Positions 1 to 64,000 of a DNA stretch of 64,000 nt are shown here, piece after piece. The stretch spans positions 62,001 through 126,000 of the forward strand of contig JAIQFK010000006.1 of assembly GCA_020073305.1 (NCBI GenBank), read 5' to 3'. Made by a program: the position numbers and the translations under genes. Within the stretch, counting starts at the first letter, position 1, and each line of letters opens with the position of its first letter. The DNA is from Terriglobia bacterium. Lineage in GTDB: Bacteria > Acidobacteriota > Terriglobia > Bryobacterales > Bryobacteraceae. Below the pieces are notes generated by a model that made no database searches, had not been told where the DNA came from, and saw only the letters and a program-made list of their open reading frames with translations.

Positions 1-1
1 G

Positions 2-745
2 CTCGGCGGGTGTTTCCTGACCACCGCGAGCCATGGCACGGACCAGTTGATCGTGCAGCGCCTGCTGAGCGCTCGCAATGAAGGGCAAAGCCGGGCTGCG
101 CTCCTGGCGAGCTGGTTTGTGATTTTATTCCAGTTCAGCCTGTTTCTGCTGATCGGCATCGCCTTGTTTGTTTACTATGGCGAGGCGCATCTGCCGGCGC
201 CGGCGAAAACGGATCGCATTTACCCCCAATTCGTCTGGCAGCACCTGCCGCCCGGCGTGGCGGGGCTGGTGATCGCGGCCATCGTCGCGGCGGCCATGGC
301 TAACCTGAGCGCCGCTTTGAACTCGCTCGCCTCCACCACGGTGATGGACTTTTTGCGGCCGCTGGCGCGTTCGACCGGGGCGGAGGACGATGCGCGGTTT
401 CTCCGCTGGGCGAGATGGGCGACCGTCGCCTGGGCGTTGGTGCTGGTAGCGATCGGTATTGTGGCGCGGCACTGGGGATCGGTGCTCGAGTCGGGGCTTT
501 CGATTGCCTCCATCACGCTGGGCCTTCTGCTGGGCATATTTCTGCTCGGCGTGCTGACGACCCGCGTTGGCGAGAACGCGGCTTCGTTCGGTGTAATCGC
601 GGGTCTCTCGACGATTGTCTACGTACGCTGGTTCACGCCCATCGCCTGGACCTGGTGGGTATTGATCGGCAGCGTCAGTACCTTCGCCGCTGGATATTTT
701 GCATCATGGTTTGAGCGCGACCGCAAGAGCGCGCCGGGTATATGA
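2..745 (+). CDS. Sodium:solute symporter (SSS family), C-terminal part, cut by window edge
   Basis: The frame is open from the first bases of the window, so the N-terminus lies outside it. The visible part begins with a SHGTDQ-type segment followed by VQR, which resembles the conserved SSS loop that precedes a transmembrane helix. About six hydrophobic helices follow, together with the family-like stretch ANLSAALNSLAS and then TTVMDF. SSS proteins import sugars, amino acids or organic acids with sodium ions across the inner membrane. The substrate cannot be told from this fragment. The stop codon overlaps the ATG of the next permease by four bases, so the two transporters are probably translated from one message. 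The family call is solid; the substrate is unknown. Confidence 0.85.
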   Translation, partial: LGGCFLTTASHGTDQLIVQRLLSARNEGQSRAALLASWFVILFQFSLFLLIGIALFVYYGEAHLPAPAKTDRIYPQFVWQHLPPGVAGLVIAAIVAAAMANLSAALNSLASTTVMDFLRPLARSTGAEDDARFLRWARWATVAWALVLVAIGIVARHWGSVLESGLSIASITLGLLLGIFLLGVLTTRVGENAASFGVIAGLSTIVYVRWFTPIAWTWWVLIGSVSTFAAGYFASWFERDRKSAPGI

Positions 746-2124
746 AGCTCTCCACGCAATCGCCCACGGTCGAACTCAAGCGCGACCTCGGACTCTGGAG
801 CGCCGTCGCGATTGTGGTCGGGACGGTCATCGGCAGCGGCATCTTCATCGTTCCGCAGACCATGGTGAAGCTGGTCGGATCGCCGTCCATGGTGTTTGTG
901 GTCTGGGTTGTGGGCGGACTCCTGTCTCTGGCCGGTGCACTCAGCTATGCGGAGCTGGCGGCCGCCATGCCGGAAGCCGGGGGCGAGTACGTGTACCTGA
1001 CCGAAGGATATGGCCCGCTGTGGGGATTCATCTACGGTTGGACCCAGATGTGGGTGGCAAAAAGTGGTTCGATCGCCATCCTGGCGACGGGGTTCTTTTA
1101 TTACCTGGCGAATTTCGCGCCGGTACTCGAGCAGGTCTTCTTTACGGTGTCCCTTCCGTTGGGCGCCCATGGCGCGCCGCTCGAGATCCGCTACGGCCAG
1201 TTATTCGCGCTGGCGCTGATTTTTTGTCTGGGAGTCCTGAATTATTTCGGTGTGAAAATTGGCGGCGACGTTCAGGTGGCCGTAACCATTCTGAAAGTGG
1301 CGTTGATCCTGCTGATTGTGATCGCCGGACTCGGCTGGGGACATCCGGCTGCCGCGCATGCATCCGCGCTGGCGCCCCTCACCGTGTTGGGATTCTTTGC
1401 CGCGCTGGTCAAGTCTTTGTGGGCGTATGACGGATGGAATAACGTCAGCATGGTGGCATCGGAGATCCGCAAGCCGCAACGAAATTTGCCGCTCGCGCTG
1501 GTGTGGGGAACGGCCGCGGTGATCGTGATTTATCTGCTCGCCAACCTGGCGTATTTCTACGTGCTCTCGCCCCAGCAGGTAGCGGAGAGCAACCGCGTGG
1601 CAGCGACGATGATGAGGCAGGTGCTGGGACAGGGCGGGGCGAACCTGGTTTCCGTGGCGGCGATGATCTCGATATTCGCCGCGTTGAACGGTTCCATTCT
1701 CTCCGGCGCGCGGGTTCCTTTTGCACTGGCGCGAGGCGGTTACTTTTTTTCCCCTGTGGCACGCGTCAATGCCGCGCATCATACGCCCGGGGTTGCCATC
1801 ATGGGCTTGAGCGTGTGGGGCATGGTGGTGGTTCTTTCGGGAACGTACGATCAATTGCTCGATTACGTGATCTTCGCCAGTTGGATTCTCTATGGGATGA
1901 CGACCGCCACGGTCCTCGTGCTGCGCCGGAAGCGACCCGACCTCGCCCGGCCATACAAAACCTTAGGCTACCCAGCCGTACCAGTACTGTTTGTCATTAT
2001 GGCCGCGGCCATCGTTATCTCCTCGCTCTACAACTCCCCGCGCGAGTCGCTGATGGGCTTACTGTTGATTTTTGCCGGTTTACCCTTTTATTTTCATTGG
2101 AAAAAACAGCGCGCCCGGATCTAA
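742..2124 (+). CDS. APC-superfamily amino acid permease
   Basis: This 460-residue protein has about twelve hydrophobic segments. It carries the APC signature near the N-terminus: a GTVIGSGIF motif around residues 27-35, which forms the unwound substrate-binding part of helix 1, and then SYAELAAAMPEAGGEYVY in helix 2. The length and the motif pattern fit the LAT/basic amino acid-polyamine antiporter branch. It should sit in the inner membrane and move amino acids. The start ATG overlaps the stop of the upstream symporter (ATGA), which fixes the start and implies translational coupling. No soluble catalytic domain is attached. The substrate is not resolved. Confidence 0.9.
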   Translation: MKLSTQSPTVELKRDLGLWSAVAIVVGTVIGSGIFIVPQTMVKLVGSPSMVFVVWVVGGLLSLAGALSYAELAAAMPEAGGEYVYLTEGYGPLWGFIYGWTQMWVAKSGSIAILATGFFYYLANFAPVLEQVFFTVSLPLGAHGAPLEIRYGQLFALALIFCLGVLNYFGVKIGGDVQVAVTILKVALILLIVIAGLGWGHPAAAHASALAPLTVLGFFAALVKSLWAYDGWNNVSMVASEIRKPQRNLPLALVWGTAAVIVIYLLANLAYFYVLSPQQVAESNRVAATMMRQVLGQGGANLVSVAAMISIFAALNGSILSGARVPFALARGGYFFSPVARVNAAHHTPGVAIMGLSVWGMVVVLSGTYDQLLDYVIFASWILYGMTTATVLVLRRKRPDLARPYKTLGYPAVPVLFVIMAAAIVISSLYNSPRESLMGLLLIFAGLPFYFHWKKQRARI

Positions 2125-2170
2125 TCCAAACACCCCTGGTTCGCCTGGCTCCCTCACATCTTTCAATTGT

Positions 2171-2186
2171 GTTCTGAATTCAGAAC
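2171..2186. promoter_or_regulatory. Perfect palindrome, candidate operator copy 1
   Basis: GTTCTGAATTCAGAAC is a perfect 16-base palindrome lying 47 bases after the stop of the APC permease. The same half-sites with a different centre recur at 2256-2271, and both lie in the upstream region of the AT-hook gene. Two copies of GTTCTG-N4-CAGAAC in one 190-base intergenic stretch suggest binding sites for a dimeric regulator. The regulator is not identified. Confidence 0.6.
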
Positions 2187-2193
2187 AAAACGC

Positions 2194-2222
2194 TTGAATT
2201 GTTAACAGCGGTGAGATAAAAA
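2194..2222 (+). promoter_or_regulatory. Possible sigma-70 promoter of the AT-hook gene
   Basis: TTGAAT at 2194-2199 is followed after 17 bases by TAAAAA at 2217-2222. The -35 match is good and the -10 match is weak (4 of 6). It lies between the two GTTCTG-N4-CAGAAC palindromes, so bound regulators would flank it. The call rests only on base matches and position. Confidence 0.35.
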
Positions 2223-2255
2223 CAAGGTACGGCCATACTGCGCAGCGCCATTCTT

Positions 2256-2271
2256 GTTCTGCTATCAGAAC
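2256..2271. promoter_or_regulatory. Inverted repeat, candidate operator copy 2
   Basis: GTTCTGCTATCAGAAC has the same six-base arms as the palindrome at 2171-2186 but a different four-base centre. The two copies are 85 bases apart centre to centre, about eight helical turns, so proteins bound to them would lie on the same face of the DNA. This copy lies just downstream of the suggested promoter, where bound protein could block transcription. Confidence 0.6.
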
Positions 2272-2316
2272 AGTTCCGCCTGCCAGCGTGTCGAAATCCT
2301 CTCATCGGGGGGCGAA

Positions 2317-2526
2317 ATGGACGTATCGAAGATCCTGACGGAACTGCGTTCGGAACGTGAACAGATTGAAGAAGCGATCCTGAGTTTGGAGCGTCTGGCC
2401 AGGGGCCGCGGCCGCCGGCGCGGACGGCCGCCGGCCTGGATGGCGGAGTTGGACAAGAAACGCGGACGCCCGCCCGGCAGCAAGAACAAACCACCGAATG
2501 TTCAGAAGGCCATGGGTATGGTCTAA
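2317..2526 (+). CDS. Small AT-hook protein
   Basis: The product is 69 residues. The first half is an amphipathic, probably coiled helix (KILTELRSEREQIEEAILSLERL). The second half carries two basic AT-hook-like cores, GRRRGRPP and KKRGRPPGSKNK. AT-hooks bind the minor groove of AT-rich DNA, so the protein is probably a small nucleoid-associated or regulatory factor that oligomerises through its helix. The ATG at 2317 is preceded by a G-rich Shine-Dalgarno-like run. The frame stays open further upstream (to 2254), but that extension would run through the second palindrome. The family name is unknown to me. The downstream neighbour is convergent, so this gene is probably transcribed alone. Confidence 0.7.
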   Translation: MDVSKILTELRSEREQIEEAILSLERLARGRGRRRGRPPAWMAELDKKRGRPPGSKNKPPNVQKAMGMV

Positions 2527-2542
2527 GCCGGCAGCGCCACGT

Positions 2543-4870
2543 CTAGCGATAGAGCAAGTACTTCTCGCGCAACTGCAGGAATCCTTCTAGCGCGTCTTGC
2601 TGCTGTTGTCGAATGGATTCGGGATCCTCACCCGCCTCCAGCGCTCGCATTACTTGTTCGTTGCCGATCAGCTTGCGATTCGTTTCCAACGCGATTTTGC
2701 CGGGATAGAGTTTTCGCAGCGCGGAAGCCATCTCGAAGCCAAGCCGCGAGGCGTCGAACGATTCCCGGCTCGTCACGACAAAGCGAATCCCCTCAACCTC
2801 CCGTCCAGCCAGCGGGGAGGAGGAGGGCTGGAATCGCACCGGATAGAAGCGCACGCCCGGAATCCATCTTTGGTTCAAGTAATCAGCCAGGTCCCTCCCG
2901 CGAATAAATTCCGCGCCGATCATTTCGAAGGGCGCATCCGTCCCGCGCCCCACCGAATAATCGGGTGAATACTCCAGCATCGCAACCGCTGGATACAACA
3001 GAGCCGCGGTGAGGCTTCGCATATTCGGCGAAGGATTGACCCAGGGCAGGCCCGTGGAGTCAAACCAGTCGCCGCGTTCCCAGCCCTTCATGGGCACGAC
3101 GGTCAGATCGGCGCGGATGTGGTTTTCGGCATTGAACAGGCTGGCCAGCTCGCCGATGGTCATCCCGTGCCGCAGGGGGAGCGGAAAATAGCCGACAAAG
3201 GACAGCTTGTCGCGATCCAGTAGAGGCGGCTCGACATGCGCACCGGTGATTGGATTGGGCCGGTCCAGCACGTAAAACGGAATGTGCGCCTTGGCGCATT
3301 CTTCCATGGCGTAAGCCATGGTCGAGACGTAGGTGTAAAACCGCGCGCCAATATCCTGAATATCGAACACCATCACGTCGATGCCGCGCAGCATTTCCGC
3401 GGTGGGCCGGCGGCTCTGGTCCGCAAACAGGCTCCAGACTTTGATGCCGGTCTTCGCGTCGGTCGTGTGGCCGATCCCCTCGTGGTCCTCTTTGCCCAGA
3501 ATGCCGTGCTCGGGCGAATAGAGCGCTGCCACACGGACGCCGGCCGCCAGCATGACGTCTGAAATCCTGCGGCCTTGGCGATCGATGCCGGTCTGATTGG
3601 TGATGATGCCGACCCGTTTTCCCTTAAGGGCCCGAAAGCCTTCATCCGCCCAGACGTCGAGGCCGGTTTCCACCTGGCCGTTTCGCGCCATGTCGCGATG
3701 CAGCCCTGCGCCATTTAATGTCTCGTTGTATCCGGTCAAGCTCACTCCTGGTGCTGCGATGCCCAGCGAGGCGGCCACGATGGTGGCGACCCTGCCGCGG
3801 AGGGAGGTGATGGCCGGCCGCAAATGCGGGTGAACGGCGTTGGTCAGCAGGATGACGTAGGTGTCCGACTTGGGGTCGAGCCACAGCGACGTTCCGGTGA
3901 ATCCGGTGTGCCCGAATGAGCCGATGGGGAATAGATCACCGCGCTCGCCTGAATACGGCGAATCGATGTCCCACCCCAGGCCGCGCAAGATAGGCTGATC
4001 GGCGGGGCTCTGCGGCGTCGCGAATTTCTCGATGGTGAGCGGACTGAAGATGCGCTGGGCTTGCCATGAACCCTTGTCGAGCAGCATTTGGCAGAACCGG
4101 GCGAGATCGCCGGCCGTCGAAAACAGGCCGGCATGTCCGGCGACACCACCCATGTTGCGGGCGGTTGGATCGTGCACCACACCCCGCAGAAGCAGGTGGT
4201 TTTTCTCCAGCATCTCGGTGGGTGCGATGCGAGGCCGCAACGCATCGGGCGGCCGGAACATCGTGTCGCGCATCCCCAGAGGCTGAAAAACCACCTTGCC
4301 GGCAAATTCCGGCAGAGGCTCACCGCTCAGCCGCCGAACGATCTCGCCCAGAAGAATGAAATTGATGTCGCTGTAAACAAAATGCACACCGGGAGGCCCG
4401 GCGGGTTTATCGATGAGCGCGCGGCGGATTCCGGTTTCGTAGCCTTTCCACTCAGGTTCGAGATCGAGATCGGGGCGCAGACCGGAGAAATGCGTCATCA
4501 GATTCCGGACCGTGATCTCGCTTTTGCCGCCTTGAAATTCCGGAAGGTACTGCGTCACCCGGTCGTTGAGCCGAAGCCGGCCTTCCTCGAAAAGCTTCAT
4601 CAGCGCGGAGGTGGTGGCAACGACTTTGGTGAGCGAAGCGCAGTCGAAAATCGTGTCGGTGGTCATGGGCTCGGGCGATGGAACGACGGCGCGATTGCCG
4701 TACGCCTTGCGGTAGAGCACCTGCCCGTTATGTCCCACCAGCAGCACGGCGCCCGGAATGCGATCTTCGCGTATGGACTGCTCGATGGCGTCATCCAGCG
4801 CGGCCGAACCGGAGAACGTCTGCGCGCACGCTATCGCGGCCAGCAGGATGCCGCACCAGATGGGCTTCAT
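2543..4870 (-). CDS. Fused beta-lactamase-family serine hydrolase and NamZ (DUF1343) exo-muramidase
   Basis: From the ATG at 4870 the product is about 775 residues with a signal peptide (MKPIWCGILLAAIACA). Residues about 25-380 form a class C beta-lactamase/serine hydrolase domain with an SLTK nucleophile motif (Ser79, Lys82), a YSD motif near 166 and a GHTGFTG motif as the HxG element. Residues about 415-775 match DUF1343/NamZ, with ITNQTG, YSPEHGILG, FDIQDIGARFYTY and VLDRPNP segments. In Bacillus subtilis, NamZ (YbbC) removes terminal MurNAc and is encoded beside the serine hydrolase AmiE (YbbE). The fusion therefore suggests exported recycling of cell-wall muropeptides. A frame extending ten codons further upstream is unlikely to be used, because a TATGAT box lies just before this ATG. 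Confidence 0.85.
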   Translation of the reverse strand: MKPIWCGILLAAIACAQTFSGSAALDDAIEQSIREDRIPGAVLLVGHNGQVLYRKAYGNRAVVPSPEPMTTDTIFDCASLTKVVATTSALMKLFEEGRLRLNDRVTQYLPEFQGGKSEITVRNLMTHFSGLRPDLDLEPEWKGYETGIRRALIDKPAGPPGVHFVYSDINFILLGEIVRRLSGEPLPEFAGKVVFQPLGMRDTMFRPPDALRPRIAPTEMLEKNHLLLRGVVHDPTARNMGGVAGHAGLFSTAGDLARFCQMLLDKGSWQAQRIFSPLTIEKFATPQSPADQPILRGLGWDIDSPYSGERGDLFPIGSFGHTGFTGTSLWLDPKSDTYVILLTNAVHPHLRPAITSLRGRVATIVAASLGIAAPGVSLTGYNETLNGAGLHRDMARNGQVETGLDVWADEGFRALKGKRVGIITNQTGIDRQGRRISDVMLAAGVRVAALYSPEHGILGKEDHEGIGHTTDAKTGIKVWSLFADQSRRPTAEMLRGIDVMVFDIQDIGARFYTYVSTMAYAMEECAKAHIPFYVLDRPNPITGAHVEPPLLDRDKLSFVGYFPLPLRHGMTIGELASLFNAENHIRADLTVVPMKGWERGDWFDSTGLPWVNPSPNMRSLTAALLYPAVAMLEYSPDYSVGRGTDAPFEMIGAEFIRGRDLADYLNQRWIPGVRFYPVRFQPSSSPLAGREVEGIRFVVTSRESFDASRLGFEMASALRKLYPGKIALETNRKLIGNEQVMRALEAGEDPESIRQQQQDALEGFLQLREKYLLYR

Positions 4871-4876
4871 ACGCCC

Positions 4877-4882
4877 ATCATA
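4877..4882 (-). promoter_or_regulatory. -10 box, possible leaderless promoter of the NamZ fusion
   Basis: On the minus strand TATGAT is followed by six bases and then the ATG at 4870. No Shine-Dalgarno sequence lies between. Transcription starting about seven bases after the box would begin at the start codon. No clear -35 box was seen. Confidence 0.4.
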
Positions 4883-4950
4883 GCTGAGGGCGCCCGGCAC
4901 GCCGATCCCTGATAGAATGGCGGATCTACTATCGCAATCCGGAGGCTGGA

Positions 4951-5364
4951 GTGGGCGTCATCAAGGCCCTGCTGCGCGTGATTAGCTATTTTTTCGGAGG
5001 CCTGCTGGCACTGTTTGTTGCGGCAATCTGCGCGGTGGCGCTGGCGAACGGCAGTCCATTGAATTTTGTCTTTCTGCCCTGGAGCGGCCCTTCCCTCACG
5101 CACTGGCTGCTTGGCCTGGCTCTGTTTGGACTGCTGACGCTGCTGCTCGCCATGAGCGGCAAAGTGCGCGCGCTGTTTTTCCTCTGGAACGCCGCGGTGT
5201 TCGTTTTGCTGCTGAAGGGGCTGTTTGTGAGCTTCTATTCCTTTTCCGGCCCGGTTTCGTTCAAGGCGGCTGTTTGGCTCACCGGCGCATCCCTGGTGGG
5301 AGTACTCGGCTCTTTTCCGTGGGCGCGAAAACCGGAGCGGGTGAGGAAGTCGCAGTTGTATTGA
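4951..5364 (+). CDS. Small four-helix inner-membrane protein of unknown function
   Basis: The start is GTG, eight bases after a clear GGAGG Shine-Dalgarno sequence. The 137-residue product has about four hydrophobic segments (residues about 10-35, 48-70, 75-100 and 105-125) and a basic tail ending in RKPERVRKSQLY. The basic tail suggests a cytoplasmic C-terminus. The layout resembles LapA/DUF1049-like or other small membrane proteins of unknown role, but no motif allows a firm name. It is divergent from the NamZ fusion and separate from the pyruvate-kinase-like gene downstream. Confidence 0.65.
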   Translation: MGVIKALLRVISYFFGGLLALFVAAICAVALANGSPLNFVFLPWSGPSLTHWLLGLALFGLLTLLLAMSGKVRALFFLWNAAVFVLLLKGLFVSFYSFSGPVSFKAAVWLTGASLVGVLGSFPWARKPERVRKSQLY

Positions 5365-5552
5365 CTAATCCGCCGATTGTTTCAATCGTGTTACGAGCAC
5401 ATGACGAATGGGGCAGGTGCGTCTTAAAACGCAGTTGGCTAGACCCAGTCGATGAATTCCGGCTCTTGTTGTCGTTGATCCAGTGAGAGTTGCGCCACCC
5501 GGGTTATTGGCCCTCAAGCTGCCATTTACCGTCGTTCCGGAGTTCCCCAGTC

Positions 5553-7457
5553 ATGACCCGCTTCGCCGTCCCCCTCCTGGACCGGTTAGTGCGCACCCTC
5601 ACCGAAATCCGGGATCAGTGCCTGTCCATGGAGCGCTCGTATGCCCGCGAGATCGAGCGGATCGATCCCGAGTACCGGATCAGCGCGCGGAATCTTCTCC
5701 ACTACCTGGCACTCCGCCAGCACGACCTCGGCGACATCCAGCGGGATCTTTCCTCGTGCGGTCTCTCTTCATTGGGCCGCATGGAAGCCCACACGCTGGC
5801 GGGCCTGGATGCCGTGCTGGCCGCCTTGCATAAGCTGGCGGGCCTGCACACCACGCGCTCGCCTGAGCCTGTTCCCCAGGTAGATTTCGCCACCGGGCCT
5901 GCGATTCTCAGCAGTCATACCGAACAGTTGCTGGGGCGTGCGCCACATGGCCGCGCGGTGCGCATCATGGTCACCATGCCGTCCGAGGCGGCCGCGAATT
6001 ACGGACTGGTTCGCGACCTGTTGACGGCCGGTATGGATGTGATGCGCATTAACTGCGCGCACGATGATTCACCAGCCTGGCAGGGCATGATCGAAAACCT
6101 GAGCCGCGCGAAACAAGAAACAGGGCGACGCTGCCGGGTTCTCATGGACCTCGCCGGACCGAAGCTGCGCACCGGGCAGATCAGAGAACTGAGTCACCTG
6201 GTGCGCTGGAAGCCTCGCCGCGACGTACGAGGCCACGTGATGGCTCCGGCTCTTGTCTGGGTGACTGGCGATCAAAATCGCGCAAAGCCGCCGTTGGGTA
6301 AAGCCTCAGCCATCCTTCCTTTGGAAGACCAAGTGATCGCGCGCCTGCAAAACGGGATGGTGCTGCGATTCAGAGACTGCCGAAACAAATTGCGACGCCT
6401 CAAGGTGGTTAGCAAAGGGATGGGAGGCGTCTGGGCGGAATCTGAGCAAGGCGCCTACGTGGAGCAGGGCACCCGGATTGAACTCGTCGTGCGAGGCCGA
6501 AAACGCGGAGAAAGCCAGGTGGGGAAGCTGCCCGCGGTCGAAGACGCGATCGGGCTGCATGGGGGCGACACGCTGATCCTCACCGGGGAGAATGAGCCTG
6601 GCGCGGCGGCTCTGCGGACAACCCAAGGACGGCTGCAACGCTCCGCACACATCGGCTGCACGCTGCCAGAAGTATTTCGCGACGCGCGCGCGGGGCAGCG
6701 GATCTTTTTCGACGACGGCAAAATCGAGGGCGTCATCCGGCGCATGGGCCCCACGCGGCTTCGCGTCGAGATCACGAGAACCGGGGATGGCGGCGCGAAA
6801 CTGCGCTCGGACAAGGGGATCAACCTGCCGGACACGAAGCTCGCTCTTCCGGCTTTTACGGAAAAAGACCTGGCCGATTTGCAGTTTGCCGCGCGGCACG
6901 CCGATATGGTGGGCTTTTCCTTCCTTCGCAATCCGGAGCATGTGAGGCGTCTGATTCGACAGCTCCAAAAGCACGGTGCGGCGCACCTTGGGGTGCTGCT
7001 GAAAATCGAGAATCGTGCGGCGTTCGAACACCTGCCGCGCATGCTGCTGGCGGGCCTGGAATCGCCGCCGCTGGGTGTGGTGGTGGCACGGGGCGACTTG
7101 GCGGTCGAAATGGGATTCGAGCGGCTGGCTGAAGTTCAAGAGGAGATTCTGTGGCTCTCTGAGGCAGCCCATGTGCCGGTCGTGTGGGCCACGCAGGTTC
7201 TGGAAACGCTGGCGCATACGGGAAGACCCTCGCGGGCGGAAGTGACCGATGCGGCCATGAGCGGCCGCGCCGAGTGCGTCATGCTGAACAAAGGCCCGCA
7301 TATCGTGGAAGCGGTCCGGTTTCTCGACGACGTGCTGCGCCGCATGCAACGCCATCAGAAAAAGAAACGCGCCATGTTGCGGAGGCTGGCGATCTCGGAG
7401 CTTGCCGAACCCGCGCAGCAAGCCACCCGTGTTTTGGGCGCTGCCGGAGGAGCGTAA
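5553..7457 (+). CDS. Divergent pyruvate-kinase-family protein with N-terminal extension
   Basis: The product is 634 residues. After an N-terminal helical region of about 130 residues with no recognised domain comes the pyruvate kinase barrel: VMRINCAHD (substrate Arg and Asn), MDLAGPKLRTG, LLKIENR (catalytic Lys), VVARGDLAVE and WATQVLETL followed by RAEVTDA. The main catalytic residues are therefore kept. Two features are unusual. The segment between GPKLRTG and KIEN is much longer than an ordinary B domain, and the C-terminal allosteric domain is missing. Pyruvate kinase makes ATP and pyruvate from PEP and ADP. Whether this paralogue does so is uncertain. An upstream in-frame start (5490) is possible; the ATG at 5553 was preferred because the barrel alignment does not need more. 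Confidence 0.75.
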   Translation: MTRFAVPLLDRLVRTLTEIRDQCLSMERSYAREIERIDPEYRISARNLLHYLALRQHDLGDIQRDLSSCGLSSLGRMEAHTLAGLDAVLAALHKLAGLHTTRSPEPVPQVDFATGPAILSSHTEQLLGRAPHGRAVRIMVTMPSEAAANYGLVRDLLTAGMDVMRINCAHDDSPAWQGMIENLSRAKQETGRRCRVLMDLAGPKLRTGQIRELSHLVRWKPRRDVRGHVMAPALVWVTGDQNRAKPPLGKASAILPLEDQVIARLQNGMVLRFRDCRNKLRRLKVVSKGMGGVWAESEQGAYVEQGTRIELVVRGRKRGESQVGKLPAVEDAIGLHGGDTLILTGENEPGAAALRTTQGRLQRSAHIGCTLPEVFRDARAGQRIFFDDGKIEGVIRRMGPTRLRVEITRTGDGGAKLRSDKGINLPDTKLALPAFTEKDLADLQFAARHADMVGFSFLRNPEHVRRLIRQLQKHGAAHLGVLLKIENRAAFEHLPRMLLAGLESPPLGVVVARGDLAVEMGFERLAEVQEEILWLSEAAHVPVVWATQVLETLAHTGRPSRAEVTDAAMSGRAECVMLNKGPHIVEAVRFLDDVLRRMQRHQKKKRAMLRRLAISELAEPAQQATRVLGAAGGA

Positions 7458-7502
7458 CAGCGCACTTGCGGCGTGGCGCGGCTCTCAGTATGACTCCCGT
7501 AG

Positions 7503-7523
7503 TGGCCGGGCATGCCCCGGCCA
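7503..7523. terminator. Hairpin between convergent genes, possible bidirectional terminator
   Basis: TGGCCGGG, then CATGC, then CCCGGCCA forms a perfect eight-base-pair stem with a five-base loop. It lies between the convergent ends of the pyruvate-kinase-like gene and the ADOP permease. No T-run follows on either strand, so termination would have to be Rho-assisted. It may instead be a dispersed hairpin repeat. Confidence 0.4.
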
Positions 7524-7577
7524 GTACAAGCCCTTGCTCGCTCAGTTTCGTTTCAGCTGCGCTGGAAGTTGCCGCCC

Positions 7578-9986
7578 TTATTCGTGATGCAGGGCCACGG
7601 TGGGGTCGACCCGCGTGGCCCTGCGCGCGGGGATGTAGCCCGCGAGGAGCGCGGATGAGCCCAGCACGCCGGTGAACGCCGCGAAGGTGAGTGCATCGAG
7701 CGTCACGGTGTTGTAAAGAGCGCTCGACATGATGCGGGTCAGAACGTAGGCTGCCGGCACGCCGATGGCGAGACCCAGGGCCGCCAGCCGGAAGGCTTGA
7801 GCCACCACCATCCGGACGATGTCGCTGCGCCCCGCGCCCAACGCCAGGCGGACGCCGATTTCGTGCGTGCGCTGCACCACGGAATAGGAGATTACGGCGT
7901 ATATGCCGGTGGCCGCCAGCAGCAGGGCGATAACCGCATACATGCTCATGGTGCGCGCGGAGGCCCGCACTCCCGAGGTTTCCTCAGAGATCTCCTGCTC
8001 CATGCTTTTGACGTCGTAAACGGCCTGATTCGCGTCGGCGTTGCGGACCTCGGCGCGAGCGGCTTTGACTGCTTGCAAGGGATCGCCGGTGGTCCGGACG
8101 TATAGAGTCATCGAACGCTGCGGCGCCTGGCGGTAAGGAATGGCAGCTCGTGGTATGGGTTCCCCGGAAAACCAATCCTTGATGTCGCCACTGACGCCGA
8201 CTACCGTAAGCCAGGGCGACTGAGCATTACCCAACTTGATGCGATGGCCGATCGGGTCCGCGTCGGGCCAGTAATGGCGAGCCACGGATTCGCTGATCAC
8301 CGCGACGCGCGGGGACTCAGCTCCGTCGGCGGCGGAGATCGCGCGCCCGTGCAGGATGGGGATTCCCATGGCTTCCGTGTAATGCTCGCTGACCGCGCGG
8401 ACATTCGGGCGCGGCTCGCCGGGCCGGGGCTCGGGTCTTCCCTCGATGTAAAGACCTTCCGCGATTCCCAAGACACCTGTGGCGCCCGCCGCCTTCACTT
8501 GTGGTGTGTTTTCGAGGCCGCGCAGCACACGATCATAGAACGCCGTGACCTGAGCATCTTCGCGGTAATTCGCCGCGGGCAGGGCAATCTGCATCGTCAG
8601 CAGGTTATTGGGATTGAATCCGGCCTTAATGGTAAGCATGCGGTGGAAAGTCTTGACCATCAAGCCGGCTCCCACCAGGAGCACGAGCGCCAACGCAACC
8701 TCGGCAACCACTAGCGCTCCGCGCAACCGGCTCCTTGCAGGGCCGGAACTGGAGGTTCGGCCGCCCTCCTTGAGAGCTTCGCCGAAGGACGCCCGCAGCT
8801 GGAGAGTTTGGACGATGGCAGGAAGTCCGCACAAAATGCCGGCGCTCAAAGATGCAATCAGCGTGAAGACGAAGTCAGTGGTGTCGAAATGTATGGTTCT
8901 CATGCCGGCGACCCAGCGGTACACCTCTGCTGGAATGGTGGACCGCGACCAGTCCTGGTTCCAGTCAGCCAGCACCAGCCCCAGGCTTCCGCCTATCAGC
9001 GCCAGCAGAGTGTTTTCGATGAGCAGTTGGCGAGTGATGCGGAATCCGCTGGCGCCGAGCGCCGCCCGGACCGCCATTTCTTTCTGCCGGCCGGCTGCGC
9101 GCGCCAGTTGCAGGTTGGCGACATTGGCGCAGGCGAGCAGCAGCACGAACGCCGCGGAGCCTACCAGGGTCATGACGAACCGGTCGGTCCCGATATTGGT
9201 CAGCTCGCGCAGCGGCACGACCTTGATGTCCCGTGCTTCGTTGGTCTGCGGGTATTGCTGCTCGAGCCGCCTGGCGATGGTTTCCATCTCCGCACGGGCC
9301 TGCGCCACGGGTACCTGTGGTTTCAGGCGGCCGAGCACCAGCAACGTGTGGGCGGCCCGCTGGTTTCGCTCCTCGGGGGTTAGCGCCAACGGCGCCCAGA
9401 GTTCCGTGGCCAGCGGGAAATCGAAATCGTCCGGCATCACGCCAACTACGGTGTAGGTTCGGCCCGTGAGGGAGATCTTCCGGCCAATGGCATCCGGAGC
9501 CGCGGCCAGGCGCTGCTGCCAGAAACTGTGACTTACCACGACTACCGCGTCACGGCCTGGTTCAGCCTCGTCACTGGAAAAGGTCCGGCCTAATACCGGC
9601 TTCATTGCCAGGAGCGCAAAGAAACTTGGCGTCACGCTGCATGCCTGGACGCGCTCGGGGTCATCCACGCCCGTAAGCGTAGCGTCCCAGTCCCGATAAG
9701 CTGCGATCCGCTCGAAGGAAGCGCCTTGGCTGAGCCAGTCGAAGAAGTTCGCCGGAGCCACCGCATCCCGCTCCGCACGGAGTTTAGGAATGGTCTCCCA
9801 AAGCGTCATGACGCGCTCGATCTGGGGGAAGGGCAGCGGGTGCAGAACCAGGGCGTTCAACCACAGAAAACAGGAGGCATTGACACCGATGCCCAATGCC
9901 AGGGCGAGCACCGCGACGGCGGTGACGCCGGGAGTTTTCGCCAGCACCCGCGCGGCATAGCGGAAGTCTTGGACAAGGCTCTTCAT
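7578..9986 (-). CDS. ADOP-family orphan ABC permease (MacB/FtsX type)
   Basis: The 802-residue product has the typical ADOP plan. The N-terminus MKSLVQDFRYAARVLAKTPG leads into a first helix (VLALALGIGVNA) followed by a large MacB-type periplasmic domain. A three-helix FtsX unit lies near residues 280-400. A second helix-periplasmic-FtsX set follows and ends with YIPARRATRVDPTVALHHE. ADOP proteins are duplicated permeases found in high copy in Acidobacteria without a neighbouring ATPase, and that is the case here. The role is probably export or mechanotransmission in the envelope; the substrate is unknown. The gene diverges from the next permease pair across 252 bases that hold both promoter regions. 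Confidence 0.9.
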   Translation of the reverse strand: MKSLVQDFRYAARVLAKTPGVTAVAVLALALGIGVNASCFLWLNALVLHPLPFPQIERVMTLWETIPKLRAERDAVAPANFFDWLSQGASFERIAAYRDWDATLTGVDDPERVQACSVTPSFFALLAMKPVLGRTFSSDEAEPGRDAVVVVSHSFWQQRLAAAPDAIGRKISLTGRTYTVVGVMPDDFDFPLATELWAPLALTPEERNQRAAHTLLVLGRLKPQVPVAQARAEMETIARRLEQQYPQTNEARDIKVVPLRELTNIGTDRFVMTLVGSAAFVLLLACANVANLQLARAAGRQKEMAVRAALGASGFRITRQLLIENTLLALIGGSLGLVLADWNQDWSRSTIPAEVYRWVAGMRTIHFDTTDFVFTLIASLSAGILCGLPAIVQTLQLRASFGEALKEGGRTSSSGPARSRLRGALVVAEVALALVLLVGAGLMVKTFHRMLTIKAGFNPNNLLTMQIALPAANYREDAQVTAFYDRVLRGLENTPQVKAAGATGVLGIAEGLYIEGRPEPRPGEPRPNVRAVSEHYTEAMGIPILHGRAISAADGAESPRVAVISESVARHYWPDADPIGHRIKLGNAQSPWLTVVGVSGDIKDWFSGEPIPRAAIPYRQAPQRSMTLYVRTTGDPLQAVKAARAEVRNADANQAVYDVKSMEQEISEETSGVRASARTMSMYAVIALLLAATGIYAVISYSVVQRTHEIGVRLALGAGRSDIVRMVVAQAFRLAALGLAIGVPAAYVLTRIMSSALYNTVTLDALTFAAFTGVLGSSALLAGYIPARRATRVDPTVALHHE

Positions 9987-10238
9987 TCGTCACCCGGTCG
10001 AAGTGGCTGCAATTCCAGTTCCGGCCCTCAGCGATTGGAATCTCCTCGGGATGAATGACTTCGGCGAGCCACTGCGCCCGGGGATGTCCGGTTTTGGGAG
10101 AAGGCTGTCTGAAACTGCAACTGCCGGGCCGCATGGGTGAATACACCCTACTGCGCCTCAGTGCCCATCCGAGTCGTATCGTTGTCCCAGCGTTTTCTCG
10201 AAATCCCGGCGGAATCCCATTTGCATGAGTTGTAGGAA

Positions 10239-11408
10239 ATGCTCCGCTATTGGCCGCTGGTGGTGAAGAATGCCTTACGGAATCGCCGCCGCAGCACACT
10301 TACCGTCCTCAGCGTCGCCGCGTCTTTTTGCCTGCTTGGCGTGCTGATGTCGATGTACCACATCTTCTTTCTCAACCCGCCCAGCCCGGATCAAGCGCTT
10401 CGGCTCATGGTGCGAAACCGCATTTCGATTACAAACGTGATGCCGGCGTCGTATGAGGCGCGTATCCGGCAGGTGAAGGGAGTCCAGGAGGTCACCGTTT
10501 TCCAGTACTTCGGCGGAATCTACAAAGACTCCCGCGATATGAAAAACTACTTCGCACGGTTTGGAGTCGAGCCCGCCAGGTTCTTTGCCGTCTCCCCGCA
10601 TTACCGGATTCCCGACGAACAGAAGAGAGCCTTCGAAACGGAACGGTCGGCCTGTGTTGTCGGGTTGGGAATTGCCCAGCGGCTGAACATCCATATCGGC
10701 GACCGGATTACGCTGGTCGGCGATATCTTCCCCGTGATCTTGGAACTGACGGTTCGCGGGATCTACGAGAATCCCAGTGACGACGGCGGACTGCTCTTCG
10801 ACTATGAGTACCTGCGCGAGAGCATGGCGCAGCGAGGCCGGGGCCAGCTGGACCAGGTTGGGATGTTCATTTTGAGGGCGGAAAGCCCGGAAGCTGTGCC
10901 GAGCGTCATCGAAGCGGTTGACGAGATGTTCGCGAACTCGCCGTCGGAGACAAAGACCGAGACGGAGAGAGCGTTCGCACTGGGCTTTCTGTCGTACCTG
11001 GGGGACGTGAAGCTGATGCTCATCAGTGTTTGCGGGGCGCTGACGTTCACGATTCTGCTGGTTTCGGCCAACACCATGGCGATGTCGGTTCGCGAGCGGG
11101 TCCGGGAGGTGGGGATTCTCAAGACGCTCGGATACTCCCCGCACGCAGTTCTGGGAATCATGCTGAGCGAATCAGTGCTGATCGCCCTGTTGGGCGGAAT
11201 GCTGGGCCTGGGGATTGCCGCAGCAATTGTTTCGGCGATGCGGCACGTCCCTATCATGTTTGTCAGTCTGAAGAGGCTGGCGGTTCCCCCCTGGGTCCTC
11301 GCGGGCTGCCTTGTGCTGGCGGTGGTGGTAGGAGTGGCAAGTTCCTTCTTTCCGGCATGGAACGCGTCGCGGCGGCCGATCACAACCTGCCTGCGGTTTA
11401 CGGATTGA
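10239..11408 (+). CDS. FtsX/MacB-like ABC transporter permease, first of a pair
   Basis: The product has 389 residues: an N-terminal helix (residues about 20-42) after a basic stretch (NALRNRRRSTLTVLSVAA), a periplasmic domain of about 220 residues, and three C-terminal helices with the FtsX core ANTMAMSVRERVREVGILKTLG. It ends in SFFPAWNASRRP. This is the architecture of LolC/MacB-type permeases that pull lipids or peptides out of the membrane. It probably forms a heterodimer with the next gene, nine bases downstream. No nucleotide-binding subunit is encoded nearby, so the ATPase must come from elsewhere in the genome. Confidence 0.88.
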   Translation: MLRYWPLVVKNALRNRRRSTLTVLSVAASFCLLGVLMSMYHIFFLNPPSPDQALRLMVRNRISITNVMPASYEARIRQVKGVQEVTVFQYFGGIYKDSRDMKNYFARFGVEPARFFAVSPHYRIPDEQKRAFETERSACVVGLGIAQRLNIHIGDRITLVGDIFPVILELTVRGIYENPSDDGGLLFDYEYLRESMAQRGRGQLDQVGMFILRAESPEAVPSVIEAVDEMFANSPSETKTETERAFALGFLSYLGDVKLMLISVCGALTFTILLVSANTMAMSVRERVREVGILKTLGYSPHAVLGIMLSESVLIALLGGMLGLGIAAAIVSAMRHVPIMFVSLKRLAVPPWVLAGCLVLAVVVGVASSFFPAWNASRRPITTCLRFTD

Positions 11409-11417
11409 GAGAGAGGG

Positions 11418-12587
11418 ATGGCGATTCCCATCAGTTACAACGTGCGCAACCTGGTGGTGCGCAAGACAACCACGGTGCTGACGGTGGGTGGGATCGCCTT
11501 GACCGTCGCCGTTCTGGTAGCCGTGCTGGCGCTGGTGGAGGGGCTGCGCTCCGCGTTTGAAGCGAGTGGCCGCCCGCTCAACGTGCTGGTGATGCGCAAG
11601 GGTTCCACGGCGGAATTGATGAGCGTGGTCACGCGCTCCGATTTTCAGGTCATGAAATTCAAGCCGGGAATCGCAACGAACCGGAACAACCAACCGATGG
11701 CTTCGCTCGAGATGGTGACCATGATCAATAATCTGGGGAACGGCAAAGCCGCCGAAGGCATGAACATCAATCTGCGCGGCCTGACGCCGATCGGGATTGA
11801 AATGCGCGACCAAGTACACCTGATCTCCGGACGATTCTTCGAGCCCGGCAAAAGGGAGATTATCGTCGGCAAAAACATTGCGGCGCGTTATCCCAAGGCC
11901 AGCCTGGGATCGCGCGTGCGGTTTGGTCGCGGGCAATGGGACGTGGTAGGCGTCATGGACGGCGGCCGTTCCAGCGCCAGCAGCGAGATTTACGCCGACC
12001 TCAACCAGATAAGCGCGGATTATAGCCGGACCGAGTACTTGAGCGCCGCGCTCATCCGGGCTTCCGACCCGGTGGCCATGCAGGCGTTGCGCAACAACCT
12101 CGAAGGAGACCCGCGCTTCAACATCAGCACGCAAAGCGAGCGCGAGTATTACGAATCGCAGATGGTGTCTGCAACGCCGGTCCGGTTCATGGGCCTGCTC
12201 GTATGCGTCATCATGGCGGTGGGCAGCAGCTTCGCGGCCATGAATACGATGTACGCTGCCGTAGCGCGGCGCAGCGCCGACATCGGGATGCTGCGCGTGC
12301 TCGGCTTTTCGCGCGCAGGAATTCTGACCAGCTTCCTGGTGGAGTCGGTGATCCTTTCGGTGATGGGCGGCGCAGTGGGGTGTCTGCTGGCCCTGCCGCT
12401 GAACAACTTCCAAACGCGCATCGGGAGTTTCGTGACGTTCAGCGAGATCTCCTTCAGCCTCCGCATGACTCCGGAAGTGATGGCGGCCGGTGTGGGATTC
12501 GGGATGCTGATGGGCGTACTCGGCGGGTTCTTTCCGGCACGTTCGGCGGCCAAGAAAGAGATCCTGGCGGCGTTCCGGGCGGTTTAA
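11418..12587 (+). CDS. FtsX/MacB-like ABC transporter permease, second of a pair
   Basis: This gene also encodes 389 residues and has the same plan as its upstream neighbour: N-terminal helix (TVLTVGGIALTVAVLVAVLA), periplasmic region, and a C-terminal FtsX unit with YAAVARRSADIGMLRVLGFS and a GGFFPARSAAKKE end. A GAGAGAGGG purine run just before the ATG serves as ribosome binding site. The two genes look like an ancient duplication with diverged periplasmic domains. They are probably a heterodimeric ABC exporter core whose ATPase is encoded elsewhere. The last bases overlap the stop of the convergent gene by four. Confidence 0.88.
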   Translation: MAIPISYNVRNLVVRKTTTVLTVGGIALTVAVLVAVLALVEGLRSAFEASGRPLNVLVMRKGSTAELMSVVTRSDFQVMKFKPGIATNRNNQPMASLEMVTMINNLGNGKAAEGMNINLRGLTPIGIEMRDQVHLISGRFFEPGKREIIVGKNIAARYPKASLGSRVRFGRGQWDVVGVMDGGRSSASSEIYADLNQISADYSRTEYLSAALIRASDPVAMQALRNNLEGDPRFNISTQSEREYYESQMVSATPVRFMGLLVCVIMAVGSSFAAMNTMYAAVARRSADIGMLRVLGFSRAGILTSFLVESVILSVMGGAVGCLLALPLNNFQTRIGSFVTFSEISFSLRMTPEVMAAGVGFGMLMGVLGGFFPARSAAKKEILAAFRAV

Positions 12588-13243
12588 GGCTTCGCAGCCG
12601 GGACTTCGATCAGTTCTCCGCCAGTGATGTCGAGCGCCCAGACACCGCGATGACCGAGACAGCGAGTGGCGGGATCCGGCGTGTCGTCCCCTATCTCGTA
12701 ATAGTCGTCAGCTTCAAATAGAACACGGTCACGTTCGTCGAAACCGAGTACCCGTGCGAAGGTAAATTCGCATTCCTTCCCGAACCTGCGGGAAAACATC
12801 GCGCGGAGATCCAGCTCCCAGGTACGTTTCTTTTCGGCGTCGTGCAGAAGCAGCGAGAACCCGCCGGCATCCGAGGCGTATTGAAAGCAAAACAGTTCCG
12901 CCGCGAGCACGTGGCCCTGGTGCGACCACGCGACGAGCTTTAATCCGTTGCCTTGCAGATATGGCTCAGGCTTTTTTACATACACGGGCTGGAACGAGGA
13001 ATCGCCCGGGTCTTTGAGGAGCAGGGAGGTCGTATTGAAGCAATCGCCGTGAGGAAAATGGGGATTATACGTGTCGGCCTGGACACGCGCGTGGGCCTGC
13101 CACGCACCGTCAGGTGATGCCAGCACCGGTCCGTCGATGGATCGGGGCCCCCGCTGCTGTTCCGTGCACGGGAAGTAAGCGGTATCCTGCGCCAGTGCGC
13201 AAGTGCACAGCATTAAGGTTGGCAGCCACTTGTGCATGGACAT
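12584..13243 (-). CDS. Secreted protein of unknown function
   Basis: The product has 219 residues with a short signal peptide (MSMHKWLPTLMLCTCALAQ). The mature part has several aromatic and acidic patches but no motif I can assign. WSHQGHVLAAELFCFQY, a later DDYYEIGDD and WALDITGGELIEV suggest beta-strands, as in propeller-like or lipocalin-like proteins. It is transcribed away from the cysteine hydrolase gene across a 127-base divergent region. A second in-frame Met two codons later could also be the start. This is an unassigned exported protein. Confidence 0.6.
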   Translation of the reverse strand: MSMHKWLPTLMLCTCALAQDTAYFPCTEQQRGPRSIDGPVLASPDGAWQAHARVQADTYNPHFPHGDCFNTTSLLLKDPGDSSFQPVYVKKPEPYLQGNGLKLVAWSHQGHVLAAELFCFQYASDAGGFSLLLHDAEKKRTWELDLRAMFSRRFGKECEFTFARVLGFDERDRVLFEADDYYEIGDDTPDPATRCLGHRGVWALDITGGELIEVPAAKP

Positions 13244-13370
13244 GTCCCTTTGGAGTCCTTACTAAGCAACTCTGATTCCACGAGCCATTTCGCTGTGGGA
13301 AGTTGCCCGGCCGACGCCCACCCCGGACCGTTTTGACAAGGGGGCTTGGCCGGCTGACAATCGGGGGAAC

Positions 13371-14921
13371 ATGCGATGCCTGTGTGCGGGCCTGGTAATG
13401 ATGAACTGCGTCCTGTTGGCGGGAAACGCCGGCGCAGCGTTGAATCTGAAACTGCAGACGCGGGATCGGGAAAGCGGGCGGATTCTTTCGGCCGATGAAC
13501 GAATTGCTCCGGCGAAGACGGGTGTCGTCGTCATTGATATGTGGAATACGAATGACTGTATGACCAACGCGCAGCGTGCCGCGGCCCTGGTGCCGAGGAT
13601 GAACAAAGCTCTCGACGGGGCGCGGCGTCTCGGCATGCAGGTGATCTGGGCGCCGACAGATGTAGCCAGCCAGTACGCCGGCGCGCCGCAGCGTGAGCGG
13701 GCCATCGCGCTTGCGCGCTACACGCTGCCGCACATCCGGAATTTCTCCTGCCCATTCAGCGCCCCCACTGTGCGGCCCGAGAAATGTATGTGCGGGCCGG
13801 GCATCGCGTGCCGCGTGCACTACGGTTGGGACGCGATGGACCCGAATCTGGTGATCGCCGCCGGCGACTGGATTGTGGGCGATCCTGAAGAGTTGTACGC
13901 GATCTACAGGCAACGCGGCCTCACGCGGCTGATTTACATGGGAATCAACACGAATCTCTGCGTGATGAACAAACCGGAGGGAATCGCGGCCATGACCTCA
14001 GCCGGATTGAAGTGCATTCTGTCGCGCGATTTGACCGACGCCGAAACCTCTTACGATCCGGATCGAGGCTTTACACCTGACCTTGGAACCGAGAAAGACG
14101 TCGCCGACGTCGAACGATCCGGCATTCCCACCATCAACATGGCCGAGGAGATGAGAAAGGCCGGAGCGTGGAACGACGATTGGATCGTAGAGATGGTCCG
14201 CGTGACGCCTTGGGGGACCAAAGGGTGGCCGTACCTTTTTAGCGATTCTGTGAAAGTCACGTTGAGCGTGCCGAATCAAAAAGGAGCCGCGATTCACTAC
14301 ACGCTGGACGGCAGCGAGCCGGGCCCGCGTTCGTTGCTCTACACCAAGCCGCTGGAGGTAACGAAAACCACGCGGTTGCGAGCCGCAGCCTTCGACAACG
14401 GGCGGCGCGTAAGCCTGATCAGCGAGGGCTATTTCGTTCGCCTCGCTCCGTTGCCACCAAAACCGGACGTTTACCTGGATCAGATCAAGCCGGTCACGCC
14501 CGCGAGACCGGAGTGGAGATGGGAACCGAGGACCAACCTGGCATTCGCCGGAGGGCCGCTGAAAATCCGCGACAGCGCATATAACCGGGGTGCAGGCATG
14601 CGCGCTCCGGCCAACCTGCTGTACGAAGTCCAATCCAACTATGACCGGTTCGTGGCGCAGGCCGGCGTGGATGACGATCCGTTCGAACAGCGTCCGAGCG
14701 CGCGTTTTATCGCGACTTATCCGAGCGTGCAGTTTCAGGTGTACATCGACGGGAATCTGGCATCCGAAAGCCCGGTCATGCGCCTGGGGCAGGTGCCGTG
14801 GCGTTTTGATGTGAGAATCCCGGAGGGCAGCAAGCTCATTAACCTGGTGGTGACGGATGCCGGGAGCCGCAGTCCGCTTGATCTGGGCGATTGGGTGGAC
14901 GCGGGCTTCGTGCTGAAGTGA
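13371..14921 (+). CDS. Secreted isochorismatase-fold hydrolase with chitobiase C-terminal and NPCBM domains
   Basis: The 516-residue product starts with a signal peptide (residues 1-24). Residues about 40-290 look like an isochorismatase/nicotinamidase-type cysteine hydrolase: VVVIDMWN holds the catalytic Asp and GINTNLCVMN the nucleophile Cys, followed by a RDLTDAETSYD segment. Residues about 295-360 match the chitobiase/hexosaminidase C-terminal fold (HYTLDGSEPGPRS, then TRLRAAAF). Residues about 385-516 resemble an NPCBM sugar-binding domain (YNRGAGMRAPANLLYE, then FVAQAGVDDD, then WVDAGFVLK). The hydrolase would cleave a C-N bond or related small amide, with the extra domains anchoring it to glycans. 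The substrate is unknown. It abuts the convergent GMC gene by one base. Confidence 0.75.
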   Translation: MRCLCAGLVMMNCVLLAGNAGAALNLKLQTRDRESGRILSADERIAPAKTGVVVIDMWNTNDCMTNAQRAAALVPRMNKALDGARRLGMQVIWAPTDVASQYAGAPQRERAIALARYTLPHIRNFSCPFSAPTVRPEKCMCGPGIACRVHYGWDAMDPNLVIAAGDWIVGDPEELYAIYRQRGLTRLIYMGINTNLCVMNKPEGIAAMTSAGLKCILSRDLTDAETSYDPDRGFTPDLGTEKDVADVERSGIPTINMAEEMRKAGAWNDDWIVEMVRVTPWGTKGWPYLFSDSVKVTLSVPNQKGAAIHYTLDGSEPGPRSLLYTKPLEVTKTTRLRAAAFDNGRRVSLISEGYFVRLAPLPPKPDVYLDQIKPVTPARPEWRWEPRTNLAFAGGPLKIRDSAYNRGAGMRAPANLLYEVQSNYDRFVAQAGVDDDPFEQRPSARFIATYPSVQFQVYIDGNLASESPVMRLGQVPWRFDVRIPEGSKLINLVVTDAGSRSPLDLGDWVDAGFVLK

Positions 14922-14922
14922 C

Positions 14923-16533
14923 TCACGTCCATTCGCTGCGGCGCTGCCAGATGCCATCGGCGCAGCGCAGGGCCAGCGCGCCGATGGTGGAGGTCGGGTT
15001 GACGCCGGCGCTGGTAGTGAAGCAACTGCCGTCGACAACGAACAGGTTCGGCACGTCGTGAGCCTGGTTCCAGGCGTTCACGACGGATCGCTTCGGGTCG
15101 GCTCCCATGCGGGCGGTGCCCAACAGGTGAAAGGCCGGCTGAATGACGCCGCTATCGAGCGTTTCGATCGCGCCGGCGGCTTCGAGCGCTTGAACGGCCG
15201 ACTGGCGGGCGTGCTCCAGCATCTTCAAACTGTTCCCGCTGTACCCGTAGATGACGCGCGGCGCCGGGATGCCGTTCGAATCCTTCGCCACCAGATCGAG
15301 TTCCACGCGGTTCTGTTCTTCGGGCAGGTCCTCGCCCAGCACGGTGACACGAATCACGTGCGGAAAGCGGCGGCGCATGGCTTCGTGGTGCGCGGCGCCC
15401 CAGGGAACGGGCTTGCCCACGAAGCTTCCCCACGCATGATGCAGGGGGCCGAACGAACGCTCGAGCTGGAACATGTAGCCGCGGATGAATCCGCGCTTCA
15501 GATCAGTCTCATAGAACTGCTGGCTGAAGGCCGGGATGCCGAAGGGGCCGTCCTGGCTATCCGTGCGCGCGTCGAACAGGCCTTCGATGAAGCGGAAAGG
15601 ATGCACCATGAAGTTCTTGCCGACCAGACCGGATGAGTTGGCGAGACCGTTGGGAAACAGGCTGGACTTGGAATGAAGCAGCAGACGCGGCGTGCCGATG
15701 CCGTTTGCGCAGACCACGACCACGCGGGCGGACTGCTCGTGCACCTTGCCATCGCGATCGTAATAGACCGCTCCGGTGGCACGGCCGGATTTGTCGACCG
15801 CGATTTCGCGAACGCGCGCCCAGGTCTTGAGCACCGCGCCCTTTCGCAGCGCTTTGGGCCAGTAGGTGACGTCGGTGGAGGCTTTGGCGCCGATGGGGCA
15901 GCCGAACATGCACTTGCCGTGCAGGTCGCATGCCGGGCGGCCCTGATAATCGCGCGAGATGATGGCGTTGTCGGACACCCACCAGTGCCAGCCGAGCTTA
16001 TCGAAACCACGGCCAATGGTTTCGCCCAGCACGCCGAGCGGCAATGGAGGAGTGGGCCGCTGGGGCCGGGGCGGATTCGCGGGATCGCCTGCCAGACCCG
16101 CCACCCCCATCTCGCGATCGTTTTCGTCGTAGTAGCGTTCCAGATCGTGGTAGCCGATGGGCCAGTCCGCGGCGACGCCGTCCAGTGTTTTTACGCGGAA
16201 GTCGGATGGATGAAGGCGGGGAAAGTGGCCGGTCCAGTGAATCGTGCTGCCGCCCACGGCGTTGAACATCAGCACGTCGGGCGGATGCGTGCCTTTGGAA
16301 ATGACCGGGTAATCTTCCGGCCGCCGCCGCACGTTGGGGCTGAAGTTGAAGGCGCCGCGCCGTATCTGGATCTCCCAATCGGGGTGGGTGGAGGGATACT
16401 CATTGGGCTTCATCCAGCCGCCTTGCTCGAGGCACACAACCTTCGCGCCTTTGTCGGCGAGACGTTTGGTGACGGCGGCGCCGGCTGCACCCGAACCAAT
16501 TACCAGGACATCCGCGCGCTCGCCGGGCATCAA
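14923..16533 (-). CDS. GMC-family FAD oxidoreductase (gluconate 2-dehydrogenase large-subunit type)
   Basis: The product has 536 residues. The FAD-binding Rossmann motif VLVIGSGAAGAAVTKRLADK lies at the N-terminus, followed by GGSTIHWTGHFPR. A cysteine-bearing segment CDLHGKCMFGCPIGAK is typical of the membrane-bound gluconate/sorbitol dehydrogenase flavoproteins. The GMC C-terminal signatures HLLGTARMG and GVNPTSTIGALA are present. It oxidises a sugar, sugar acid or related alcohol and passes electrons to the respiratory chain. It has no export signal of its own; its partner subunit, translated just upstream with a four-base overlap, carries a Tat signal that can carry both across the membrane. 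A cytochrome c subunit, usual in this complex, is not encoded here. Confidence 0.9.
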   Translation of the reverse strand: MMPGERADVLVIGSGAAGAAVTKRLADKGAKVVCLEQGGWMKPNEYPSTHPDWEIQIRRGAFNFSPNVRRRPEDYPVISKGTHPPDVLMFNAVGGSTIHWTGHFPRLHPSDFRVKTLDGVAADWPIGYHDLERYYDENDREMGVAGLAGDPANPPRPQRPTPPLPLGVLGETIGRGFDKLGWHWWVSDNAIISRDYQGRPACDLHGKCMFGCPIGAKASTDVTYWPKALRKGAVLKTWARVREIAVDKSGRATGAVYYDRDGKVHEQSARVVVVCANGIGTPRLLLHSKSSLFPNGLANSSGLVGKNFMVHPFRFIEGLFDARTDSQDGPFGIPAFSQQFYETDLKRGFIRGYMFQLERSFGPLHHAWGSFVGKPVPWGAAHHEAMRRRFPHVIRVTVLGEDLPEEQNRVELDLVAKDSNGIPAPRVIYGYSGNSLKMLEHARQSAVQALEAAGAIETLDSGVIQPAFHLLGTARMGADPKRSVVNAWNQAHDVPNLFVVDGSCFTTSAGVNPTSTIGALALRCADGIWQRRSEWT

Positions 16534-17075
16534 CTCACCTCCCGATAGAGCTTGCCGCGTTTGCGAACTTCGGAAAGCACGGATTCGTCGAAGGGTTTCA
16601 TGTGCGGACCCGGGTGGTCGGTCAGGTGCGATTCGTATCCGAGCTGCCGCCAGACTTCGGGGCGGGTGTAATAGGCCTCGTAAGTGAAATCGCGCAACAG
16701 CGCGAAGAATCCGGCGCTGTTGTCACGCTCGAGTGCGCTCAGAACTTCCACGCGACCGGCGCGCGGCAACTTCGCAAAGGGCTGGCCTGCTGATTTGCGG
16801 CTTTGCACGTCGAGCCCGGCCAGGCCTTGACGGAACTGATCGAGCAGTCCCGGAAGGGATGGGATGGTTCGTCCCAGATAATCCAGGCCACCGGCCTGGG
16901 TGGCCGAGGGCATGCCTTCGGCGGCAGGAATGATCTCATCCATCGCAGCAGCCAGCGCGGAACGCTCGTCGGCGGTAAAGACGGCGGCTCGGACCGGCTG
17001 GATGGAGGTGACGACCGCTACGGTACCGGCGCTGGTTGCCAGGAATTCACGGCGTGTGCGTTTCTTGTTTGGCAT
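16530..17075 (-). CDS. Gluconate 2-dehydrogenase subunit 3-like Tat protein
   Basis: The 181-residue product has a Tat signal (KKRTRREFLATSAG, then a hydrophobic stretch ending around residue 30). The mature part matches the gluconate 2-dehydrogenase subunit 3 family: FTADERSALAAAMDEIIPA near the start and FYTYEAYYTRPEVW-like residues near 135-145 (read here as FTYEAYYTRPEVWRQLGY). This small subunit escorts the GMC flavoprotein through the Tat pore. Its stop overlaps the ATG of that flavoprotein by four bases, giving tight coupling. The upstream 340 bases contain no gene, so a promoter should lie there. Confidence 0.88.
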   Translation of the reverse strand: MPNKKRTRREFLATSAGTVAVVTSIQPVRAAVFTADERSALAAAMDEIIPAAEGMPSATQAGGLDYLGRTIPSLPGLLDQFRQGLAGLDVQSRKSAGQPFAKLPRAGRVEVLSALERDNSAGFFALLRDFTYEAYYTRPEVWRQLGYESHLTDHPGPHMKPFDESVLSEVRKRGKLYREVS

Positions 17076-17196
17076 GGTGAATCGCTCCGCTGCGCGTAAG
17101 CATGCCGAGATTCTATCGCGTGGGCGTGCTTTGCTCCAAGGGTGCGCGTGCGAGCGACAACCGAGTCAATGTGAGATCTTTGCTAACGAAGGGGCA

Positions 17197-17219
17197 CTGA
17201 CATAATCTGACGATGTCAG
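17197..17219. promoter_or_regulatory. Inverted repeat, candidate operator
   Basis: CTGACAT, nine bases, then ATGTCAG: a perfect seven-base inverted repeat in the divergent region between the GMC/Tat pair and the DUF1569/binding-protein pair. The arm length and spacing suit a dimeric repressor. There is no T-run, so it is not a terminator. The regulator is unknown. Confidence 0.4.
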
Positions 17220-17331
17220 GAGTTCCATACCGGTGGCCGTGTTCATCGTGCCTGCGCGTCGTCGTTGATTTGCTTGCCACCTTGGGCTACGAGTAAGCTA
17301 TATGGCTTTGCCGGCACACCGAGTGTGTCAA

Positions 17332-17380
17332 ATCGCTTGCTCCGCGCGCGGCTCAGAAGGTGGCTGACTGACGGGGCGGT
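17332..17380. repeat. Degenerate copy of a palindromic intergenic element
   Basis: CGCTTGCTCCGCGCGCGGCT continues with CAGA, closely matching the left arm of the hairpin element at 25774-25835. The right arm is decayed, with only GGCTGA and GCGGT recognisable. It lies between genes and resembles short palindromic repeats dispersed in bacterial intergenic DNA. Confidence 0.45.
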
Positions 17381-17414
17381 GCGGACCAGGGGCGCCGTAG
17401 TACGATCTTCTGGG

Positions 17415-17873
17415 ATGAGGAACCTGGCTGATCCAGATATCCGAGCGTTTGTGTTGGAACGGATCGCCGCGCTCCAGCCCGGCAGCAAGGCGCGCTGGGG
17501 GAGGATGTCGGCTCATCAGATGCTGTGCCACCTGGTGGACTCGTACCGCGTTCCAATGGGCGAGAAGAGCGCCAGCCCGGCGACGGGAGTGCTTCAAAGG
17601 ACACTCATCAAGTGGGTCGCGCTGTATGTGCCCTTACATTGGCCGAAGGGAGTGCCGACGCGGCCGGAGATCGAACAAGGGGTGGGTGGCACACCACCCG
17701 TGGAGTTCGAACGGGACCGGGACGAATTGGTCGGGCTCATCCGGCGCTTCACCAATCCCCGGCGTGATTTTCAGTGGCACGCCCACCCGATGTTCGGAAT
17801 GATGAGCGACAGCGAATGGCAGCGATGGGGATACCTGCATGCCGATCATCAGTTGAGGCAATTCGGTGTGTGA
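17415..17873 (+). CDS. DUF1569 / DinB-superfamily protein
   Basis: The 152-residue product has features of the DUF1569 branch of the DinB-like four-helix bundle: WGRMSAHQMLCHLVDSYR near residues 28-45, and a C-terminal WGYLHADHQLRQFGV with the His pair that would complete a metal site. DinB-like proteins are often thiol-dependent metalloenzymes or damage-response proteins; the role here is unknown. The ATG at 17415 was chosen because the family similarity starts soon after it, although the frame is open upstream. The following gene starts inside its last codons, so the two are coupled. Confidence 0.7.
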   Translation: MRNLADPDIRAFVLERIAALQPGSKARWGRMSAHQMLCHLVDSYRVPMGEKSASPATGVLQRTLIKWVALYVPLHWPKGVPTRPEIEQGVGGTPPVEFERDRDELVGLIRRFTNPRRDFQWHAHPMFGMMSDSEWQRWGYLHADHQLRQFGV

Positions 17874-18834
17874 ACGAGAGCTTGGACGGCGGCATTTCAT
17901 TTTCGGCGGCATGGCACCCTTTCTGGCCGGCTGCAGGGGTTCGAGCCAAAAGCTGATCGGCGTGGTTCCAAAGGCTACTTCGCACCTGTTCTTTGTGTCG
18001 ATCCACGCCGGCGTTGACCGGGCGGCGCGCGATTTCCACGTGAACGTGCTGTGGAACGGGCCGAACGAGGAGACCGACCACGCGCGGCAAATCCAGATTG
18101 TGGATGCGATGGTGACGCGTCACGTGGATGCGCTGGCCATCTCCGCTACCGACGAGCGGGCGTTGGCTGCGCCGGTGGAACGAGCCATTCGCGCCGGGAT
18201 CCCGGTGACCGTGTTTGATTCGGGCGTGAATGTGGAAGGCTACACCAGCTTCATTGCCACGGACAATTACGGAGCCGGCTGTACAGCGGCGCGAACGCTG
18301 TCCCGGCTGATTGGTGGAAAGGGTGAAGTAGGAATGGTGATGCACAAGCCGGGCGGAACATCGACCGTGTTGCGCGAACGCGGTTTTGAAGACACGGTGG
18401 CGAAGGATCTGCCCGGCGTCGTAATTGCCGCGCGGCAGTACGGGATGTCGGATCGCGCACGTTCCCGCACGGCGGCTGAAGACATTCTCACCGCGCACCC
18501 CGAACTGGCGGGGATGTTTGCTTCGAGCGAAGCCAGCTCGCTGGGCGCCATACAGGCGATTCGCAGCCGCGGCCTTTCCGGCAAGGTCAAACTCGTCACT
18601 TTCGATTTCAGCGACGAGCACGTGGAGGCTCTGAAGGACGGAACCATCGACGTCATGCTGGTGCAGGACCCGTTCCGCATCGGCTACGAAGCCGTGAAGT
18701 CGCTGGCGGAGAAGTTGAGCGGACGAAATCCTCCGCGGCGGATGGAGTTGCCGGCGCGGTCGATCGTCAAGGCCGATCTGGATAAGCCCGAGGTGCGGAC
18801 GCTGCTGCAGCCGGAGTGGATGAAGGGGGAGTAA
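17866..18834 (+). CDS. Periplasmic sugar-binding lipoprotein (type 1 periplasmic binding protein)
   Basis: The 322-residue product begins at GTG, overlapping the DUF1569 gene by eight bases. A short basic and hydrophobic N-terminus ends in the lipobox LAGC around residue 23, so the mature protein should be a lipoprotein. The rest is a PBP1 (RbsB/LacI-like) fold: VDALAISATDERAL, IPVTVFDSGVN, GAGCTAARTLSRLIGGKGEV, FASSEASSLGAIQA and VTFDFSDEHVEALKDGTIDVMLVQDP. Such proteins deliver ribose, xylose or related sugars to ABC importers or to chemoreceptors. No permease or ATPase is adjacent, so it is an orphan here. Confidence 0.85.
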   Translation: MCERELGRRHFIFGGMAPFLAGCRGSSQKLIGVVPKATSHLFFVSIHAGVDRAARDFHVNVLWNGPNEETDHARQIQIVDAMVTRHVDALAISATDERALAAPVERAIRAGIPVTVFDSGVNVEGYTSFIATDNYGAGCTAARTLSRLIGGKGEVGMVMHKPGGTSTVLRERGFEDTVAKDLPGVVIAARQYGMSDRARSRTAAEDILTAHPELAGMFASSEASSLGAIQAIRSRGLSGKVKLVTFDFSDEHVEALKDGTIDVMLVQDPFRIGYEAVKSLAEKLSGRNPPRRMELPARSIVKADLDKPEVRTLLQPEWMKGE

Positions 18835-18937
18835 AGCAAGATCAGTCCGCGCGTTTTTGTGGCGCAAACCTACCCGCTGGTTTTTCGACCTCGGCTTTTT
18901 TCCCGAATGGCAAAAGCTACAACACCAGAAAAAACTC

Positions 18938-18966
18938 TTGCTATGTTTTCATATTTCCACTATTAT
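18938..18966 (+). promoter_or_regulatory. Promoter of the arsenic operon
   Basis: TTGCTA at 18938-18943 and TATTAT at 18961-18966 are separated by exactly 17 bases, a good sigma-70 pair. Transcription would begin near 18973, about 13 bases before the GTG start of arsR. The -10 box lies inside the candidate operator, as expected for autorepression by ArsR. Confidence 0.6.
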
Positions 18967-18975
18967 CGAAATAGT
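18952..18975. promoter_or_regulatory. Candidate ArsR operator
   Basis: Two nested inverted repeats cover the -10 box: TATTTC (18952-18957) with GAAATA (18968-18973), and ACTATT (18959-18964) with AATAGT (18970-18975). An AT-rich dyad overlapping the promoter immediately upstream of an ArsR gene fits the family's known mode: apo-ArsR blocks the polymerase and arsenite releases it. Confidence 0.55.
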
Positions 18976-18985
18976 TGGAGTCCAG

Positions 18986-19333
18986 GTGAAGAGCAAGAAA
19001 ACGGCTGAAGAGGTGGCGCGGTACGCCGACATGCTTGCGGCGATGGGGACCGAGGCGCGGTTGCGCATCATGCAACTGCTGCTGTACGCGCATCCTGAAG
19101 GCCTGGTGGTGGGCGACATCCAGAGCGAGCTAGAGATCCCGAATTCCACGCTCTCCCATCACCTGGAAAAGCTCAAGAACGAGGATCTCGTCAAAGTGCG
19201 GCGTGAGGGAACGTTCCTGTGGTACACGGCGAACTGCGAAGCGTTGCAGGAACTGCTGGGGTTCTTGTTTGCGGAGTGCTGCAAGCGGAATCGCGCCCTT
19301 GATCCCGAAGCCATCATCAGTTGCTGCAAATAG
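18986..19333 (+). CDS. arsR: ArsR-family arsenite-responsive repressor
   Basis: From the GTG at 18986 the product is 115 residues, normal for ArsR. The winged helix covers residues about 12-85: GTEARLRIMQLLLYAHPEGL, then EIPNSTLSHHLEKLKNEDLV as the recognition helix, then the wing VRREGTFLWY. Cysteine pairs at 98-99 and 113-114 plus Cys84 lie C-terminal to the DNA-binding domain and are likely As(III) ligands, a different place from the helix-3 CxC of plasmid R773 ArsR. A longer frame back to 18857 is open, but it would run through the promoter. GGAG precedes the GTG. First gene of the ars operon. Confidence 0.88.
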   Translation: MKSKKTAEEVARYADMLAAMGTEARLRIMQLLLYAHPEGLVVGDIQSELEIPNSTLSHHLEKLKNEDLVKVRREGTFLWYTANCEALQELLGFLFAECCKRNRALDPEAIISCCK

Positions 19334-19342
19334 GAGAAATCG

Positions 19343-20155
19343 ATGGACATCAAAGAAATTGTGAAAGAGAAATACGGGCAGGCGGCATTGCGGGTGCACA
19401 CGGGCGGCAGTTCCTGTTGCGGAGCGACGCCCTCGAGCCGGTGCGGCGCCGATCCGATCACTTCCAATCTTTACGACGCCGGGGAGAAGAGCGGTCTGCC
19501 GGAGGCAGCCGTGCTGGCCTCTCTCGGCTGCGGCAACCCCACGGCGCTGGCCGAGCTCAGACCCGGCGAGACGGTACTCGATCTCGGTTCCGGCGGCGGG
19601 ATTGATGTCCTGCTCTCGGCGAAACGCGTCGGACCGGCGGGAAAAGCCTACGGGCTCGATATGACGGACGAAATGCTCGCACTGGCGCGGGAGAACCAGA
19701 AGAAGTCCGGCATCGAGAATGTGGAGTTTCTGAAAGGCGAGATCGAAAATATCCCGCTGCCGGATGACTCGATCGACGTGATCCTTTCGAATTGTGTGAT
19801 CAACCTGTCAGCGGATAAAGACCGCGTGCTGCGCGAGGCGTTCCGGGTGCTGAAGCCGGGCGGCAGGGTTGCGGTTTCCGACGTCGTGGTTCGCGGGGAC
19901 GTGCCGGCCGAAGTGCGGCGGAGCATGGAGCTTTGGGTGGGCTGCATTGCCGGCGCACTGCAGGATTCCGAGTACGTGGACAAGCTCGCCAAAGCCGGAT
20001 TTGAAAACATGGCCATCGAACCCACTCGGGTGTACGACATCGAAGATGCCCGGGCCTTCCTCGCCGATCAAGGCTTCGATGTGGACTCTCTCGCGCCCAA
20101 GGTTGCGGGCAAGTTCATGAGCGCCTTTGTGCGCGCAGAAAAGCCACTGAGGTGA
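19343..20155 (+). CDS. arsM: Arsenite S-adenosylmethionine methyltransferase ArsM
   Basis: The 270-residue product has the SAM-binding motif [20 protein letters not shown] near residues 78-97 and conserved cysteines at 63 (SLGCGNP), 151 (SNCVINLS) and 201 (WVGCIAGAL). These three are the As(III) ligands of ArsM enzymes. An extra CC at 25-26 lies in the variable N-terminus. The enzyme methylates trivalent arsenic to mono-, di- and trimethyl forms, the last volatile. An AGGAG Shine-Dalgarno lies eight bases before the ATG. It is nine bases after arsR and four bases before the acr3 start, so all are on one message. Confidence 0.93.
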
Positions 20156-20159
20156 GCGC

Positions 20160-21266
20160 ATGGCGGCAACCGTCTCAACGACCACGGCTGTGCCCGCGGA
20201 AAAGAAGAGGCTGGCGTTTTTCGAGCGCTACCTGTCGGCCTGGGTGGCGCTCTGCATGGTGGCGGGTATTGCCCTCGGAAAGGCGCTGCCTTCGTTCATT
20301 CAGTCCCTGCGCACGCTCGAATTCGGGCAGGGGAGCCAGATTAATATACCTATCGCCGTGCTCATCTGGCTGATGATCACGCCGATGATGATGAAGGTGG
20401 ACTTCCTGGCCGTGCGCAACGTCGGACGCCGGCCAGCCGGGCTCGTGGTGACGCTTCTCGTCAACTGGGTGGTGAAACCATTCTCCATGGCAGCGCTGGC
20501 CTGGTTTTTCTTCCGTCTGGTATTTTCGGCTTTTATCGGCCCCGCGGAAGCCGATCAGTACATTGCCGGGTGCATCATCCTTGCCGCAGCACCCTGCACC
20601 GCTATGGTTTTCGTCTGGAGCCATCTGACCAACGGGGATCCGGCCTACACGCTGGTACAGGTCTCGGTGAATGATCTGATCATGCTGGTTCTGTTCGTAC
20701 CCATTGTGCAGTTCCTGGTTAGCGGCGCCTCGTCGTTACGGGTTCCGTTTCAGGTGCTGCTTTACTCGGTGTTGATCTTCATCGTGATTCCGCTGGCCGC
20801 AGGCACGCTGCTGCGAACGTGGTTCATCCGGACACGCGGCAAGCCGTGGTTTGAGAAGACGCTGTTGCCGCGTTTTGCTCCTGTCACTATCGCGGCGCTT
20901 CTTGCCACACTCGTCTTTATCTTCGCCTTCCAGGCTGACAACATCACGCACAGGTTCTTCCACGTGCTGCTGATTGCGGTACCCATTACGCTCCAGGTGT
21001 ATTTCAACGCTTCGCTGGCCTACGGGTTGATGAAACTGTTTAAGGTCGGTCACTCGGTCGCCGCGCCCGGAGCGCTCATCGGAGCCTCCAATTTTTTTGA
21101 ACTGGCGGTAGCAACGGCGATCGCGCTCTTCGGTCCGGAATCCGGAGCCGCGCTGGCAACTGTAGTCGGCGTGCTCGTTGAAGTACCCGTCATGCTGTCC
21201 GTCTGCGGAGCCTGTAACCGGACCCGTCGTTGGTTCCCTGAGACGGTGGTCCCCGCCGTACCTTGA
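20160..21266 (+). CDS. acr3: Arsenite efflux permease ACR3
   Basis: The 368-residue protein has about ten hydrophobic segments. Family marks include IWLMITPMMMKVDF, a LAAAPCTAMVFVWSHL segment with the conserved functional Cys146, and VGVLVEVPVMLSVC near the C-terminus. ACR3 proteins of the BART superfamily expel arsenite through the inner membrane using the proton-motive force, without an ATPase. It follows arsM by four bases. The length and cysteine position fit ordinary bacterial Acr3. Confidence 0.93.
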   Translation: MAATVSTTTAVPAEKKRLAFFERYLSAWVALCMVAGIALGKALPSFIQSLRTLEFGQGSQINIPIAVLIWLMITPMMMKVDFLAVRNVGRRPAGLVVTLLVNWVVKPFSMAALAWFFFRLVFSAFIGPAEADQYIAGCIILAAAPCTAMVFVWSHLTNGDPAYTLVQVSVNDLIMLVLFVPIVQFLVSGASSLRVPFQVLLYSVLIFIVIPLAAGTLLRTWFIRTRGKPWFEKTLLPRFAPVTIAALLATLVFIFAFQADNITHRFFHVLLIAVPITLQVYFNASLAYGLMKLFKVGHSVAAPGALIGASNFFELAVATAIALFGPESGAALATVVGVLVEVPVMLSVCGACNRTRRWFPETVVPAVP

Positions 21267-21278
21267 GGCGATTGCGGC

Positions 21279-21689
21279 ATGCCGAAAACGCGCGTCCTTA
21301 TACTCTGCACTGGCAATTCAGCGCGCAGCCAGATGGCTGAAGCCCTGCTGCGGCACGACGCAGGCGACCGATTCGAAGTTTTTAGCGCGGGGACGAAGCC
21401 GACTCAGGTGAGGCCGGAAGCGATTGTGGTAATGAGCGAGCTAGGCATCGACATCTCGGGTCAGCGCTCCAAATCGATGGACGAATTCGCCGGCCAGCGC
21501 TTTGATTACGTGGTCACGGTCTGCGATCACGCCAGGGATAACTGCCCCGTATTTCCCGCTGCCACAACGCGCATCCACTGGAGCTTCGAGGATCCCGCGG
21601 CGGTCGAAGGCCCGGAGGAACGGCGCCTGGCCGCGTTTCGTCACGTCAGAGACGGGATGCGCGGTCGTCTCCGGGGATTACACGAGTAA
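21279..21689 (+). CDS. arsC: Thioredoxin-coupled arsenate reductase ArsC
   Basis: The 136-residue product has the low-molecular-weight phosphatase loop CTGNSARSQMA with Cys10, and VVTVCDHARDNCPVFP with Cys82 and Cys89. These three positions are the same as the catalytic triad of Bacillus subtilis/Staphylococcus ArsC, which reduces arsenate to arsenite and is recycled by thioredoxin. It is twelve bases after acr3, so reduction, methylation and export are encoded together. Last clear gene of the ars operon; the next gene is 131 bases away and unrelated. Confidence 0.92.
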   Translation: MPKTRVLILCTGNSARSQMAEALLRHDAGDRFEVFSAGTKPTQVRPEAIVVMSELGIDISGQRSKSMDEFAGQRFDYVVTVCDHARDNCPVFPAATTRIHWSFEDPAAVEGPEERRLAAFRHVRDGMRGRLRGLHE

Positions 21690-21820
21690 CCTGGGGCGTT
21701 GTTCATCGTGTGTTCAGGTCTAAAGATGTATGATTTGAAGGTAACCCGGCGTCGAGTTTCATCGCCATCTAATTGACTCACCACAACATGGGGCCCTTCG
21801 CCCCCTGTGGAAATCATCCG

Positions 21821-24646
21821 ATGAAGCTGATTTACATACTCTTGACTCTTCTTTTGGCCGTTTGCCCGGTCGTGGCACAAACGGCCGTGCTGCATGGCCA
21901 GGTAACTGATGAAAGCGGCGCTATCATTCCCGGCGCCAAAGTCACCTTGAACGGGCCGTCCGGCCTGGTCAAGACCGTCACTACCGGGAGCGATGGCTCG
22001 TATTCACTGGCGGGCCTGACGCCGGGTAATTACACCGTACAAGCATCGGCGCCGGACATGGCGATGGCGCGCCCGGTCAAAGTCGCGTTAAGCGGGGGCA
22101 CACAGGCGCTGAACCTTCAATTAAAGGTCGCGTCGACAGTGCAGCAGGTGACGGTCCAGGAAAACGCGGGACCGAGCGTGACTCCCGAGGCGGCGAACAA
22201 CGCCAGCGCGCTGGTGATCCGGGGCGAGGACTTGGATGCGCTATCGGATGATCCGGAGGACTTGCAGTCTGATCTCCAGGCGCTGGCCGGACCGTCGGCC
22301 GGGCCCAATGGCGGTTCCATCTTCATTGACGGATTCAGCGGAGGCGAACTGCCGCCGAAGGACTCGATTCGCGAGATCCGCATCAACCAAAATCCCTTTT
22401 CACCGGAGTACGACAGGCTCGGCTATGGCCGCATTGAAATTTTCACTAAGCCGGGGACGGATAAATTTCACGGTTCGGGATATTACAATTTTGCCGATGA
22501 TGTGTGGAACTCGCGCAATCCTTACGCCGCGCAGAAAGCGCCCTTTCTGCTGAAGGAATACGGCGGCAACGTCAGCGGGCCCATCAACAAACGGGCGTCG
22601 TTCTTTCTGGATGTCCGCCGGGACGCGGTAGACAACGGCTCGATCATCAACGCGGTCCTACTCGATCCGCAGACGCTTGGGCCCAGCCCGTTCACGGATG
22701 TGTTCGCTTCGCCGCAGCGCCGCTTGATGGTGAGCCCGCGCATCGACTACCAGATCAACGCCAACAACACGCTGTCGGTCCGCTACCGGTGGTCGCGCAC
22801 GGATATCAACGATGCCGGCATCGGAAGCTTCAATCTCATCTCTCGCGGATACGATACGCAGAGCCTCCGTCACAGCGTGCAGGTCACTGAGACCGCGGTG
22901 CTGAGCACGAATGTAATCAATGAGACGCGCTTTCAGTTCTTCCGAAGCGGTACCGAGAATGTGGCTGCGAATCCGACCGCGGCGATCCAGGTATTAGGAT
23001 CGTTCAACGCCGGCGGCGCCCAGGTGGGGCGATCGCTCAACAGCGATAACTATTATGAGTTTCAAAATTACACGTCGATCAATCACGGTAAACACGCCTG
23101 GCGTTTTGGGGTTCGTGTGCGGGGAGAAACCGACAATAACATCTCGCCGCAGAATTTCGGCGGCACCTTCACTTTCACCTCTCTTGAGCAATATGGCATC
23201 GGCCTACCGACGCAGTTCACTCAGAGCGCCGGCATCCCGGGCGTGACAGGTGGTCAGGCCGATCTCGGCGCATTCGCCGGTGATGACTGGCGTGTTCGAC
23301 CCAATCTCACATTGAGTCTAGGGCTACGGTGGGAAACACAAACCAATATCCACGACTGGCACGATATCGCACCCCGCATCGGAATCGCATGGGCGCCGGG
23401 AGCCAGAGGAAAGACGGCTGCGAAAACCGTGCTGCGCGCCGGATTTGGAATGTTCTACGATCGCTTCGATCTGAACAACATCCTGACGGCGGAACGCTAT
23501 AACGGAATCGTTCAACAACAGTACGTGGTGAAGGATCCGAATTTCCTGGGACCATTCTGGAAGGACTTCCAGAACACTCAGAGCCTCCAGCCTTTGCCAC
23601 CGAAATACCTAACGATACAGACCATCCAGAAGCTCAGTGCTACGTTGCGCGCGCCCTATCTGATGCAGTCCGCCGTGAGCGTTGAACGCCAGTTACCGCG
23701 GCATACCACAGTGGCGGTGACCTATACGAATGCGCACGGGCTGCACAACCTACGCTCCACTGACATCAACGCGCCGCTGCCGGGAACATATCCCGGCAAC
23801 CCCGTATTTCCAAACGGAAGCCCTGGACCCGTTTTTCTGATGGAGTCTTCGGGACTGTATAACCAGAACCAGTTGATCACGAACATCAACTCGCGGCTGA
23901 ATGCGAACATTTCATTGTTCGGGTTTTACACGTTCAACCACGCGATGAGCAATACCGACGGACTGGGCACCTATCCGGCGAACCCATACAGCTACTCAGG
24001 TGAATATGGTCCGGCATCCTCTGACGTGCATCATCGCCTGTTCCTTGGAGGGTCCATCAACTCGAAGTGGAACGTGCGCCTGAGCCCGTTTGTCGTGGTT
24101 CAGTCCGGTCCGCCATTCGACATCACCGCGGGCGGCGATCTGTATGGGACCACCCTCTTCAATGGCCGTCCGGGCATCGCCACCGATCCCAACAAACCAG
24201 GCGTGATTGCCACCAAGTACGGTCTGCTTGATCCCAATCCAACACCGGACGAAACTATCCTCTCCCGAAATTACGGGCGCGGCCCGGGCGCGGTGACGGT
24301 GAACATGCGGCTGAGCAAAACGTTCGGTTTTGGGCCCGCGCGCGAAGGAGGTTCCGGCGGCGGACCAGGCGGAGGGGGACATCGCGGCGGGGGCGGCAGC
24401 CCTTATGGCATGGGAGGCGGGTTCCAGAGCATCTTCGGGGCGCCATCCACCAACCACCGGTACAACCTGATCGTTTCGATGTCGGCTAGGAACCTGCTGA
24501 ACCACAATAATCCGGGACCGATCATCGGCAACATCACATCGCCCTTGTTCGGCTTGGCCAACCAGTCCCAGGGTGGTTGGGGTGGCGGATTCAACGAAAA
24601 CGCGAATAACCGGCGCCTTGAGCTGCAGATGCGGTTTACTTTCTGA
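21821..24646 (+). CDS. TonB-dependent receptor with carboxypeptidase-regulatory-like domain (Oar-like)
   Basis: From the ATG at 21821 the product is about 941 residues. A signal peptide (MKLIYILLTLLLAVCPVVAQ) is followed by a carboxypeptidase-regulatory-like domain (residues about 22-110: LHGQVTDESGAIIPGAKVTL, then GSYSLAGLTPGNYTV). A plug-like domain and a large beta-barrel end in LELQMRFTF, a classic outer-membrane C-terminal signature with terminal Phe. Such receptors are very common in Acidobacteria and import glycans, peptides or metal complexes. A Gly-rich loop at residues about 843-868 is unusual. It is somewhat shorter than the 1,050-1,200 residues common in this group. The upstream ATG at 21773 would spoil the signal peptide. 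Confidence 0.88.
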   Translation: MKLIYILLTLLLAVCPVVAQTAVLHGQVTDESGAIIPGAKVTLNGPSGLVKTVTTGSDGSYSLAGLTPGNYTVQASAPDMAMARPVKVALSGGTQALNLQLKVASTVQQVTVQENAGPSVTPEAANNASALVIRGEDLDALSDDPEDLQSDLQALAGPSAGPNGGSIFIDGFSGGELPPKDSIREIRINQNPFSPEYDRLGYGRIEIFTKPGTDKFHGSGYYNFADDVWNSRNPYAAQKAPFLLKEYGGNVSGPINKRASFFLDVRRDAVDNGSIINAVLLDPQTLGPSPFTDVFASPQRRLMVSPRIDYQINANNTLSVRYRWSRTDINDAGIGSFNLISRGYDTQSLRHSVQVTETAVLSTNVINETRFQFFRSGTENVAANPTAAIQVLGSFNAGGAQVGRSLNSDNYYEFQNYTSINHGKHAWRFGVRVRGETDNNISPQNFGGTFTFTSLEQYGIGLPTQFTQSAGIPGVTGGQADLGAFAGDDWRVRPNLTLSLGLRWETQTNIHDWHDIAPRIGIAWAPGARGKTAAKTVLRAGFGMFYDRFDLNNILTAERYNGIVQQQYVVKDPNFLGPFWKDFQNTQSLQPLPPKYLTIQTIQKLSATLRAPYLMQSAVSVERQLPRHTTVAVTYTNAHGLHNLRSTDINAPLPGTYPGNPVFPNGSPGPVFLMESSGLYNQNQLITNINSRLNANISLFGFYTFNHAMSNTDGLGTYPANPYSYSGEYGPASSDVHHRLFLGGSINSKWNVRLSPFVVVQSGPPFDITAGGDLYGTTLFNGRPGIATDPNKPGVIATKYGLLDPNPTPDETILSRNYGRGPGAVTVNMRLSKTFGFGPAREGGSGGGPGGGGHRGGGGSPYGMGGGFQSIFGAPSTNHRYNLIVSMSARNLLNHNNPGPIIGNITSPLFGLANQSQGGWGGGFNENANNRRLELQMRFTF

Positions 24647-24658
24647 TTCCTGAAGCTG

Positions 24659-25297
24659 TCAGATTGCCTGCAGGCACTCGGCGATCTCTTTCTCTTCAAT
24701 CGCACCCTGCTTGATCAGCTTCCACGCCGGCTCAGTGACGTCGACAGTGGTGGCGCCCGCGCCGCTGCAAGCGCCGCCGTCAAGCACCAGATCCACGCGG
24801 CCGTCCATCATCCCGAAAACCTCGATGCCCTTGCGGCAGGTTGGGTGGCCGGAGATATTGGCGCTGGTGGAAATAAGGGGCTGGTTGAGCGCGTTGATCA
24901 GTTGATTCGCGACGTGCGACCGCGACTGGCGTAAAGCCAGCCGGCCCGTATTGCCGGTGACCTTGAGCGGAACCTTTTCCGAAGAGGGCACAATGAGCGT
25001 CAGGGGCCCCGGCCAGAAGCGGCGAGCCAACAAGAAGAAGCGGTTAGAAAGTTCCTTGGCGAGTTCCTCTGCCATCGCGATGTCGGCCACAAGCATGGGA
25101 AGAGAGCGGTGGATCTCGCGGCCTTTCGCGAAGAAAACGCGGTTGATGGCACCCAGGCTAAACGGATCGGCGACGAGCGTGTAGAGAGCATCGCTCGGGA
25201 TGGCGACGACCCTTCCTCGGCGCACCGCTGCGGCGGCACGTTCGATGGCTTCGGGTTTAGGCTGTTCTTGATCGATTTCGATCAGATCGGTGGCCAC
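24659..25297 (-). CDS. YrdC/Sua5-domain protein, probable threonylcarbamoyl-AMP synthase
   Basis: The 212-residue product starts at GTG. It has the single YrdC domain: FFAKGRE as the KxR element, FWPGPLTLIVP, GRLALRQSRSH and LISTSANISGHP. YrdC/Sua5 makes threonylcarbamoyl-adenylate for the t6A modification of ANN-decoding tRNAs. One region deviates: the usual PTET-YGL segment reads PSDALYTLVADPF here, with Asp and Ala in place of Glu and Thr and no Gly after Tyr. It could be a paralogue with changed nucleotide handling. It lies convergent to the TonB receptor, thirteen bases apart. Confidence 0.82.
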   Translation of the reverse strand: MATDLIEIDQEQPKPEAIERAAAAVRRGRVVAIPSDALYTLVADPFSLGAINRVFFAKGREIHRSLPMLVADIAMAEELAKELSNRFFLLARRFWPGPLTLIVPSSEKVPLKVTGNTGRLALRQSRSHVANQLINALNQPLISTSANISGHPTCRKGIEVFGMMDGRVDLVLDGGACSGAGATTVDVTEPAWKLIKQGAIEEKEIAECLQAI

Positions 25298-25374
25298 GGT
25301 AAGTGTCAGCGTATCATAGCGGTGTCTGGCGGAGTGCGTGAAACTTCCCGCGGGCCGGCGGTTTCTAAAGTGTC

Positions 25375-25737
25375 ATGCGAGATCTGGTCGCGGATCTGCG
25401 ATACGCAGTACGCATCCTCACCCAAAACCCGGGATTTGCGATGGTGGCGATCGCGACCCTGGCGCTAGGCATTGGCGCGACCACGGCCATTTTCAGCGTG
25501 CTCGATCCGGTGCTGTTGCGCCCTCTGGCTTACAGGGAGCCGACGCGGCTGGTCTCGGTGGCTACCTATTTCCCGAGCGTCAAACTCGAGACGCTGCTAT
25601 TCGGCGTCAAGCCGACGGATGTGAAGACGTTCGTCGTGGCGGGGTGTGTGCTCGCGGCAACCACGTTGGCCGCGACGTATATCCCCGCCCGCCGGGCCGC
25701 GCGGGCGAATCCGGCGGCAACGCTGAGGACTGAGTGA
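25375..25737 (+). pseudogene. Collapsed ADOP permease: N-terminus joined in frame to C-terminus
   Basis: The 120-codon frame begins exactly like an ADOP permease ([20 protein letters not shown], then [20 protein letters not shown]) and ends like one ([18 protein letters not shown], then [19 protein letters not shown]). The roughly 680-700 residues that normally separate these two ends are missing. The change occurs near codon 69, about 25580. No frameshift is needed, so an in-frame deletion, probably by recombination between similar segments, best explains it. The product would have about two transmembrane helices and no periplasmic domain. It is probably nonfunctional, although a small membrane protein cannot be excluded. 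Confidence 0.8.
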
Positions 25738-25773
25738 AGCCAGGGTCCTGCGGACCCATAACGAGTCATCAAA

Positions 25774-25835
25774 ACCGCTTGCTGCGGCGCGCGGCTCAGA
25801 GTGTGTCCGGCTGAGCCGCGACAGCAGGAAGCGGT
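25774..25835. repeat. Long imperfect palindrome, dispersed intergenic element
   Basis: ACCGCTTGCTGCGGCGCGCG continues with GCTCAG (25774-25799). After an 11-base loop comes CTGAGCCGCGACAGCAGGAA then GCGGT (25811-25835). The arms pair over about 25 bases with one bulge and a few mismatches. Partial copies occur at 17332-17380 and 52065-52090. There is no T-run and it lies between genes, so it resembles REP/BIME-like elements or a structured terminator. Confidence 0.6.
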
Positions 25836-25897
25836 CCGGGTGTTTTCGTAAGAGCAGAGCGGCACGGCCGTTCAGTTCAAAACGCGAAAGGCCTGCG

Positions 25898-26494
25898 CTA
25901 ACTCAGTTCCTGGCGGCGTCTGCGCCAGCGCTCGTTCGCCAGCACCAGCAGACAAAGCAGAATGAAGAGAGCGATGGCGGCGATGACGAAATGCCAGACG
26001 TGCTGCTTCAGGAACGCGGTGGATCCCTGGCCCAGCCGTATGCCGAGCCAGGCTTCTCCGAAATATCTGGGGAGGCGCGCGAGCAGGATCACGAGGAAAA
26101 ACGGCACAAAGCGGGTGCGCAGCGCGCCGGCCGAGATCACGAAGAATTTCAAAGGCATGGGAATGGGCATGAGCGCCGGAACGAAGACCGTCACCAAGCC
26201 GAACCGCTGGAACCACTGGCGAAAGCGCTCGCCGCGGCCGGGCTCGGTGCGCTCCATAAACCGCCTTCCGCCGTGCCGCGCCACAAAGAACAGAGCGACA
26301 TTCCCCATGACGGATCCAGCCACGGAGATGGCGGCGTACCGGTAAGCGCCGGCAGGATCTCTTACGGAGAGGAAGATCAAGTAAGCATCCAAGCCGTTGG
26401 GGAGGGGAATCCCGGCGGAATCGAAGACGGCGAGCAGCAGCAGGCCCCAGGGCCCGATAGCCACCAGGAAATTCGTGATGTTGCGGAGCAACAC
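25898..26494 (-). CDS. DedA-family (SNARE-associated/VTT) membrane protein
   Basis: The 198-residue product has an N-terminal re-entrant segment with the DedA mark FDSAGIPLPNGLDAYLIFL. A GSVMGNVALFFVARHGGRRF segment follows, then an arginine-bearing R-F-VPALMPIPMP region and two C-terminal helices. It ends in a very basic tail. DedA proteins are involved in membrane homeostasis and, in some members, undecaprenyl-phosphate or lipid flipping driven by proton-motive force. It diverges from the amidohydrolase gene, 22 bases apart, so their promoters overlap. Confidence 0.85.
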   Translation of the reverse strand: MLLRNITNFLVAIGPWGLLLLAVFDSAGIPLPNGLDAYLIFLSVRDPAGAYRYAAISVAGSVMGNVALFFVARHGGRRFMERTEPGRGERFRQWFQRFGLVTVFVPALMPIPMPLKFFVISAGALRTRFVPFFLVILLARLPRYFGEAWLGIRLGQGSTAFLKQHVWHFVIAAIALFILLCLLVLANERWRRRRQELS

Positions 26495-26516
26495 TCATTC
26501 TAACCTTTGAGCGAAA

Positions 26517-27413
26517 ATGATTACTCAACGGTTTATGCTGACTCGCCGCCAGGCAATGGCGATGCTTGCTTGCCCCGCTATGGCCAACGACAAATATCCG
26601 ATCATCGACCCGCACGTGCACGTGTGGAAGCACGACCCGCGTTATCCGTGGGCGAAAGAGACAACGCGACCGCCGGAGAAGGACGCCACCCCGGAGATGT
26701 TGCTCGATCTGATGCGCGCCAACGGAGTGGTGCGGACGGTCCTCATTCAGGTGATCTACTATCGCTGGGACAACAGCTACACGGCGGACGCGCTGCGCCA
26801 ATACCCACAGTATTTCCGTGGTGTGGCGCGCGTGAATCCCGAAAGCCCGGCTGCGCCCGACGATCTGTCGCGCCTGGTGAAAGAGCAGGGATTCCAGGGA
26901 GCGCGGCTGAGCCCTGCCGCCGATGCGACGGGCGACTGGATCCGTGGTCCGCTCATGCCCCCGCTTTGGAAACGCTGTCGCGACTTGAAGGTTTCGATGA
27001 ACATCCTCGCGGACATCAAGCGCATGCCGGATATCGCCGTGCTTGCGGAGAAGTTCCCGGATCTCACGGTCGTGATCGATCACATGGCCGATTGCCCGGC
27101 GGACCGGCCGGAGGAACTCAAGAAGCTGCTGGCGCTCGCGCGGTATCCGCGAGTGTTCGTCAAGGTTTCGCATACGTGGTTGGTTTCGAAGCAGCCGTAT
27201 CCGTATCGCGATGCGCAGGACCAGGTAAAGCGGTTCTACGATGCCTTCGGTCCGCAGCGTCTGATGTGGGGAACGGACTGGCCGATGGTCGAGGCCCACT
27301 GCGGGTACGCGAAGGCGCTCGCCATGGTTCGCGATGAGATGAAATTTCTCAACGATGAGGACAAGAGCTGGATGCTCAGCCGGACCGTGGAGCGGGTGTG
27401 GAAGTTTAGCTAG
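26517..27413 (+). CDS. Amidohydrolase-2 family hydrolase (lactonase/decarboxylase type)
   Basis: The 298-residue product has the metal-binding TIM-barrel marks of the amidohydrolase-2 family: IIDPHVHVW near residue 30, LTVVIDHMAD in the middle and LMWGTDWPMVEAHCGYAKAL near the end. Members hydrolyse sugar lactones (as in fucose and rhamnose pathways) or decarboxylate ring acids; the substrate is open. The first 24 residues carry MLTRRQAMAMLACPAMA, possibly a degenerate Tat-like export signal. A second ATG at 26535 is possible. The stop overlaps the convergent cupin gene by four bases. Confidence 0.85.
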   Translation: MITQRFMLTRRQAMAMLACPAMANDKYPIIDPHVHVWKHDPRYPWAKETTRPPEKDATPEMLLDLMRANGVVRTVLIQVIYYRWDNSYTADALRQYPQYFRGVARVNPESPAAPDDLSRLVKEQGFQGARLSPAADATGDWIRGPLMPPLWKRCRDLKVSMNILADIKRMPDIAVLAEKFPDLTVVIDHMADCPADRPEELKKLLALARYPRVFVKVSHTWLVSKQPYPYRDAQDQVKRFYDAFGPQRLMWGTDWPMVEAHCGYAKALAMVRDEMKFLNDEDKSWMLSRTVERVWKFS

Positions 27414-28258
27414 TCCACTTCTTTGGAAAATGGATAGAGCGAACGGACGGCCAGGATGCGCGCTTTGGTCGAGTCCTTCGATGCATAAAAGCCGACCGTG
27501 CAGTTGAGCCGGAAGAAATAGGCATCTCCGGTGCGGGCCGGATGACGGCCTTCGATGCCATCCATGCCGCTCCCGGCCACCATGTCGCCCGTGCCATCCA
27601 GCACCAGATAGATCTCCTCCGCCTTGTCGTGATGGTGGGGGAAATTCGTTCCGCCCGGCTCGAATTCCATGATGAAGAGGCTCGTCAGTATTTGCCCGGC
27701 AGCGATTTTGTCGCGCGTGCTCTTGGCATCGCCCATGAGGAGCTGATAGAGCACTGAATCCGGATGGCCGCCGACGGTTTGCCACTTTACGTCGTCGATG
27801 TTGGCGATGATCGGTTTTGCAGGGGCAGCCGTGCGTAGACCGCCGGGAATCTTGAACCCCATCACGATTACGCGCGCGCCCGATGAGCTGGCCAGGGCGT
27901 GGCGCAGGCCCGGTGGCAGATAGAAGAAATCGTGTTTGCGCAGAGCGAGTTTCTCGCCTCCGGTGTCTAGCGTGCCGGCGCCAGCCAAGATGACGACAGC
28001 CTGCTCCTCGGCAGGATAGGCGACAGCTTCACAACTCCCGCCGGCGTCCACCGTAATTTCGCCGAACCGGGCCACGCCCCGCGGAACCTTGGGCTGCGAA
28101 TCGCCGGCGCCGAAGAGAGGTTTGTAGTGGCAGGTCGGCGTGGTTACATCGGACTTCTGTTCCGGCGCATCCGGAACGTAGCGATGCAGGAACGTCGGAT
28201 CGACGGTGCGATCGGCCCCCACGAGCGGCAGGACAGCCAGAAGAAGGAGTGCTCTCAT
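27410..28258 (-). CDS. Secreted bicupin protein
   Basis: The 282-residue product has a signal peptide (MRALLLLAVLPLVGA) and two cupin units. The first lies at about residues 65-135 (EEQAVVILAGAGTL, then FFYLPPGLRHAL) and the second at about 190-275 (NFPHHHDKAEEIYLVLDGTG, then GDAYFFRLNCTVGFY). The HHHDKAEE stretch in the second unit gives a metal site; the first has few metal ligands. It may be a dioxygenase, isomerase or binding protein in the periplasm. Its ATG overlaps the stop of the upstream dipeptidase gene by four bases, so the two form an operon. Confidence 0.8.
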   Translation of the reverse strand: MRALLLLAVLPLVGADRTVDPTFLHRYVPDAPEQKSDVTTPTCHYKPLFGAGDSQPKVPRGVARFGEITVDAGGSCEAVAYPAEEQAVVILAGAGTLDTGGEKLALRKHDFFYLPPGLRHALASSSGARVIVMGFKIPGGLRTAAPAKPIIANIDDVKWQTVGGHPDSVLYQLLMGDAKSTRDKIAAGQILTSLFIMEFEPGGTNFPHHHDKAEEIYLVLDGTGDMVAGSGMDGIEGRHPARTGDAYFFRLNCTVGFYASKDSTKARILAVRSLYPFSKEVD

Positions 28259-29436
28259 TTTCCAACCACCTCGCGCATCACGCGCAGTGTATTTTCACCC
28301 ATGATTTTCTTGATGTCGCCCTCGCGGTACCCTCGCTTGAGCAGCGCCTCGGTAAGCGCCGGCATCTTCGATTCGTCCTCCAGGCCGCGAGGTGAATCGG
28401 AAATGCCATCGAAATCGCTGCCGATCCCCACGTGATCGATCCCCGCGACCTTCACCACGTGGTCGATGTGGGCCACGACGTCATCCAGCGACGCCATGCT
28501 CTTCCGTGGATGCGGCCAGTCGTTCTTGATCCACATGGCGGCCATATAATCGTCCAGCGCTTTGCTGGTGAGATTGGGTTCCGCGCCGCCGATGGCGTTT
28601 ATGTTGCGCATATCGTTGTCGGCTTCCTTCTGGTTGAGGAAGCCGCCGCCAAAGTTGATCCCAACCACTCCGCCGTTGCGCGCCAGCGCGCGCAGCATGT
28701 CATCGGTCATATTGCGCGGAAACTCCGAGAGCGCACGGCACGACGAGTGCGAGGCAATCACCGGCTTGCTGGTCACGGCCAGGGTGTCGAAGAACGCTTT
28801 GTCGGAAACGTGCGAAATGTCCACAATCATCCCAATGCGATTCATTTCGCGCACCACGTCCTTGCCGAATTCGGTCAGGCCGTTGTGCTGCGGCTTGTCG
28901 GTGGAGGAATCGCACCAGTCGTTGTTGCGGAAATGGGTGAGCGTCATGGACCGTATACCCATGCGATGGTACATGCGCAGCACCGCCAGGTCATCGGAAA
29001 TCTGGTGGCCGCCCTCGAGCGTCAGGACGGCCGCGATTTTATGCGCATGCACGATGCGCTCCACGTCGGCCGCGCTGGTGGCGAGCTCGATCTGATCCGG
29101 ATAGCGGTCGAGCACGCCCTGAAAGGTATCGCGCATGTCGAGCGTGCGGCGTACGGCTTCCGATCCTTTGTAGTACATGGGCACCCAGAGCGCGAAGAAG
29201 GGCGCGTGCATGCCGCCTTCTCGCAGGCGCACCAAGTCGGCCTGGCCATCCGTAAGGCGCTTGCCGATATCGACATGTTCAATAAGCACGCGTTGCATGG
29301 TGTCGATATGGCTGTCGATGCCAAGCACTTCAGACTGGATGCGGCGCGCGCGCTCCGCGGTGTCATCGGCCGCTAGAGCCGCCAAAGCCAGGATGAAGAA
29401 AGACAACGTTCGATTTAGCACGATGCTCCATATCAT
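28255..29436 (-). CDS. Membrane dipeptidase (renal dipeptidase, peptidase M19)
   Basis: The product is up to 393 residues. After a signal peptide (TLSFFILALAALAA) come the M19 zinc motifs: GIDSHID (first His and Asp), LTLEGGHQ (bridging Glu), DISHVSDKAFFD and PVIASHSSCRAL (His ligands) and GIGSDFDGI (Asp). M19 enzymes cleave dipeptides, including those with D-amino acids, outside the cytoplasm. The start could also be the GTG at 29421, which gives a more typical signal peptide, because a TATGAT sequence covers the ATG at 29436. It is cotranscribed with the bicupin gene. Confidence 0.9.
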   Translation of the reverse strand: MIWSIVLNRTLSFFILALAALAADDTAERARRIQSEVLGIDSHIDTMQRVLIEHVDIGKRLTDGQADLVRLREGGMHAPFFALWVPMYYKGSEAVRRTLDMRDTFQGVLDRYPDQIELATSAADVERIVHAHKIAAVLTLEGGHQISDDLAVLRMYHRMGIRSMTLTHFRNNDWCDSSTDKPQHNGLTEFGKDVVREMNRIGMIVDISHVSDKAFFDTLAVTSKPVIASHSSCRALSEFPRNMTDDMLRALARNGGVVGINFGGGFLNQKEADNDMRNINAIGGAEPNLTSKALDDYMAAMWIKNDWPHPRKSMASLDDVVAHIDHVVKVAGIDHVGIGSDFDGISDSPRGLEDESKMPALTEALLKRGYREGDIKKIMGENTLRVMREVVGK

Positions 29437-29468
29437 AAACCCGTCTCGATTCCCGTAAACTAAGACGT

Positions 29469-30653
29469 ATGATTCTGAGACTGCTGGCGCCCGCCTCCGT
29501 GCTCACGCTCGCCTTCGCGCTCGCCGGGGATTCGAAAGATATGAAACTGCCGCCGCCCTTCGCCACGCCCTCGGTGGACAACGGCCCGCACGTCATTGAC
29601 AAGCCCGAAGGCGCGGAACTCAAGTTGCCCGCTGGATTTCAGGTGGACATTTACGCGGAGGGCTTCGAGCGGCCGCGTTTCATGACGCTCGGGCCGAAAG
29701 GCGAGCTACTGGTTTCTGACAGCGCGGACCGCGGCGCAGTCTATCTGTTTCAGGATGCCGCCAAGCCCGATCAGCGCAAAAAGCTGATCGAAGGGCTGGA
29801 CCGGCCGTACGGTCTCGCGTTCTGGAAGGACTACCTCTACGTGGGCGAACAGACATCGGTCAAGCGCTACAAATATGATGCGGCGAGCCGCGCCGTGGGC
29901 AAGGGCGAAGAGGTCATCTCTCTCTCGGGCTTAGGCGGAGGCCACTGGACGCGCTCGCTGTTGTTCGACAGCGAGGGCGAAAAGCTGTACGTGGGTGTGG
30001 GTTCGCGGTCGAACGTCTCAGCCGGAGAGGATCCGCGGCGTGCGGCCATCAACCGCTACAACCCCGACGGCTCGGGCCATGAGATCTTCGCTTCCGGCAC
30101 GCGTAATCCGATCGGGTTGCATTGGTATCCCGGATCGCAGACGCTGTGGGCCGCGGTGCAGGAGCGCGATCTGCTGGGCGACGATCTGGTGCCGGATTAT
30201 TTCACGCATATCGAGCAAAGCGGTTTTTACGGCTGGCCCTATGCCTATATCGGCTCGCATGAGGATCCGCGCAGGAAGGGCGAAAAGCCCGATCTGGTGG
30301 CCAAAACCATCGTGCCGGATGTGATTCTGCCCGCGCATGTGGCCATCCTGGATTACCTTTTCTACACGGGCGCGCAGTTCCCGGCCGAATATCGCGGCGG
30401 CGCGTTTATCGCTTTCCACGGATCCTGGAACCGGTCGAAGCGTGTGGGCCAGGAGATTGCGTTCCTTCCGTTCAAGAACGGCAATCCCGCCGCGGATCAG
30501 CCCCGGCACTTCCTCACCGGCTGGATGCTTGCGCCCGACAAGCGCGAAGTGTGGGGCCGGCCGGTGGCGCTTCTCCAAATGCCCGACGGCAGCGTGCTGG
30601 TCTCCGATGACGGTGGGAACAAGATCTGGCGCATCAGCTACAAACGCAATTGA
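29469..30653 (+). CDS. Sorbosone/glucose dehydrogenase-like beta-propeller protein
   Basis: The 394-residue product has a signal peptide (residues 1-19) and a six-bladed propeller of the L-sorbosone/PQQ glucose dehydrogenase type: LDRPYGLAFWKDYLYVGE, GGGHWTRSLLFDSEGEKLYV, ASGTRNPIGLHWYPGSQTLW, SGFYGWPYAYIG, FIAFHGSWNRSKRVG and GSVLVSDDGGNKIWRI. Members use PQQ, or have lost it, to oxidise sugars in the periplasm. The next gene, overlapping its stop, encodes a multihaem cytochrome c that may accept the electrons. A TAAACT box lies seven bases before the ATG. Confidence 0.85.
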   Translation: MILRLLAPASVLTLAFALAGDSKDMKLPPPFATPSVDNGPHVIDKPEGAELKLPAGFQVDIYAEGFERPRFMTLGPKGELLVSDSADRGAVYLFQDAAKPDQRKKLIEGLDRPYGLAFWKDYLYVGEQTSVKRYKYDAASRAVGKGEEVISLSGLGGGHWTRSLLFDSEGEKLYVGVGSRSNVSAGEDPRRAAINRYNPDGSGHEIFASGTRNPIGLHWYPGSQTLWAAVQERDLLGDDLVPDYFTHIEQSGFYGWPYAYIGSHEDPRRKGEKPDLVAKTIVPDVILPAHVAILDYLFYTGAQFPAEYRGGAFIAFHGSWNRSKRVGQEIAFLPFKNGNPAADQPRHFLTGWMLAPDKREVWGRPVALLQMPDGSVLVSDDGGNKIWRISYKRN

Positions 30654-31270
30654 AGCGCGTCAGCCGAATCGCTATTCTTGCCTGGTGGCTGTGCGCGCTT
30701 GGCGGCGCGGCTCCGTTCTCGCATCGCGTCCACTTGAAGCTCAGGCCTGACTGCACAAGCTGCCACACAACGGTCACGCACAGCACTGGCGTGGAGGACA
30801 ATAACCTGCCGTCACCAGCGGTATGCAAGCCGTGCCACGAGAGTGTTTCGATCCCTCCGCCGCCACCAACACGCCTCGTGCATTTCAGCCATGAAAAACA
30901 TCTGCAACTCGGTAACATCGGGCCGATCATCGCGAAGGCTATCGACACCAACCGGTACCTGTCCCCCGCCGGCGATCTTCGCGCGAATCTGAGCGGCACA
31001 AACGCGTGCCTCGCCTGCCATCGCGGCATCGATACGTCGGACGCAGTAAGCCGCGCAAACATGCCGCAAATGGCGGATTGCCTGGTGTGCCACAACAAGA
31101 TCGAACTGCCGTTCAGTTGCGAGCAGTGCCACGGACCCGGCGCAAGATTGCGGCCCGCGGACCATCCGCCGGAATTTCTCGAATCCCATTCACGCCCGGA
31201 CGCCAAATTCGACAAAACGACCTGTGCACTGTGCCACGGCCGGCAGTTCCGGTGTTTGGGATGCCACTGA
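30650..31270 (+). CDS. Periplasmic multihaem cytochrome c (seven CxxCH)
   Basis: The 206-residue product starts at TTG, overlapping the stop of the dehydrogenase gene, and has a signal peptide (residues 1-21). Seven haem-binding motifs are present in order: CTSCH, CKPCH, CLACH, CLVCH, CEQCH, CALCH and CLGCH (the very last residues). Several distal histidines (FSHRVH, HFSHEKH) could be axial ligands. The layout recalls class III or c7-type cytochromes that carry electrons between the inner membrane and periplasmic or outer-membrane partners. The gene overlap suggests it serves the propeller dehydrogenase. Confidence 0.88.
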   Translation: MKRVSRIAILAWWLCALGGAAPFSHRVHLKLRPDCTSCHTTVTHSTGVEDNNLPSPAVCKPCHESVSIPPPPPTRLVHFSHEKHLQLGNIGPIIAKAIDTNRYLSPAGDLRANLSGTNACLACHRGIDTSDAVSRANMPQMADCLVCHNKIELPFSCEQCHGPGARLRPADHPPEFLESHSRPDAKFDKTTCALCHGRQFRCLGCH

Positions 31271-31329
31271 TTTTTGGCAAAGATTGAGGAATTCGTGTTA
31301 CTTAATAGCTAAACGAGGCATCAGATTAC

Positions 31330-32766
31330 TTGAGCCTCAAATCCATGCACTCTGCGACTCGTGTATTGATCCTGGCGCTGGCACTCTCGGGCTTGGTCCC
31401 TGGGCAGACGGCGGAGACCGCCCCGGAAACAAAAACGCCCGACGCCCTGCACGACCTAAGCGCGGCGCTGCAATCGCTCTCCCAACGCACGGGCCAATCC
31501 GTGGTTGAGATCTTTTCCACCGGATTCGTTCTCAATAATGAAGAAGAATCGGGCGATGCCGCCCTGCTTTCGCGTCAGCGCAGCACGGGCTCGGGCGTGA
31601 TCATCAGTTCGGATGGGTATATCGTCACCAACGCTCATGTGGTCAAGGGGGGGCGGCGCATTCAGGTACAGTTGGCCAAGTCGATGGAGCGGCCGGCGGG
31701 GCACTCGATACTCCAGCCGATGGCGACGAAGATGGACGCGAAGATCGTGGGCGTGGATCGCGACAGTGATCTTGCCGTCCTGAAAATCGACCGCACCGGG
31801 TTGCCGTTTCTGCACTTCGGCGATTCGGAGGAATTGCGGCAAGGACAGCTTGTCCTGGCGTTCGGTAACCCGCTGGGACTTGCGAACTCGGTGACCATGG
31901 GCGTGGTCAGCTCCATCGCGCGCCAACTCAAGCCGGACGACCCGATGATTTATATCCAGACCGATGCGCCCATCAATCCGGGCAACAGCGGCGGCCCTTT
32001 GCTCGATGCCGACGGCCGCGTGGTCGGGATTAATACCTTCATCCTGACGCAATCGGGCGGCAGCGAAGGAATCGGCTTCTCCATTCCGAGCAACATCGTG
32101 CGCAGTGTGGTGCAGCAGATCCGCAAAGATGGCCACGTACATCGCGGCCAGATTGGCGTATATGCGCAGACCATTACGCGTTCGCTCGCCGCCGGTTTGG
32201 GCCTCGCGCGCGACTGGGGCGTGGTGCTGGCCGACGTTGAGCCGGACGGACCCGCGGATGCTGCCGGCCTGAAGGTCGGCGACATTGTTGTCAGCCTGAA
32301 CGGACGAACGATGGAGAACGCCCGGCAGCTTCAGGTGAATCTCTATCGCCGCCCAGTGGGGGAGAAAGTCGCTATCGAAGCAATGCGCGGAGATCAGAAA
32401 CTCACTTTCGAAGTGGAAGTGATCGAGCGTGAGAATGATCCGCTGCGCTTTGCCGACATGGTAAAGCCCGAAGAAAATGTGATTCTGAGACTGGGCATTC
32501 TGGGTGTGGACATCAGTCAGAAGGTTGCGCAAATGCTGCCTGACTTGCGGAAAAAGTACGGCGTGGTGGTGGCGGCGCGCGCGGCCGGTTCTGCATACTC
32601 CACCGTGCTGGATCCAGGCGATGTGATCTATGCCGTCAACGGCGAACCCGTCACCTCGGTAGCCGCCCTGCGCGCGGCGTTGGACAAGCTAAAGCCCACA
32701 GACCCCACCGTCCTCCAGATCGAGCGCGATGGGCGCCTGATGTACATTGATCTGGAACTGGAGTGA
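31330..32766 (+). CDS. Periplasmic HtrA/DegP-like serine protease with two PDZ domains
   Basis: The 478-residue product has a signal peptide (SATRVLILALALSGLVPGQ). The trypsin-like domain covers residues about 50-270 with the catalytic triad: His in IVTNAHVV, Asp in VDRDSDLAVLKI and Ser in INPGNSGGPLL. A first PDZ domain follows (residues about 275-370: GVVLADVEPDGPADAAGLKV), then a second, more diverged one (about 385-475). HtrA proteases degrade or refold damaged envelope proteins. The start is TTG at 31330 or the ATG five codons later; the second gives a cleaner signal. Its last codons lie just before the his leader promoter. Confidence 0.9.
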   Translation: MSLKSMHSATRVLILALALSGLVPGQTAETAPETKTPDALHDLSAALQSLSQRTGQSVVEIFSTGFVLNNEEESGDAALLSRQRSTGSGVIISSDGYIVTNAHVVKGGRRIQVQLAKSMERPAGHSILQPMATKMDAKIVGVDRDSDLAVLKIDRTGLPFLHFGDSEELRQGQLVLAFGNPLGLANSVTMGVVSSIARQLKPDDPMIYIQTDAPINPGNSGGPLLDADGRVVGINTFILTQSGGSEGIGFSIPSNIVRSVVQQIRKDGHVHRGQIGVYAQTITRSLAAGLGLARDWGVVLADVEPDGPADAAGLKVGDIVVSLNGRTMENARQLQVNLYRRPVGEKVAIEAMRGDQKLTFEVEVIERENDPLRFADMVKPEENVILRLGILGVDISQKVAQMLPDLRKKYGVVVAARAAGSAYSTVLDPGDVIYAVNGEPVTSVAALRAALDKLKPTDPTVLQIERDGRLMYIDLELE

Positions 32767-32776
32767 GCGATTCTGC

Positions 32777-32782
32777 TATAGT
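32777..32782 (+). promoter_or_regulatory. -10 box of the his leader
   Basis: TATAGT at 32777-32782 lies ten bases before the ATG of the leader peptide (nine bases between). The best -35 at a proper distance (TGGAAC, 18-base spacer) matches only three of six bases. Transcription from here would start almost at the leader ATG. The call rests on the match and on its position directly upstream of the attenuator. Confidence 0.45.
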
Positions 32783-32791
32783 AGTTACTTC

Positions 32792-32866
32792 ATGAAACCT
32801 GCTTCCGTCGCCGGGCGCCACCCTCACCATCACGGCCATTCCCAAACGCGACGGGCGCTCTTCTAA
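32792..32866 (+). CDS. hisL: Histidine operon leader peptide
   Basis: A 24-codon frame, ATG to TAA, contains five histidine codons within seven (residues 10, 12, 13, 14 and 16; core HPHHHGH). It lies between the end of the protease gene and hisI, and ends 27 bases before an intrinsic terminator. A cluster of His codons ahead of a terminator in front of his genes is the hallmark of ribosome-mediated attenuation: scarce charged tRNA-His stalls the ribosome here. The peptide itself probably has no function. No Shine-Dalgarno is evident, so the transcript may be nearly leaderless. Confidence 0.85.
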   Translation: MKPASVAGRHPHHHGHSQTRRALF

Positions 32867-32916
32867 ATTTTCCAGAGCGAAATCGGAAAGGATGCCCGCC
32901 GCGGTCTTTGGCGGGC
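32813..32916 (+). promoter_or_regulatory. Histidine attenuator: mutually exclusive RNA hairpins
   Basis: Four pairing segments can be read directly. Segment 1 (32813-32819, GGGCGCC) pairs with segment 2 (32854-32860, GGCGCTC), enclosing the His codons. Segment 2 extended leftward (32847-32856, CGCGACGGGC) pairs with segment 3 (32894-32903, GCCCGCCGCG) over nine of ten bases: the antiterminator. Segment 3 (32894-32900) pairs with segment 4 (32910-32916): the terminator. A ribosome stalled on the His codons covers segment 1, frees segment 2 and allows read-through into hisI. Confidence 0.8.
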
Positions 32917-32923
32917 TTTTTTT
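32894..32923 (+). terminator. Intrinsic terminator of the his attenuator
   Basis: GCCCGCC, a nine-base loop, GGCGGGC, then seven T residues. The stem is perfect and GC-rich and the T-run is immediate, so this is a textbook Rho-independent terminator. It ends 13 bases before the hisI start, inside what would otherwise be the leader of the his messenger. Confidence 0.88.
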
Positions 32924-32936
32924 GTTATTGAACGAT

Positions 32937-33317
32937 ATGGACCTCGATTTTCAGAAGTCGGACGGCCTGGTGACGGCGGTGATTCAGGACCACGCCTCGG
33001 GCCGCGTCCTCATGGTGGGCTTCATGAACGAAGAAGCGTTTCGCAAGACCGTCGACACGGGCTTCGCAACGTTCTACAGCCGCTCGCGGCGGAAGTTGTG
33101 GTTGAAGGGCGAGACGTCGGGCCACCGCTTGGTGGTCAAGGAAATCTCGACGGATTGCGATCGGGATGCCGTGCTGGTGCGTGTGGAAGCGCTAGGCCCC
33201 GGAGTCTGCCACAACGGCTATCAGAGTTGCTTCTACCGGCGGCTTGAAAATGGACGGTGGGTGGAATCGGAGGCCCGCACCTATGACCCGAATATGGTCT
33301 ACGGGAGCCAAGAATGA
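32937..33317 (+). CDS. hisI: Phosphoribosyl-AMP cyclohydrolase HisI
   Basis: The 126-residue product is the cyclohydrolase alone: [34 protein letters not shown], then [14 protein letters not shown] and [13 protein letters not shown], with the Cys residues that bind zinc. It opens the purine ring of phosphoribosyl-AMP, the third step of histidine synthesis. The HisE pyrophosphohydrolase domain, often fused here, is missing. The frame continues upstream to an ATG at 32892, but that would put the terminator inside the gene, so the ATG at 32937 was chosen. It overlaps hisG by four bases. Confidence 0.93.
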
Positions 33318-34183
33318 GATTGAAGCTGGGCATCCCCAAAGGCAGCCTCGAGGCAGCCACCATCGACCTGTTTCGCCGCGCCGGCTACAACATCACTACC
33401 AGCACGCGGTCGTATTTTCCGGCGATTGATGATCCGGAAATTGAATGCATGCTGATCCGGGCGCAGGAGATGGCGCGCTACGTCGAAGACGGCATTTTGG
33501 ACGCGGGCTTGACGGGCCGCGATTGGGTGGAAGAGAGCGAAGCGAAGGTGGAGGCGATCGCCGATCTGGTCTACGCCAAGCAGAGCTTCGGCAAGGTGCG
33601 GTGGGTGCTGGCCGTGCCTGAGGCTTCTCCATTTCACTCCGTGAGAGACCTGCAAGGTAAAATCATCGCGACCGAACTGGTGGCCACCACGAAGCGCTAT
33701 CTGGCGGCGAACGGCGTGAACGCCAAGGTCGAGTTCAGTTGGGGCGCCACGGAGGTGAAGCCGCCGGTGCTGGCCGATGCGATTGTCGAGGTCACCGAGA
33801 CCGGCTCGTCGTTGCGCGCCAACAAGCTCAAGATCATCGACACGGTCTTGGAGTCGAATACCCAGCTCATTGCCAACGCGGACTCCTGGAAAGACACTGA
33901 GAAGCGGCGGAAACTCGAAGACATGCGCATGCTTCTCGAGGGCGCCATCAACGCGCTGGGAAAAGTCGGGCTGATGCTGAACGTGCACAAAGACAGTCTG
34001 GCCAAGGTGCTCGCCGTGCTTCCGGCGCTCAAACGGCCCACAATTTCACACCTGAGCGATGAAGACTGGCTGGCCGTGAATACGATTCTGGATGAATCGA
34101 CCGTGCGCGACATCCTCCCGCGTCTGAAGCAGGCGGGCGGGCAGGGAATTGTCGAATACCCGTTGAATAAGATCGTGATGTGA
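33314..34183 (+). CDS. hisG: ATP phosphoribosyltransferase, long form HisG
   Basis: The 289-residue product is the long, self-sufficient form. The catalytic double domain begins [21 protein letters not shown] and includes [18 protein letters not shown], and [18 protein letters not shown] as the PRPP-binding segment. Residues about 210-289 form the ACT-like C-terminal domain ([20 protein letters not shown], ending in [10 protein letters not shown]) that binds histidine. It joins ATP and PRPP, the committed step, and should be feedback-inhibited by histidine through its own C-terminal domain, with no HisZ partner needed. Confidence 0.94.
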
Positions 34184-34190
34184 CCCGGCC

Positions 34191-35435
34191 ATGATTCGCA
34201 TCCTTGCCTCGAAACACATCAAGCGCATGCTTACGCGCCGCACGGCACGATTAACTGAGGCCGAAGCCGTGGTGCGTCCCATCCTGGAGGCGGTGCGAAA
34301 ACACGGCGACAAAGCGCTCCTGAATTACGCCCGGAAATTCGACGGGCTCGAGCGCAAGAGCGTCCGCGTACCCGAACGTGAGCTGTCGGCTGCTTGCGGA
34401 CAACTTTCAGCCGCTTTCCGCGAGGCCGTGGCCACAGCGTCGGCCAATATCCGTGCGTTTGCCGAAATGCAGATGCCGCCGGAGCGATTTCGCGAGGTGG
34501 AGCCGGGACTGCGCCTGGGCCAGATCGTACGGCCGCTCGATACGGTGGCGGCCTACATCCCCGCGGGCCGCTATCCGTTGCCCTCGACCCTGCTGATGAC
34601 CGTAATTCCGGCGCAGGTGGCTGGAGTTCGCCGCGTCGCGGTTGCGTGCCCGCGGCCGGTTCCGGAGGTTCTGGGAACCGCGCGGCTCCTCGAAGTCGGC
34701 GATGTCTTTCAGATGGGCGGAGCGCAGGCGATCGCCGCTTTCGCGTTCGGCACGCGAACGGTTCCGAAGGCCGATCGAATCGTGGGCCCCGGCAATATCT
34801 ATGTAGCGGCGGCGAAGAAGCTGCTGGCAGGTGAGGTTGGCATCGACTTCATCGCCGGCCCTACTGAAATTCTCATCATCGCAGCCGATGGCGATACGCG
34901 ACATCTCGCCGCGGACATGCTCGCGCAAGCAGAACACGACGCCGACGCGTGCGCGATCCTGTTGACTCCGTCGCAGGGCCTGGCGCGCGCGGTGGCTGGC
35001 GAAATCGAGCAGCAACTGAAGACCCTGCCCACGGCGGCCGTTGCCAGGCAGTCGATCCGCCGCAACAGCGCCATCGTCATCGTGAGTTCGCTGGATGAGG
35101 CCATCGAAATTGCGAACCGCTTCGCGCCCGAGCATTTGAGTATTCCCGATGAATCGCTGATCGAAAAGGTGATCAACGCGGGAAGTGTGTTCATCGGGCC
35201 GTTCAGTCCGGAGGCAGCGGGCGATTACGCATCGGGTCCCAATCACGTGCTGCCGACGAGTGGCGCTGCCCGGCTGAGGGGTGGGCTTTCCGTGATGGAT
35301 TACTTGAAAGTAATTTCCGTGCAGCAACTGAGTGCGGGCGCGCTGGGCCGGCTCGCTCCCGCCATTACGACGCTGGCGCGGGCCGAAGGACTCGAAGCGC
35401 ATGCCCGCTCGGTGGAGGTGAGGACCGGTGGTTAG
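34191..35435 (+). CDS. hisD: Histidinol dehydrogenase HisD
   Basis: The 414-residue product has the HisD marks in order: YIPAGRYPLPSTLLMTVIPA, FQMGGAQAIAAFAFGT, IVGPGNIYVAAAKKLL, FIAGPTEILIIA, LAQAEHDADA with zinc-liganding Gln and His, FAPEHLSI, and GPNHVLPTSGAAR. It oxidises histidinol to histidine in two NAD-linked steps. It starts seven bases after hisG and its stop is overlapped by the GTG of hisC. The length is normal. Confidence 0.94.
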   Translation: MIRILASKHIKRMLTRRTARLTEAEAVVRPILEAVRKHGDKALLNYARKFDGLERKSVRVPERELSAACGQLSAAFREAVATASANIRAFAEMQMPPERFREVEPGLRLGQIVRPLDTVAAYIPAGRYPLPSTLLMTVIPAQVAGVRRVAVACPRPVPEVLGTARLLEVGDVFQMGGAQAIAAFAFGTRTVPKADRIVGPGNIYVAAAKKLLAGEVGIDFIAGPTEILIIAADGDTRHLAADMLAQAEHDADACAILLTPSQGLARAVAGEIEQQLKTLPTAAVARQSIRRNSAIVIVSSLDEAIEIANRFAPEHLSIPDESLIEKVINAGSVFIGPFSPEAAGDYASGPNHVLPTSGAARLRGGLSVMDYLKVISVQQLSAGALGRLAPAITTLARAEGLEAHARSVEVRTGG

Positions 35436-36510
35436 CGTGAAGCCGGCCAGGGTTCCGAAAGGCCTCGTGCGGCCGCGTGAGGCGGTGCTGAAGATGGCGC
35501 CCTATTCGCCGCCTACCGCGGGCCGCGAGGGGAAACTCCGGCTCGACTTCAACGAAAACACGGTAGGCTGCTCGCCTCGCGTGATTGAATTTCTGCGAGA
35601 ACGCCTGAGCGCCGGCGGCCTGGCTGTCTATCCCGAGTACGCGGACACAAAGCAAGCGCTGGCGGAGTTCTTCCAGGTGAAGCCGGGAGAGCTTCTGCTG
35701 ACGAACGGCACCGACGAAGCCATTCAGGTGTTGATCAATACGTATGTGGATGCCGGCGACGAAGTGGTGGTGCTGCGGCCGGCGTACGCCATGTACCGCT
35801 TCTATGCTGAAGTCGCGGGTGCGGCGATTCGCGACGTAGCCTACCGGCCTCCGCAAATGGATTTTCCACTAGACGAACTGCTCGATGCCATTACTCCCGC
35901 GACGCGAGCCGTCATCATCGCCAATCCCAACAATCCTACCGGGACTGCCGTGCAGTTCCATGGAATCGAAAGAATTCTCAAGCGGGCGCGCAGGGCGGTG
36001 GTCTTGATCGACGAAGCGTATTACGAGTTCTGCGGCGTCACCGCGCTGCCGCTCCTCGAACGTTCGCTGAACCTTTTCGTGAGCCGCACGTTTTCGAAAG
36101 TCTACGGCATGGCTGCCATGCGGCTGGGATGTGTATTCTCAAATCCGGCCAACATCGCGTTTCTGCACAAAGCCCAGTCACCTTACAGCGTGAACACCGT
36201 GGCGGCGCTCGCGGTGCAAGCTGCGGTGCGCGACCGCGCTTACGTCGAAAACTATGTGGCCGAAGTGCTGGCTGCGCGCGAGTTGCTGTGCGTGGGCCTG
36301 GAAAAGCTGGGAATCAAGTACGTGCCCAGCTCGGCGAATTTCGTGCTGGCAAACCTGGGAAAGCGCGCCATCGGGATACGGGACACACTGCGCGGGCGCG
36401 GCATTCTGGTGCGGGACCGCAGCTACGAAGTTCCCGGCCATGTTCGCATGACCATAGGCACCCGCGAGCAGACGCGGCGCCTGCTGGCCGCGCTGAAGGA
36501 GATCTGGTGA
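35428..36510 (+). CDS. hisC: Histidinol-phosphate aminotransferase HisC
   Basis: The 360-residue product begins at GTG inside the last codons of hisD. Fold-type I aminotransferase marks are present: RLDFNENTVGCSP at the substrate end, LLLTNGTDEAIQVLINTY, IIANPNNPTGTAV, VVLIDEAYYEFCGV, and RTFSKVYGMAAMRLG with the PLP-binding Lys. It converts imidazole acetol phosphate to histidinol phosphate using glutamate. The first 20 residues are an extension relative to many HisC proteins. Its TGA overlaps the GTG of the next gene. Confidence 0.93.
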   Translation: MVSVKPARVPKGLVRPREAVLKMAPYSPPTAGREGKLRLDFNENTVGCSPRVIEFLRERLSAGGLAVYPEYADTKQALAEFFQVKPGELLLTNGTDEAIQVLINTYVDAGDEVVVLRPAYAMYRFYAEVAGAAIRDVAYRPPQMDFPLDELLDAITPATRAVIIANPNNPTGTAVQFHGIERILKRARRAVVLIDEAYYEFCGVTALPLLERSLNLFVSRTFSKVYGMAAMRLGCVFSNPANIAFLHKAQSPYSVNTVAALAVQAAVRDRAYVENYVAEVLAARELLCVGLEKLGIKYVPSSANFVLANLGKRAIGIRDTLRGRGILVRDRSYEVPGHVRMTIGTREQTRRLLAALKEIW

Positions 36511-37187
36511 GCGACCGGCTGCTGGTATTCGATATGGACGGCGTGCTGGTGGACGTCACCGAGTCGTACCGCGAGACCATTCAGCGCACCGTCGAGCATT
36601 TCGCCCAGCGGCGCATCAGCCGCGAAGAGATCCAGGACTGGAAGAACAAAGGAGGCTGGAACGACGACTGGGCGCTTTCGCACCGCCTCATCGGCGATAC
36701 AGGGGTGCGAGTGGAGTATCAAGCTGTTGTCGATTACTTCAACTCGATCTTCCACGGCAACGGATCGGATGGACTAATCCTGCGCGAGCGGTGGATCGCG
36801 CGGCAAGGCCTCTTCGAGAGGCTCGCGCGGAACTTTCAGTTGGCCGTCTTCACGGGCCGGCTGCGCTGGGAAGCTGAGCTGACGCTCCAGCGGTGCGCGC
36901 CGCACTTGCGCTTCGCGCCCGTCATCGGCACCGACGACGTCACGCGCCCGAAACCTGCGCCGGAGGGTTTGCTGAAGATCTGCGAACAATGCCGGCCCAG
37001 CGAGCGCTGGTACATTGGCGATACGGTGGATGATGCACGCTGCGCACGCGAAGCAGGCGTGCCCTTTGTCGGGATCGCGGCGCCCTCGAATCCTCGATAC
37101 CACGAACTGGTCGCGGTTCTGAAAGCTGAGAAGGCCATCGCGGTTCTGGACGACATCAATCAGCTGGAATCGGTGGTGAACGGATGA
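36507..37187 (+). CDS. HAD-superfamily phosphatase, candidate histidinol-phosphate phosphatase
   Basis: From the GTG at 36507 the product is 226 residues. It has the HAD motifs [12 protein letters not shown] (nucleophile Asp and acid-base Asp), [13 protein letters not shown] (motif II Thr), [14 protein letters not shown] (motif III Lys) and [17 protein letters not shown] (motif IV). It lies between hisC and hisB with overlaps at both ends. Histidinol-phosphate phosphatase is the only late pathway step otherwise without a gene here, since HisB lacks its phosphatase half. The assignment to that step is therefore by position and chemistry, not by motif. The frame is open far upstream inside hisC, but that part is a shadow. 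Confidence 0.8.
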
Positions 37188-37771
37188 GAAGCGCCGCCAT
37201 CGAGCGCAACACGAAAGAGACGCAGATCCGCGGCCGGCTCGTCATCGAAGGCCGTGGCCGTTACGAGATTTCGACGGGCATCCGCTTTTTCGATCACATG
37301 CTCGAGCTTTTCACCAAGCATGGCGGCTTCGATCTGAAGCTCCAGGCCACCGGCGATCTGGATGTCGACCAGCACCATACCGTCGAAGACGTGGGCATCG
37401 TGCTAGGGCAGTTGTTTTCGAGGGCGCTCGGCGATCGCCGTGGCATCAATCGCGCCGGATATTTTGTGTTGCCCATGGATGAAACGCTGGCCGTAGTGGC
37501 GCTCGATCTTGGCGGCCGCCCGGCGCTGGTCTACAAGGACCTGGTGCGCGTTCGGCTGGTCGGCGACCTGCAAACCGAACTGGTGGAGGATTTTTTCGGC
37601 GGCTTCGTCAATCACGCCGGCGCGAATCTCCACGCGAAAGTCCTCTACGGGCGCTCCAACCACCACAAGATCGAAGCGATTTTCAAGTGCTTTGCGCGGG
37701 CCTTGAAGTACGCCTGCTCCACCGACAAGCGTTTGCGCAATCAATTGCCGTCGACCAAGGGACTGCTATGA
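37184..37771 (+). CDS. hisB: Imidazoleglycerol-phosphate dehydratase HisB
   Basis: The 195-residue monofunctional enzyme has all the metal-binding motifs: [49 protein letters not shown] and [19 protein letters not shown]. It dehydrates imidazoleglycerol phosphate using manganese ions. The N-terminal HAD phosphatase domain of enterobacterial HisB is absent. Overlaps of four bases link it to the HAD gene before and hisH after. Confidence 0.95.
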
Positions 37772-38361
37772 TCGCCATTTTCGATTACGGCGCCGGCAAT
37801 CTCCGATCCGTGGAGAACACGCTGGGCGAGATCGGCGCTACCTACACGCTGGTCCGGGATGCCGCGGGTCTGCGCAAGGCTTCCAAAATCATTCTGCCCG
37901 GGGTCGGCCACTTCGGCCAAATGATGCGCGCTCTGGACCGCATGGAGGTGCGCGAGGCGTTTATCGAGTGCATTCGCGGAAGCGTGCCATTCCTGGGAAT
38001 CTGCCTCGGTTTGCAGGCGCTCTTCACATCCAGCGAAGAAGCTCCGGAGGTCCAGGGGCTCGGGGTCTTTCAGGGCACTGTTCGCCGGTTCCCGAAAGAC
38101 GCGCGCGTGCCCCACATGGGCTGGAACGAGCTCGAGTTGCGTGCACCCTCGCGACTCTTTTCACGCCTTGAACCCAAGCCGTACGTATATTTCGCGCACA
38201 GCTATTACGTGCCCGAAACGCAGGCCACGGCGGCCACGTGCCACTACTGCCTGCCGTACACCGCGGTCCTCGAAGCCGGCAACATTTTCGGAGTGCAGTT
38301 TCACCCCGAGAAGTCCGGTCCGGTAGGACTGCGGATCGTCAAGAATTTTGTGGAGATGTAG
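37768..38361 (+). CDS. hisH: Imidazole glycerol phosphate synthase glutaminase subunit HisH
   Basis: From the ATG at 37768 the product is 197 residues: [16 protein letters not shown] at the start, [14 protein letters not shown], the nucleophile Cys in [22 protein letters not shown], and the His/Glu pair in [12 protein letters not shown]. It releases ammonia from glutamine and channels it to HisF. A frame open to 37687 belongs to the hisB overlap. HisF follows after three bases. Confidence 0.94.
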
Positions 38362-38364
38362 CTC

Positions 38365-39129
38365 GTGCTTGCCAAGCGCATCATCCCGTGCCTGGACGTC
38401 ACCGGCGGCCGCGTGGTCAAAGGCGTCAATTTCGTCAATCTGCGCGACGCGGGCGATCCGGTCGAACTGGCGGACCGCTATAACCGCGAAGGAGCCGACG
38501 AGCTGGTGTTCCTGGACATCACGGCATCCAGCGAAGACCGCAACATCATGGCGGATGTTGTGGCCCGCACTGCGCGAAAGGTGTTCATCCCTCTGGCGGT
38601 GGGCGGCGGCATCCGTTCCGTCGCCGATGCGCGCCGCATCCTGATGTCGGGCGCCGATAAAGTTTCGGTAAATACGGCGGCCGTGCGGCGGCCCGAGCTG
38701 ATCACTGAGTTGAGCAACGAATTCGGGGCGCAGGCGGTGGTGCTCGCGATTGACGCGCGCCGGCGTGCGCCCTGCGCGTGGAATGTTTATACGCGAGGTG
38801 GGCGCGACGACGAGGGCATCGATGCCGTCGAGTGGGCGGCGCGCGGCGAAGCCATGGGAGCAGGTGAGATCCTCCTCACTTCTATGGATACCGACGGCGT
38901 CCAGCAGGGCTTCGATTGCGCACTGACGCGGGCCGTCTCCCGCGCCACGCACATCCCGGTGATCGCGTCGGGCGGGGCCGGGCAGCCGGATGATTTTCTG
39001 CACGTACTCACTGAGGGCGAGGCCGATGCCGCGCTGGCCGCATCCATCTTCCACTACGGAACGTGCACCATCGCGGAGTTAAAAGAGCACCTCGATCGCC
39101 ACGGCATCCCCGTCCGGAAAACCGCATGA
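38365..39129 (+). CDS. hisF: Imidazole glycerol phosphate synthase cyclase subunit HisF
   Basis: The 254-residue barrel begins at GTG. Marks: [22 protein letters not shown] with the catalytic Asp, [37 protein letters not shown] with the second catalytic Asp, [14 protein letters not shown] and [14 protein letters not shown]. It closes the imidazole ring and releases AICAR to purine synthesis. Its stop overlaps the hisA start (ATGA). Confidence 0.94.
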
Positions 39130-39836
39130 TCATTCCCTGCATCGACCTGATGGACGGGAAAGTCGTACAGCTTGTGCAGGGCCGCGAGAAGGCGCTCGAG
39201 GCGGATGCCCCGCTCGTCATGCTCGAAAAGTTCAAAGCGTTTCCCGAAATTCAGGTGATCGACCTGGATGCCGCCATGGGCCGCGGCGCAAATGATGATC
39301 TGGTGACGCTGGTGACCTCGCGTGCGGCGGCGCGGGTCGGCGGTGGCGTCCGTTCGGTCGACCGCGCAAGAGCGCTCATCGCCCAAGGCGCGCGCCGTGT
39401 GATCGTGGGCACGGCGGCTTTCGCAACGAACGGCGTGAACGAAGAATTCTTGACGGCCATTGCGGCCGCCATCGGGAAGGACCGCCTCATCATCGCGCTG
39501 GACTCCAAAGACGGCCAGATCGTTGTCAAAGGCTGGCGCCAGTCCATCAACCTGAGTGCGGAACAGGTCCTGAAGCCGCTGGAGCCATACTGTTCCGGCT
39601 TCTTGTGCACGTACGTCGACAAAGAAGGCATGATGCAGGGAACCGACCTCGACTGGTTCCGCCGCTTGCGAGCCGCGACTAGGCTCGAGATTACGGCCGC
39701 CGGCGGCATCACCACTCTCGACGACGTGCGCGCGCTGCAGGCCATGGGCGTCGATGCCGCCGTCGGCATGGCGATCTACACCGGGCGTCTGAATCTTGAA
39801 CACCTGGCCGCCTTGAATACGGAGAAGCTGTGCTAG
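39126..39836 (+). CDS. hisA: ProFAR isomerase HisA
   Basis: From the ATG at 39126 the product is 236 residues: [69 protein letters not shown] and [18 protein letters not shown]. It is the Amadori isomerase of histidine synthesis, an internally duplicated barrel homologous to HisF. It is the last his gene. The DUF1080 gene starts 17 bases later on the same strand, so transcription may continue. Confidence 0.93.
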
Positions 39837-39853
39837 ATTAAGCGCTGGAATCT

Positions 39854-40789
39854 ATGCGCGCTCTGCTTGTGTTCCTCCTACTCTCTTGGCGTGTCCTGGC
39901 GGACGACGCCCAGTTCAACGGGCGCTGGGACATTTTGGTTACAGGTGAACCGCGCGCCCGCGCGTGGTGGATGGAGATCAGCGGCGCGGGCACGCCGGCG
40001 CTCAAGGGGAAATTTGTCGGGTTCCCTGGCGGCGACCTGAACGACATTCCCCAGCCGACCATTCAGGACGGCTGGCTGCACTTCGCATTCGATTACAAAG
40101 ACTTTAAGAGCGGCAAACCGATGCACCGGGAATATCTTGTCAAGTACAGGAGCGGCAGGCTGTTTGGTGTCATGCGATCCTCGGATGGCGAGACAGTGCA
40201 ATGGGTCGGCAAACCCGCACCGGGAATCACCGAAAAAGACGACGCCGCGTGGCGCGACGGAACGCCGGTTGAGTTGTTCAACCACAAGGATCTTTCCGGC
40301 TGGCGCGGCCTCATTCCCAATCTTCCGCTCGGGTGGGCATTCAAAGATGGTGCTATGACCAATGCTGCGGGCGCCAACAACCTCGTCTCCGACCAGACTT
40401 TCTGGAATTTCAAGCTGCACGTCGAATTCCGCGTTGGCGAACATAGCAACAGCGGCATCGGACTGCGCGGACGTTATGAAGTGCAGATTCTCGAGGACTA
40501 TGGCAAGCCGCCGAACCTGCACAGCAACGGCGCGCTCTACAGCCGCATCGCTCCCTCGGAGAATGCCAGCAAACCGGCCGGTGAATGGCAGGCCTACGAT
40601 ATCCGGTTGGTGGGACGCCAGGTCTCGGTTGTGCTGAACGACAGGAAGGTTATCGACAAGCAGGAAATCGAGGGCCTGACCGCCATTGCCGGCGATGCCG
40701 ACGAAAGCAAGCCCGGCCCGATCATCCTGCAAGGGGACCACGGACCCGTCGAATTCCGTAACATCGTGCTCACCCCGCTGGTCAAGTAA
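39854..40789 (+). CDS. Secreted DUF1080 (3-keto-disaccharide hydrolase-like) protein
   Basis: The 311-residue product has a signal peptide (MRALLVFLLLSWRVLADD). Residues about 20-125 form an N-terminal beta-rich region. Residues about 135-310 match DUF1080, a concanavalin-like fold: VELFNHKDLSGWR, then LVSDQTFWNFKLHVEFRVGE, GIGLRGRYEVQILEDYGKPP and GPIILQGDHGPVEFRNIVL. Recently characterised members hydrolyse 3-keto-glycosides, and the fold also binds glycans. It follows hisA on the same strand but has no histidine link. Confidence 0.85.
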   Translation: MRALLVFLLLSWRVLADDAQFNGRWDILVTGEPRARAWWMEISGAGTPALKGKFVGFPGGDLNDIPQPTIQDGWLHFAFDYKDFKSGKPMHREYLVKYRSGRLFGVMRSSDGETVQWVGKPAPGITEKDDAAWRDGTPVELFNHKDLSGWRGLIPNLPLGWAFKDGAMTNAAGANNLVSDQTFWNFKLHVEFRVGEHSNSGIGLRGRYEVQILEDYGKPPNLHSNGALYSRIAPSENASKPAGEWQAYDIRLVGRQVSVVLNDRKVIDKQEIEGLTAIAGDADESKPGPIILQGDHGPVEFRNIVLTPLVK

Positions 40790-40803
40790 AGCTGCGGCCT
40801 CGA

Positions 40804-41727
40804 ATGAATGCTGACGCCCCCATCGCAGGCATTTTCGTAGCCGCCGTCACACCCCACCGGCAGAGGGATGGTTACGAAACGGACGTTGGCGCACTGCTCG
40901 AAATGTTGGATTTTCTTTCCGGCGCCGGCGTGAATGGCGTTGCGCTCCTGGGCTCGACGGGTGAGTTTCTGCATCTGACCGTCGACGATCGCGTACGGAT
41001 GGTGCAGCTTGCGGTGAAACGCAGCCGAGTGCCGGTGCTGGTGGGAGTGGGACATTCTACGCTCGATGGCGCCATCGCACTCGGCCGCGAGGCGGTATCC
41101 GCAGGCGCCGCGGGATTGCTCCTCATGCCTCCATACTTCTTCCGCTACAGTCAGGAAGACATCCAGGAATTCTATCTGCAGTTCGCTGCGGCGGTCGGAC
41201 CGGCGCGCATTCTGCTCTACAATGTGCCGTTCTTCACCAATGAGATCGCCATCGAAACGGCACTCGGCCTGCTGGACACGGGACACTTCGCCGGGATCAA
41301 GGATTCCAGCGGGCAGTACGGTTATTTTGAGCGCTTGCTTGCCGTGTCCAGGGAGAAACCCTTCACCTTGCTGGTGGGCAACGACCGCATCTACACTCGG
41401 GCGCGCCAGGCGGGAGCGCATGGCGTGGTCTCCGGAGTGGCTTGCGCGGTTCCGGAGTTGCTTGTGGCGCTTGACCGCGCGATTCAGAAGAACCTGGCTG
41501 GCGACGTGGAACGGCTCGATGCCAAGCTCCAGGAGTTCATCGCCTGGCACGATCGTTTCCCAACCCCGGTTGCCATCAAGACCGCGGCTCGGGAACGTGG
41601 GTTGACCGTGGGGCCGCTCGCCATGCCCCTGGCTTCTGGAAGCCGGAAGTGCCTGGAAGAATTTGGCGAATGGTTCAAGAGCTGGCTTCCCGTCGTTCAG
41701 CGAGAAGCCGCACTCGTAATAAAATAG
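40804..41727 (+). CDS. DapA/N-acetylneuraminate lyase-family aldolase
   Basis: The 307-residue barrel has the family motif GVALLGSTGEFLHLT near residue 45, the catalytic Tyr in ILLYNVPFFTN and the Schiff-base Lys in HFAGIKDSSGQYGYF. It belongs to the dihydrodipicolinate synthase superfamily, which makes or breaks C-C bonds with pyruvate. It sits next to DUF1080 and a decarboxylase, away from lysine genes, so a sugar-acid aldolase is as likely as DapA. It starts 15 bases after the DUF1080 stop. Confidence 0.88.
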   Translation: MNADAPIAGIFVAAVTPHRQRDGYETDVGALLEMLDFLSGAGVNGVALLGSTGEFLHLTVDDRVRMVQLAVKRSRVPVLVGVGHSTLDGAIALGREAVSAGAAGLLLMPPYFFRYSQEDIQEFYLQFAAAVGPARILLYNVPFFTNEIAIETALGLLDTGHFAGIKDSSGQYGYFERLLAVSREKPFTLLVGNDRIYTRARQAGAHGVVSGVACAVPELLVALDRAIQKNLAGDVERLDAKLQEFIAWHDRFPTPVAIKTAARERGLTVGPLAMPLASGSRKCLEEFGEWFKSWLPVVQREAALVIK

Positions 41728-41731
41728 GCGC

Positions 41732-43108
41732 TTGCCTCCCGAAGAATTCCGCAAAATCGCGCACGAGGTGGTTGACTGGATGGCGGATTATCTCGCCCAT
41801 GTCGAGCGCTATCCGGTCTTGCCAAGCGTCAAACCCGGGGATCTGGCCGACTCACTGCCCCGCTGTGGTCCCGAACACGGCGAGCCGATGTCCGCCATTC
41901 TGGAAGATTTTCGCCGCCAAATCGTACCCGCTGCCACGCACTGGAACCATCCCGGCTTCATGGCTTATTTCGCGACCTCCGCGTCCGGTCCCGGCATCCT
42001 GGGCGAGATGCTGTCCGCGACCCTGAACATGAATGGCATGCTGTGGAAGACCTCGCCTGCCGTTGTCGAACTGGAACAGGTGACGCTCGACTGGCTGCGC
42101 CGCTGGATCGGATTGACCGATCCTCTGTTCGGGATCATCTTCGACACCGCTTCCACCAGCAGCATGCACGCCATCGCCGCCGCCCGCGAGATGGTTGCCC
42201 CGGAAGTCCGTACCGAAGGCGGTGGCGCAGGACTTGTTCTCTACACTTCGGAGCAGGCGCACTCCTCCATCGAGAAAGGCGCCATTGCTATCGGGATCGG
42301 CCAGAAAAACGTGCGCAAGATTCCGGTGGATGGCGAGTTCCGCATGCGGCCGGATCAATTGGCGGCGGCCATCGAACACGACCGTGCCGCCGGCCTGCGC
42401 CCCTTCTGCGTGGTGGCCACCGTGGGCACCACCTCCACCACCAGCATCGACCCTGTCGATGCCCTGGCCCCGATCGCGGAGCGCCATGGCTTATGGCTGC
42501 ATGTGGACGCCGCTTATGCCGGGGTCGCGGCGATCGCGCCCGAGTTTCAACACATTCTGAAGGGCTGCGACCGCGCCGATTCGCTGGTCGTCAATCCCCA
42601 CAAATGGCTTTTCACACCGGTCGACTTGAGCGTGCTGTACACACGCCGCCCGGAAATCCTCCGTCACGCTTTTTCGCTCGTCCCGGAGTATCTGCGCACC
42701 GCGGAAGATCCGCGGGCGGTCAACTACATGGATTACGGTGTTCCGCTGGGCCGCCGTTTTCGAGCCCTGAAGCTGTGGTTCGTGCTGCGTTACTACGGCC
42801 GCGAAGGGATCGCGCAGATGATCCGCAACCAGATCGCGTGGGCGCAGGAACTAGCACGCCAGGTAGATGCGGACGACCGCTTTGAGCGCACTGCGCCTGC
42901 GCCGTTTTCCACCGTTTGTTTCCGGTTCAAAGGCAGCGACGAAGAAAACCAGGCGCTGCTCGAGCGCGTGAACGCCACGGGCGAGGTCTTCCTTTCCCAC
43001 ACCGTGCTCCACGGCCGGTTCACGCTAAGGCTCGCCATCGGCAACATCGGCACCACGCGCGCTCACGTCCAGCGGGCCTGGGAACTGGTGAAAGCCAACG
43101 CGCGCTGA
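41732..43108 (+). CDS. PLP-dependent aromatic-L-amino-acid decarboxylase family protein
   Basis: The 458-residue product begins at TTG, four bases after the aldolase stop. Marks of group II decarboxylases: HWNHPGFMAYFATSAS, IIFDTASTSSMHAIAAAREM, VVATVGTTSTTSIDPVDALA, LWLHVDAAYAG, VVNPHKWLFTPVD with the PLP Lys, and the arginine-rich C-terminal part. Relatives decarboxylate DOPA, tryptophan, tyrosine or phenylalanine, or act as aldehyde synthases. The substrate is unknown. It is the last gene of the long plus-strand run that starts at the his attenuator. Confidence 0.9.
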   Translation: MPPEEFRKIAHEVVDWMADYLAHVERYPVLPSVKPGDLADSLPRCGPEHGEPMSAILEDFRRQIVPAATHWNHPGFMAYFATSASGPGILGEMLSATLNMNGMLWKTSPAVVELEQVTLDWLRRWIGLTDPLFGIIFDTASTSSMHAIAAAREMVAPEVRTEGGGAGLVLYTSEQAHSSIEKGAIAIGIGQKNVRKIPVDGEFRMRPDQLAAAIEHDRAAGLRPFCVVATVGTTSTTSIDPVDALAPIAERHGLWLHVDAAYAGVAAIAPEFQHILKGCDRADSLVVNPHKWLFTPVDLSVLYTRRPEILRHAFSLVPEYLRTAEDPRAVNYMDYGVPLGRRFRALKLWFVLRYYGREGIAQMIRNQIAWAQELARQVDADDRFERTAPAPFSTVCFRFKGSDEENQALLERVNATGEVFLSHTVLHGRFTLRLAIGNIGTTRAHVQRAWELVKANAR

Positions 43109-43147
43109 CGCCGGCTCTTCGATTCCCACCGGTACTAAATTTGGCGC

Positions 43148-43153
43148 TATACT
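43148..43153 (+). promoter_or_regulatory. -10 box, possible leaderless promoter of the toxin-antitoxin pair
   Basis: TATACT at 43148-43153 is followed by seven bases and then the antitoxin ATG at 43161. There is no Shine-Dalgarno sequence between. A message starting about seven bases after the box would begin at the ATG. No good -35 was seen. Confidence 0.5.
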
Positions 43154-43160
43154 TGACCCT

Positions 43161-43430
43161 ATGCGAGCCTCCGCGATCAAGCCAATCACTTACATGAAAA
43201 CACACTCGGCCCAGCTCGTCGCCGGTGTTAATCAGTCCCGCTCGCCAGTGGTGATCACGCAAAACGGGGAGGCACGGGCAGTTGTGGTGGATATCAAGAG
43301 CTACGAGCGCATGCAGGATGCTTTGATCCTTCTGAAGCTGATCTCTCAGTCGGAAGAGGACTTTCGCCGAGGCCGCTGGAAATCACAGAAGGCTGTGGAA
43401 GCTTCCCTGCTGCGGAAGTTCAGAACTTGA
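43161..43430 (+). CDS. Phd/YefM-family antitoxin
   Basis: The 89-residue product has the Phd fold: an N-terminal DNA-binding part with KPITYMKTHSAQLVAGVNQS and then PVVITQNGEARAVVVDIKSYERMQDAL. The C-terminal tail (residues about 65-89) is basic and should wrap the toxin. It would repress its own promoter together with the toxin. The toxin gene starts within its stop codon. The size and pattern are typical. Confidence 0.88.
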   Translation: MRASAIKPITYMKTHSAQLVAGVNQSRSPVVITQNGEARAVVVDIKSYERMQDALILLKLISQSEEDFRRGRWKSQKAVEASLLRKFRT

Positions 43431-43750
43431 AGCGGCTGCTGGTCCGATGGTCAGACGCGGCATATCAGGATCTTCTCGAGATCACGGACTCTATCGGATC
43501 TGACTCCCCTGAAGTTGCGCGAAAGCTCGCGCGACAGATCGTGGCGAGGATCGCTGATTTGGGCCGGATGCCCGAGCGTGGCAGGATCGTGCCAGAGCTG
43601 CTGGAGCAGGGGATTTCGATGTACCGGCAGACCCTCGTTCCACCCTACCGCGTGATTTATCGGGTACGGTCGCGAGCGGTTTCGGTTGAGGTCATCGTCG
43701 ACTCCCGTCGAAATCTCGCCGATCTGCTGTCCCAACGCCTTCTGCGATAA
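43427..43750 (+). CDS. RelE/ParE-family toxin
   Basis: The 107-residue product starts at TTG, overlapping the antitoxin stop by four bases. The pattern is that of ParE/RelE toxins: VRWSDAAYQDLLEITDSI, then KLARQIVARIADLGRMPERGRIVPEL and PPYRVIYRVRSRAVSVEVIVDSRR. ParE members poison gyrase and RelE members cut mRNA in the ribosome; without a structure the choice is open, although YRVIYRV fits both. The pair is complete and looks intact. Confidence 0.88.
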   Translation: MKRLLVRWSDAAYQDLLEITDSIGSDSPEVARKLARQIVARIADLGRMPERGRIVPELLEQGISMYRQTLVPPYRVIYRVRSRAVSVEVIVDSRRNLADLLSQRLLR

Positions 43751-43833
43751 ACCAATAACGTGTAACACTCGTGACCTTTGCCCCGTTCCCGTATCAAATG
43801 ACGGTAAACTGGTGTTAAGTAAACGAGGCCATC

Positions 43834-45057
43834 TTGTCCCCTTCCAGTAGCTTAGCGGCTGAAGTCTGGATGGTAGGCGCTCTCTGCCTGCTATCGCTCG
43901 GTTGCAGCTCGCAATCTGCCCCTCCACCCACGATGCCGGCGGTTCCGGTAACGGTCGCTACCGCAGTCGAAAGGACCGTGCCTATCCAGTTGCGCCTCAT
44001 CGGCAACGTGGAATCGTACGCCTCCATCACCGTCAAAGCGCAGGTTGCCGGCGAACTCGTACGCATCCACTTCACCGAAGGCCAGGAAGTGCGAAAGGGC
44101 GACCTCCTGTTCGAGATCGATCGCCGCCCATACGAGCAGGCCTTGCATCAGGCCGAAGCCAATCTGAATCGCGATATCGCGCAGCAGCAACAGGCTGAAG
44201 CCAACCTCGCTCGCGACATCGCCCAGGCCGAAAACGCGCGCACGCAAGCCGCCCGGTACGCCAAACTGGCCACTGAGGGCGTGATTTCGAAGGAACAGAA
44301 CGACACCATGCGGACCTCCGCGCGCTCGGCCGACGAATCAACCCGCGCCGATCAAGCCGCCATCGAGAGTGCCCGCGCCGCGGTGCTTGCCGACAAGGCC
44401 GCTGTGGAGAAGGCGAAGCTCGACCGGGAGTACTGCGAAATCCATTCGCCCATTGACGGCCGCACGGGCAGTCTGCAGGTGAAGCAGGGCACGCTCATCA
44501 AGTCGAACGCGGATACGGCCATGGTCACCGTCAACCAGCTTTATCCCACCTATGTCACCTTCTCGGTACCCGAAGACCAGCTTGGCGCCATCCGCAAATC
44601 CATGGCCCAGGGGCCGCTCGCAGTCGAAGCGCATGTTCCCAGCGATCCCGGCGAGCCGGCACGAGGCCAGCTCTCGTTCATCGACAACACCGTTGACAGC
44701 GCCACCGGCTCCATCAAGCTGAAAGCCACGTTCTCCAACAAGGAACGCAAGCTGTGGCCCGGCCAGTTCGTCAATGTGGTGCTGACCATCGGCGCAGACT
44801 CTAATGCGACCGTGGTGCCCTCGGAAGCGGTGCAGAACGGGCAGCAGGGCCCGTTCGCGTTCGTGGTCAAGGCGGATCAAACGGTCGAGAACCGCGTCCT
44901 GACGGTAGGGCGAACCATCGGTCGCGAGACCGTCATCACCAAGGGAATTGCGCCGGGCGAAACCGTGGTCACCGACGGCCAGCTTCGTTTGATCCAGGGG
45001 TTCAAAGTCAATATCGTCACCAACGGCCCGGGCAAGGCCGGAGGAGCGTCCCAGTGA
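43834..45057 (+). CDS. RND efflux periplasmic adaptor (membrane fusion protein)
   Basis: The 407-residue product begins at TTG after a short purine-rich stretch. A signal peptide ends with the lipobox LSLGC near residue 24, so it should be a lipoprotein. Domains follow the MFP order: a lipoyl-like part (VKAQVAGELVRIHFTEGQEVRKGDLLFEI), a long coiled coil (residues about 105-210, rich in Ala, Glu and Gln with repeated EANLxRDIAQ), a second lipoyl half (CEIHSPIDGRTG), a barrel and a membrane-proximal domain. It bridges the inner-membrane pump and an outer-membrane channel not encoded here. The next gene overlaps by four bases. Confidence 0.92.
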   Translation: MSPSSSLAAEVWMVGALCLLSLGCSSQSAPPPTMPAVPVTVATAVERTVPIQLRLIGNVESYASITVKAQVAGELVRIHFTEGQEVRKGDLLFEIDRRPYEQALHQAEANLNRDIAQQQQAEANLARDIAQAENARTQAARYAKLATEGVISKEQNDTMRTSARSADESTRADQAAIESARAAVLADKAAVEKAKLDREYCEIHSPIDGRTGSLQVKQGTLIKSNADTAMVTVNQLYPTYVTFSVPEDQLGAIRKSMAQGPLAVEAHVPSDPGEPARGQLSFIDNTVDSATGSIKLKATFSNKERKLWPGQFVNVVLTIGADSNATVVPSEAVQNGQQGPFAFVVKADQTVENRVLTVGRTIGRETVITKGIAPGETVVTDGQLRLIQGFKVNIVTNGPGKAGGASQ

Positions 45058-48000
45058 GCATTTCGGAACTCTTCATCCGCCGCCCCATTGCGACCGTCCT
45101 GGTCACTGCGGCGATTCTGCTGTTCGGTATTGTGGCCTACCGCTCGCTGCCGGTGAACGACCTTCCCAACATCGACTACCCGACCATTCAGGTGACCGCC
45201 GTGCTGCCCGGCGCCAGCCCGGAGACCATGGCGTCCTCCGTGGCCACACCTCTCGAGCGCCAGTTCTCTACCATCGCGGGCATCGATACGATGAACTCCA
45301 GCAACGGCCTGGGCTTCACCAACATCACCGTTCAGTTCACGCTCAGCCGCAGCATCGATGCCGCCGCGCAGGACATTCAGGCGGCGATTTCGAAAGCTGC
45401 TCAGCAGTTACCGCCGAACATGCCCGCCCCGCCCTCTTATCAGAAGGTGAATCCGGCGGACCAGCCCATCATGTACGTGGCCGTCAGCTCGCCCACCTTG
45501 CCCCTCTACCAGGTCGACGAGTACGCCGAAACTATGATGGCCCAGCGCATCTCCATGGTCAGCGGCGTGGCGCAGGTGCAAGTGTACGGATCGAAGTACG
45601 CGGTGCGCGTGCAGCTCAATCCCGATGCCCTGGCAGCGCGCGGAATCGGAGTGGACGAAGTTCAGGCGGCGATTCAGCGGGCCAACGTCAACCTTCCCAC
45701 CGGAACGCTATACGGCAGCAAGCAGTCGTTTACCGTCCAGTCGAACGGCCAGCTTTTCAATGCCGCCGCCTTCCGGCCCGTAATTGTCGCGTATCGCAAC
45801 GGGAATCCGGTCCGCCTCGCCGAACTGGGCAACGTGATTGACAGCGTCGAGAACGATAAGTCCGTAGCGTGGTTCATGGACACACCGGCTGTCGTGCTCG
45901 CCATCCAGCGCCAGCCGGGCACCAACACCATCGAGGTCGTGAATGGCATCCGCCAGTTGCTACCCCAGTTCCGCTCCCAGATTCCCGCCTCGGTGAAGCT
46001 GACCATTCTCTACGATCGCTCCCTATCCATCCGCGAATCCATCGCCGACGTCAAATTCACGCTCTTCCTCACCGTTTGCCTCGTGGTGATGGTGATCTTC
46101 CTGTTTCTGCGAAATGTCTCGGCAACGGCCATCCCGAGCTTTGCGGTGCCCCTCGCCATCGTGGGGACGTTCGCAGCCATGTATCTGCTCGGCTACACGA
46201 TCGACAACCTCTCGTTGATGGCTCTCACCCTCTCGGTGGGCTTCGTGGTGGACGACGCCATCGTGATGCTGGAAAACATCGTCCGGCACATGGAACTGGG
46301 AAAGCCGCGCATGCTGGCCGCGCTGGTGGGCTCTCGCGAGATCGGCTTCACCATCGTCTCCATGACCCTCTCGCTGGTCGCCGTCTTCATTCCCGTGCTC
46401 TTCCTGGGTGGAATTGTGGGCCGCCTGCTTCACGAGTTCGCGGTCACCATCAGCGTGGCCATCCTGGTTTCCGGATTTGTGTCGCTTACCTTGACGCCGA
46501 TGCTGTGCAGCCGTTTCCTGAAGCCGCCGAAAGAGAAGCATGGCCGCATCTATACCGCCTTCGAACGGTTCTTTACGGGCATGACGCACTTCTACGACCG
46601 CACGCTCCGCATCGTGATGCGCCACCGCCTGGCCACGGTGACCTTCTCATTCGTCCTGTTAGTTGCTACCGGATACCTGTTCTACATTCTGCCCAAGGGC
46701 TTCATTCCCAGCTATGACGCCGGCAGGTTGTTCGGCCTCACCATGGCGGCTCAGGATATTTCCTTCGACTCCATGGTTGAGCACCAGCAGGCGTTCAAGC
46801 GAATTCTGCTTAAAGAACCCGCCATTGAGACGATGATGTCCGCCGCCGGCGGCGGGTTCGGCCAGGCCGGCAACACGGGCTTCTTCTTCATCTCCCTAAA
46901 GCCCCGCTCCCAGCGCAGTGAGTCTGTGGATCAGTTCATTGCCCGCATGCGCGGCAAGCTGCTTGGCGTCCCCGGCATTCTGGCTTTCATGCAGAACCCG
47001 CCGCCCATTCAGATCGGCGGCCAGTTCACCCGTGCTCCGTATCAGCTCACCCTGCAAGGCACCGACACGCAGGAAATGTACCGCTGGTCGCCGCGCATCG
47101 AAGCCGCCATGCGCCAGCTTCCCGGCTTCACCGACGTCAACACCGACTTGCAGATCGCCAGTCCCCAGGTCTATGTGGACATCAACCGCGACAAAGCTCT
47201 GGCCCTCGGGGTCTCGCCGCAGCAGGTGCAGGATGCGCTCTATACCGCTTACGGCGCCCGGCAGGTTTCCATCATCTACACACCCGCCAACGAATACCGT
47301 GTGATTACCGAGGTCGAGCCGCAATATCAGCGCACCCCCGAAGCGCTGTCCAAGCTCTACATCCGCTCCTCCGGCGGCCAACTGGTCGCCCTCGATACCG
47401 TGGCGAAGTTGGTGCGCACCGTCGGCACCCTCACCATCAATCACTGGGGACAGTTGCCCGCCGTGACCGTCTCATTCAACCTGGTGCCGGGTGTGGCCCT
47501 CGGCGATGCGGCCAATGCTGTAGAGGACATGCTCCACAACAAACTCCACATGCCCGCTACCCTGACCACCAGCTTCCACGGCACCGTGGAGGCCTTCCAG
47601 AATTCGTTCCGCGGGTTGACCATCCTTCTCGTCGTTGCCGTACTCGTCATCTACATCGTGCTTGGCATCCTCTACGAAAGCCTGATTCACCCGCTGACCA
47701 TTCTTTCGGGTCTGCCTTCGGCCATGCTCGGCGCGCTGCTGACGCTCAAGATTTTCCACCTGGAAATCGACCTTTACGCGTTTGTCGGTCTCATCATGCT
47801 GTTCGGCATCGTCAAGAAGAACGCCATCATGATGATCGACTTCGCCCTCGAAGCGCAGCGCAAGGAAGGCAAGGAGCCGTTCGAAGCGATCTACGAGGGC
47901 TGCCTGCTTCGCTTCCGGCCCATTATGATGACCACGCTCGCCGCCCTGTTCGGAACGCTGCCCATCGCCCTCGGCGCCGGCGCGGGAGCCGAATCGCGCC

Positions 48001-48170
48001 GCCCGCTCGGCCTGGCCGTCGTCGGCGGCCTGCTGGTTTCTCAGACTCTCACGCTCTACATCACGCCCGTGATTTATCTCTACATGGAATCGTTCCAAGG
48101 CTGGCTGCGCCGCCATCGCGGCCGTCCAACGCCCATGGGGGAGGAAGAGCCGGAGACGGTCCTGGGGTAG
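45054..48170 (+). CDS. RND multidrug efflux pump, MdtB/AcrB type
   Basis: The 1,038-residue product starts at GTG overlapping the adaptor stop. It opens with FIRRPIATVLVTAAILLFGI and has NDLPNIDYPTIQV and then a TMASSVATPLE segment. Twelve transmembrane helices are arranged in two sets of six. Helix 4 contains LSVGFVVDDAIVMLENI with the proton-relay Asp pair, and the second half has LFGIVKKNAIMMIDFALEA with the relay Lys. The KKNAIMMIDF form is typical of the MdtB/MdtC branch. It exports drugs or bile-salt-like compounds using protons. The outer-membrane factor must be encoded elsewhere. Confidence 0.94.
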   Translation: MSISELFIRRPIATVLVTAAILLFGIVAYRSLPVNDLPNIDYPTIQVTAVLPGASPETMASSVATPLERQFSTIAGIDTMNSSNGLGFTNITVQFTLSRSIDAAAQDIQAAISKAAQQLPPNMPAPPSYQKVNPADQPIMYVAVSSPTLPLYQVDEYAETMMAQRISMVSGVAQVQVYGSKYAVRVQLNPDALAARGIGVDEVQAAIQRANVNLPTGTLYGSKQSFTVQSNGQLFNAAAFRPVIVAYRNGNPVRLAELGNVIDSVENDKSVAWFMDTPAVVLAIQRQPGTNTIEVVNGIRQLLPQFRSQIPASVKLTILYDRSLSIRESIADVKFTLFLTVCLVVMVIFLFLRNVSATAIPSFAVPLAIVGTFAAMYLLGYTIDNLSLMALTLSVGFVVDDAIVMLENIVRHMELGKPRMLAALVGSREIGFTIVSMTLSLVAVFIPVLFLGGIVGRLLHEFAVTISVAILVSGFVSLTLTPMLCSRFLKPPKEKHGRIYTAFERFFTGMTHFYDRTLRIVMRHRLATVTFSFVLLVATGYLFYILPKGFIPSYDAGRLFGLTMAAQDISFDSMVEHQQAFKRILLKEPAIETMMSAAGGGFGQAGNTGFFFISLKPRSQRSESVDQFIARMRGKLLGVPGILAFMQNPPPIQIGGQFTRAPYQLTLQGTDTQEMYRWSPRIEAAMRQLPGFTDVNTDLQIASPQVYVDINRDKALALGVSPQQVQDALYTAYGARQVSIIYTPANEYRVITEVEPQYQRTPEALSKLYIRSSGGQLVALDTVAKLVRTVGTLTINHWGQLPAVTVSFNLVPGVALGDAANAVEDMLHNKLHMPATLTTSFHGTVEAFQNSFRGLTILLVVAVLVIYIVLGILYESLIHPLTILSGLPSAMLGALLTLKIFHLEIDLYAFVGLIMLFGIVKKNAIMMIDFALEAQRKEGKEPFEAIYEGCLLRFRPIMMTTLAALFGTLPIALGAGAGAESRRPLGLAVVGGLLVSQTLTLYITPVIYLYMESFQGWLRRHRGRPTPMGEEEPETVLG

Positions 48171-48228
48171 ACCTCACACCAACTGGGTCGCGGTGAAAAA
48201 TCAGTCAACCCGTCTGGACCTACGACCG

Positions 48229-48858
48229 TCACTTCGATCTCATACCCGCGGTTCGCTGGAACTGAGCTGCTTTGCCTGCCAGTTCTCGAATCTCCCCATA
48301 CCGGAAACACCCCGCCGCGTGATCGTTCACCATGCCCGTTGCCTGCATGAACGCATAACAGATGGTCGAACCCACGAATTTGAAACCGCGCTGAGAAAGA
48401 TCCTTGCTCATGGCGTCCGACTCCGCCGTTCGCGCGGGTACTTCAGCGGACGTACGCCAGCCATTCTGAAGCGGCCGCCCACCCACGAACTGCCAGATGT
48501 ACGCGTCAAAACTCCCGAACTCTTTCTGTACCTGAAGAAACGCCTTCGCATTCTGAATGGCCGCGTGGATCTTCAACCGGTTGCGCACGATCTCCGCATT
48601 CCCGAGCAGTTGTCTGATTTTCCGCGCATCATAGCGCGCCACGCGCCGTGCGTCGAAGTTGTCGAATGTGCGCCGGTAACCCGCCCGCTTGTTCAAGATT
48701 GTCGACCAGCTCAAGCCCGCTTGCGCGCCTTCCAGGATCACGAACTCAAACAAAGCCCGGTCGTCGTGCAGCGGAACCCCCCACTCGGTGTCGTGGTAAA
48801 GGATGTTCGGCTCGGTTTTCGCCCATTCACAGCGGCGTTTCTCAGAATCGCCCGGCAG
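48229..48858 (-). CDS. tag: 3-methyladenine DNA glycosylase I, probable CTG start
   Basis: The glycosylase removes 3-methyladenine from alkylated DNA. The product aligns with Tag along its whole length only if translation begins upstream of the TTG at 48753. In that frame the bases encode CEWAKTEPNILYHDTEWGVP, the expected N-terminal motif, with zinc ligands Cys and His. The matching HAAGC pair lies near the C-terminus. No ATG, GTG or TTG precedes the Cys in frame. The only plausible start is CTG at 48858, nine bases after a GGAGG sequence that overlaps the stop of the upstream gene. This gives 209 residues. Alternatively the start codon has mutated and the gene is weakly expressed. Confidence 0.8.
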   Translation of the reverse strand: MPGDSEKRRCEWAKTEPNILYHDTEWGVPLHDDRALFEFVILEGAQAGLSWSTILNKRAGYRRTFDNFDARRVARYDARKIRQLLGNAEIVRNRLKIHAAIQNAKAFLQVQKEFGSFDAYIWQFVGGRPLQNGWRTSAEVPARTAESDAMSKDLSQRGFKFVGSTICYAFMQATGMVNDHAAGCFRYGEIRELAGKAAQFQRTAGMRSK

Positions 48859-48871
48859 GGAATCGAACCTC

Positions 48872-49588
48872 CTACTTCTTCTCTTCCCGGGGTTCCTGCG
48901 GCCGCTTGAAGGTGAGTGGAAACGTTGCCCCGCCTTGCGTCCAGTGCCCCACTAGCGCTCCCTCCATCAGGTCTCCGTCGTAGGTTGCGCCAATCGTCTT
49001 CAATTCCAGCGTCAGGTTCGACCCTTTTTGCGTGATTGTCGTAATCGGAATTTCGCCTCCGTCCTGATCGACGCTGATGATGCTACCGCTGGCGGTGCCG
49101 TCGTTCTGGTTGATCATCTTGAGCTTCAGTCGAAGCTTGTTCCCGTTCACATCCAGGGCCCCTTCCCATGAGCCTTCGGTCTCTTTCGAAACCGCCGTGC
49201 TTTTCGCCGGCGTTTCAATGACCGCTTCCCCCGTCCTCTTCAGCGAAAAGGTCAGGTCATTGCCGCCTTGCGTGAAAGCGCCCGAAATCGTTTTCCCGTC
49301 CGCGGAAACCTTGCCATCGAACTTCGGATCCCCTGGCACACCGTTCATCGCGAACGTGACCGAGTTCCCTTTGACGACAATGCCCGAGAGCGGGAATCCC
49401 TTGAGGTGCTGCGGCGATATGTCGATGCTTCCTTGCCAAGCGCCGCTGGAATTTTGCGCCAGATCCACGTGGATCTCCAGGTCCTGCTGCGGCCTCTGGA
49501 TGGCTCCTTCCCAGTGACCCGATTGCGCTCTTCCCGCCGGCAACCCCAACAGGCATGTGGCAACCATCGTGAGCAGCCAGAACTTCAT
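48872..49588 (-). CDS. Secreted protein with two internal repeats, unknown function
   Basis: From the ATG at 49588 the product is 238 residues with a signal peptide (MKFWLLTMVATCLLGLPAGR). Two similar beta-rich units follow. The first (residues about 25-120) begins GHWEGAI and contains GKTISGAFTQGGNDLTFSLKR. The second (about 140-230) begins GSWEGALDVNGNKLRLKLKM and contains MEGALVGHWTQGGATFPLTFKR. Each recalls the lipocalin-like domain often seen in acidobacterial exported hydrolases, where it stands before an alpha/beta hydrolase; here it stands alone. The stop lies 13 bases before the tag start and carries its ribosome-binding site. Confidence 0.7.
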   Translation of the reverse strand: MKFWLLTMVATCLLGLPAGRAQSGHWEGAIQRPQQDLEIHVDLAQNSSGAWQGSIDISPQHLKGFPLSGIVVKGNSVTFAMNGVPGDPKFDGKVSADGKTISGAFTQGGNDLTFSLKRTGEAVIETPAKSTAVSKETEGSWEGALDVNGNKLRLKLKMINQNDGTASGSIISVDQDGGEIPITTITQKGSNLTLELKTIGATYDGDLMEGALVGHWTQGGATFPLTFKRPQEPREEKK

Positions 49589-49647
49589 TCGGCCTCCTGA
49601 ATGCAAGCTCCAGCATATATGGGATCTGGTTCAGCGGTCTACACGCC

Positions 49648-50265
49648 TTACAACAGGATCAGCCCTTGCCGCATGCCGATGGCTACCGCTTCCGCCCGGC
49701 TGGACGCGTTGAGCTTGGTGAAGATCGAAGCGATGTGAAATTTCACCGTGTGTTCGGAAATGCCCAGGCGAAACGCGATGTTCTTGTTGGCAAGACCTTC
49801 CGCCAGCATTCGCAATACCTCGATCTCGCGAGCCGTGAGTGCGCCATCCAGCTCTCCGGGCGATCTTCCAACGGGCTCCATCCGTTGCAGCGCAGCTAAA
49901 GTGTCCGGATGCAAAACCACCAGCCCCTGCGCGGCTGCCTCGATGGCGGCAACGATCTCCTCGGCGGAAGCTCGGCGAGGCAGCGCTGCCCGAAGCCCGG
50001 AACCGAGCCCCGCGGCGATGGTCGCGATCTCCTCATCCTCCGCAAGTAACACAAAGGCCGGGCCTGACTGGAACAGCGGTTCGAACGTTCCCTCCTGCCC
50101 GCGGCGTGATTCCACCAGCACCACGTCCGGCTCAAGTTCGCGGATTTGCTCGGGGAGATCGTCCGGGTGCACGCCGCCGGCTATGGAGAGGGACGGTGTC
50201 TGTCGAATCAAAGCCTCCAGGCCGGCACGGACCACCGCCGAATCCGCGGCTACCAGAACTTTCAC
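49648..50265 (-). CDS. LuxR/NarL-type regulator with degenerate receiver domain
   Basis: From the GTG at 50265, which shares one base with the stop of the upstream protease gene, the product is 205 residues. The N-terminal half is receiver-like (VKVLVAADSAVVRAGLEALI, then ELEPDVVLVESRRG). The phosphoacceptor Asp is replaced by Glu-Ser in VLVES, the N-terminal Asp pair is reduced to Ala-Asp, and the conserved Lys is replaced in ALPRRAS. The C-terminal half is an intact LuxR helix-turn-helix: LTAREIEVLRMLAEGLANKN, then ISEHTVKFHIASIFTKLNAS. It probably acts without phosphorylation, perhaps sensing a protein or ligand. It forms one operon with two HtrA-like genes. Confidence 0.85.
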   Translation of the reverse strand: MKVLVAADSAVVRAGLEALIRQTPSLSIAGGVHPDDLPEQIRELEPDVVLVESRRGQEGTFEPLFQSGPAFVLLAEDEEIATIAAGLGSGLRAALPRRASAEEIVAAIEAAAQGLVVLHPDTLAALQRMEPVGRSPGELDGALTAREIEVLRMLAEGLANKNIAFRLGISEHTVKFHIASIFTKLNASSRAEAVAIGMRQGLILL

Positions 50266-51095
50266 TACCCCACGGCCGCTCCCACGGCCGGATGCTCGAA
50301 ATAAACCTCGCAAGTCACGGCCCGGCCACCACGCAATACGTCGAGTGGCACCGCGCCTTCGCCCGCCTCGAGCGCGAGAGCCAGGTCAAAGGGCGCTTGA
50401 AACGGCCGGCCCGCCGCTCCGGTGAGGATGTCGCCCACCTTCAGTCCGGCCGTCTGTGCAGGACCTTCCGCTTCCAGCTCCACGATCAACAATCCGAACT
50501 GCGGCATGTTCACCGGCTCAACCGTCACGCCCAGCCGCCGCGCCCGCCTGCCGCGGCGCGCAACAAATCGCTCCACGATGTTGCTCGGTATCGCCATGGC
50601 TAGGCCGTTCGCCACCATCGTATTGATCCCGATGATCCGCCCGCGTGCATCCGCCATCGGGCCGCCCGAGTTCCCCGGCGCGAGCCGGAGATCTGCCTCG
50701 ATCCACCGGCGGGCCGAGTTGGCATGGATCACCCCCACCGTGACCGTGCCAGCATAGCCGTAAGGGCTTCCTGCTGCCAGAACGATTTCGCCGACGCGCA
50801 GCGCATCCGAATTGCCGGCCTCGGCTGCGGGAAGGCCTCGAACATCTGCCTGGAGCAGCGCGAGGTCAAGCTGCGCATCGCGTGCCGCAACCGTGGCGCG
50901 CGCCACCCGGCCATCTGCAAGTTGTATCCGTCCGGTCGCCCGGCGCGCGACGTGTGCATTTGTGATCACCAGGCCATCTTCGCGCCAGATCACACCCGAG
51001 CCGCCGCCTCCTCGGGAACCCTCGACCTGAACCGTCGAACGCCGCAGCCGGTCGGCCGTCGCGTTGAAGTCTTCCATCACGGACGCAAACATCAT
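50265..51095 (-). CDS. HtrA-like serine protease without signal peptide, second of two
   Basis: The 276-residue product has a trypsin-like domain with the triad His in VITNAHVARR, Asp in AQLDLALLQAD and Ser in LAPGNSGGPMADARG, and one PDZ domain at the C-terminus (AEGPAQTAGLKVGDILTG). Unlike ordinary HtrA there is no signal peptide or membrane helix, so it should remain in the cytoplasm. It starts inside the stop of the first protease (ATGA overlap) and ends inside the start of the LuxR gene. A shorter start at the second Met is possible. Confidence 0.85.
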   Translation of the reverse strand: MMFASVMEDFNATADRLRRSTVQVEGSRGGGGSGVIWREDGLVITNAHVARRATGRIQLADGRVARATVAARDAQLDLALLQADVRGLPAAEAGNSDALRVGEIVLAAGSPYGYAGTVTVGVIHANSARRWIEADLRLAPGNSGGPMADARGRIIGINTMVANGLAMAIPSNIVERFVARRGRRARRLGVTVEPVNMPQFGLLIVELEAEGPAQTAGLKVGDILTGAAGRPFQAPFDLALALEAGEGAVPLDVLRGGRAVTCEVYFEHPAVGAAVG

Positions 51096-51970
51096 TCCTC
51101 TCCCCTGGGGCGCTCCCCCACCTGGATCTTGACTTCTAGATCCACGCCACCGCGCACGATCGCGGCCTTCAGGGTTTTGCCCACGCTGTCCCCGCCCAAA
51201 TGCCCGTGCACATCATCGTTGTCGGCAACTGGCCCCCCGTCAAGTTCCAGCAGCACATCTCCGATGAGCAGGCCCGAGCGGCCCGCCGGACCCTCCGGCT
51301 GCACATGGATCACGATGAGACCACTCCGTCCATCGGGCAGTCGGACCGGATGCATGCCGATTCCCAGGTAACCTCGCGCCACCCGCCCTTTTTCCAGCAG
51401 ATCTTTGATAACGCGATTCGCCGTCGGCACCGGAATCGCCACCGCCATGAAACGCGAGAGCCCGGAAGTGTTGATGCCGACGACCCGGCCCTCCGAATCC
51501 ACCAGCGGCCCACCCGAAAAGCCCGGATAGATCGCGACATCCAGGCGCACGAGCTGGTCCACCTGGCCGGAGCGCCACGTCTTCCACGGGCCGCCAACCC
51601 CGCTGACGAAACCCAGACTGGCGCTGACACCTTTCTCGCTCGCGCGTCCAAGAGCCAGCACCAGGTGTCCTACTTTCAAACTCGCGGTATCACCTAACTC
51701 CGCCGCTCCGGCGGCATCCACTTTCAGAACTGCCAGGTCGGTACCGGCATCCCGGCCCGCCAGCGTGGCTGGAACGTTGCGGCCGTCCGGCAAGGTGACG
51801 GTAATCTCCTCGTCCCTCTTCAGCGTGTGCTCCGCGGTGACCACCACGTTCGGCTGCCAAAGCACTCCGCTCGACGGAATGTGCTGCCGTCCATGAACCG
51901 ACACCACCGCCCGGCTGGCCCGCTCGGCGGCGGCTGCAAGATCGTTCGATAACGCAGATAACGTACTCAT
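51092..51970 (-). CDS. HtrA-like serine protease without signal peptide, first of two
   Basis: From the ATG at 51970 the product is 292 residues. The trypsin-like core keeps His in VVVTAEHTLKRDE, Asp in DAGTDLAVLKVD and Ser in IYPGFSGGPLVDSEGRVVG, and a PDZ domain follows (EGPAGRSGLLIGDVLLEL). The loop before the Ser reads PGF instead of the usual PGN. The N-terminus (MSTLSALSNDLAAAAERAS) is not a signal peptide. The frame stays open 100 codons further upstream, but that stretch is Arg/Pro-rich, lies in the divergent promoter region and looks non-coding. It heads the three-gene protease/regulator operon. Confidence 0.85.
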   Translation of the reverse strand: MSTLSALSNDLAAAAERASRAVVSVHGRQHIPSSGVLWQPNVVVTAEHTLKRDEEITVTLPDGRNVPATLAGRDAGTDLAVLKVDAAGAAELGDTASLKVGHLVLALGRASEKGVSASLGFVSGVGGPWKTWRSGQVDQLVRLDVAIYPGFSGGPLVDSEGRVVGINTSGLSRFMAVAIPVPTANRVIKDLLEKGRVARGYLGIGMHPVRLPDGRSGLIVIHVQPEGPAGRSGLLIGDVLLELDGGPVADNDDVHGHLGGDSVGKTLKAAIVRGGVDLEVKIQVGERPRGEE

Positions 51971-52064
51971 GCCTTCAGGTTGCCTGATCCTGGGTGCTCG
52001 CAACACCGGACAAACGGCTAGTCGCAACCTGCCAAAACGGCCAGGGGCTGCCGTCGCGCCCCTA

Positions 52065-52090
52065 GCTGAGCCGCGACGGAACGGAGCGGT
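52065..52090. repeat. Half copy of the palindromic intergenic element
   Basis: GCTGAGCCGCGACGGAACGG continues with AGCGGT and matches the right arm of the element at 25811-25835 (same start CTGAGCCGCGAC, same end AGCGGT). The left arm is not seen. It lies in the divergent region before the protease operon. Confidence 0.4.
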
Positions 52091-52180
52091 GTTCAGCCCC
52101 ACAACTTCCAGATGCCGCGACGCAACAAAGGATTCCTGAGCGCCCCCATCGCTCGTTGGACTATGGCACACCGTCGCCGG

Positions 52181-52186
52181 TATAGT
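52181..52186 (+). promoter_or_regulatory. -10 box, possible leaderless promoter of the 52194 gene
   Basis: TATAGT at 52181-52186 is followed by seven bases and the GTG start at 52194. TTGGAC at 52156-52161 is a possible -35, although the 19-base spacer is long. No Shine-Dalgarno sequence is present, so a message would start about at the GTG. Confidence 0.45.
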
Positions 52187-52193
52187 TGAGACG

Positions 52194-53066
52194 GTGTTCA
52201 AACTAGATAAGCGATACTCTCTGTTGTTTTTGCTGATTGCAGCAGCCTCGGCAAACGCCGGTGGAGGCAATGTCCGCTGGCGGGGGCCGAACCAGCCCGT
52301 CTATGTTGTGACACACAATCACTATGCAGAAGGATTTTCACCGTCCGGTCAAACTGCTCGATTCGGCGACCTGATCATGATCGAAATTTTTAACCCCAAG
52401 GCCCCGCCGCCTGACCAGAGCGCCGGCTACAAAGTTGGAGGACGTTACGCACTCTTCATGGGCGGCGAGCGGCGTGGAGATGTCAAGGTCAAGAAGGTCG
52501 TACCTCTGCAGTGTGATTCCTCTGCCGCCAAGGTTTCAACCCATCCCGCCGTTCATCTTTCAACCAGTACTATGGCGTTGGCGACCAACGCAGATGGAAT
52601 CAGGCCCCACCTGAACATGCAGCGTAATGCTGATGAGACAGAACGCGCCTACGCAAGGCAATTGACGATCGAAGAATTTCGAAAGCACGGGGTTCCCGAT
52701 CGCCTTGCTAAGAATCTTCACATAGGGAACCTTGTAGTCACAGAAGTCGAAAACCACGGGCCCAAAGTCCTGATTGGCTCTTTGTCCATCAAGGCGAACG
52801 GCGCCCGGCACGAGATATTCCTTATCGGCAGAGTCACCAGTTCCACACCAGCGACCGAATTGGCCCGATATCACAAGACCACCGATCTTGAGGATGGCAA
52901 GGATTCTCAGAACGTTCAATTTGTGGATCAACTGGATCTTGATAACGACGGGATCGATGAGGTCGTCACCGAAGTGACCGGATACGAGAGCGAAGGATTT
53001 GAGATTTATAAACGGCAGAACGGCCTATGGCGCCGAGTGTGGGTAGGCGGCCAAGGCGGGTGCTGA
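52194..53066 (+). CDS. Secreted protein of unknown function with a C-terminal DxDxDG-type motif
   Basis: The 290-residue product begins at GTG and has a signal peptide (KRYSLLFLLIAAASANA). Base composition is noticeably less GC-rich than the neighbours. No known domain was recognised in residues 25-200. Near the C-terminus DQLDLDNDGIDEVVTEVTGYES resembles the calcium-binding repeat of FG-GAP/VCBS or EF-hand-like proteins, followed by FEIYKRQNGLWRRVW. It is probably exported and may bind calcium. It diverges from the HtrA/LuxR operon and is followed after 29 bases by the acyl-CoA synthetase gene, which has its own -10 box. Confidence 0.6.
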   Translation: MFKLDKRYSLLFLLIAAASANAGGGNVRWRGPNQPVYVVTHNHYAEGFSPSGQTARFGDLIMIEIFNPKAPPPDQSAGYKVGGRYALFMGGERRGDVKVKKVVPLQCDSSAAKVSTHPAVHLSTSTMALATNADGIRPHLNMQRNADETERAYARQLTIEEFRKHGVPDRLAKNLHIGNLVVTEVENHGPKVLIGSLSIKANGARHEIFLIGRVTSSTPATELARYHKTTDLEDGKDSQNVQFVDQLDLDNDGIDEVVTEVTGYESEGFEIYKRQNGLWRRVWVGGQGGC

Positions 53067-53080
53067 GATACCGCCCATAG

Positions 53081-53086
53081 TATAAT
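53081..53086 (+). promoter_or_regulatory. Consensus -10 box, possible leaderless promoter of the acyl-CoA synthetase gene
   Basis: TATAAT at 53081-53086 is a perfect consensus lying nine bases before the ATG at 53096. No Shine-Dalgarno sequence lies between them and no clear -35 was found. Transcription would start within a few bases of the ATG. Confidence 0.5.
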
Positions 53087-53095
53087 TTGGCCGAC

Positions 53096-54712
53096 ATGTT
53101 GAGCTACGCTCGCGGGCCCAACCTTCCGCTTCTGGAGAAAACCATTGGCCAGCTCCTCGAAGACGCGGCCGGGCACAACCCGTCCGGCGACGCCCTCATC
53201 TCCCGGCACCAGGGACTTCGGCTCTCGTACCGCGACCTGCAGAGTGAAGTCGAACGAACTGCCCGCGGGCTGGCGGGCCTCGGCATCCGCCCCGGCGATC
53301 GCGTCGGTATGTGGGCGGCGAATTGCGCCGAGTGGATCTATCTGCAATTAGCCACCGCGCGCATTGGCGCTGTCCTGGTGAATGTGAATCCCGCGAACCG
53401 TTCCCACGAGCTGCGCTTCGTGCTGGGCAAATCCGGCATGAAAGCGATCTTCCTGCACGAGCGTGACTCACGCGCCAACTACCTGGAGATTCTCGAAGAC
53501 GCCCGCCGCGCCCAGGACCTGCCGCTGGCTCATTCCATCCTTCTTGGAAGTGACGGCTGGCCCAACATGCTGGACTCAGGCGTCGAACCCCCGCCGCATT
53601 TCCCGAGCGTCCATGACGTCGTGAACATCCAGTACACATCCGGTACCACAGGCACTCCCAAGGGCGTTCTGCTCACCCATCGCAACCTGGTCAATAACGG
53701 CTACCTGATTGGCCGCAATCTCCGCGTGACTCCGCGGGATCGCCTGTGCGCGCCGGTACCCATGTATCACTGCTTCGGCTGCGTCATGTCTTCGCTAATG
53801 TGCCTCGTGCACCGGATGACGCTTGTGCTCCCGAGCCCTCAGTTCGACGCGCTGGCCGCCCTCGAAGCCGTTCAAGCCGAGCGGTGCACCGCCCTATATG
53901 GCGTGCCCACCATGTTCATCGCCGAGCTGGAACACCCCCGCTTCCGCGAGTTCGATCTCACTTCGCTGCGCACCGGCATTATGGCCGGGTCGCCCTGCCC
54001 CGTCGAAGTGATGCGACGCGTCGTCACCGAAATGCATTGTCCCGAGATGACCATCGCCTACGGTCAGACCGAAAGTTCGCCCGTGATCACGATGTCCGGC
54101 ACCGATGACGACGTTGCCATCCGGGTTTCAACCGTCGGCAGGGCCATGCCCGAAACCGAGGTCAAAATCGTGGCCCGCGACAACGGTGCGACCCTCGAAG
54201 CCGGCGAGCGCGGTGAACTGTGCACACGCGGGTATCTGGTGATGAAGGGCTACGATGGCGAGCCCGAAGCCACGTCGCGCACTGTCGATTCCGAAGGCTG
54301 GCTGCGCACCGGCGACCTCGCCACCATGCGCCCGGACGGCTGCTTCCATATCGCCGGCCGGCTGAAGGAGATGATCATTCGCGGCGGAGAGAACATCTAC
54401 CCGCGCGAGATTGAGGAATTCCTGCACGGTCATCCCAAAATCGCTGATGCCTACGTGGTCGGATTGCCTGACCTGCGCCTGGGAGAAGCCGTCCTTGCCT
54501 GGATCAAACTGAAGGACGGCGAAAGTTCCACCGAAGACGAGATTCGCGATTTCTGCCGCGGCCGCATCGCCCATTTCAAGATCCCGCAATACATCCGCTT
54601 TGTGGAGTCGTTCCCCATGACCGTTTCGGGGAAAATACAGAAGTTCCGCATTCGCGAGCACGAAATTGATGCCCGCGGCCTCAGCCGCGCGGCCGGCATC
54701 GAGACTGCCTAA
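53096..54712 (+). CDS. AMP-dependent acyl-CoA synthetase/ligase
   Basis: The 538-residue product has the adenylate-forming motifs in order: IQYTSGTTGTPKGVLLTHRN (ATP loop), AYGQTESSPV (A5), EGWLRTGDLATM (A7), GRLKEMIIRGGENIYPREIE (A8) and TVSGKIQKFRIRE with the catalytic Lys (A10). It matches medium/long-chain fatty-acyl-CoA synthetases of the FadD/AcsM type, which load a carboxylic acid on CoA through an acyl-AMP. The chain length is open. The ATG at 53096 was preferred to a TTG at 53087, which would lie at or before the probable transcription start. Confidence 0.9.
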   Translation: MLSYARGPNLPLLEKTIGQLLEDAAGHNPSGDALISRHQGLRLSYRDLQSEVERTARGLAGLGIRPGDRVGMWAANCAEWIYLQLATARIGAVLVNVNPANRSHELRFVLGKSGMKAIFLHERDSRANYLEILEDARRAQDLPLAHSILLGSDGWPNMLDSGVEPPPHFPSVHDVVNIQYTSGTTGTPKGVLLTHRNLVNNGYLIGRNLRVTPRDRLCAPVPMYHCFGCVMSSLMCLVHRMTLVLPSPQFDALAALEAVQAERCTALYGVPTMFIAELEHPRFREFDLTSLRTGIMAGSPCPVEVMRRVVTEMHCPEMTIAYGQTESSPVITMSGTDDDVAIRVSTVGRAMPETEVKIVARDNGATLEAGERGELCTRGYLVMKGYDGEPEATSRTVDSEGWLRTGDLATMRPDGCFHIAGRLKEMIIRGGENIYPREIEEFLHGHPKIADAYVVGLPDLRLGEAVLAWIKLKDGESSTEDEIRDFCRGRIAHFKIPQYIRFVESFPMTVSGKIQKFRIREHEIDARGLSRAAGIETA

Positions 54713-54802
54713 CTTCATGGCGCACCGGGAGTTCGCGTCACTCAGCCTGCCACCGCGGTGAAACGAACTGCTGTTCTCTTGCACGATCCTAAGGAGGATT
54801 CT

Positions 54803-57800
54803 ATGTCCGCCCGCCCAGTCAGCTTCGAAACAGTCCTCAAGACTGAGCTTGAAGAAGTTCAGCAGTCTCGCCAGCGCAGGACTCCGGAAGTCAACATCCC
54901 GCCCTCCACGTCGAGCGATCCCTATGAAAGGGCCCACGACGCGCAGTTGCTCGGCCTGGCTTTCTCCGGCGGGGGAATCCGCAGCGCCACCTTCAACCTG
55001 GGCATCCTGCAAGCACTGGGCGAGCTGGACATACTGCGCTGGGTCGACTATCTATCCACCGTCTCTGGCGGCGGATACATCGGAAGTTGGCTGGGAGCCT
55101 GGATCAGACGCGTGAAGTACGCGCCTCCGGCCACTCCGGTGGACGCAGTCGAGAACCGGCTGTCTCCGAAGCAGGCTACCTTCCTGAGCAGCGAACCGGT
55201 CAACCCCATCCACTTTTTGCGCGAGTACAGCAATTACCTGACACCGCGGCTCGGCGTCTTCGGAGCCGACACCTGGACCATGATCTCCATCTATCTTCGG
55301 AATGTGATCTTGAACCAGGCGATCCTGATTTCCGCGATTGCAGCGGTGCTGTTGATTCCCCGATTCGCATCGTGGCCGTTCGACAACATGGACGCGGACG
55401 ACACCTGGGTTAGTCTGGTCTCGCCGCTGGCTCTATCGTTCGCCATGATATTCGTCGGTTTGAACCTCTTGAGCCTGGAGGAGAATGGCTCAGCGGAGCG
55501 GCCCCCATTTTGCGCGCGCCAGGGCTGTATTCAGGTTCTGATCGTTCTGCCGGTCCTCGTCGCCACCTATTTTTCCAGCCTGGCTTTGTGGCAGTACGTG
55601 GGCACTCTCCAGAAGCCGCCCGCACTGCTCGACTTCATCAGTACATGGCAGAGTTCGGTGGTAATCTTCGCGGCGCTCCTGGCTCTCACCGGTACCTGCG
55701 GGATCGTGCGGCGCAGTCTCAAGAGGGGCAAACTGCCGTCGGCTTTGGGTCTGGTCTTGATGGCCTCCGTGCTGCCGGCCGCATGCGGCGGCCTGATGCT
55801 GTGGGGCCTCGCGGACCTTTTCTATTACCTGAAATCGTTGTACGGAGGGCTCTGGCACGTGCTGGCATGGGGTCCGCCGATCATGATCGCCCTCTTCTCC
55901 CTCACGGCAGTTCTGCACCTCGGCCTGATGGGCATCAATTTTCCCGATAGCAGCCGCGAATGGTGGAGCCGGGTGGGCGCCTGGCTATGCATCTACATGC
56001 TGGGTTGGGGATTCTTGGTTACTGTCGTGATCTACGGCCCACTAGTGCTGGCGCTCGGGGCCAAAGCTTTGACCGGTGTCAGCCTGGCCTGGATCGCCAC
56101 CACTGTCGGCGGCCTTCTAACCGGCAAGAGCGCCTCCACCGGGGGAAAAGACGGCAGCCTGTGGCGGAATGCCCTGGCGCGAGTTGCTCCCTACGTGTTT
56201 ATCGCCGGGCTGCTCGTCGCAATTTCCACCGCCCTGCAAATGGCATTGCCGTGCAGGGGGGAAACCTTCGCCTGCCGGACGGAGATAGAACTCTTCGAGC
56301 GGTCTGATCTGAACACCGCAGGCATCATCCTGAAGCACTTTCAGATTCTCGACACCACCGGCTGGACATCCGTTCTGATCATGCTGGGGGTTTTGGCTGC
56401 GATCACCTGTCTGCTTTCGTGGCGTGTGGACATCAACGAGTTCTCCATGCATCACTTCTATCGCAATCGGCTGGTGCGCTGCTATTTGGGCGCCTCTCAC
56501 AAACGCGCGCCCCAGCTCTTCACGGGCTTCGATCCGCGCGACGACATGCGTCTGGCGAACCTCGCCGGGCCCGATTTCACCGGCCCCTACCCTTTGGTGA
56601 ACGCGACGCTCAACCTGGTGGCCGGTGAAGATCTGGCCTGGCAGCAACGAAAAGGAGCATCCTTCATCTTCACGCCGAAATTCTGCGGCTATCAGATCTC
56701 CGGCCGTCCCGAAGCACGTGGCGATGCGCGGCCGGAGCTTCCGGACTCCGCGATGGTTCCCGGTTACTGCGAGACGCGCCACTACGCATACCCGGAAGCC
56801 GGCGGCATCTCCCTTGGCACTGCCATGGCGATTTCCGGCGCCGCGGCCAGCCCCAACGAGGGGTATCACTCCTCGCCCGCCACCGCATTCCTCATGACGT
56901 TGTTCGATGTCCGGCTCGGCTGGTGGCTGGGCAACCCGGCCAGGAAGAAGTACCGCCACTCGGCGCCGAAATTTGCCCTGGTCCACCTGATGCGCGAGTT
57001 GTTTGGCATGGCTAACGAGAAAAGCAACTTCGTTTATCTTTCTGACGGCGGGCACTTCGAAAACCTCGGCATCTACGAGCTCGTGCGCCGCCGCTGCCGC
57101 TACATTATCGCCTGCGACGCCGATCAAGATGGCGACTTGGCCTTCGAAGACCTGGGCAATGCCATTCGCAAGTGCCGCACCGATATGGGGCTCGATATCG
57201 ATATCGATGTCGACAGCATCCGCCGCCAGGCCACGGGGATGAGCCGCTGGCACTGCGCCGTGGGGACCATTCACTACGAGATGCTCGAGGAGGGCGCCAC
57301 GGCCGGAACGCTCGTCTACATCAAGTCATCCCTCACCGGCGATGAAGCCGCTGACGTGTTGAGTTACCGCGCCCAGCAGCCGGCCTTTCCCGAGGAACCC
57401 ACCGCCGACCAGTGGTTCGATGAATCGCAATTCGAAAGTTATCGCAAGCTCGGATACCACGCCGGCCTCATCACGCTCGGAGCCGCCGGTCAGCAATTCC
57501 CCATGCGGAACGGCGTCGAATCGTTTTTCGTGGCGCTGCGGCAAGCGTGGTATCCGCCTAGCGTTGCCGTAGCTTCTTCGTTCAGCAAGCATTCCACCGC
57601 GCTCAACGCGTTATTCGAACGGCTGAGCAAGGATGAAAACCTCCGGTTCCTGGATGCTCAAATCTATCCCGAGTGGCAGCGGTTGAACGCGAATGCTTCC
57701 GTGCCGCCCCCAGCCCAGCTGTGGCTGCCCACCAAGCCCGAAGAGTTGCGCGCCGGATTCTACTTCTGCAATTCTCTGATCCAGCTCATGGAGAGCGTCT

Positions 57801-58453
57801 ATCTGGACCTGCACCTCGATGAGGAACAAAATCACCCGGATAACCGCGGCTGGATGAATCTGTTCAAGCATTGGGCGTGGTCCGGAATGTTTCGCGTAAC
57901 CTGGGCGGTCTGTGCGTCGACCTATGGCGCCCGCTTCCAGACCTTCTGCTGCACGAGTTTGGGGCTCGACACCGGCGCCGTCCAGGTGGAGTTGAAAGGC
58001 GTGCAAGCGCCGGAGTTGAATTTTCACGAGCGCGATCTTGTGGATGAGCTGTGCCGAATCTCTCCCCATGTCAACCAATCCGGATCCGTACTTCTGCTGC
58101 AAATGGCGGTGAGCGATTTGTCGGCGGACGCGGCATCCCGGACGGCGTCAGTCTTGAAATTTACGTGCGGTTTCGTAGTCGTCTGCGATAACCAATTTGT
58201 ACTTTTCCGCGTCCAGGATCACCTGCGCGCCATGGGGCTCGGCCGCCAGGCCTTGCATGCCGTCAAGGACCGGTATCAGTTCAATCCGGATCTGCTGCGG
58301 CAAGTGAGCCAGTCAAAGCCGGCAGAGAGTGACACTGAACTCACCGAAGAGCTTCGCCGCATGGGGAGTGAAGAGAGCTTGAGACGCTTCTTTCAACTGT
58401 TGCGCTCCGTCGAACGCGAGCCAAAGCCGCCGGCCCTGCGTGCCCGGGCTTGA
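54803..58453 (+). CDS. Giant membrane-inserted patatin-like phospholipase
   Basis: The start is fixed by AAGGAGG seven bases before the ATG at 54803, giving 1,216 residues. A patatin domain begins at residue about 50: GLAFSGGGIRSATFNLGILQ is the oxyanion loop, and STVSGGGYIGSW carries the nucleophile Ser88. Residues about 150-560 then hold around nine hydrophobic segments. The patatin domain resumes later, with the catalytic Asp748 in YLSDGGHFENLGIYEL. The Ser-Asp dyad is therefore split by an integral-membrane region. The C-terminal 400 residues match nothing I know. It probably hydrolyses lipids or acyl chains at the membrane. An upstream ATG at 54758 lacks a ribosome-binding site. Confidence 0.82.
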   Translation: MSARPVSFETVLKTELEEVQQSRQRRTPEVNIPPSTSSDPYERAHDAQLLGLAFSGGGIRSATFNLGILQALGELDILRWVDYLSTVSGGGYIGSWLGAWIRRVKYAPPATPVDAVENRLSPKQATFLSSEPVNPIHFLREYSNYLTPRLGVFGADTWTMISIYLRNVILNQAILISAIAAVLLIPRFASWPFDNMDADDTWVSLVSPLALSFAMIFVGLNLLSLEENGSAERPPFCARQGCIQVLIVLPVLVATYFSSLALWQYVGTLQKPPALLDFISTWQSSVVIFAALLALTGTCGIVRRSLKRGKLPSALGLVLMASVLPAACGGLMLWGLADLFYYLKSLYGGLWHVLAWGPPIMIALFSLTAVLHLGLMGINFPDSSREWWSRVGAWLCIYMLGWGFLVTVVIYGPLVLALGAKALTGVSLAWIATTVGGLLTGKSASTGGKDGSLWRNALARVAPYVFIAGLLVAISTALQMALPCRGETFACRTEIELFERSDLNTAGIILKHFQILDTTGWTSVLIMLGVLAAITCLLSWRVDINEFSMHHFYRNRLVRCYLGASHKRAPQLFTGFDPRDDMRLANLAGPDFTGPYPLVNATLNLVAGEDLAWQQRKGASFIFTPKFCGYQISGRPEARGDARPELPDSAMVPGYCETRHYAYPEAGGISLGTAMAISGAAASPNEGYHSSPATAFLMTLFDVRLGWWLGNPARKKYRHSAPKFALVHLMRELFGMANEKSNFVYLSDGGHFENLGIYELVRRRCRYIIACDADQDGDLAFEDLGNAIRKCRTDMGLDIDIDVDSIRRQATGMSRWHCAVGTIHYEMLEEGATAGTLVYIKSSLTGDEAADVLSYRAQQPAFPEEPTADQWFDESQFESYRKLGYHAGLITLGAAGQQFPMRNGVESFFVALRQAWYPPSVAVASSFSKHSTALNALFERLSKDENLRFLDAQIYPEWQRLNANASVPPPAQLWLPTKPEELRAGFYFCNSLIQLMESVYLDLHLDEEQNHPDNRGWMNLFKHWAWSGMFRVTWAVCASTYGARFQTFCCTSLGLDTGAVQVELKGVQAPELNFHERDLVDELCRISPHVNQSGSVLLLQMAVSDLSADAASRTASVLKFTCGFVVVCDNQFVLFRVQDHLRAMGLGRQALHAVKDRYQFNPDLLRQVSQSKPAESDTELTEELRRMGSEESLRRFFQLLRSVEREPKPPALRARA

Positions 58454-58696
58454 GAACCCGGTCACAGAGCCATTTTCCGAGCGCCGCCGTTGCCTGGGTG
58501 GTACTCACATTACGGTCGCGCGGTTCCGCCCTCCAGCCCGGCATTTAGGCACACGCGCTGGCGGTTTCGCTGGCCAATAGCGCGGTTGCCGCGTACCTGG
58601 CGTACTCGGGTGTGATCGGTTACCCCTCGTGGTTATAGTCCTGAACACGCTTCCCGCTGAGCGAGGCTTCTGATATCATCCGGTCAGAGGTTTGCC

Positions 58697-59203
58697 ATGC
58701 TACTCGAGCGAGTATCTCCCCTGAGATTGATCGATGTGGAGGCGGCATTGCGGCGCGCTGTACGCCGGCGTAGAGCCAGCATCGCGGCGGTGGAGCCGGC
58801 AGGCTCCGCGACCGTGTTCACCATCCTACAGCCGGAATTATATGGAATGTTACTGGCTGCCGATGCCCGGTTTGCTGCCTTGTTGCCCTGCCGGATTGCA
58901 GCGTTTGCCGCCGGGGATGGAATCAAACTGGCCGCGGTGTCCCCCGTACGTTTCGCCAGCGGCTTCGAGCGCGTGGATCTCCAGGCGCTGGCCGCTTCCG
59001 CCGAAAGTATGTTGAACGATATCTTAGACCAGGCCGCGCGTCCGCTCACGCAAGCAGCCGCTGGCGGCCACGCCGAATCCGGTCTGGGCGCAACCGAAGA
59101 TCAGATGAACATGCGCGGCGCCGTTCCGCAGCGCATCGACAGTCGTGGCTCAAAGGTCGAGGAACTGGCCGGAACCGGCGAACAGGATTCCCGCGGCGGT
59201 TAA
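58697..59203 (+). CDS. DUF302-like small protein
   Basis: The 168-residue product has no signal peptide. Residues about 20-105 recall DUF302: TVFTILQPELYGMLLAADAR, then FAALLPCRIAAFAAGDGIKL and AVSPVRFASGF. Some DUF302 proteins bind ligands or metals, but their role is unknown. The last 60 residues are low-complexity and rich in Ala, Gly and Glu. The 243 bases before it hold no gene. The assignment is tentative. Confidence 0.55.
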   Translation: MLLERVSPLRLIDVEAALRRAVRRRRASIAAVEPAGSATVFTILQPELYGMLLAADARFAALLPCRIAAFAAGDGIKLAAVSPVRFASGFERVDLQALAASAESMLNDILDQAARPLTQAAAGGHAESGLGATEDQMNMRGAVPQRIDSRGSKVEELAGTGEQDSRGG

Positions 59204-59204
59204 C

Positions 59205-59218
59205 GGGGCGGACGCCCC
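59205..59218. terminator. Hairpin between convergent genes
   Basis: GGGGCGGACGCCCC is a self-complementary run lying two bases after the stop of the DUF302-like gene and just before the end of the convergent 73-residue gene. No T-run follows on either strand. It may slow polymerase from both sides. Confidence 0.35.
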
Positions 59219-59225
59219 GACTGCT

Positions 59226-59447
59226 TCAGATGGACTGCACTCGCGTGCGCGCCAGCAACTGTCCGGCGCGATCGAGCGCCTTTTTCTCCGCTTCTTCTCG
59301 AGTCGCGCCCGTCGTGCGCGCCAGCGCTGCTCCCGGCGAAACGTTGTCCGCCTTGCAGTGGAAAACATCTCCCAACCGGTAGCTGCTCAGGTTCACCGGC
59401 CAGCCGGCTATCTCTACTTTGCGTTCCTGAAAATCTTCGACTTTCAT
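59226..59447 (-). CDS. Small protein of unknown function beside the rhodanese gene
   Basis: From the ATG at 59447 the product is 73 residues: KVEDFQERKVEIAGWPVNLS, then YRLGDVFHCKADNVSPGAAL and a charged C-terminal helix. It has no signal and one Cys. It starts four bases after the rhodanese stop and is probably cotranscribed. Its regular amphipathic C-terminus and conserved-looking core suggest a real protein, perhaps a partner of the sulfurtransferase. No family name is known to me. Confidence 0.65.
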   Translation of the reverse strand: MKVEDFQERKVEIAGWPVNLSSYRLGDVFHCKADNVSPGAALARTTGATREEAEKKALDRAGQLLARTRVQSI

Positions 59448-59451
59448 CGGA

Positions 59452-60315
59452 TCACGCTTTCGCCGTTGCCGCCGCGCCCCTCTCAACAGCCGCGCCCACC
59501 AGATTTCCCCACTCCGTCCAGGAACCATCGTAGTTCACGACTTTGTCCAGACCGAGCAGGTACTTCAAGACGAACCATGTGTGACTGGAGCGCTCCCCGA
59601 TGCGGCAGTATGCAATTACCGGCTTCCCGCCGTCAATGCCTTCGCTGCCATAAAGCGACCGCAGCTCGTCCGCGGATTTGAATGTGCCATCGTCGTTGCA
59701 GGCTTTGCCCCACGGGATACTGCGGGCTCCAGGAATGTGTCCGCCGCGCTGGCACGTTTCCGGAAGTCCCGGGGGCGCGAGGATTTCGCCCGTGAACTCC
59801 TGCGGGCTGCGTACGTCCACCAGCGCCGAACTGTTTGCGGCAAGCGCTGCCTGCACTTGCGGCAGAAACGCGCGCAACGAATTGTCGGGGCGGCCGGCCG
59901 TGTAAGTGGCGCGTGTGACTTTCGGCGTTTCGGTCGAAAGTTCGCGTCCTTCCGAAAGCCACTTCTTGCGGCCTCCATTCATGAGCCGCACGTCTTTGTG
60001 GCCGTAGATCTTCATCTGCCACAGCGCCCAGGCCGCAAACCAGTTGTTGTTATCTCCGTAAATCACCACCGTGGTGCCGTTCGCAATTCCCGAAGACGCC
60101 ATCAGCTCTTCAAATTGCGCCTTCGAGAGAATGTCCCGGCGCAGCGTGTCGCACAGTTGTAAGTTCCATGCCCAGCCCAGGGCGCCCGGAACGTGGCCTT
60201 CGTCGTAGGCCTTAGTATCCACGTCGACTTCGACAACGCGAACATTCGGATCGGAGGCATGCTGGGCCACCCAGTCGGTCGACACCAAAGCCTCGGGATG
60301 CGCGTAATTTGCCAT
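59452..60315 (-). CDS. Thiosulfate/mercaptopyruvate sulfurtransferase (two rhodanese domains)
   Basis: The 287-residue product has two rhodanese domains. The first (residues about 10-130: YDEGHVPGALGWAW, then VVIYGDNNNWFAAW) has no active Cys. The second (about 150-275) carries the active-site loop AYCRIGERSSHTWFVLKYLLG with the persulfide Cys. The CRIGERSSH loop is the form seen in CysA-type thiosulfate sulfurtransferases. It moves sulfane sulfur to cyanide or other acceptors. AGGAGA lies eight bases before the ATG. A strong promoter is visible upstream, inside the end of the histidine kinase gene. Confidence 0.92.
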   Translation of the reverse strand: MANYAHPEALVSTDWVAQHASDPNVRVVEVDVDTKAYDEGHVPGALGWAWNLQLCDTLRRDILSKAQFEELMASSGIANGTTVVIYGDNNNWFAAWALWQMKIYGHKDVRLMNGGRKKWLSEGRELSTETPKVTRATYTAGRPDNSLRAFLPQVQAALAANSSALVDVRSPQEFTGEILAPPGLPETCQRGGHIPGARSIPWGKACNDDGTFKSADELRSLYGSEGIDGGKPVIAYCRIGERSSHTWFVLKYLLGLDKVVNYDGSWTEWGNLVGAAVERGAAATAKA

Positions 60316-60348
60316 ATAGAAATCTCCTGCGGAAGTTAATTCACTATA

Positions 60349-60376
60349 ACTATATCGGGAAAAGGGTCATTGTCAA
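60349..60376 (-). promoter_or_regulatory. Strong sigma-70 promoter of the rhodanese operon
   Basis: On the minus strand TTGACA (60376-60371) is a perfect -35, followed after 16 bases by TATAGT (60354-60349). A second TATAGT follows immediately (60348-60343). The -35 box overlaps the stop codon of the histidine kinase gene. Transcription would start near 60342, some 26 bases before the sulfurtransferase ATG. Confidence 0.65.
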
Positions 60377-62175
60377 GTTGCTGCGCCCATCCCCTTCGGA
60401 TTGACGCTTGGGTCGCGTTGCATCTTTTCAATCAGTTCGAACAATCTCTCTGGTTTGATGGGCTTGGCGAGATACTCGGTAATTCCTGAAGCCATATAAC
60501 GCTCGCGCAGGCCCTCGGCGGCCTCCGCGGTCAAGGCGATGATCGGCATGGGTTTCCCTCCCTGCTCTCTGCGTCGAATCTCCGCGGTGGTTCCAAGGCC
60601 GTCCAGTTCGGGCATGCGGATATCCATCAAAACCAGATCGAACGCCTGTTGCTCCATTTCGCGCAGCACTTCATTGCCGTTTGTCACCGCCACGACAAGG
60701 TAGCCGCGCATCTCGAGCAGCTTCTTCAGAAGCTGGCGGCTCATGTCGTGGTCTTCCGCGACCAGAATTTTCAGGCTGGGAGTGGCTGCCACAGGGGTCT
60801 CCATTTTCGCCGTATCGAGCACGACCCGGGCGTCCTTCTCCGATGCAGTGGCAAAGCGAGCCGTCCAGTGAAAGGAGCTGCCTTGGCCGGGTTGGCTCTC
60901 CACCCACATGCGGCCTCCCATTAATTCCACAATGCGCGCTGATATCGCCAGGCCAAGCCCCGTGCCGCCGTATTTCCTGGTAGTGGACGAATCCGCCTGC
61001 TCAAATGCTTCGAAGATGGACCGCTGCTTCTCCGGAGGGATACCGATTCCGGTGTCCCGAACCGTGAATTGCAGCAACACGCCGGCGGATGAATCCGGGA
61101 TCCGCGAGACCCGCGATTCGATCTCTCCCCGATCGGTGAACTTCAGCGCGTTTCCGACCACATTGACCATCACCTGGCGCAGCCGCAACGGATCTCCTTG
61201 AAGCCGTAGCGGCACGCTGGCGTCCACAGAGGAGCGCAATTGGATTCCCTTGGATCGGGCATCCGCCAGGAAGGACTGCAACGTATCATCCACCACCTGG
61301 CGAACCGAAAACGGTACGGCCTCAAGCTCCACTTTTCCCGCCTCAATTTTGGAGAAATCCAGCAGGTGGTTCAACATCTCCAGCAAGCTCTGGCCGGCGT
61401 TCTTCACCATCTGCAGGTACTGGCGGCGTTCGGAATCGGCCGGCGTGTTCAGTGCCAGATGCGTCATGCCCAGAATGGCATTCATCGGCGTACGCAGTTC
61501 GTGGCCCATGTTAGCCAGAAAGGCCGATTTGGCGCGATTTGCATCTTCTGCCGATTTCTTGGCCGACGCCAGCGCAAATTTCTCGAGCGTGTAGTCCACG
61601 TATTGCCTGTGAAGGATGCGAGCGTGGCCCAGCGCGAACAGCAGGTACCAGAAGAAAACCAGGGCCATGGTGTAGTTCAGTGTGCCGCCCAGGTACAGAT
61701 TGGCGGCGATCATCGGGGCCGTGAGAGCGACGAGAAAGGTGTGAATCATGGGCGAACTGGGAGTTTGCGCCGCCAAGGCAATCGGCGCCGTGCCGGCCAG
61801 ACAGATGAGCATCAGCAGGGTCTTCCAGTCGCGGTACCCGTACAGTAGGAAAGTGGTCATGAGGAACAAGCCCCAGGCCAGAATATTCAGATTGATGGCA
61901 AGAAAGTAAGCCGCCCGCCAGGCCGTGGGGTTCCCGCCGTAGAAGCCATCAAACCGGTAGCCCAGCAGGAAACGCGCGACGCCACACACCGCGGAGATGA
62001 CGGTAATCGCGGCCAGCAGGACCGGGTGGCTCGAAAAGTAGTCTGTTGTGGCCCACAGCGCGACCACGAACCCCAGGTAAACAAAGCCCCCGGACGCCGA
62101 CCGGTGCGCCAGATCCGAATCCCGTTGCTGTTGGTATTCCCGGGTTAACAACTCACCTGGGTGCATCAGACTCAC
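60373..62175 (-). CDS. Hybrid sensor histidine kinase with receiver domain
   Basis: The 600-residue product has six hydrophobic segments (residues about 30-190) forming an MHYT/7TM-like sensor, a linker helix and the HisKA domain with phosphorylated His in [19 protein letters not shown]. The HATPase follows, with N, G1 and G2 boxes ([40 protein letters not shown]). The C-terminal receiver domain (residues about 470-590) has the Asp in [12 protein letters not shown]. The phosphate can be passed internally to that receiver or on to a Hpt protein not present here. No response regulator gene is adjacent. The Met three codons later is an alternative start. Confidence 0.92.
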
Positions 62176-62231
62176 CGGTGCTAGGAGATAAGATACTCTT
62201 CTGGTCTGTCTGATTCAACGGGCACCCCATC

Positions 62232-63485
62232 ATGCTTTTCGACAACTGCAAACTGCTGCTCCGTTTGCTCTGGCGTCCGGCGAGCGCCATGAGCGAAATC
62301 CTCGATCAAGGCAGTTTGCTTTTTGCCAGCCTCGCCGTGCTGGCCGTGTCTTTGTTTCTGCAATCCAGCCTGAGGGCGGTGATTCAAACGGTACCGGTAG
62401 CCGTCCCGCACACCCAGTCCGCTGAAACGGACCAGGGTGAGCCCAACATTCCCGTGGCGCCCGTGCGGCCGCACTGGTCCTTCTCGTTCTACAGCCCGCT
62501 TCTCGTTCTCGCTGCCGTATACGTCCCCGGCACGCTGCTCGTGACCAGCCTCATGGGCCGCCTGGGAGGATTCGGCGTCGTGTTCGCGCGTGACTATTCC
62601 TCACTGCTCACCTGCACCTCGATGGCATGGGCCGCGGTGAACCTCCCAATCGCTTTCGTGGCCATAGCGGCGCCGCCTCCCGTGCTCGGCGCCGTTGCGG
62701 CGCTCGCGTACCTCTACTTCGCCGTACTTATGTTCTTCGCGGTGCGAACGGTCTTCGGAACTGAGAACGGCGTCACCGCCGGTTCGATTTGCCTGTCGGT
62801 GATTCCTCTGGCTGCCTCGGTGCTCTTTTGGGGACCGCTACGCTTCGTCCTCGGATACCTCGCCTCGCCTTTCTTTCTGTTCTATGCGTTTTACTATCTA
62901 CGCGGCGAATTCTCCAATATCGGCTCAGGGTTGCGCAGCCGCCAAAATTTCCGCCGCATGCTGGAGACTTCGGCGGTGAATCCGCACGATGCCGAGGCGC
63001 AGTATCAACTCGGGCTCATCTACCAGCAACGCCGCAATTACTCCGAAGCCATCCAACGATTCAAGAACGCGGTCGCCATCAACGCGGCGGAAACCGACGC
63101 TCACTTCCAGTTGGGCCGCATCGCGCGCGAGCAGGGACGCCGCAACGACGCTCTTGCGCACTTTCAGACCGTGCTGGATCAGGACGACAAGCACAACCTC
63201 AGCGAGATTCTGCGCGAAATCGGCGCAACCTATCTAGCCGCGCGCCAGTACGAGCATGCGCGCAGCGAACTGGCCGAATATATCGGGCGGCGGCCCTATG
63301 ATTCTGAAGGGCTCTTCTACTTCGGCCAGGCACTCGAGAATCTAAATCACAAAGACGAAGCGCGCGACGCGTATGCGCGTTCCGTTGAAGCCGCGCGAAC
63401 GGCTCCACGTTACCGCAGGCGCTACACGGCGCGATGGAGCCGGCTGGCGCAGAAGCAGCTACGCAAACTCGGCCAGAAATCGTAG
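62232..63485 (+). CDS. YIP1-like membrane domain protein with C-terminal TPR repeats
   Basis: The 417-residue product has five hydrophobic helices in residues about 25-220, a layout like the YIP1 family (WRPASAMSEILDQGSLLFAS, then helices). Four tetratricopeptide repeats follow in residues about 245-390: AEAQYQLGLIYQQRRNYSEA, AETDAHFQLGRIAREQGRRN, EILREIGATYLAARQYEHAR and SEGLFYFGQALENLNHKDEA. The TPR part should lie in the cytoplasm and bind partners. The role is unknown, perhaps an envelope assembly scaffold. It diverges from the histidine kinase gene across 56 bases. Confidence 0.75.
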   Translation: MLFDNCKLLLRLLWRPASAMSEILDQGSLLFASLAVLAVSLFLQSSLRAVIQTVPVAVPHTQSAETDQGEPNIPVAPVRPHWSFSFYSPLLVLAAVYVPGTLLVTSLMGRLGGFGVVFARDYSSLLTCTSMAWAAVNLPIAFVAIAAPPPVLGAVAALAYLYFAVLMFFAVRTVFGTENGVTAGSICLSVIPLAASVLFWGPLRFVLGYLASPFFLFYAFYYLRGEFSNIGSGLRSRQNFRRMLETSAVNPHDAEAQYQLGLIYQQRRNYSEAIQRFKNAVAINAAETDAHFQLGRIAREQGRRNDALAHFQTVLDQDDKHNLSEILREIGATYLAARQYEHARSELAEYIGRRPYDSEGLFYFGQALENLNHKDEARDAYARSVEAARTAPRYRRRYTARWSRLAQKQLRKLGQKS

Positions 63486-63524
63486 AGGAAGCTTCACCAG
63501 TGCGGCGTCCGCGGCTCGATTCCC

Positions 63525-63546
63525 GGGCTCGGCCGGCCCCTTTTTT
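63525..63546 (+). terminator. Intrinsic terminator after the YIP1/TPR gene
   Basis: GGGC, seven-base loop, GCCC, then C and six T residues, 40 bases after the stop codon. The stem is short but GC-rich, and the T-run fits Rho-independent termination. Confidence 0.55.
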
Positions 63547-63560
63547 AGTGCGCGGACTGA

Positions 63561-63812
63561 AAGCTGAGCCCGCACTTCTTTCCTGCACGGACAAACAGCC
63601 GATCATTTTTACACCCAATACATCGTGCGCCAGGGGAACCCCTACGCTTAACATTAAACAGTCTGGGAGACAAGAATATCTATAAGAGCGATGGCACGAC
63701 CTCTCCGGCTGCCAACGATTGCCGCGCGGGATCTGCCGATCTGGCGTTCTATGTCCGATCTCTGAACTCGGGCAGCGGCGGGTTCTATCTGAGAATAGTA
63801 GAGCACTCATGA
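63561..63812 (+). other. Open frame without start codon, possible 3' remnant of a gene
   Basis: Between the terminator and the hicA gene a frame of 83 codons is open up to a TGA that overlaps the hicA ATG by four bases. It has no ATG, GTG or TTG. The last 50 codons read like real protein (NSLGDKNIYKSDGTTSPAAN, then ADLAFYVRSLNSGSGGFYLR). The overlap with hicA is typical of coupled genes. It is probably the tail of a gene whose 5' part was lost. Its earlier part uses AT-rich codons unlike the neighbours. Confidence 0.35.
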
Positions 63813-63993
63813 AAATCCGGGACATCATCAAGGTGATCGAAGAGAACGGCTGGCGCTTCCATGGCCAGCGCGGGAGTCACCGTCAATTCAAGCATCCAGT
63901 GAAGCCAGGCCGCGTTACGGTACCGGGGAAGCCGGGGGATGATCTTTCGCCAGGCATGCAGAGAGTATCATGAAACAAGCTGGCCTGAAGTGA
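63809..63993 (+). pseudogene. hicA: hicA toxin gene, frameshifted near its end
   Basis: The first 48 codons are a standard HicA mRNA interferase: MKIRDIIKVIEENGWRFHGQ, then RGSHRQFKHPVKPGRVTVPG with the catalytic His and KPGDDLSPG. After SPG the frame reads MQRVS and stops. One extra base near 63954-63957 would restore a usual HicA end, reading SIMKQAGLK and ending at the TGA 63991-63993. An ATG at 63993 overlaps that TGA by one base and probably starts hicB, just outside the window. The shift is either a true loss of function or a sequencing error; the downstream ATG arrangement suggests an otherwise intact operon. Confidence 0.75.
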
Positions 63994-64000
63994 TGGCGAC

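Follow-up and report, generated by a model that had tools for sequence, protein, structure and literature searches.

Directly upstream of a histidine biosynthesis cluster, a 64,000-nucleotide stretch of DNA (the window) carries an element that, judged from sequence and comparison with relatives, is very probably a ribosome-mediated transcription attenuator of that cluster, sensing charged tRNA-His. The predicted element comprises a leader peptide with His codons, a promoter-like box at characteristic spacing, a terminator, and an antiterminator complementarity that covaries among relatives. The same design is predicted to be widespread in Acidobacteriota, and its leader probably starts at the very 5′ end of the transcript.

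The element and the his cluster

The features in the window are as follows.

32774–32782, + strand: extended −10 promoter element TGC-TATAGT; the gap to the leader ATG is 9 nt
32792–32866, + strand: leader peptide ORF of 24 codons plus stop TAA, from sequence and relatives; probably translated from a leaderless mRNA
32805–32811, + strand: region 1, pairing with 32848–32854; would be a protector helix if the ribosome is absent; moderately supported
32819–32839, + strand: regulatory stretch in which five of seven codons are His, from sequence; the His run is kept in relatives
32847–32857, + strand: region 2, antiterminator 5′ strand, within the final leader codons
32893–32903, + strand: region 3, antiterminator 3′ strand, of which 32894–32900 doubles as the terminator 5′ arm
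32910–32923, + strand: region 4, the terminator 3′ arm (32910–32916), plus seven T (32917–32923)
32937–33317, + strand: hisI, first gene of the cluster; the start at 32937 agrees with residue 1 in relatives
33314–39836, + strand: hisG, hisD, hisC, HAD-family phosphatase, hisB, hisH, hisF, hisA
39854–43108, + strand: three close-spaced genes (3-keto-disaccharide hydrolase domain, DHDPS family, PLP decarboxylase)

The leader described in an initial annotation made from the letters alone, 24 codons long and with five His in a run of seven, is present at 32792–32866. It encodes MKPASVAGRHPHHHGHSQTRRALF, with His at codons 10, 12, 13, 14 and 16 and the stop codon TAA at 32864–32866. An Rfam scan of the window found no family above its gathering score, enterobacterial leader and T-box models included. 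At a lax threshold on 32700–33000 the top match was Thr_leader (18.7 bits against the 55 required), and the list contained no histidine leader family.

The nine-gene his cluster of the initial annotation was also recovered (hisI, hisG, hisD, hisC, HAD-family protein, hisB, hisH, hisF and hisA); hisA and the HAD protein fall short of their NCBIfam cut-offs, and hisH is assigned from its Pfam glutamine amidotransferase domain and position. The three genes at 39854–43108 may share the his transcript. The last of them, the PLP decarboxylase gene (41732–43108), lies close behind the cluster; its best match among solved structures is DOPA decarboxylase (7xin), with histidine decarboxylase (4e1o) ranking lower. 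The window belongs to contig C25 of genome G000. A search of this genome for hisE found nothing over the TIGR03188 cut-off, the sole match scoring 23.1 against 42.7 bits (G000:C35:61963–62115), and this pathway step could rely on a divergent enzyme.

Conservation in the order and its near relatives

Within the window's order and among its near relatives we fetched 130 loci, of which 19 were duplicates, leaving 111 distinct loci (the first set). A His-rich leader precedes hisI in 98 and is absent in 13. Leader starts were placed by hand for L017, L020, L025 and L027 in an initial round, and for L017 and L027 in the count that gave 98. A strict scan (ATG-started ORF of 8–32 codons, at least 3 His in 7, no more than 260 nt upstream of hisI) was positive in 95/111 loci, compared with 1/111 on the reverse strand and 37/4,440 dinucleotide shuffles; with an adjacent −10 box the counts were 90/111, 0/111 and 1/4,440. 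Both His codons are used in first-set leaders (CAT 322, CAC 220), and leader residues beyond the His run vary among relatives. Attenuation of the his cluster through His codons, as first proposed, is supported by alignment with other Acidobacteriota, in which relatives retain both the His-codon frame and the competing stems of the predicted element.

A His leader is lacking in all six loci fetched from genus g37. The leader of L064 has nine codons and just two His. The leader is gone from L006 (G003), whose flanking −10 box and terminator upstream of hisI are retained; this is either a true loss or an assembly fault.

The labels of HisI relatives bear out the acidobacterial origin suggested initially. 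Eighty of 573 relatives in named GTDB contigs were retained, with labels such as Bryobacteraceae, Bryobacterales, Solibacter, Terriglobia and Acidobacteria; the sole differing label, Chthoniobacterales (L121), belongs to a locus that has no leader. The host is therefore an acidobacterium of the Bryobacteraceae kind.

Terminator and antiterminator

The terminator drawn by eye in the initial annotation (32894–32900 with 32910–32916, then seven T) was found with seven pairs, and its antiterminator (32847–32856 with 32894–32903) with nine of ten pairs and one A·C mismatch. Folding 32780–32930 gave an unremarkable energy (z = −1.08, with 27 of 200 shuffles as good); the case therefore rests on comparison with relatives. 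For this we built a structure alignment from 69 of the 98 leader loci, leaving out close copies and odd cases.

In this alignment the terminator has 99.2% of its cells paired and is followed by a T-rich tail. About 20 nt separate the hairpin from the hisI ATG, so that the hairpin might instead hide the hisI start region, the leader then governing initiation of translation rather than termination of transcription. We regard this as very unlikely, as seven T directly follow the hairpin and the tail is T-rich across the alignment, as in an intrinsic terminator, and no hisI Shine–Dalgarno sequence is apparent by eye inside the hairpin.

The antiterminator is paired in 78.6% of cells, compared with 33.8–45.5% for slid registers. 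Six of its pairs show double changes, a number reached by 4 of 500 shuffles, and none of the 500 equals it in paired cells, cells with double changes, kinds of pair or covariation score; such alignment-based covariation counts are inflated because the rows are related. One pair (columns 105–169) is unpaired in 40 of the 69 sequences, the window among them, and RNAalifold on the alignment recovers the terminator only. Complementarity was also measured at single loci, by comparing the binding of region 3 by region 2 with that by dinucleotide shuffles of region 2. The mean z-score was −1.71 over 87 first-set loci, 7 of them above zero, and −2.15 over 75 loci of a second set described below, 1 of them above zero, with Stouffer values of −16.0 and −18.6; summed z-scores and shuffle counts overstate significance because related loci are not independent. 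Individual cases can be seen by eye. In L195, of family f8, GCGTGTTGGCGG in the leader pairs with CCGCTGACGCGC through twelve pairs including three G–U; in L049, GTCAGTGGGC stands opposite GCCCGCTGAC (ten pairs); in L050, GCCGGGTT stands opposite GGCCCGGC (eight pairs); and the counterpart words in the window are GCGACGGGCG and TGCCCGCCGC. Covariation and complementarity thus support both the predicted terminator and the predicted antiterminator.

The first helix of the initial annotation (32813–32819 with 32854–32860) can be drawn, with six Watson–Crick pairs and one G–U, but is weakly supported by relatives: 52.6% of cells are paired, compared with 35.5–47.2% in slid registers, and 39 of 500 shuffles are as high. 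The minimum-energy fold of this region holds another helix, 32805–32811 with 32848–32854. This is paired in 64.4% of cells of the alignment of relatives (slid registers, 33.3–47.3%), a value matched by 2 of 500 shuffles; shuffles are as high in 19 of 500 for the covariation score and 244 of 500 for double-change pairs, and all of these statistics are favoured because the helix was taken from the window's own fold. The first helix was probably misplaced, and 32805–32811 with 32848–32854 fits better.

An HtrA/DegQ-like protease gene ends at 32766 in the window, and His-rich peptides are able to bind metals; the hairpin could in principle be the terminator of that gene, next to an unrelated, perhaps metal-binding, small protein rich in His. 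This we consider extremely improbable. Among 180 leader loci, 5 have an HtrA-like gene in the flank that was fetched (many flanks are short), residues outside the His run are variable, region 2 is complementary to region 3, and other operons bear leaders rich in their own amino acid.

A probable leaderless start

The initial annotation did not notice how the leader begins. We analysed the start in 175 loci (96 from the first set and 79 from the second), having dropped 5 of 180 leader loci that have no ATG. A TAnnnT box ends 5–10 nt upstream of the leader ATG in 156 of the 175 (87/96 and 69/79), where the ATG counted is the nearest before the His run and the earlier choice of reading frame had favoured frames with a −10 box. 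By profile, the gap is 8 or 9 nt in 82/96 first-set and 48/79 second-set loci; a smaller excess occurs at 3 nt (10/96, first set), and counts at each gap of 12–35 nt are 0–3. A TG extension of the −10 box is found in 65 of 98 family loci. The usual spacing from −10 element to start would put transcription initiation 0–3 nt before the leader ATG. Shine–Dalgarno-like words precede the ATG in just 7 of 175 loci (2/96 and 5/79).

These are the features expected of a leaderless mRNA, a −10 box at the distance that suits a start at the ATG and rarity of Shine–Dalgarno-like words, and because of them the leader is probably leaderless. Both the 5′ end and the role of the box are predictions from sequence, and the same His attenuator could instead be read from a more distant upstream promoter, its transcript having an ordinary 5′ leader and the −10-like box not being the start site. 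We think this unlikely, given the peak at a gap of 8 or 9 nt in both sets, the low counts at 12–35 nt and the scarcity of Shine–Dalgarno-like words. Leaderless genes average 13.3% in three acidobacterial genomes, according to an excerpt of the source (PMC3160421).

Proposed mechanism

We infer a leaderless 5′ end, ribosome stalling and a switch that would work as follows. RNA polymerase would start at, or about 0–3 nt from, the leader ATG, and a ribosome would load on the RNA 5′ end without a Shine–Dalgarno sequence. If charged tRNA-His runs short, the ribosome would stall at the early His codons and cover region 1; region 2 could then pair with region 3, blocking the terminator and allowing the his genes to be transcribed. 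When charged tRNA-His is plentiful, the ribosome would reach the stop codon and mask region 2, leaving regions 3 and 4 to make the terminator. With no translation, regions 1 and 2 would pair and the terminator would again form. The distances fit this classical scheme: with the ribosome on the first His codon, region 1 would be covered and region 2 left free, and with it on the stop codon, region 2 would be covered.

We examined the ribosome states by folding. In a test on 162 loci, transcripts were cut at the terminator loop and the stalled ribosome was set on the first His codon; mean pairing of regions 2 and 3 was 0.78 and 0.76 (two sets) when stalled and 0.53 and 0.44 with no ribosome; that pairing never falls with the ribosome is nearly built in, because removal of upstream sequence removes competitors. 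With region 2 shuffled as a control, pairing in the stalled state was 0.53 and 0.49, and the real region 2 beat the shuffled one in 154 of the 162 loci. In the window, the naked transcript gives 0.81 and the stalled one 0.85, so that the calculated effect of the protector helix is small.

Equilibrium folding of full transcripts mostly favours the terminator, even if the stalled ribosome sits on the first His codon; a switch is seen in 30 of 162 loci (16/87 in the first set and 14/75 in the second), and in the window for the first His codon only. The single control, Escherichia coli hisL, has a value of at least 0.99 in all four states tried, and because it fails likewise the equilibrium test is uninformative. 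As equilibrium favours the terminator, the decision would have to be kinetic.

Spread across the phylum

A covariance model of the element, searched in 396 Acidobacteriota genomes (E ≤ 0.01, strict filters), matched 58 genomes at 60 places and recovered the site in the window's own genome. Apart from that site the model gave two weak matches in the same genome (E = 0.78 and 3.35), the first of which is the opposite strand at the attenuator site itself.

The second set joins the 59 places outside the window's own genome to 40 regions upstream of HisI genes without a model match; it represents mostly other families of the phylum and is partly selected by the motif model. The 40 regions were hand-picked from 217 of 297 genomes with a HisI match, 17 from family f8 and 23 from others; the 23 had good HisI matches, and genomes with weaker ones were left out. 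Of these 99 loci, 93 have a his-gene match and 86 of the 93 a His leader. Among the regions lacking a model match, a His leader occurs in 34 of 40 (33 distinct). Six of the 59 places are without a his-gene match; L162 and L190 are described below, and L158, L178, L180 and L187 look like chance matches. Some second-set loci are from outside the window's class, so the predicted element is shared by several families and extends beyond a single class.

All sets together hold 201 distinct loci, 180 with a leader, 170 of these ATG-started. A clean terminator was located by script in 162 of the 180 leader loci and not in the other 18. On this comparison, the predicted His attenuator design is widespread in Acidobacteriota.

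Downstream of the leader, the terminator-tail word TTTTTTATTG occurs in 22 of 97 leader loci of the first set and in none of the 83 of the second. The E. coli his terminator (L269) has the same tail, perhaps by coincidence.

Other amino-acid operons

In the window's own genome, an Ile/Leu/Val-rich leader, MFEGSTSRSVRSESLVSIIILVIVSGPA, and a terminator precede ilvB (L249; G000:C47, minus strand). A −10 box, TACACT, lies upstream, its end 8 nt from a GTG and 11 nt from the ATG. The leader and terminator are conserved in ilvB loci of the family. We tested 8 of 11 ilvB loci, chosen by their peptide endings, for antiterminator pairing against mononucleotide shuffles; z-scores ranged from −1.36 to −3.51 (Stouffer −7.0).

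No Trp-rich ORF accompanied by a −10 box came up in eight trpE-like loci of the window's family (f1); one of these loci, L241, has an ORF with three Trp upstream of the trpE-like gene and no −10 box. Elsewhere in Acidobacteriota, Trp-rich leaders with a −10 box and a terminator (MDVQPAGANNYFWCWYRQGGWSAF and MMTNVVTHKWWWKTQRNRWASV) stand before trpE-like genes at L162 (G070) and L190 (G257). L183 (G345) was scored by the script as lacking a leader (a misplaced match), yet its His leader, MNITRAHRHHHHHHQR, precedes a hisZ-like gene. The trpE-like proteins of L162 and L190 and the hisZ-like protein of L183 score under family cut-offs, and two of the three are truncated by the locus end.

We lean slightly towards the view that leaderless attenuation is ancient and general in Acidobacteriota, serving his, branched-chain and, in some lineages, trp genes, with the AUG as the 5′ end of the transcript. 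If so, the ribosome would load once the RNA leaves the polymerase, and amino-acid sensing would depend on leaderless initiation.

Comparison with known systems

Like the element described here, E. coli hisL, which we also folded, has a short leader with a run of His codons and a terminator before the first his gene. It differs in having seven consecutive His codons in 16 and an operon that starts with hisG. The E. coli his leader has a 5′ UTR and more alternative helices; in the window hisI comes first, four segments suffice and the −10 box abuts the leader ATG.

The initial annotation held that His attenuation is little described outside Proteobacteria. It had, however, already been predicted in Firmicutes; excerpts of two papers report His leader attenuators in the Bacillus cereus group, some Eubacteriales and Erysipelotrichales (PMC9413887) and for hisS/hisZ of bacilli (PMC2965389). 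As described there, these share with the present element leader peptides with His codon runs, a terminator and an antiterminator (PMC9413887, PMC2965389). The Firmicutes predictions cover 17 genomes in three groups, as far as the excerpt goes (PMC9413887), whereas here the element spans several families of another phylum and has a probable leaderless start. An excerpt of a study of Actinobacteria states that conserved RNA structure was not seen before histidine operons (PMC1262725). For Acidobacteria, no description of His attenuation appeared among the open-access matches listed; a 2010 survey by Lopatovskaya et al. may hold earlier predictions.

A known parallel to the start is trpL of Sinorhizobium meliloti, in which, by the excerpted account, the attenuated RNA likewise begins with the ATG of the leader ORF (PMC7298713). 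That system concerns tryptophan in an alphaproteobacterium and has been studied experimentally, whereas the present one is predicted. With it, an abundant soil phylum gains a predicted system of amino-acid control whose sensor is clear, and the 180 distinct natural variants offer a way to ask how a ribosome lacking a landing site keeps pace with RNA polymerase. The logic of the predicted attenuator is classical; the probable leaderless leader and the spread in Acidobacteriota are probably its new part.
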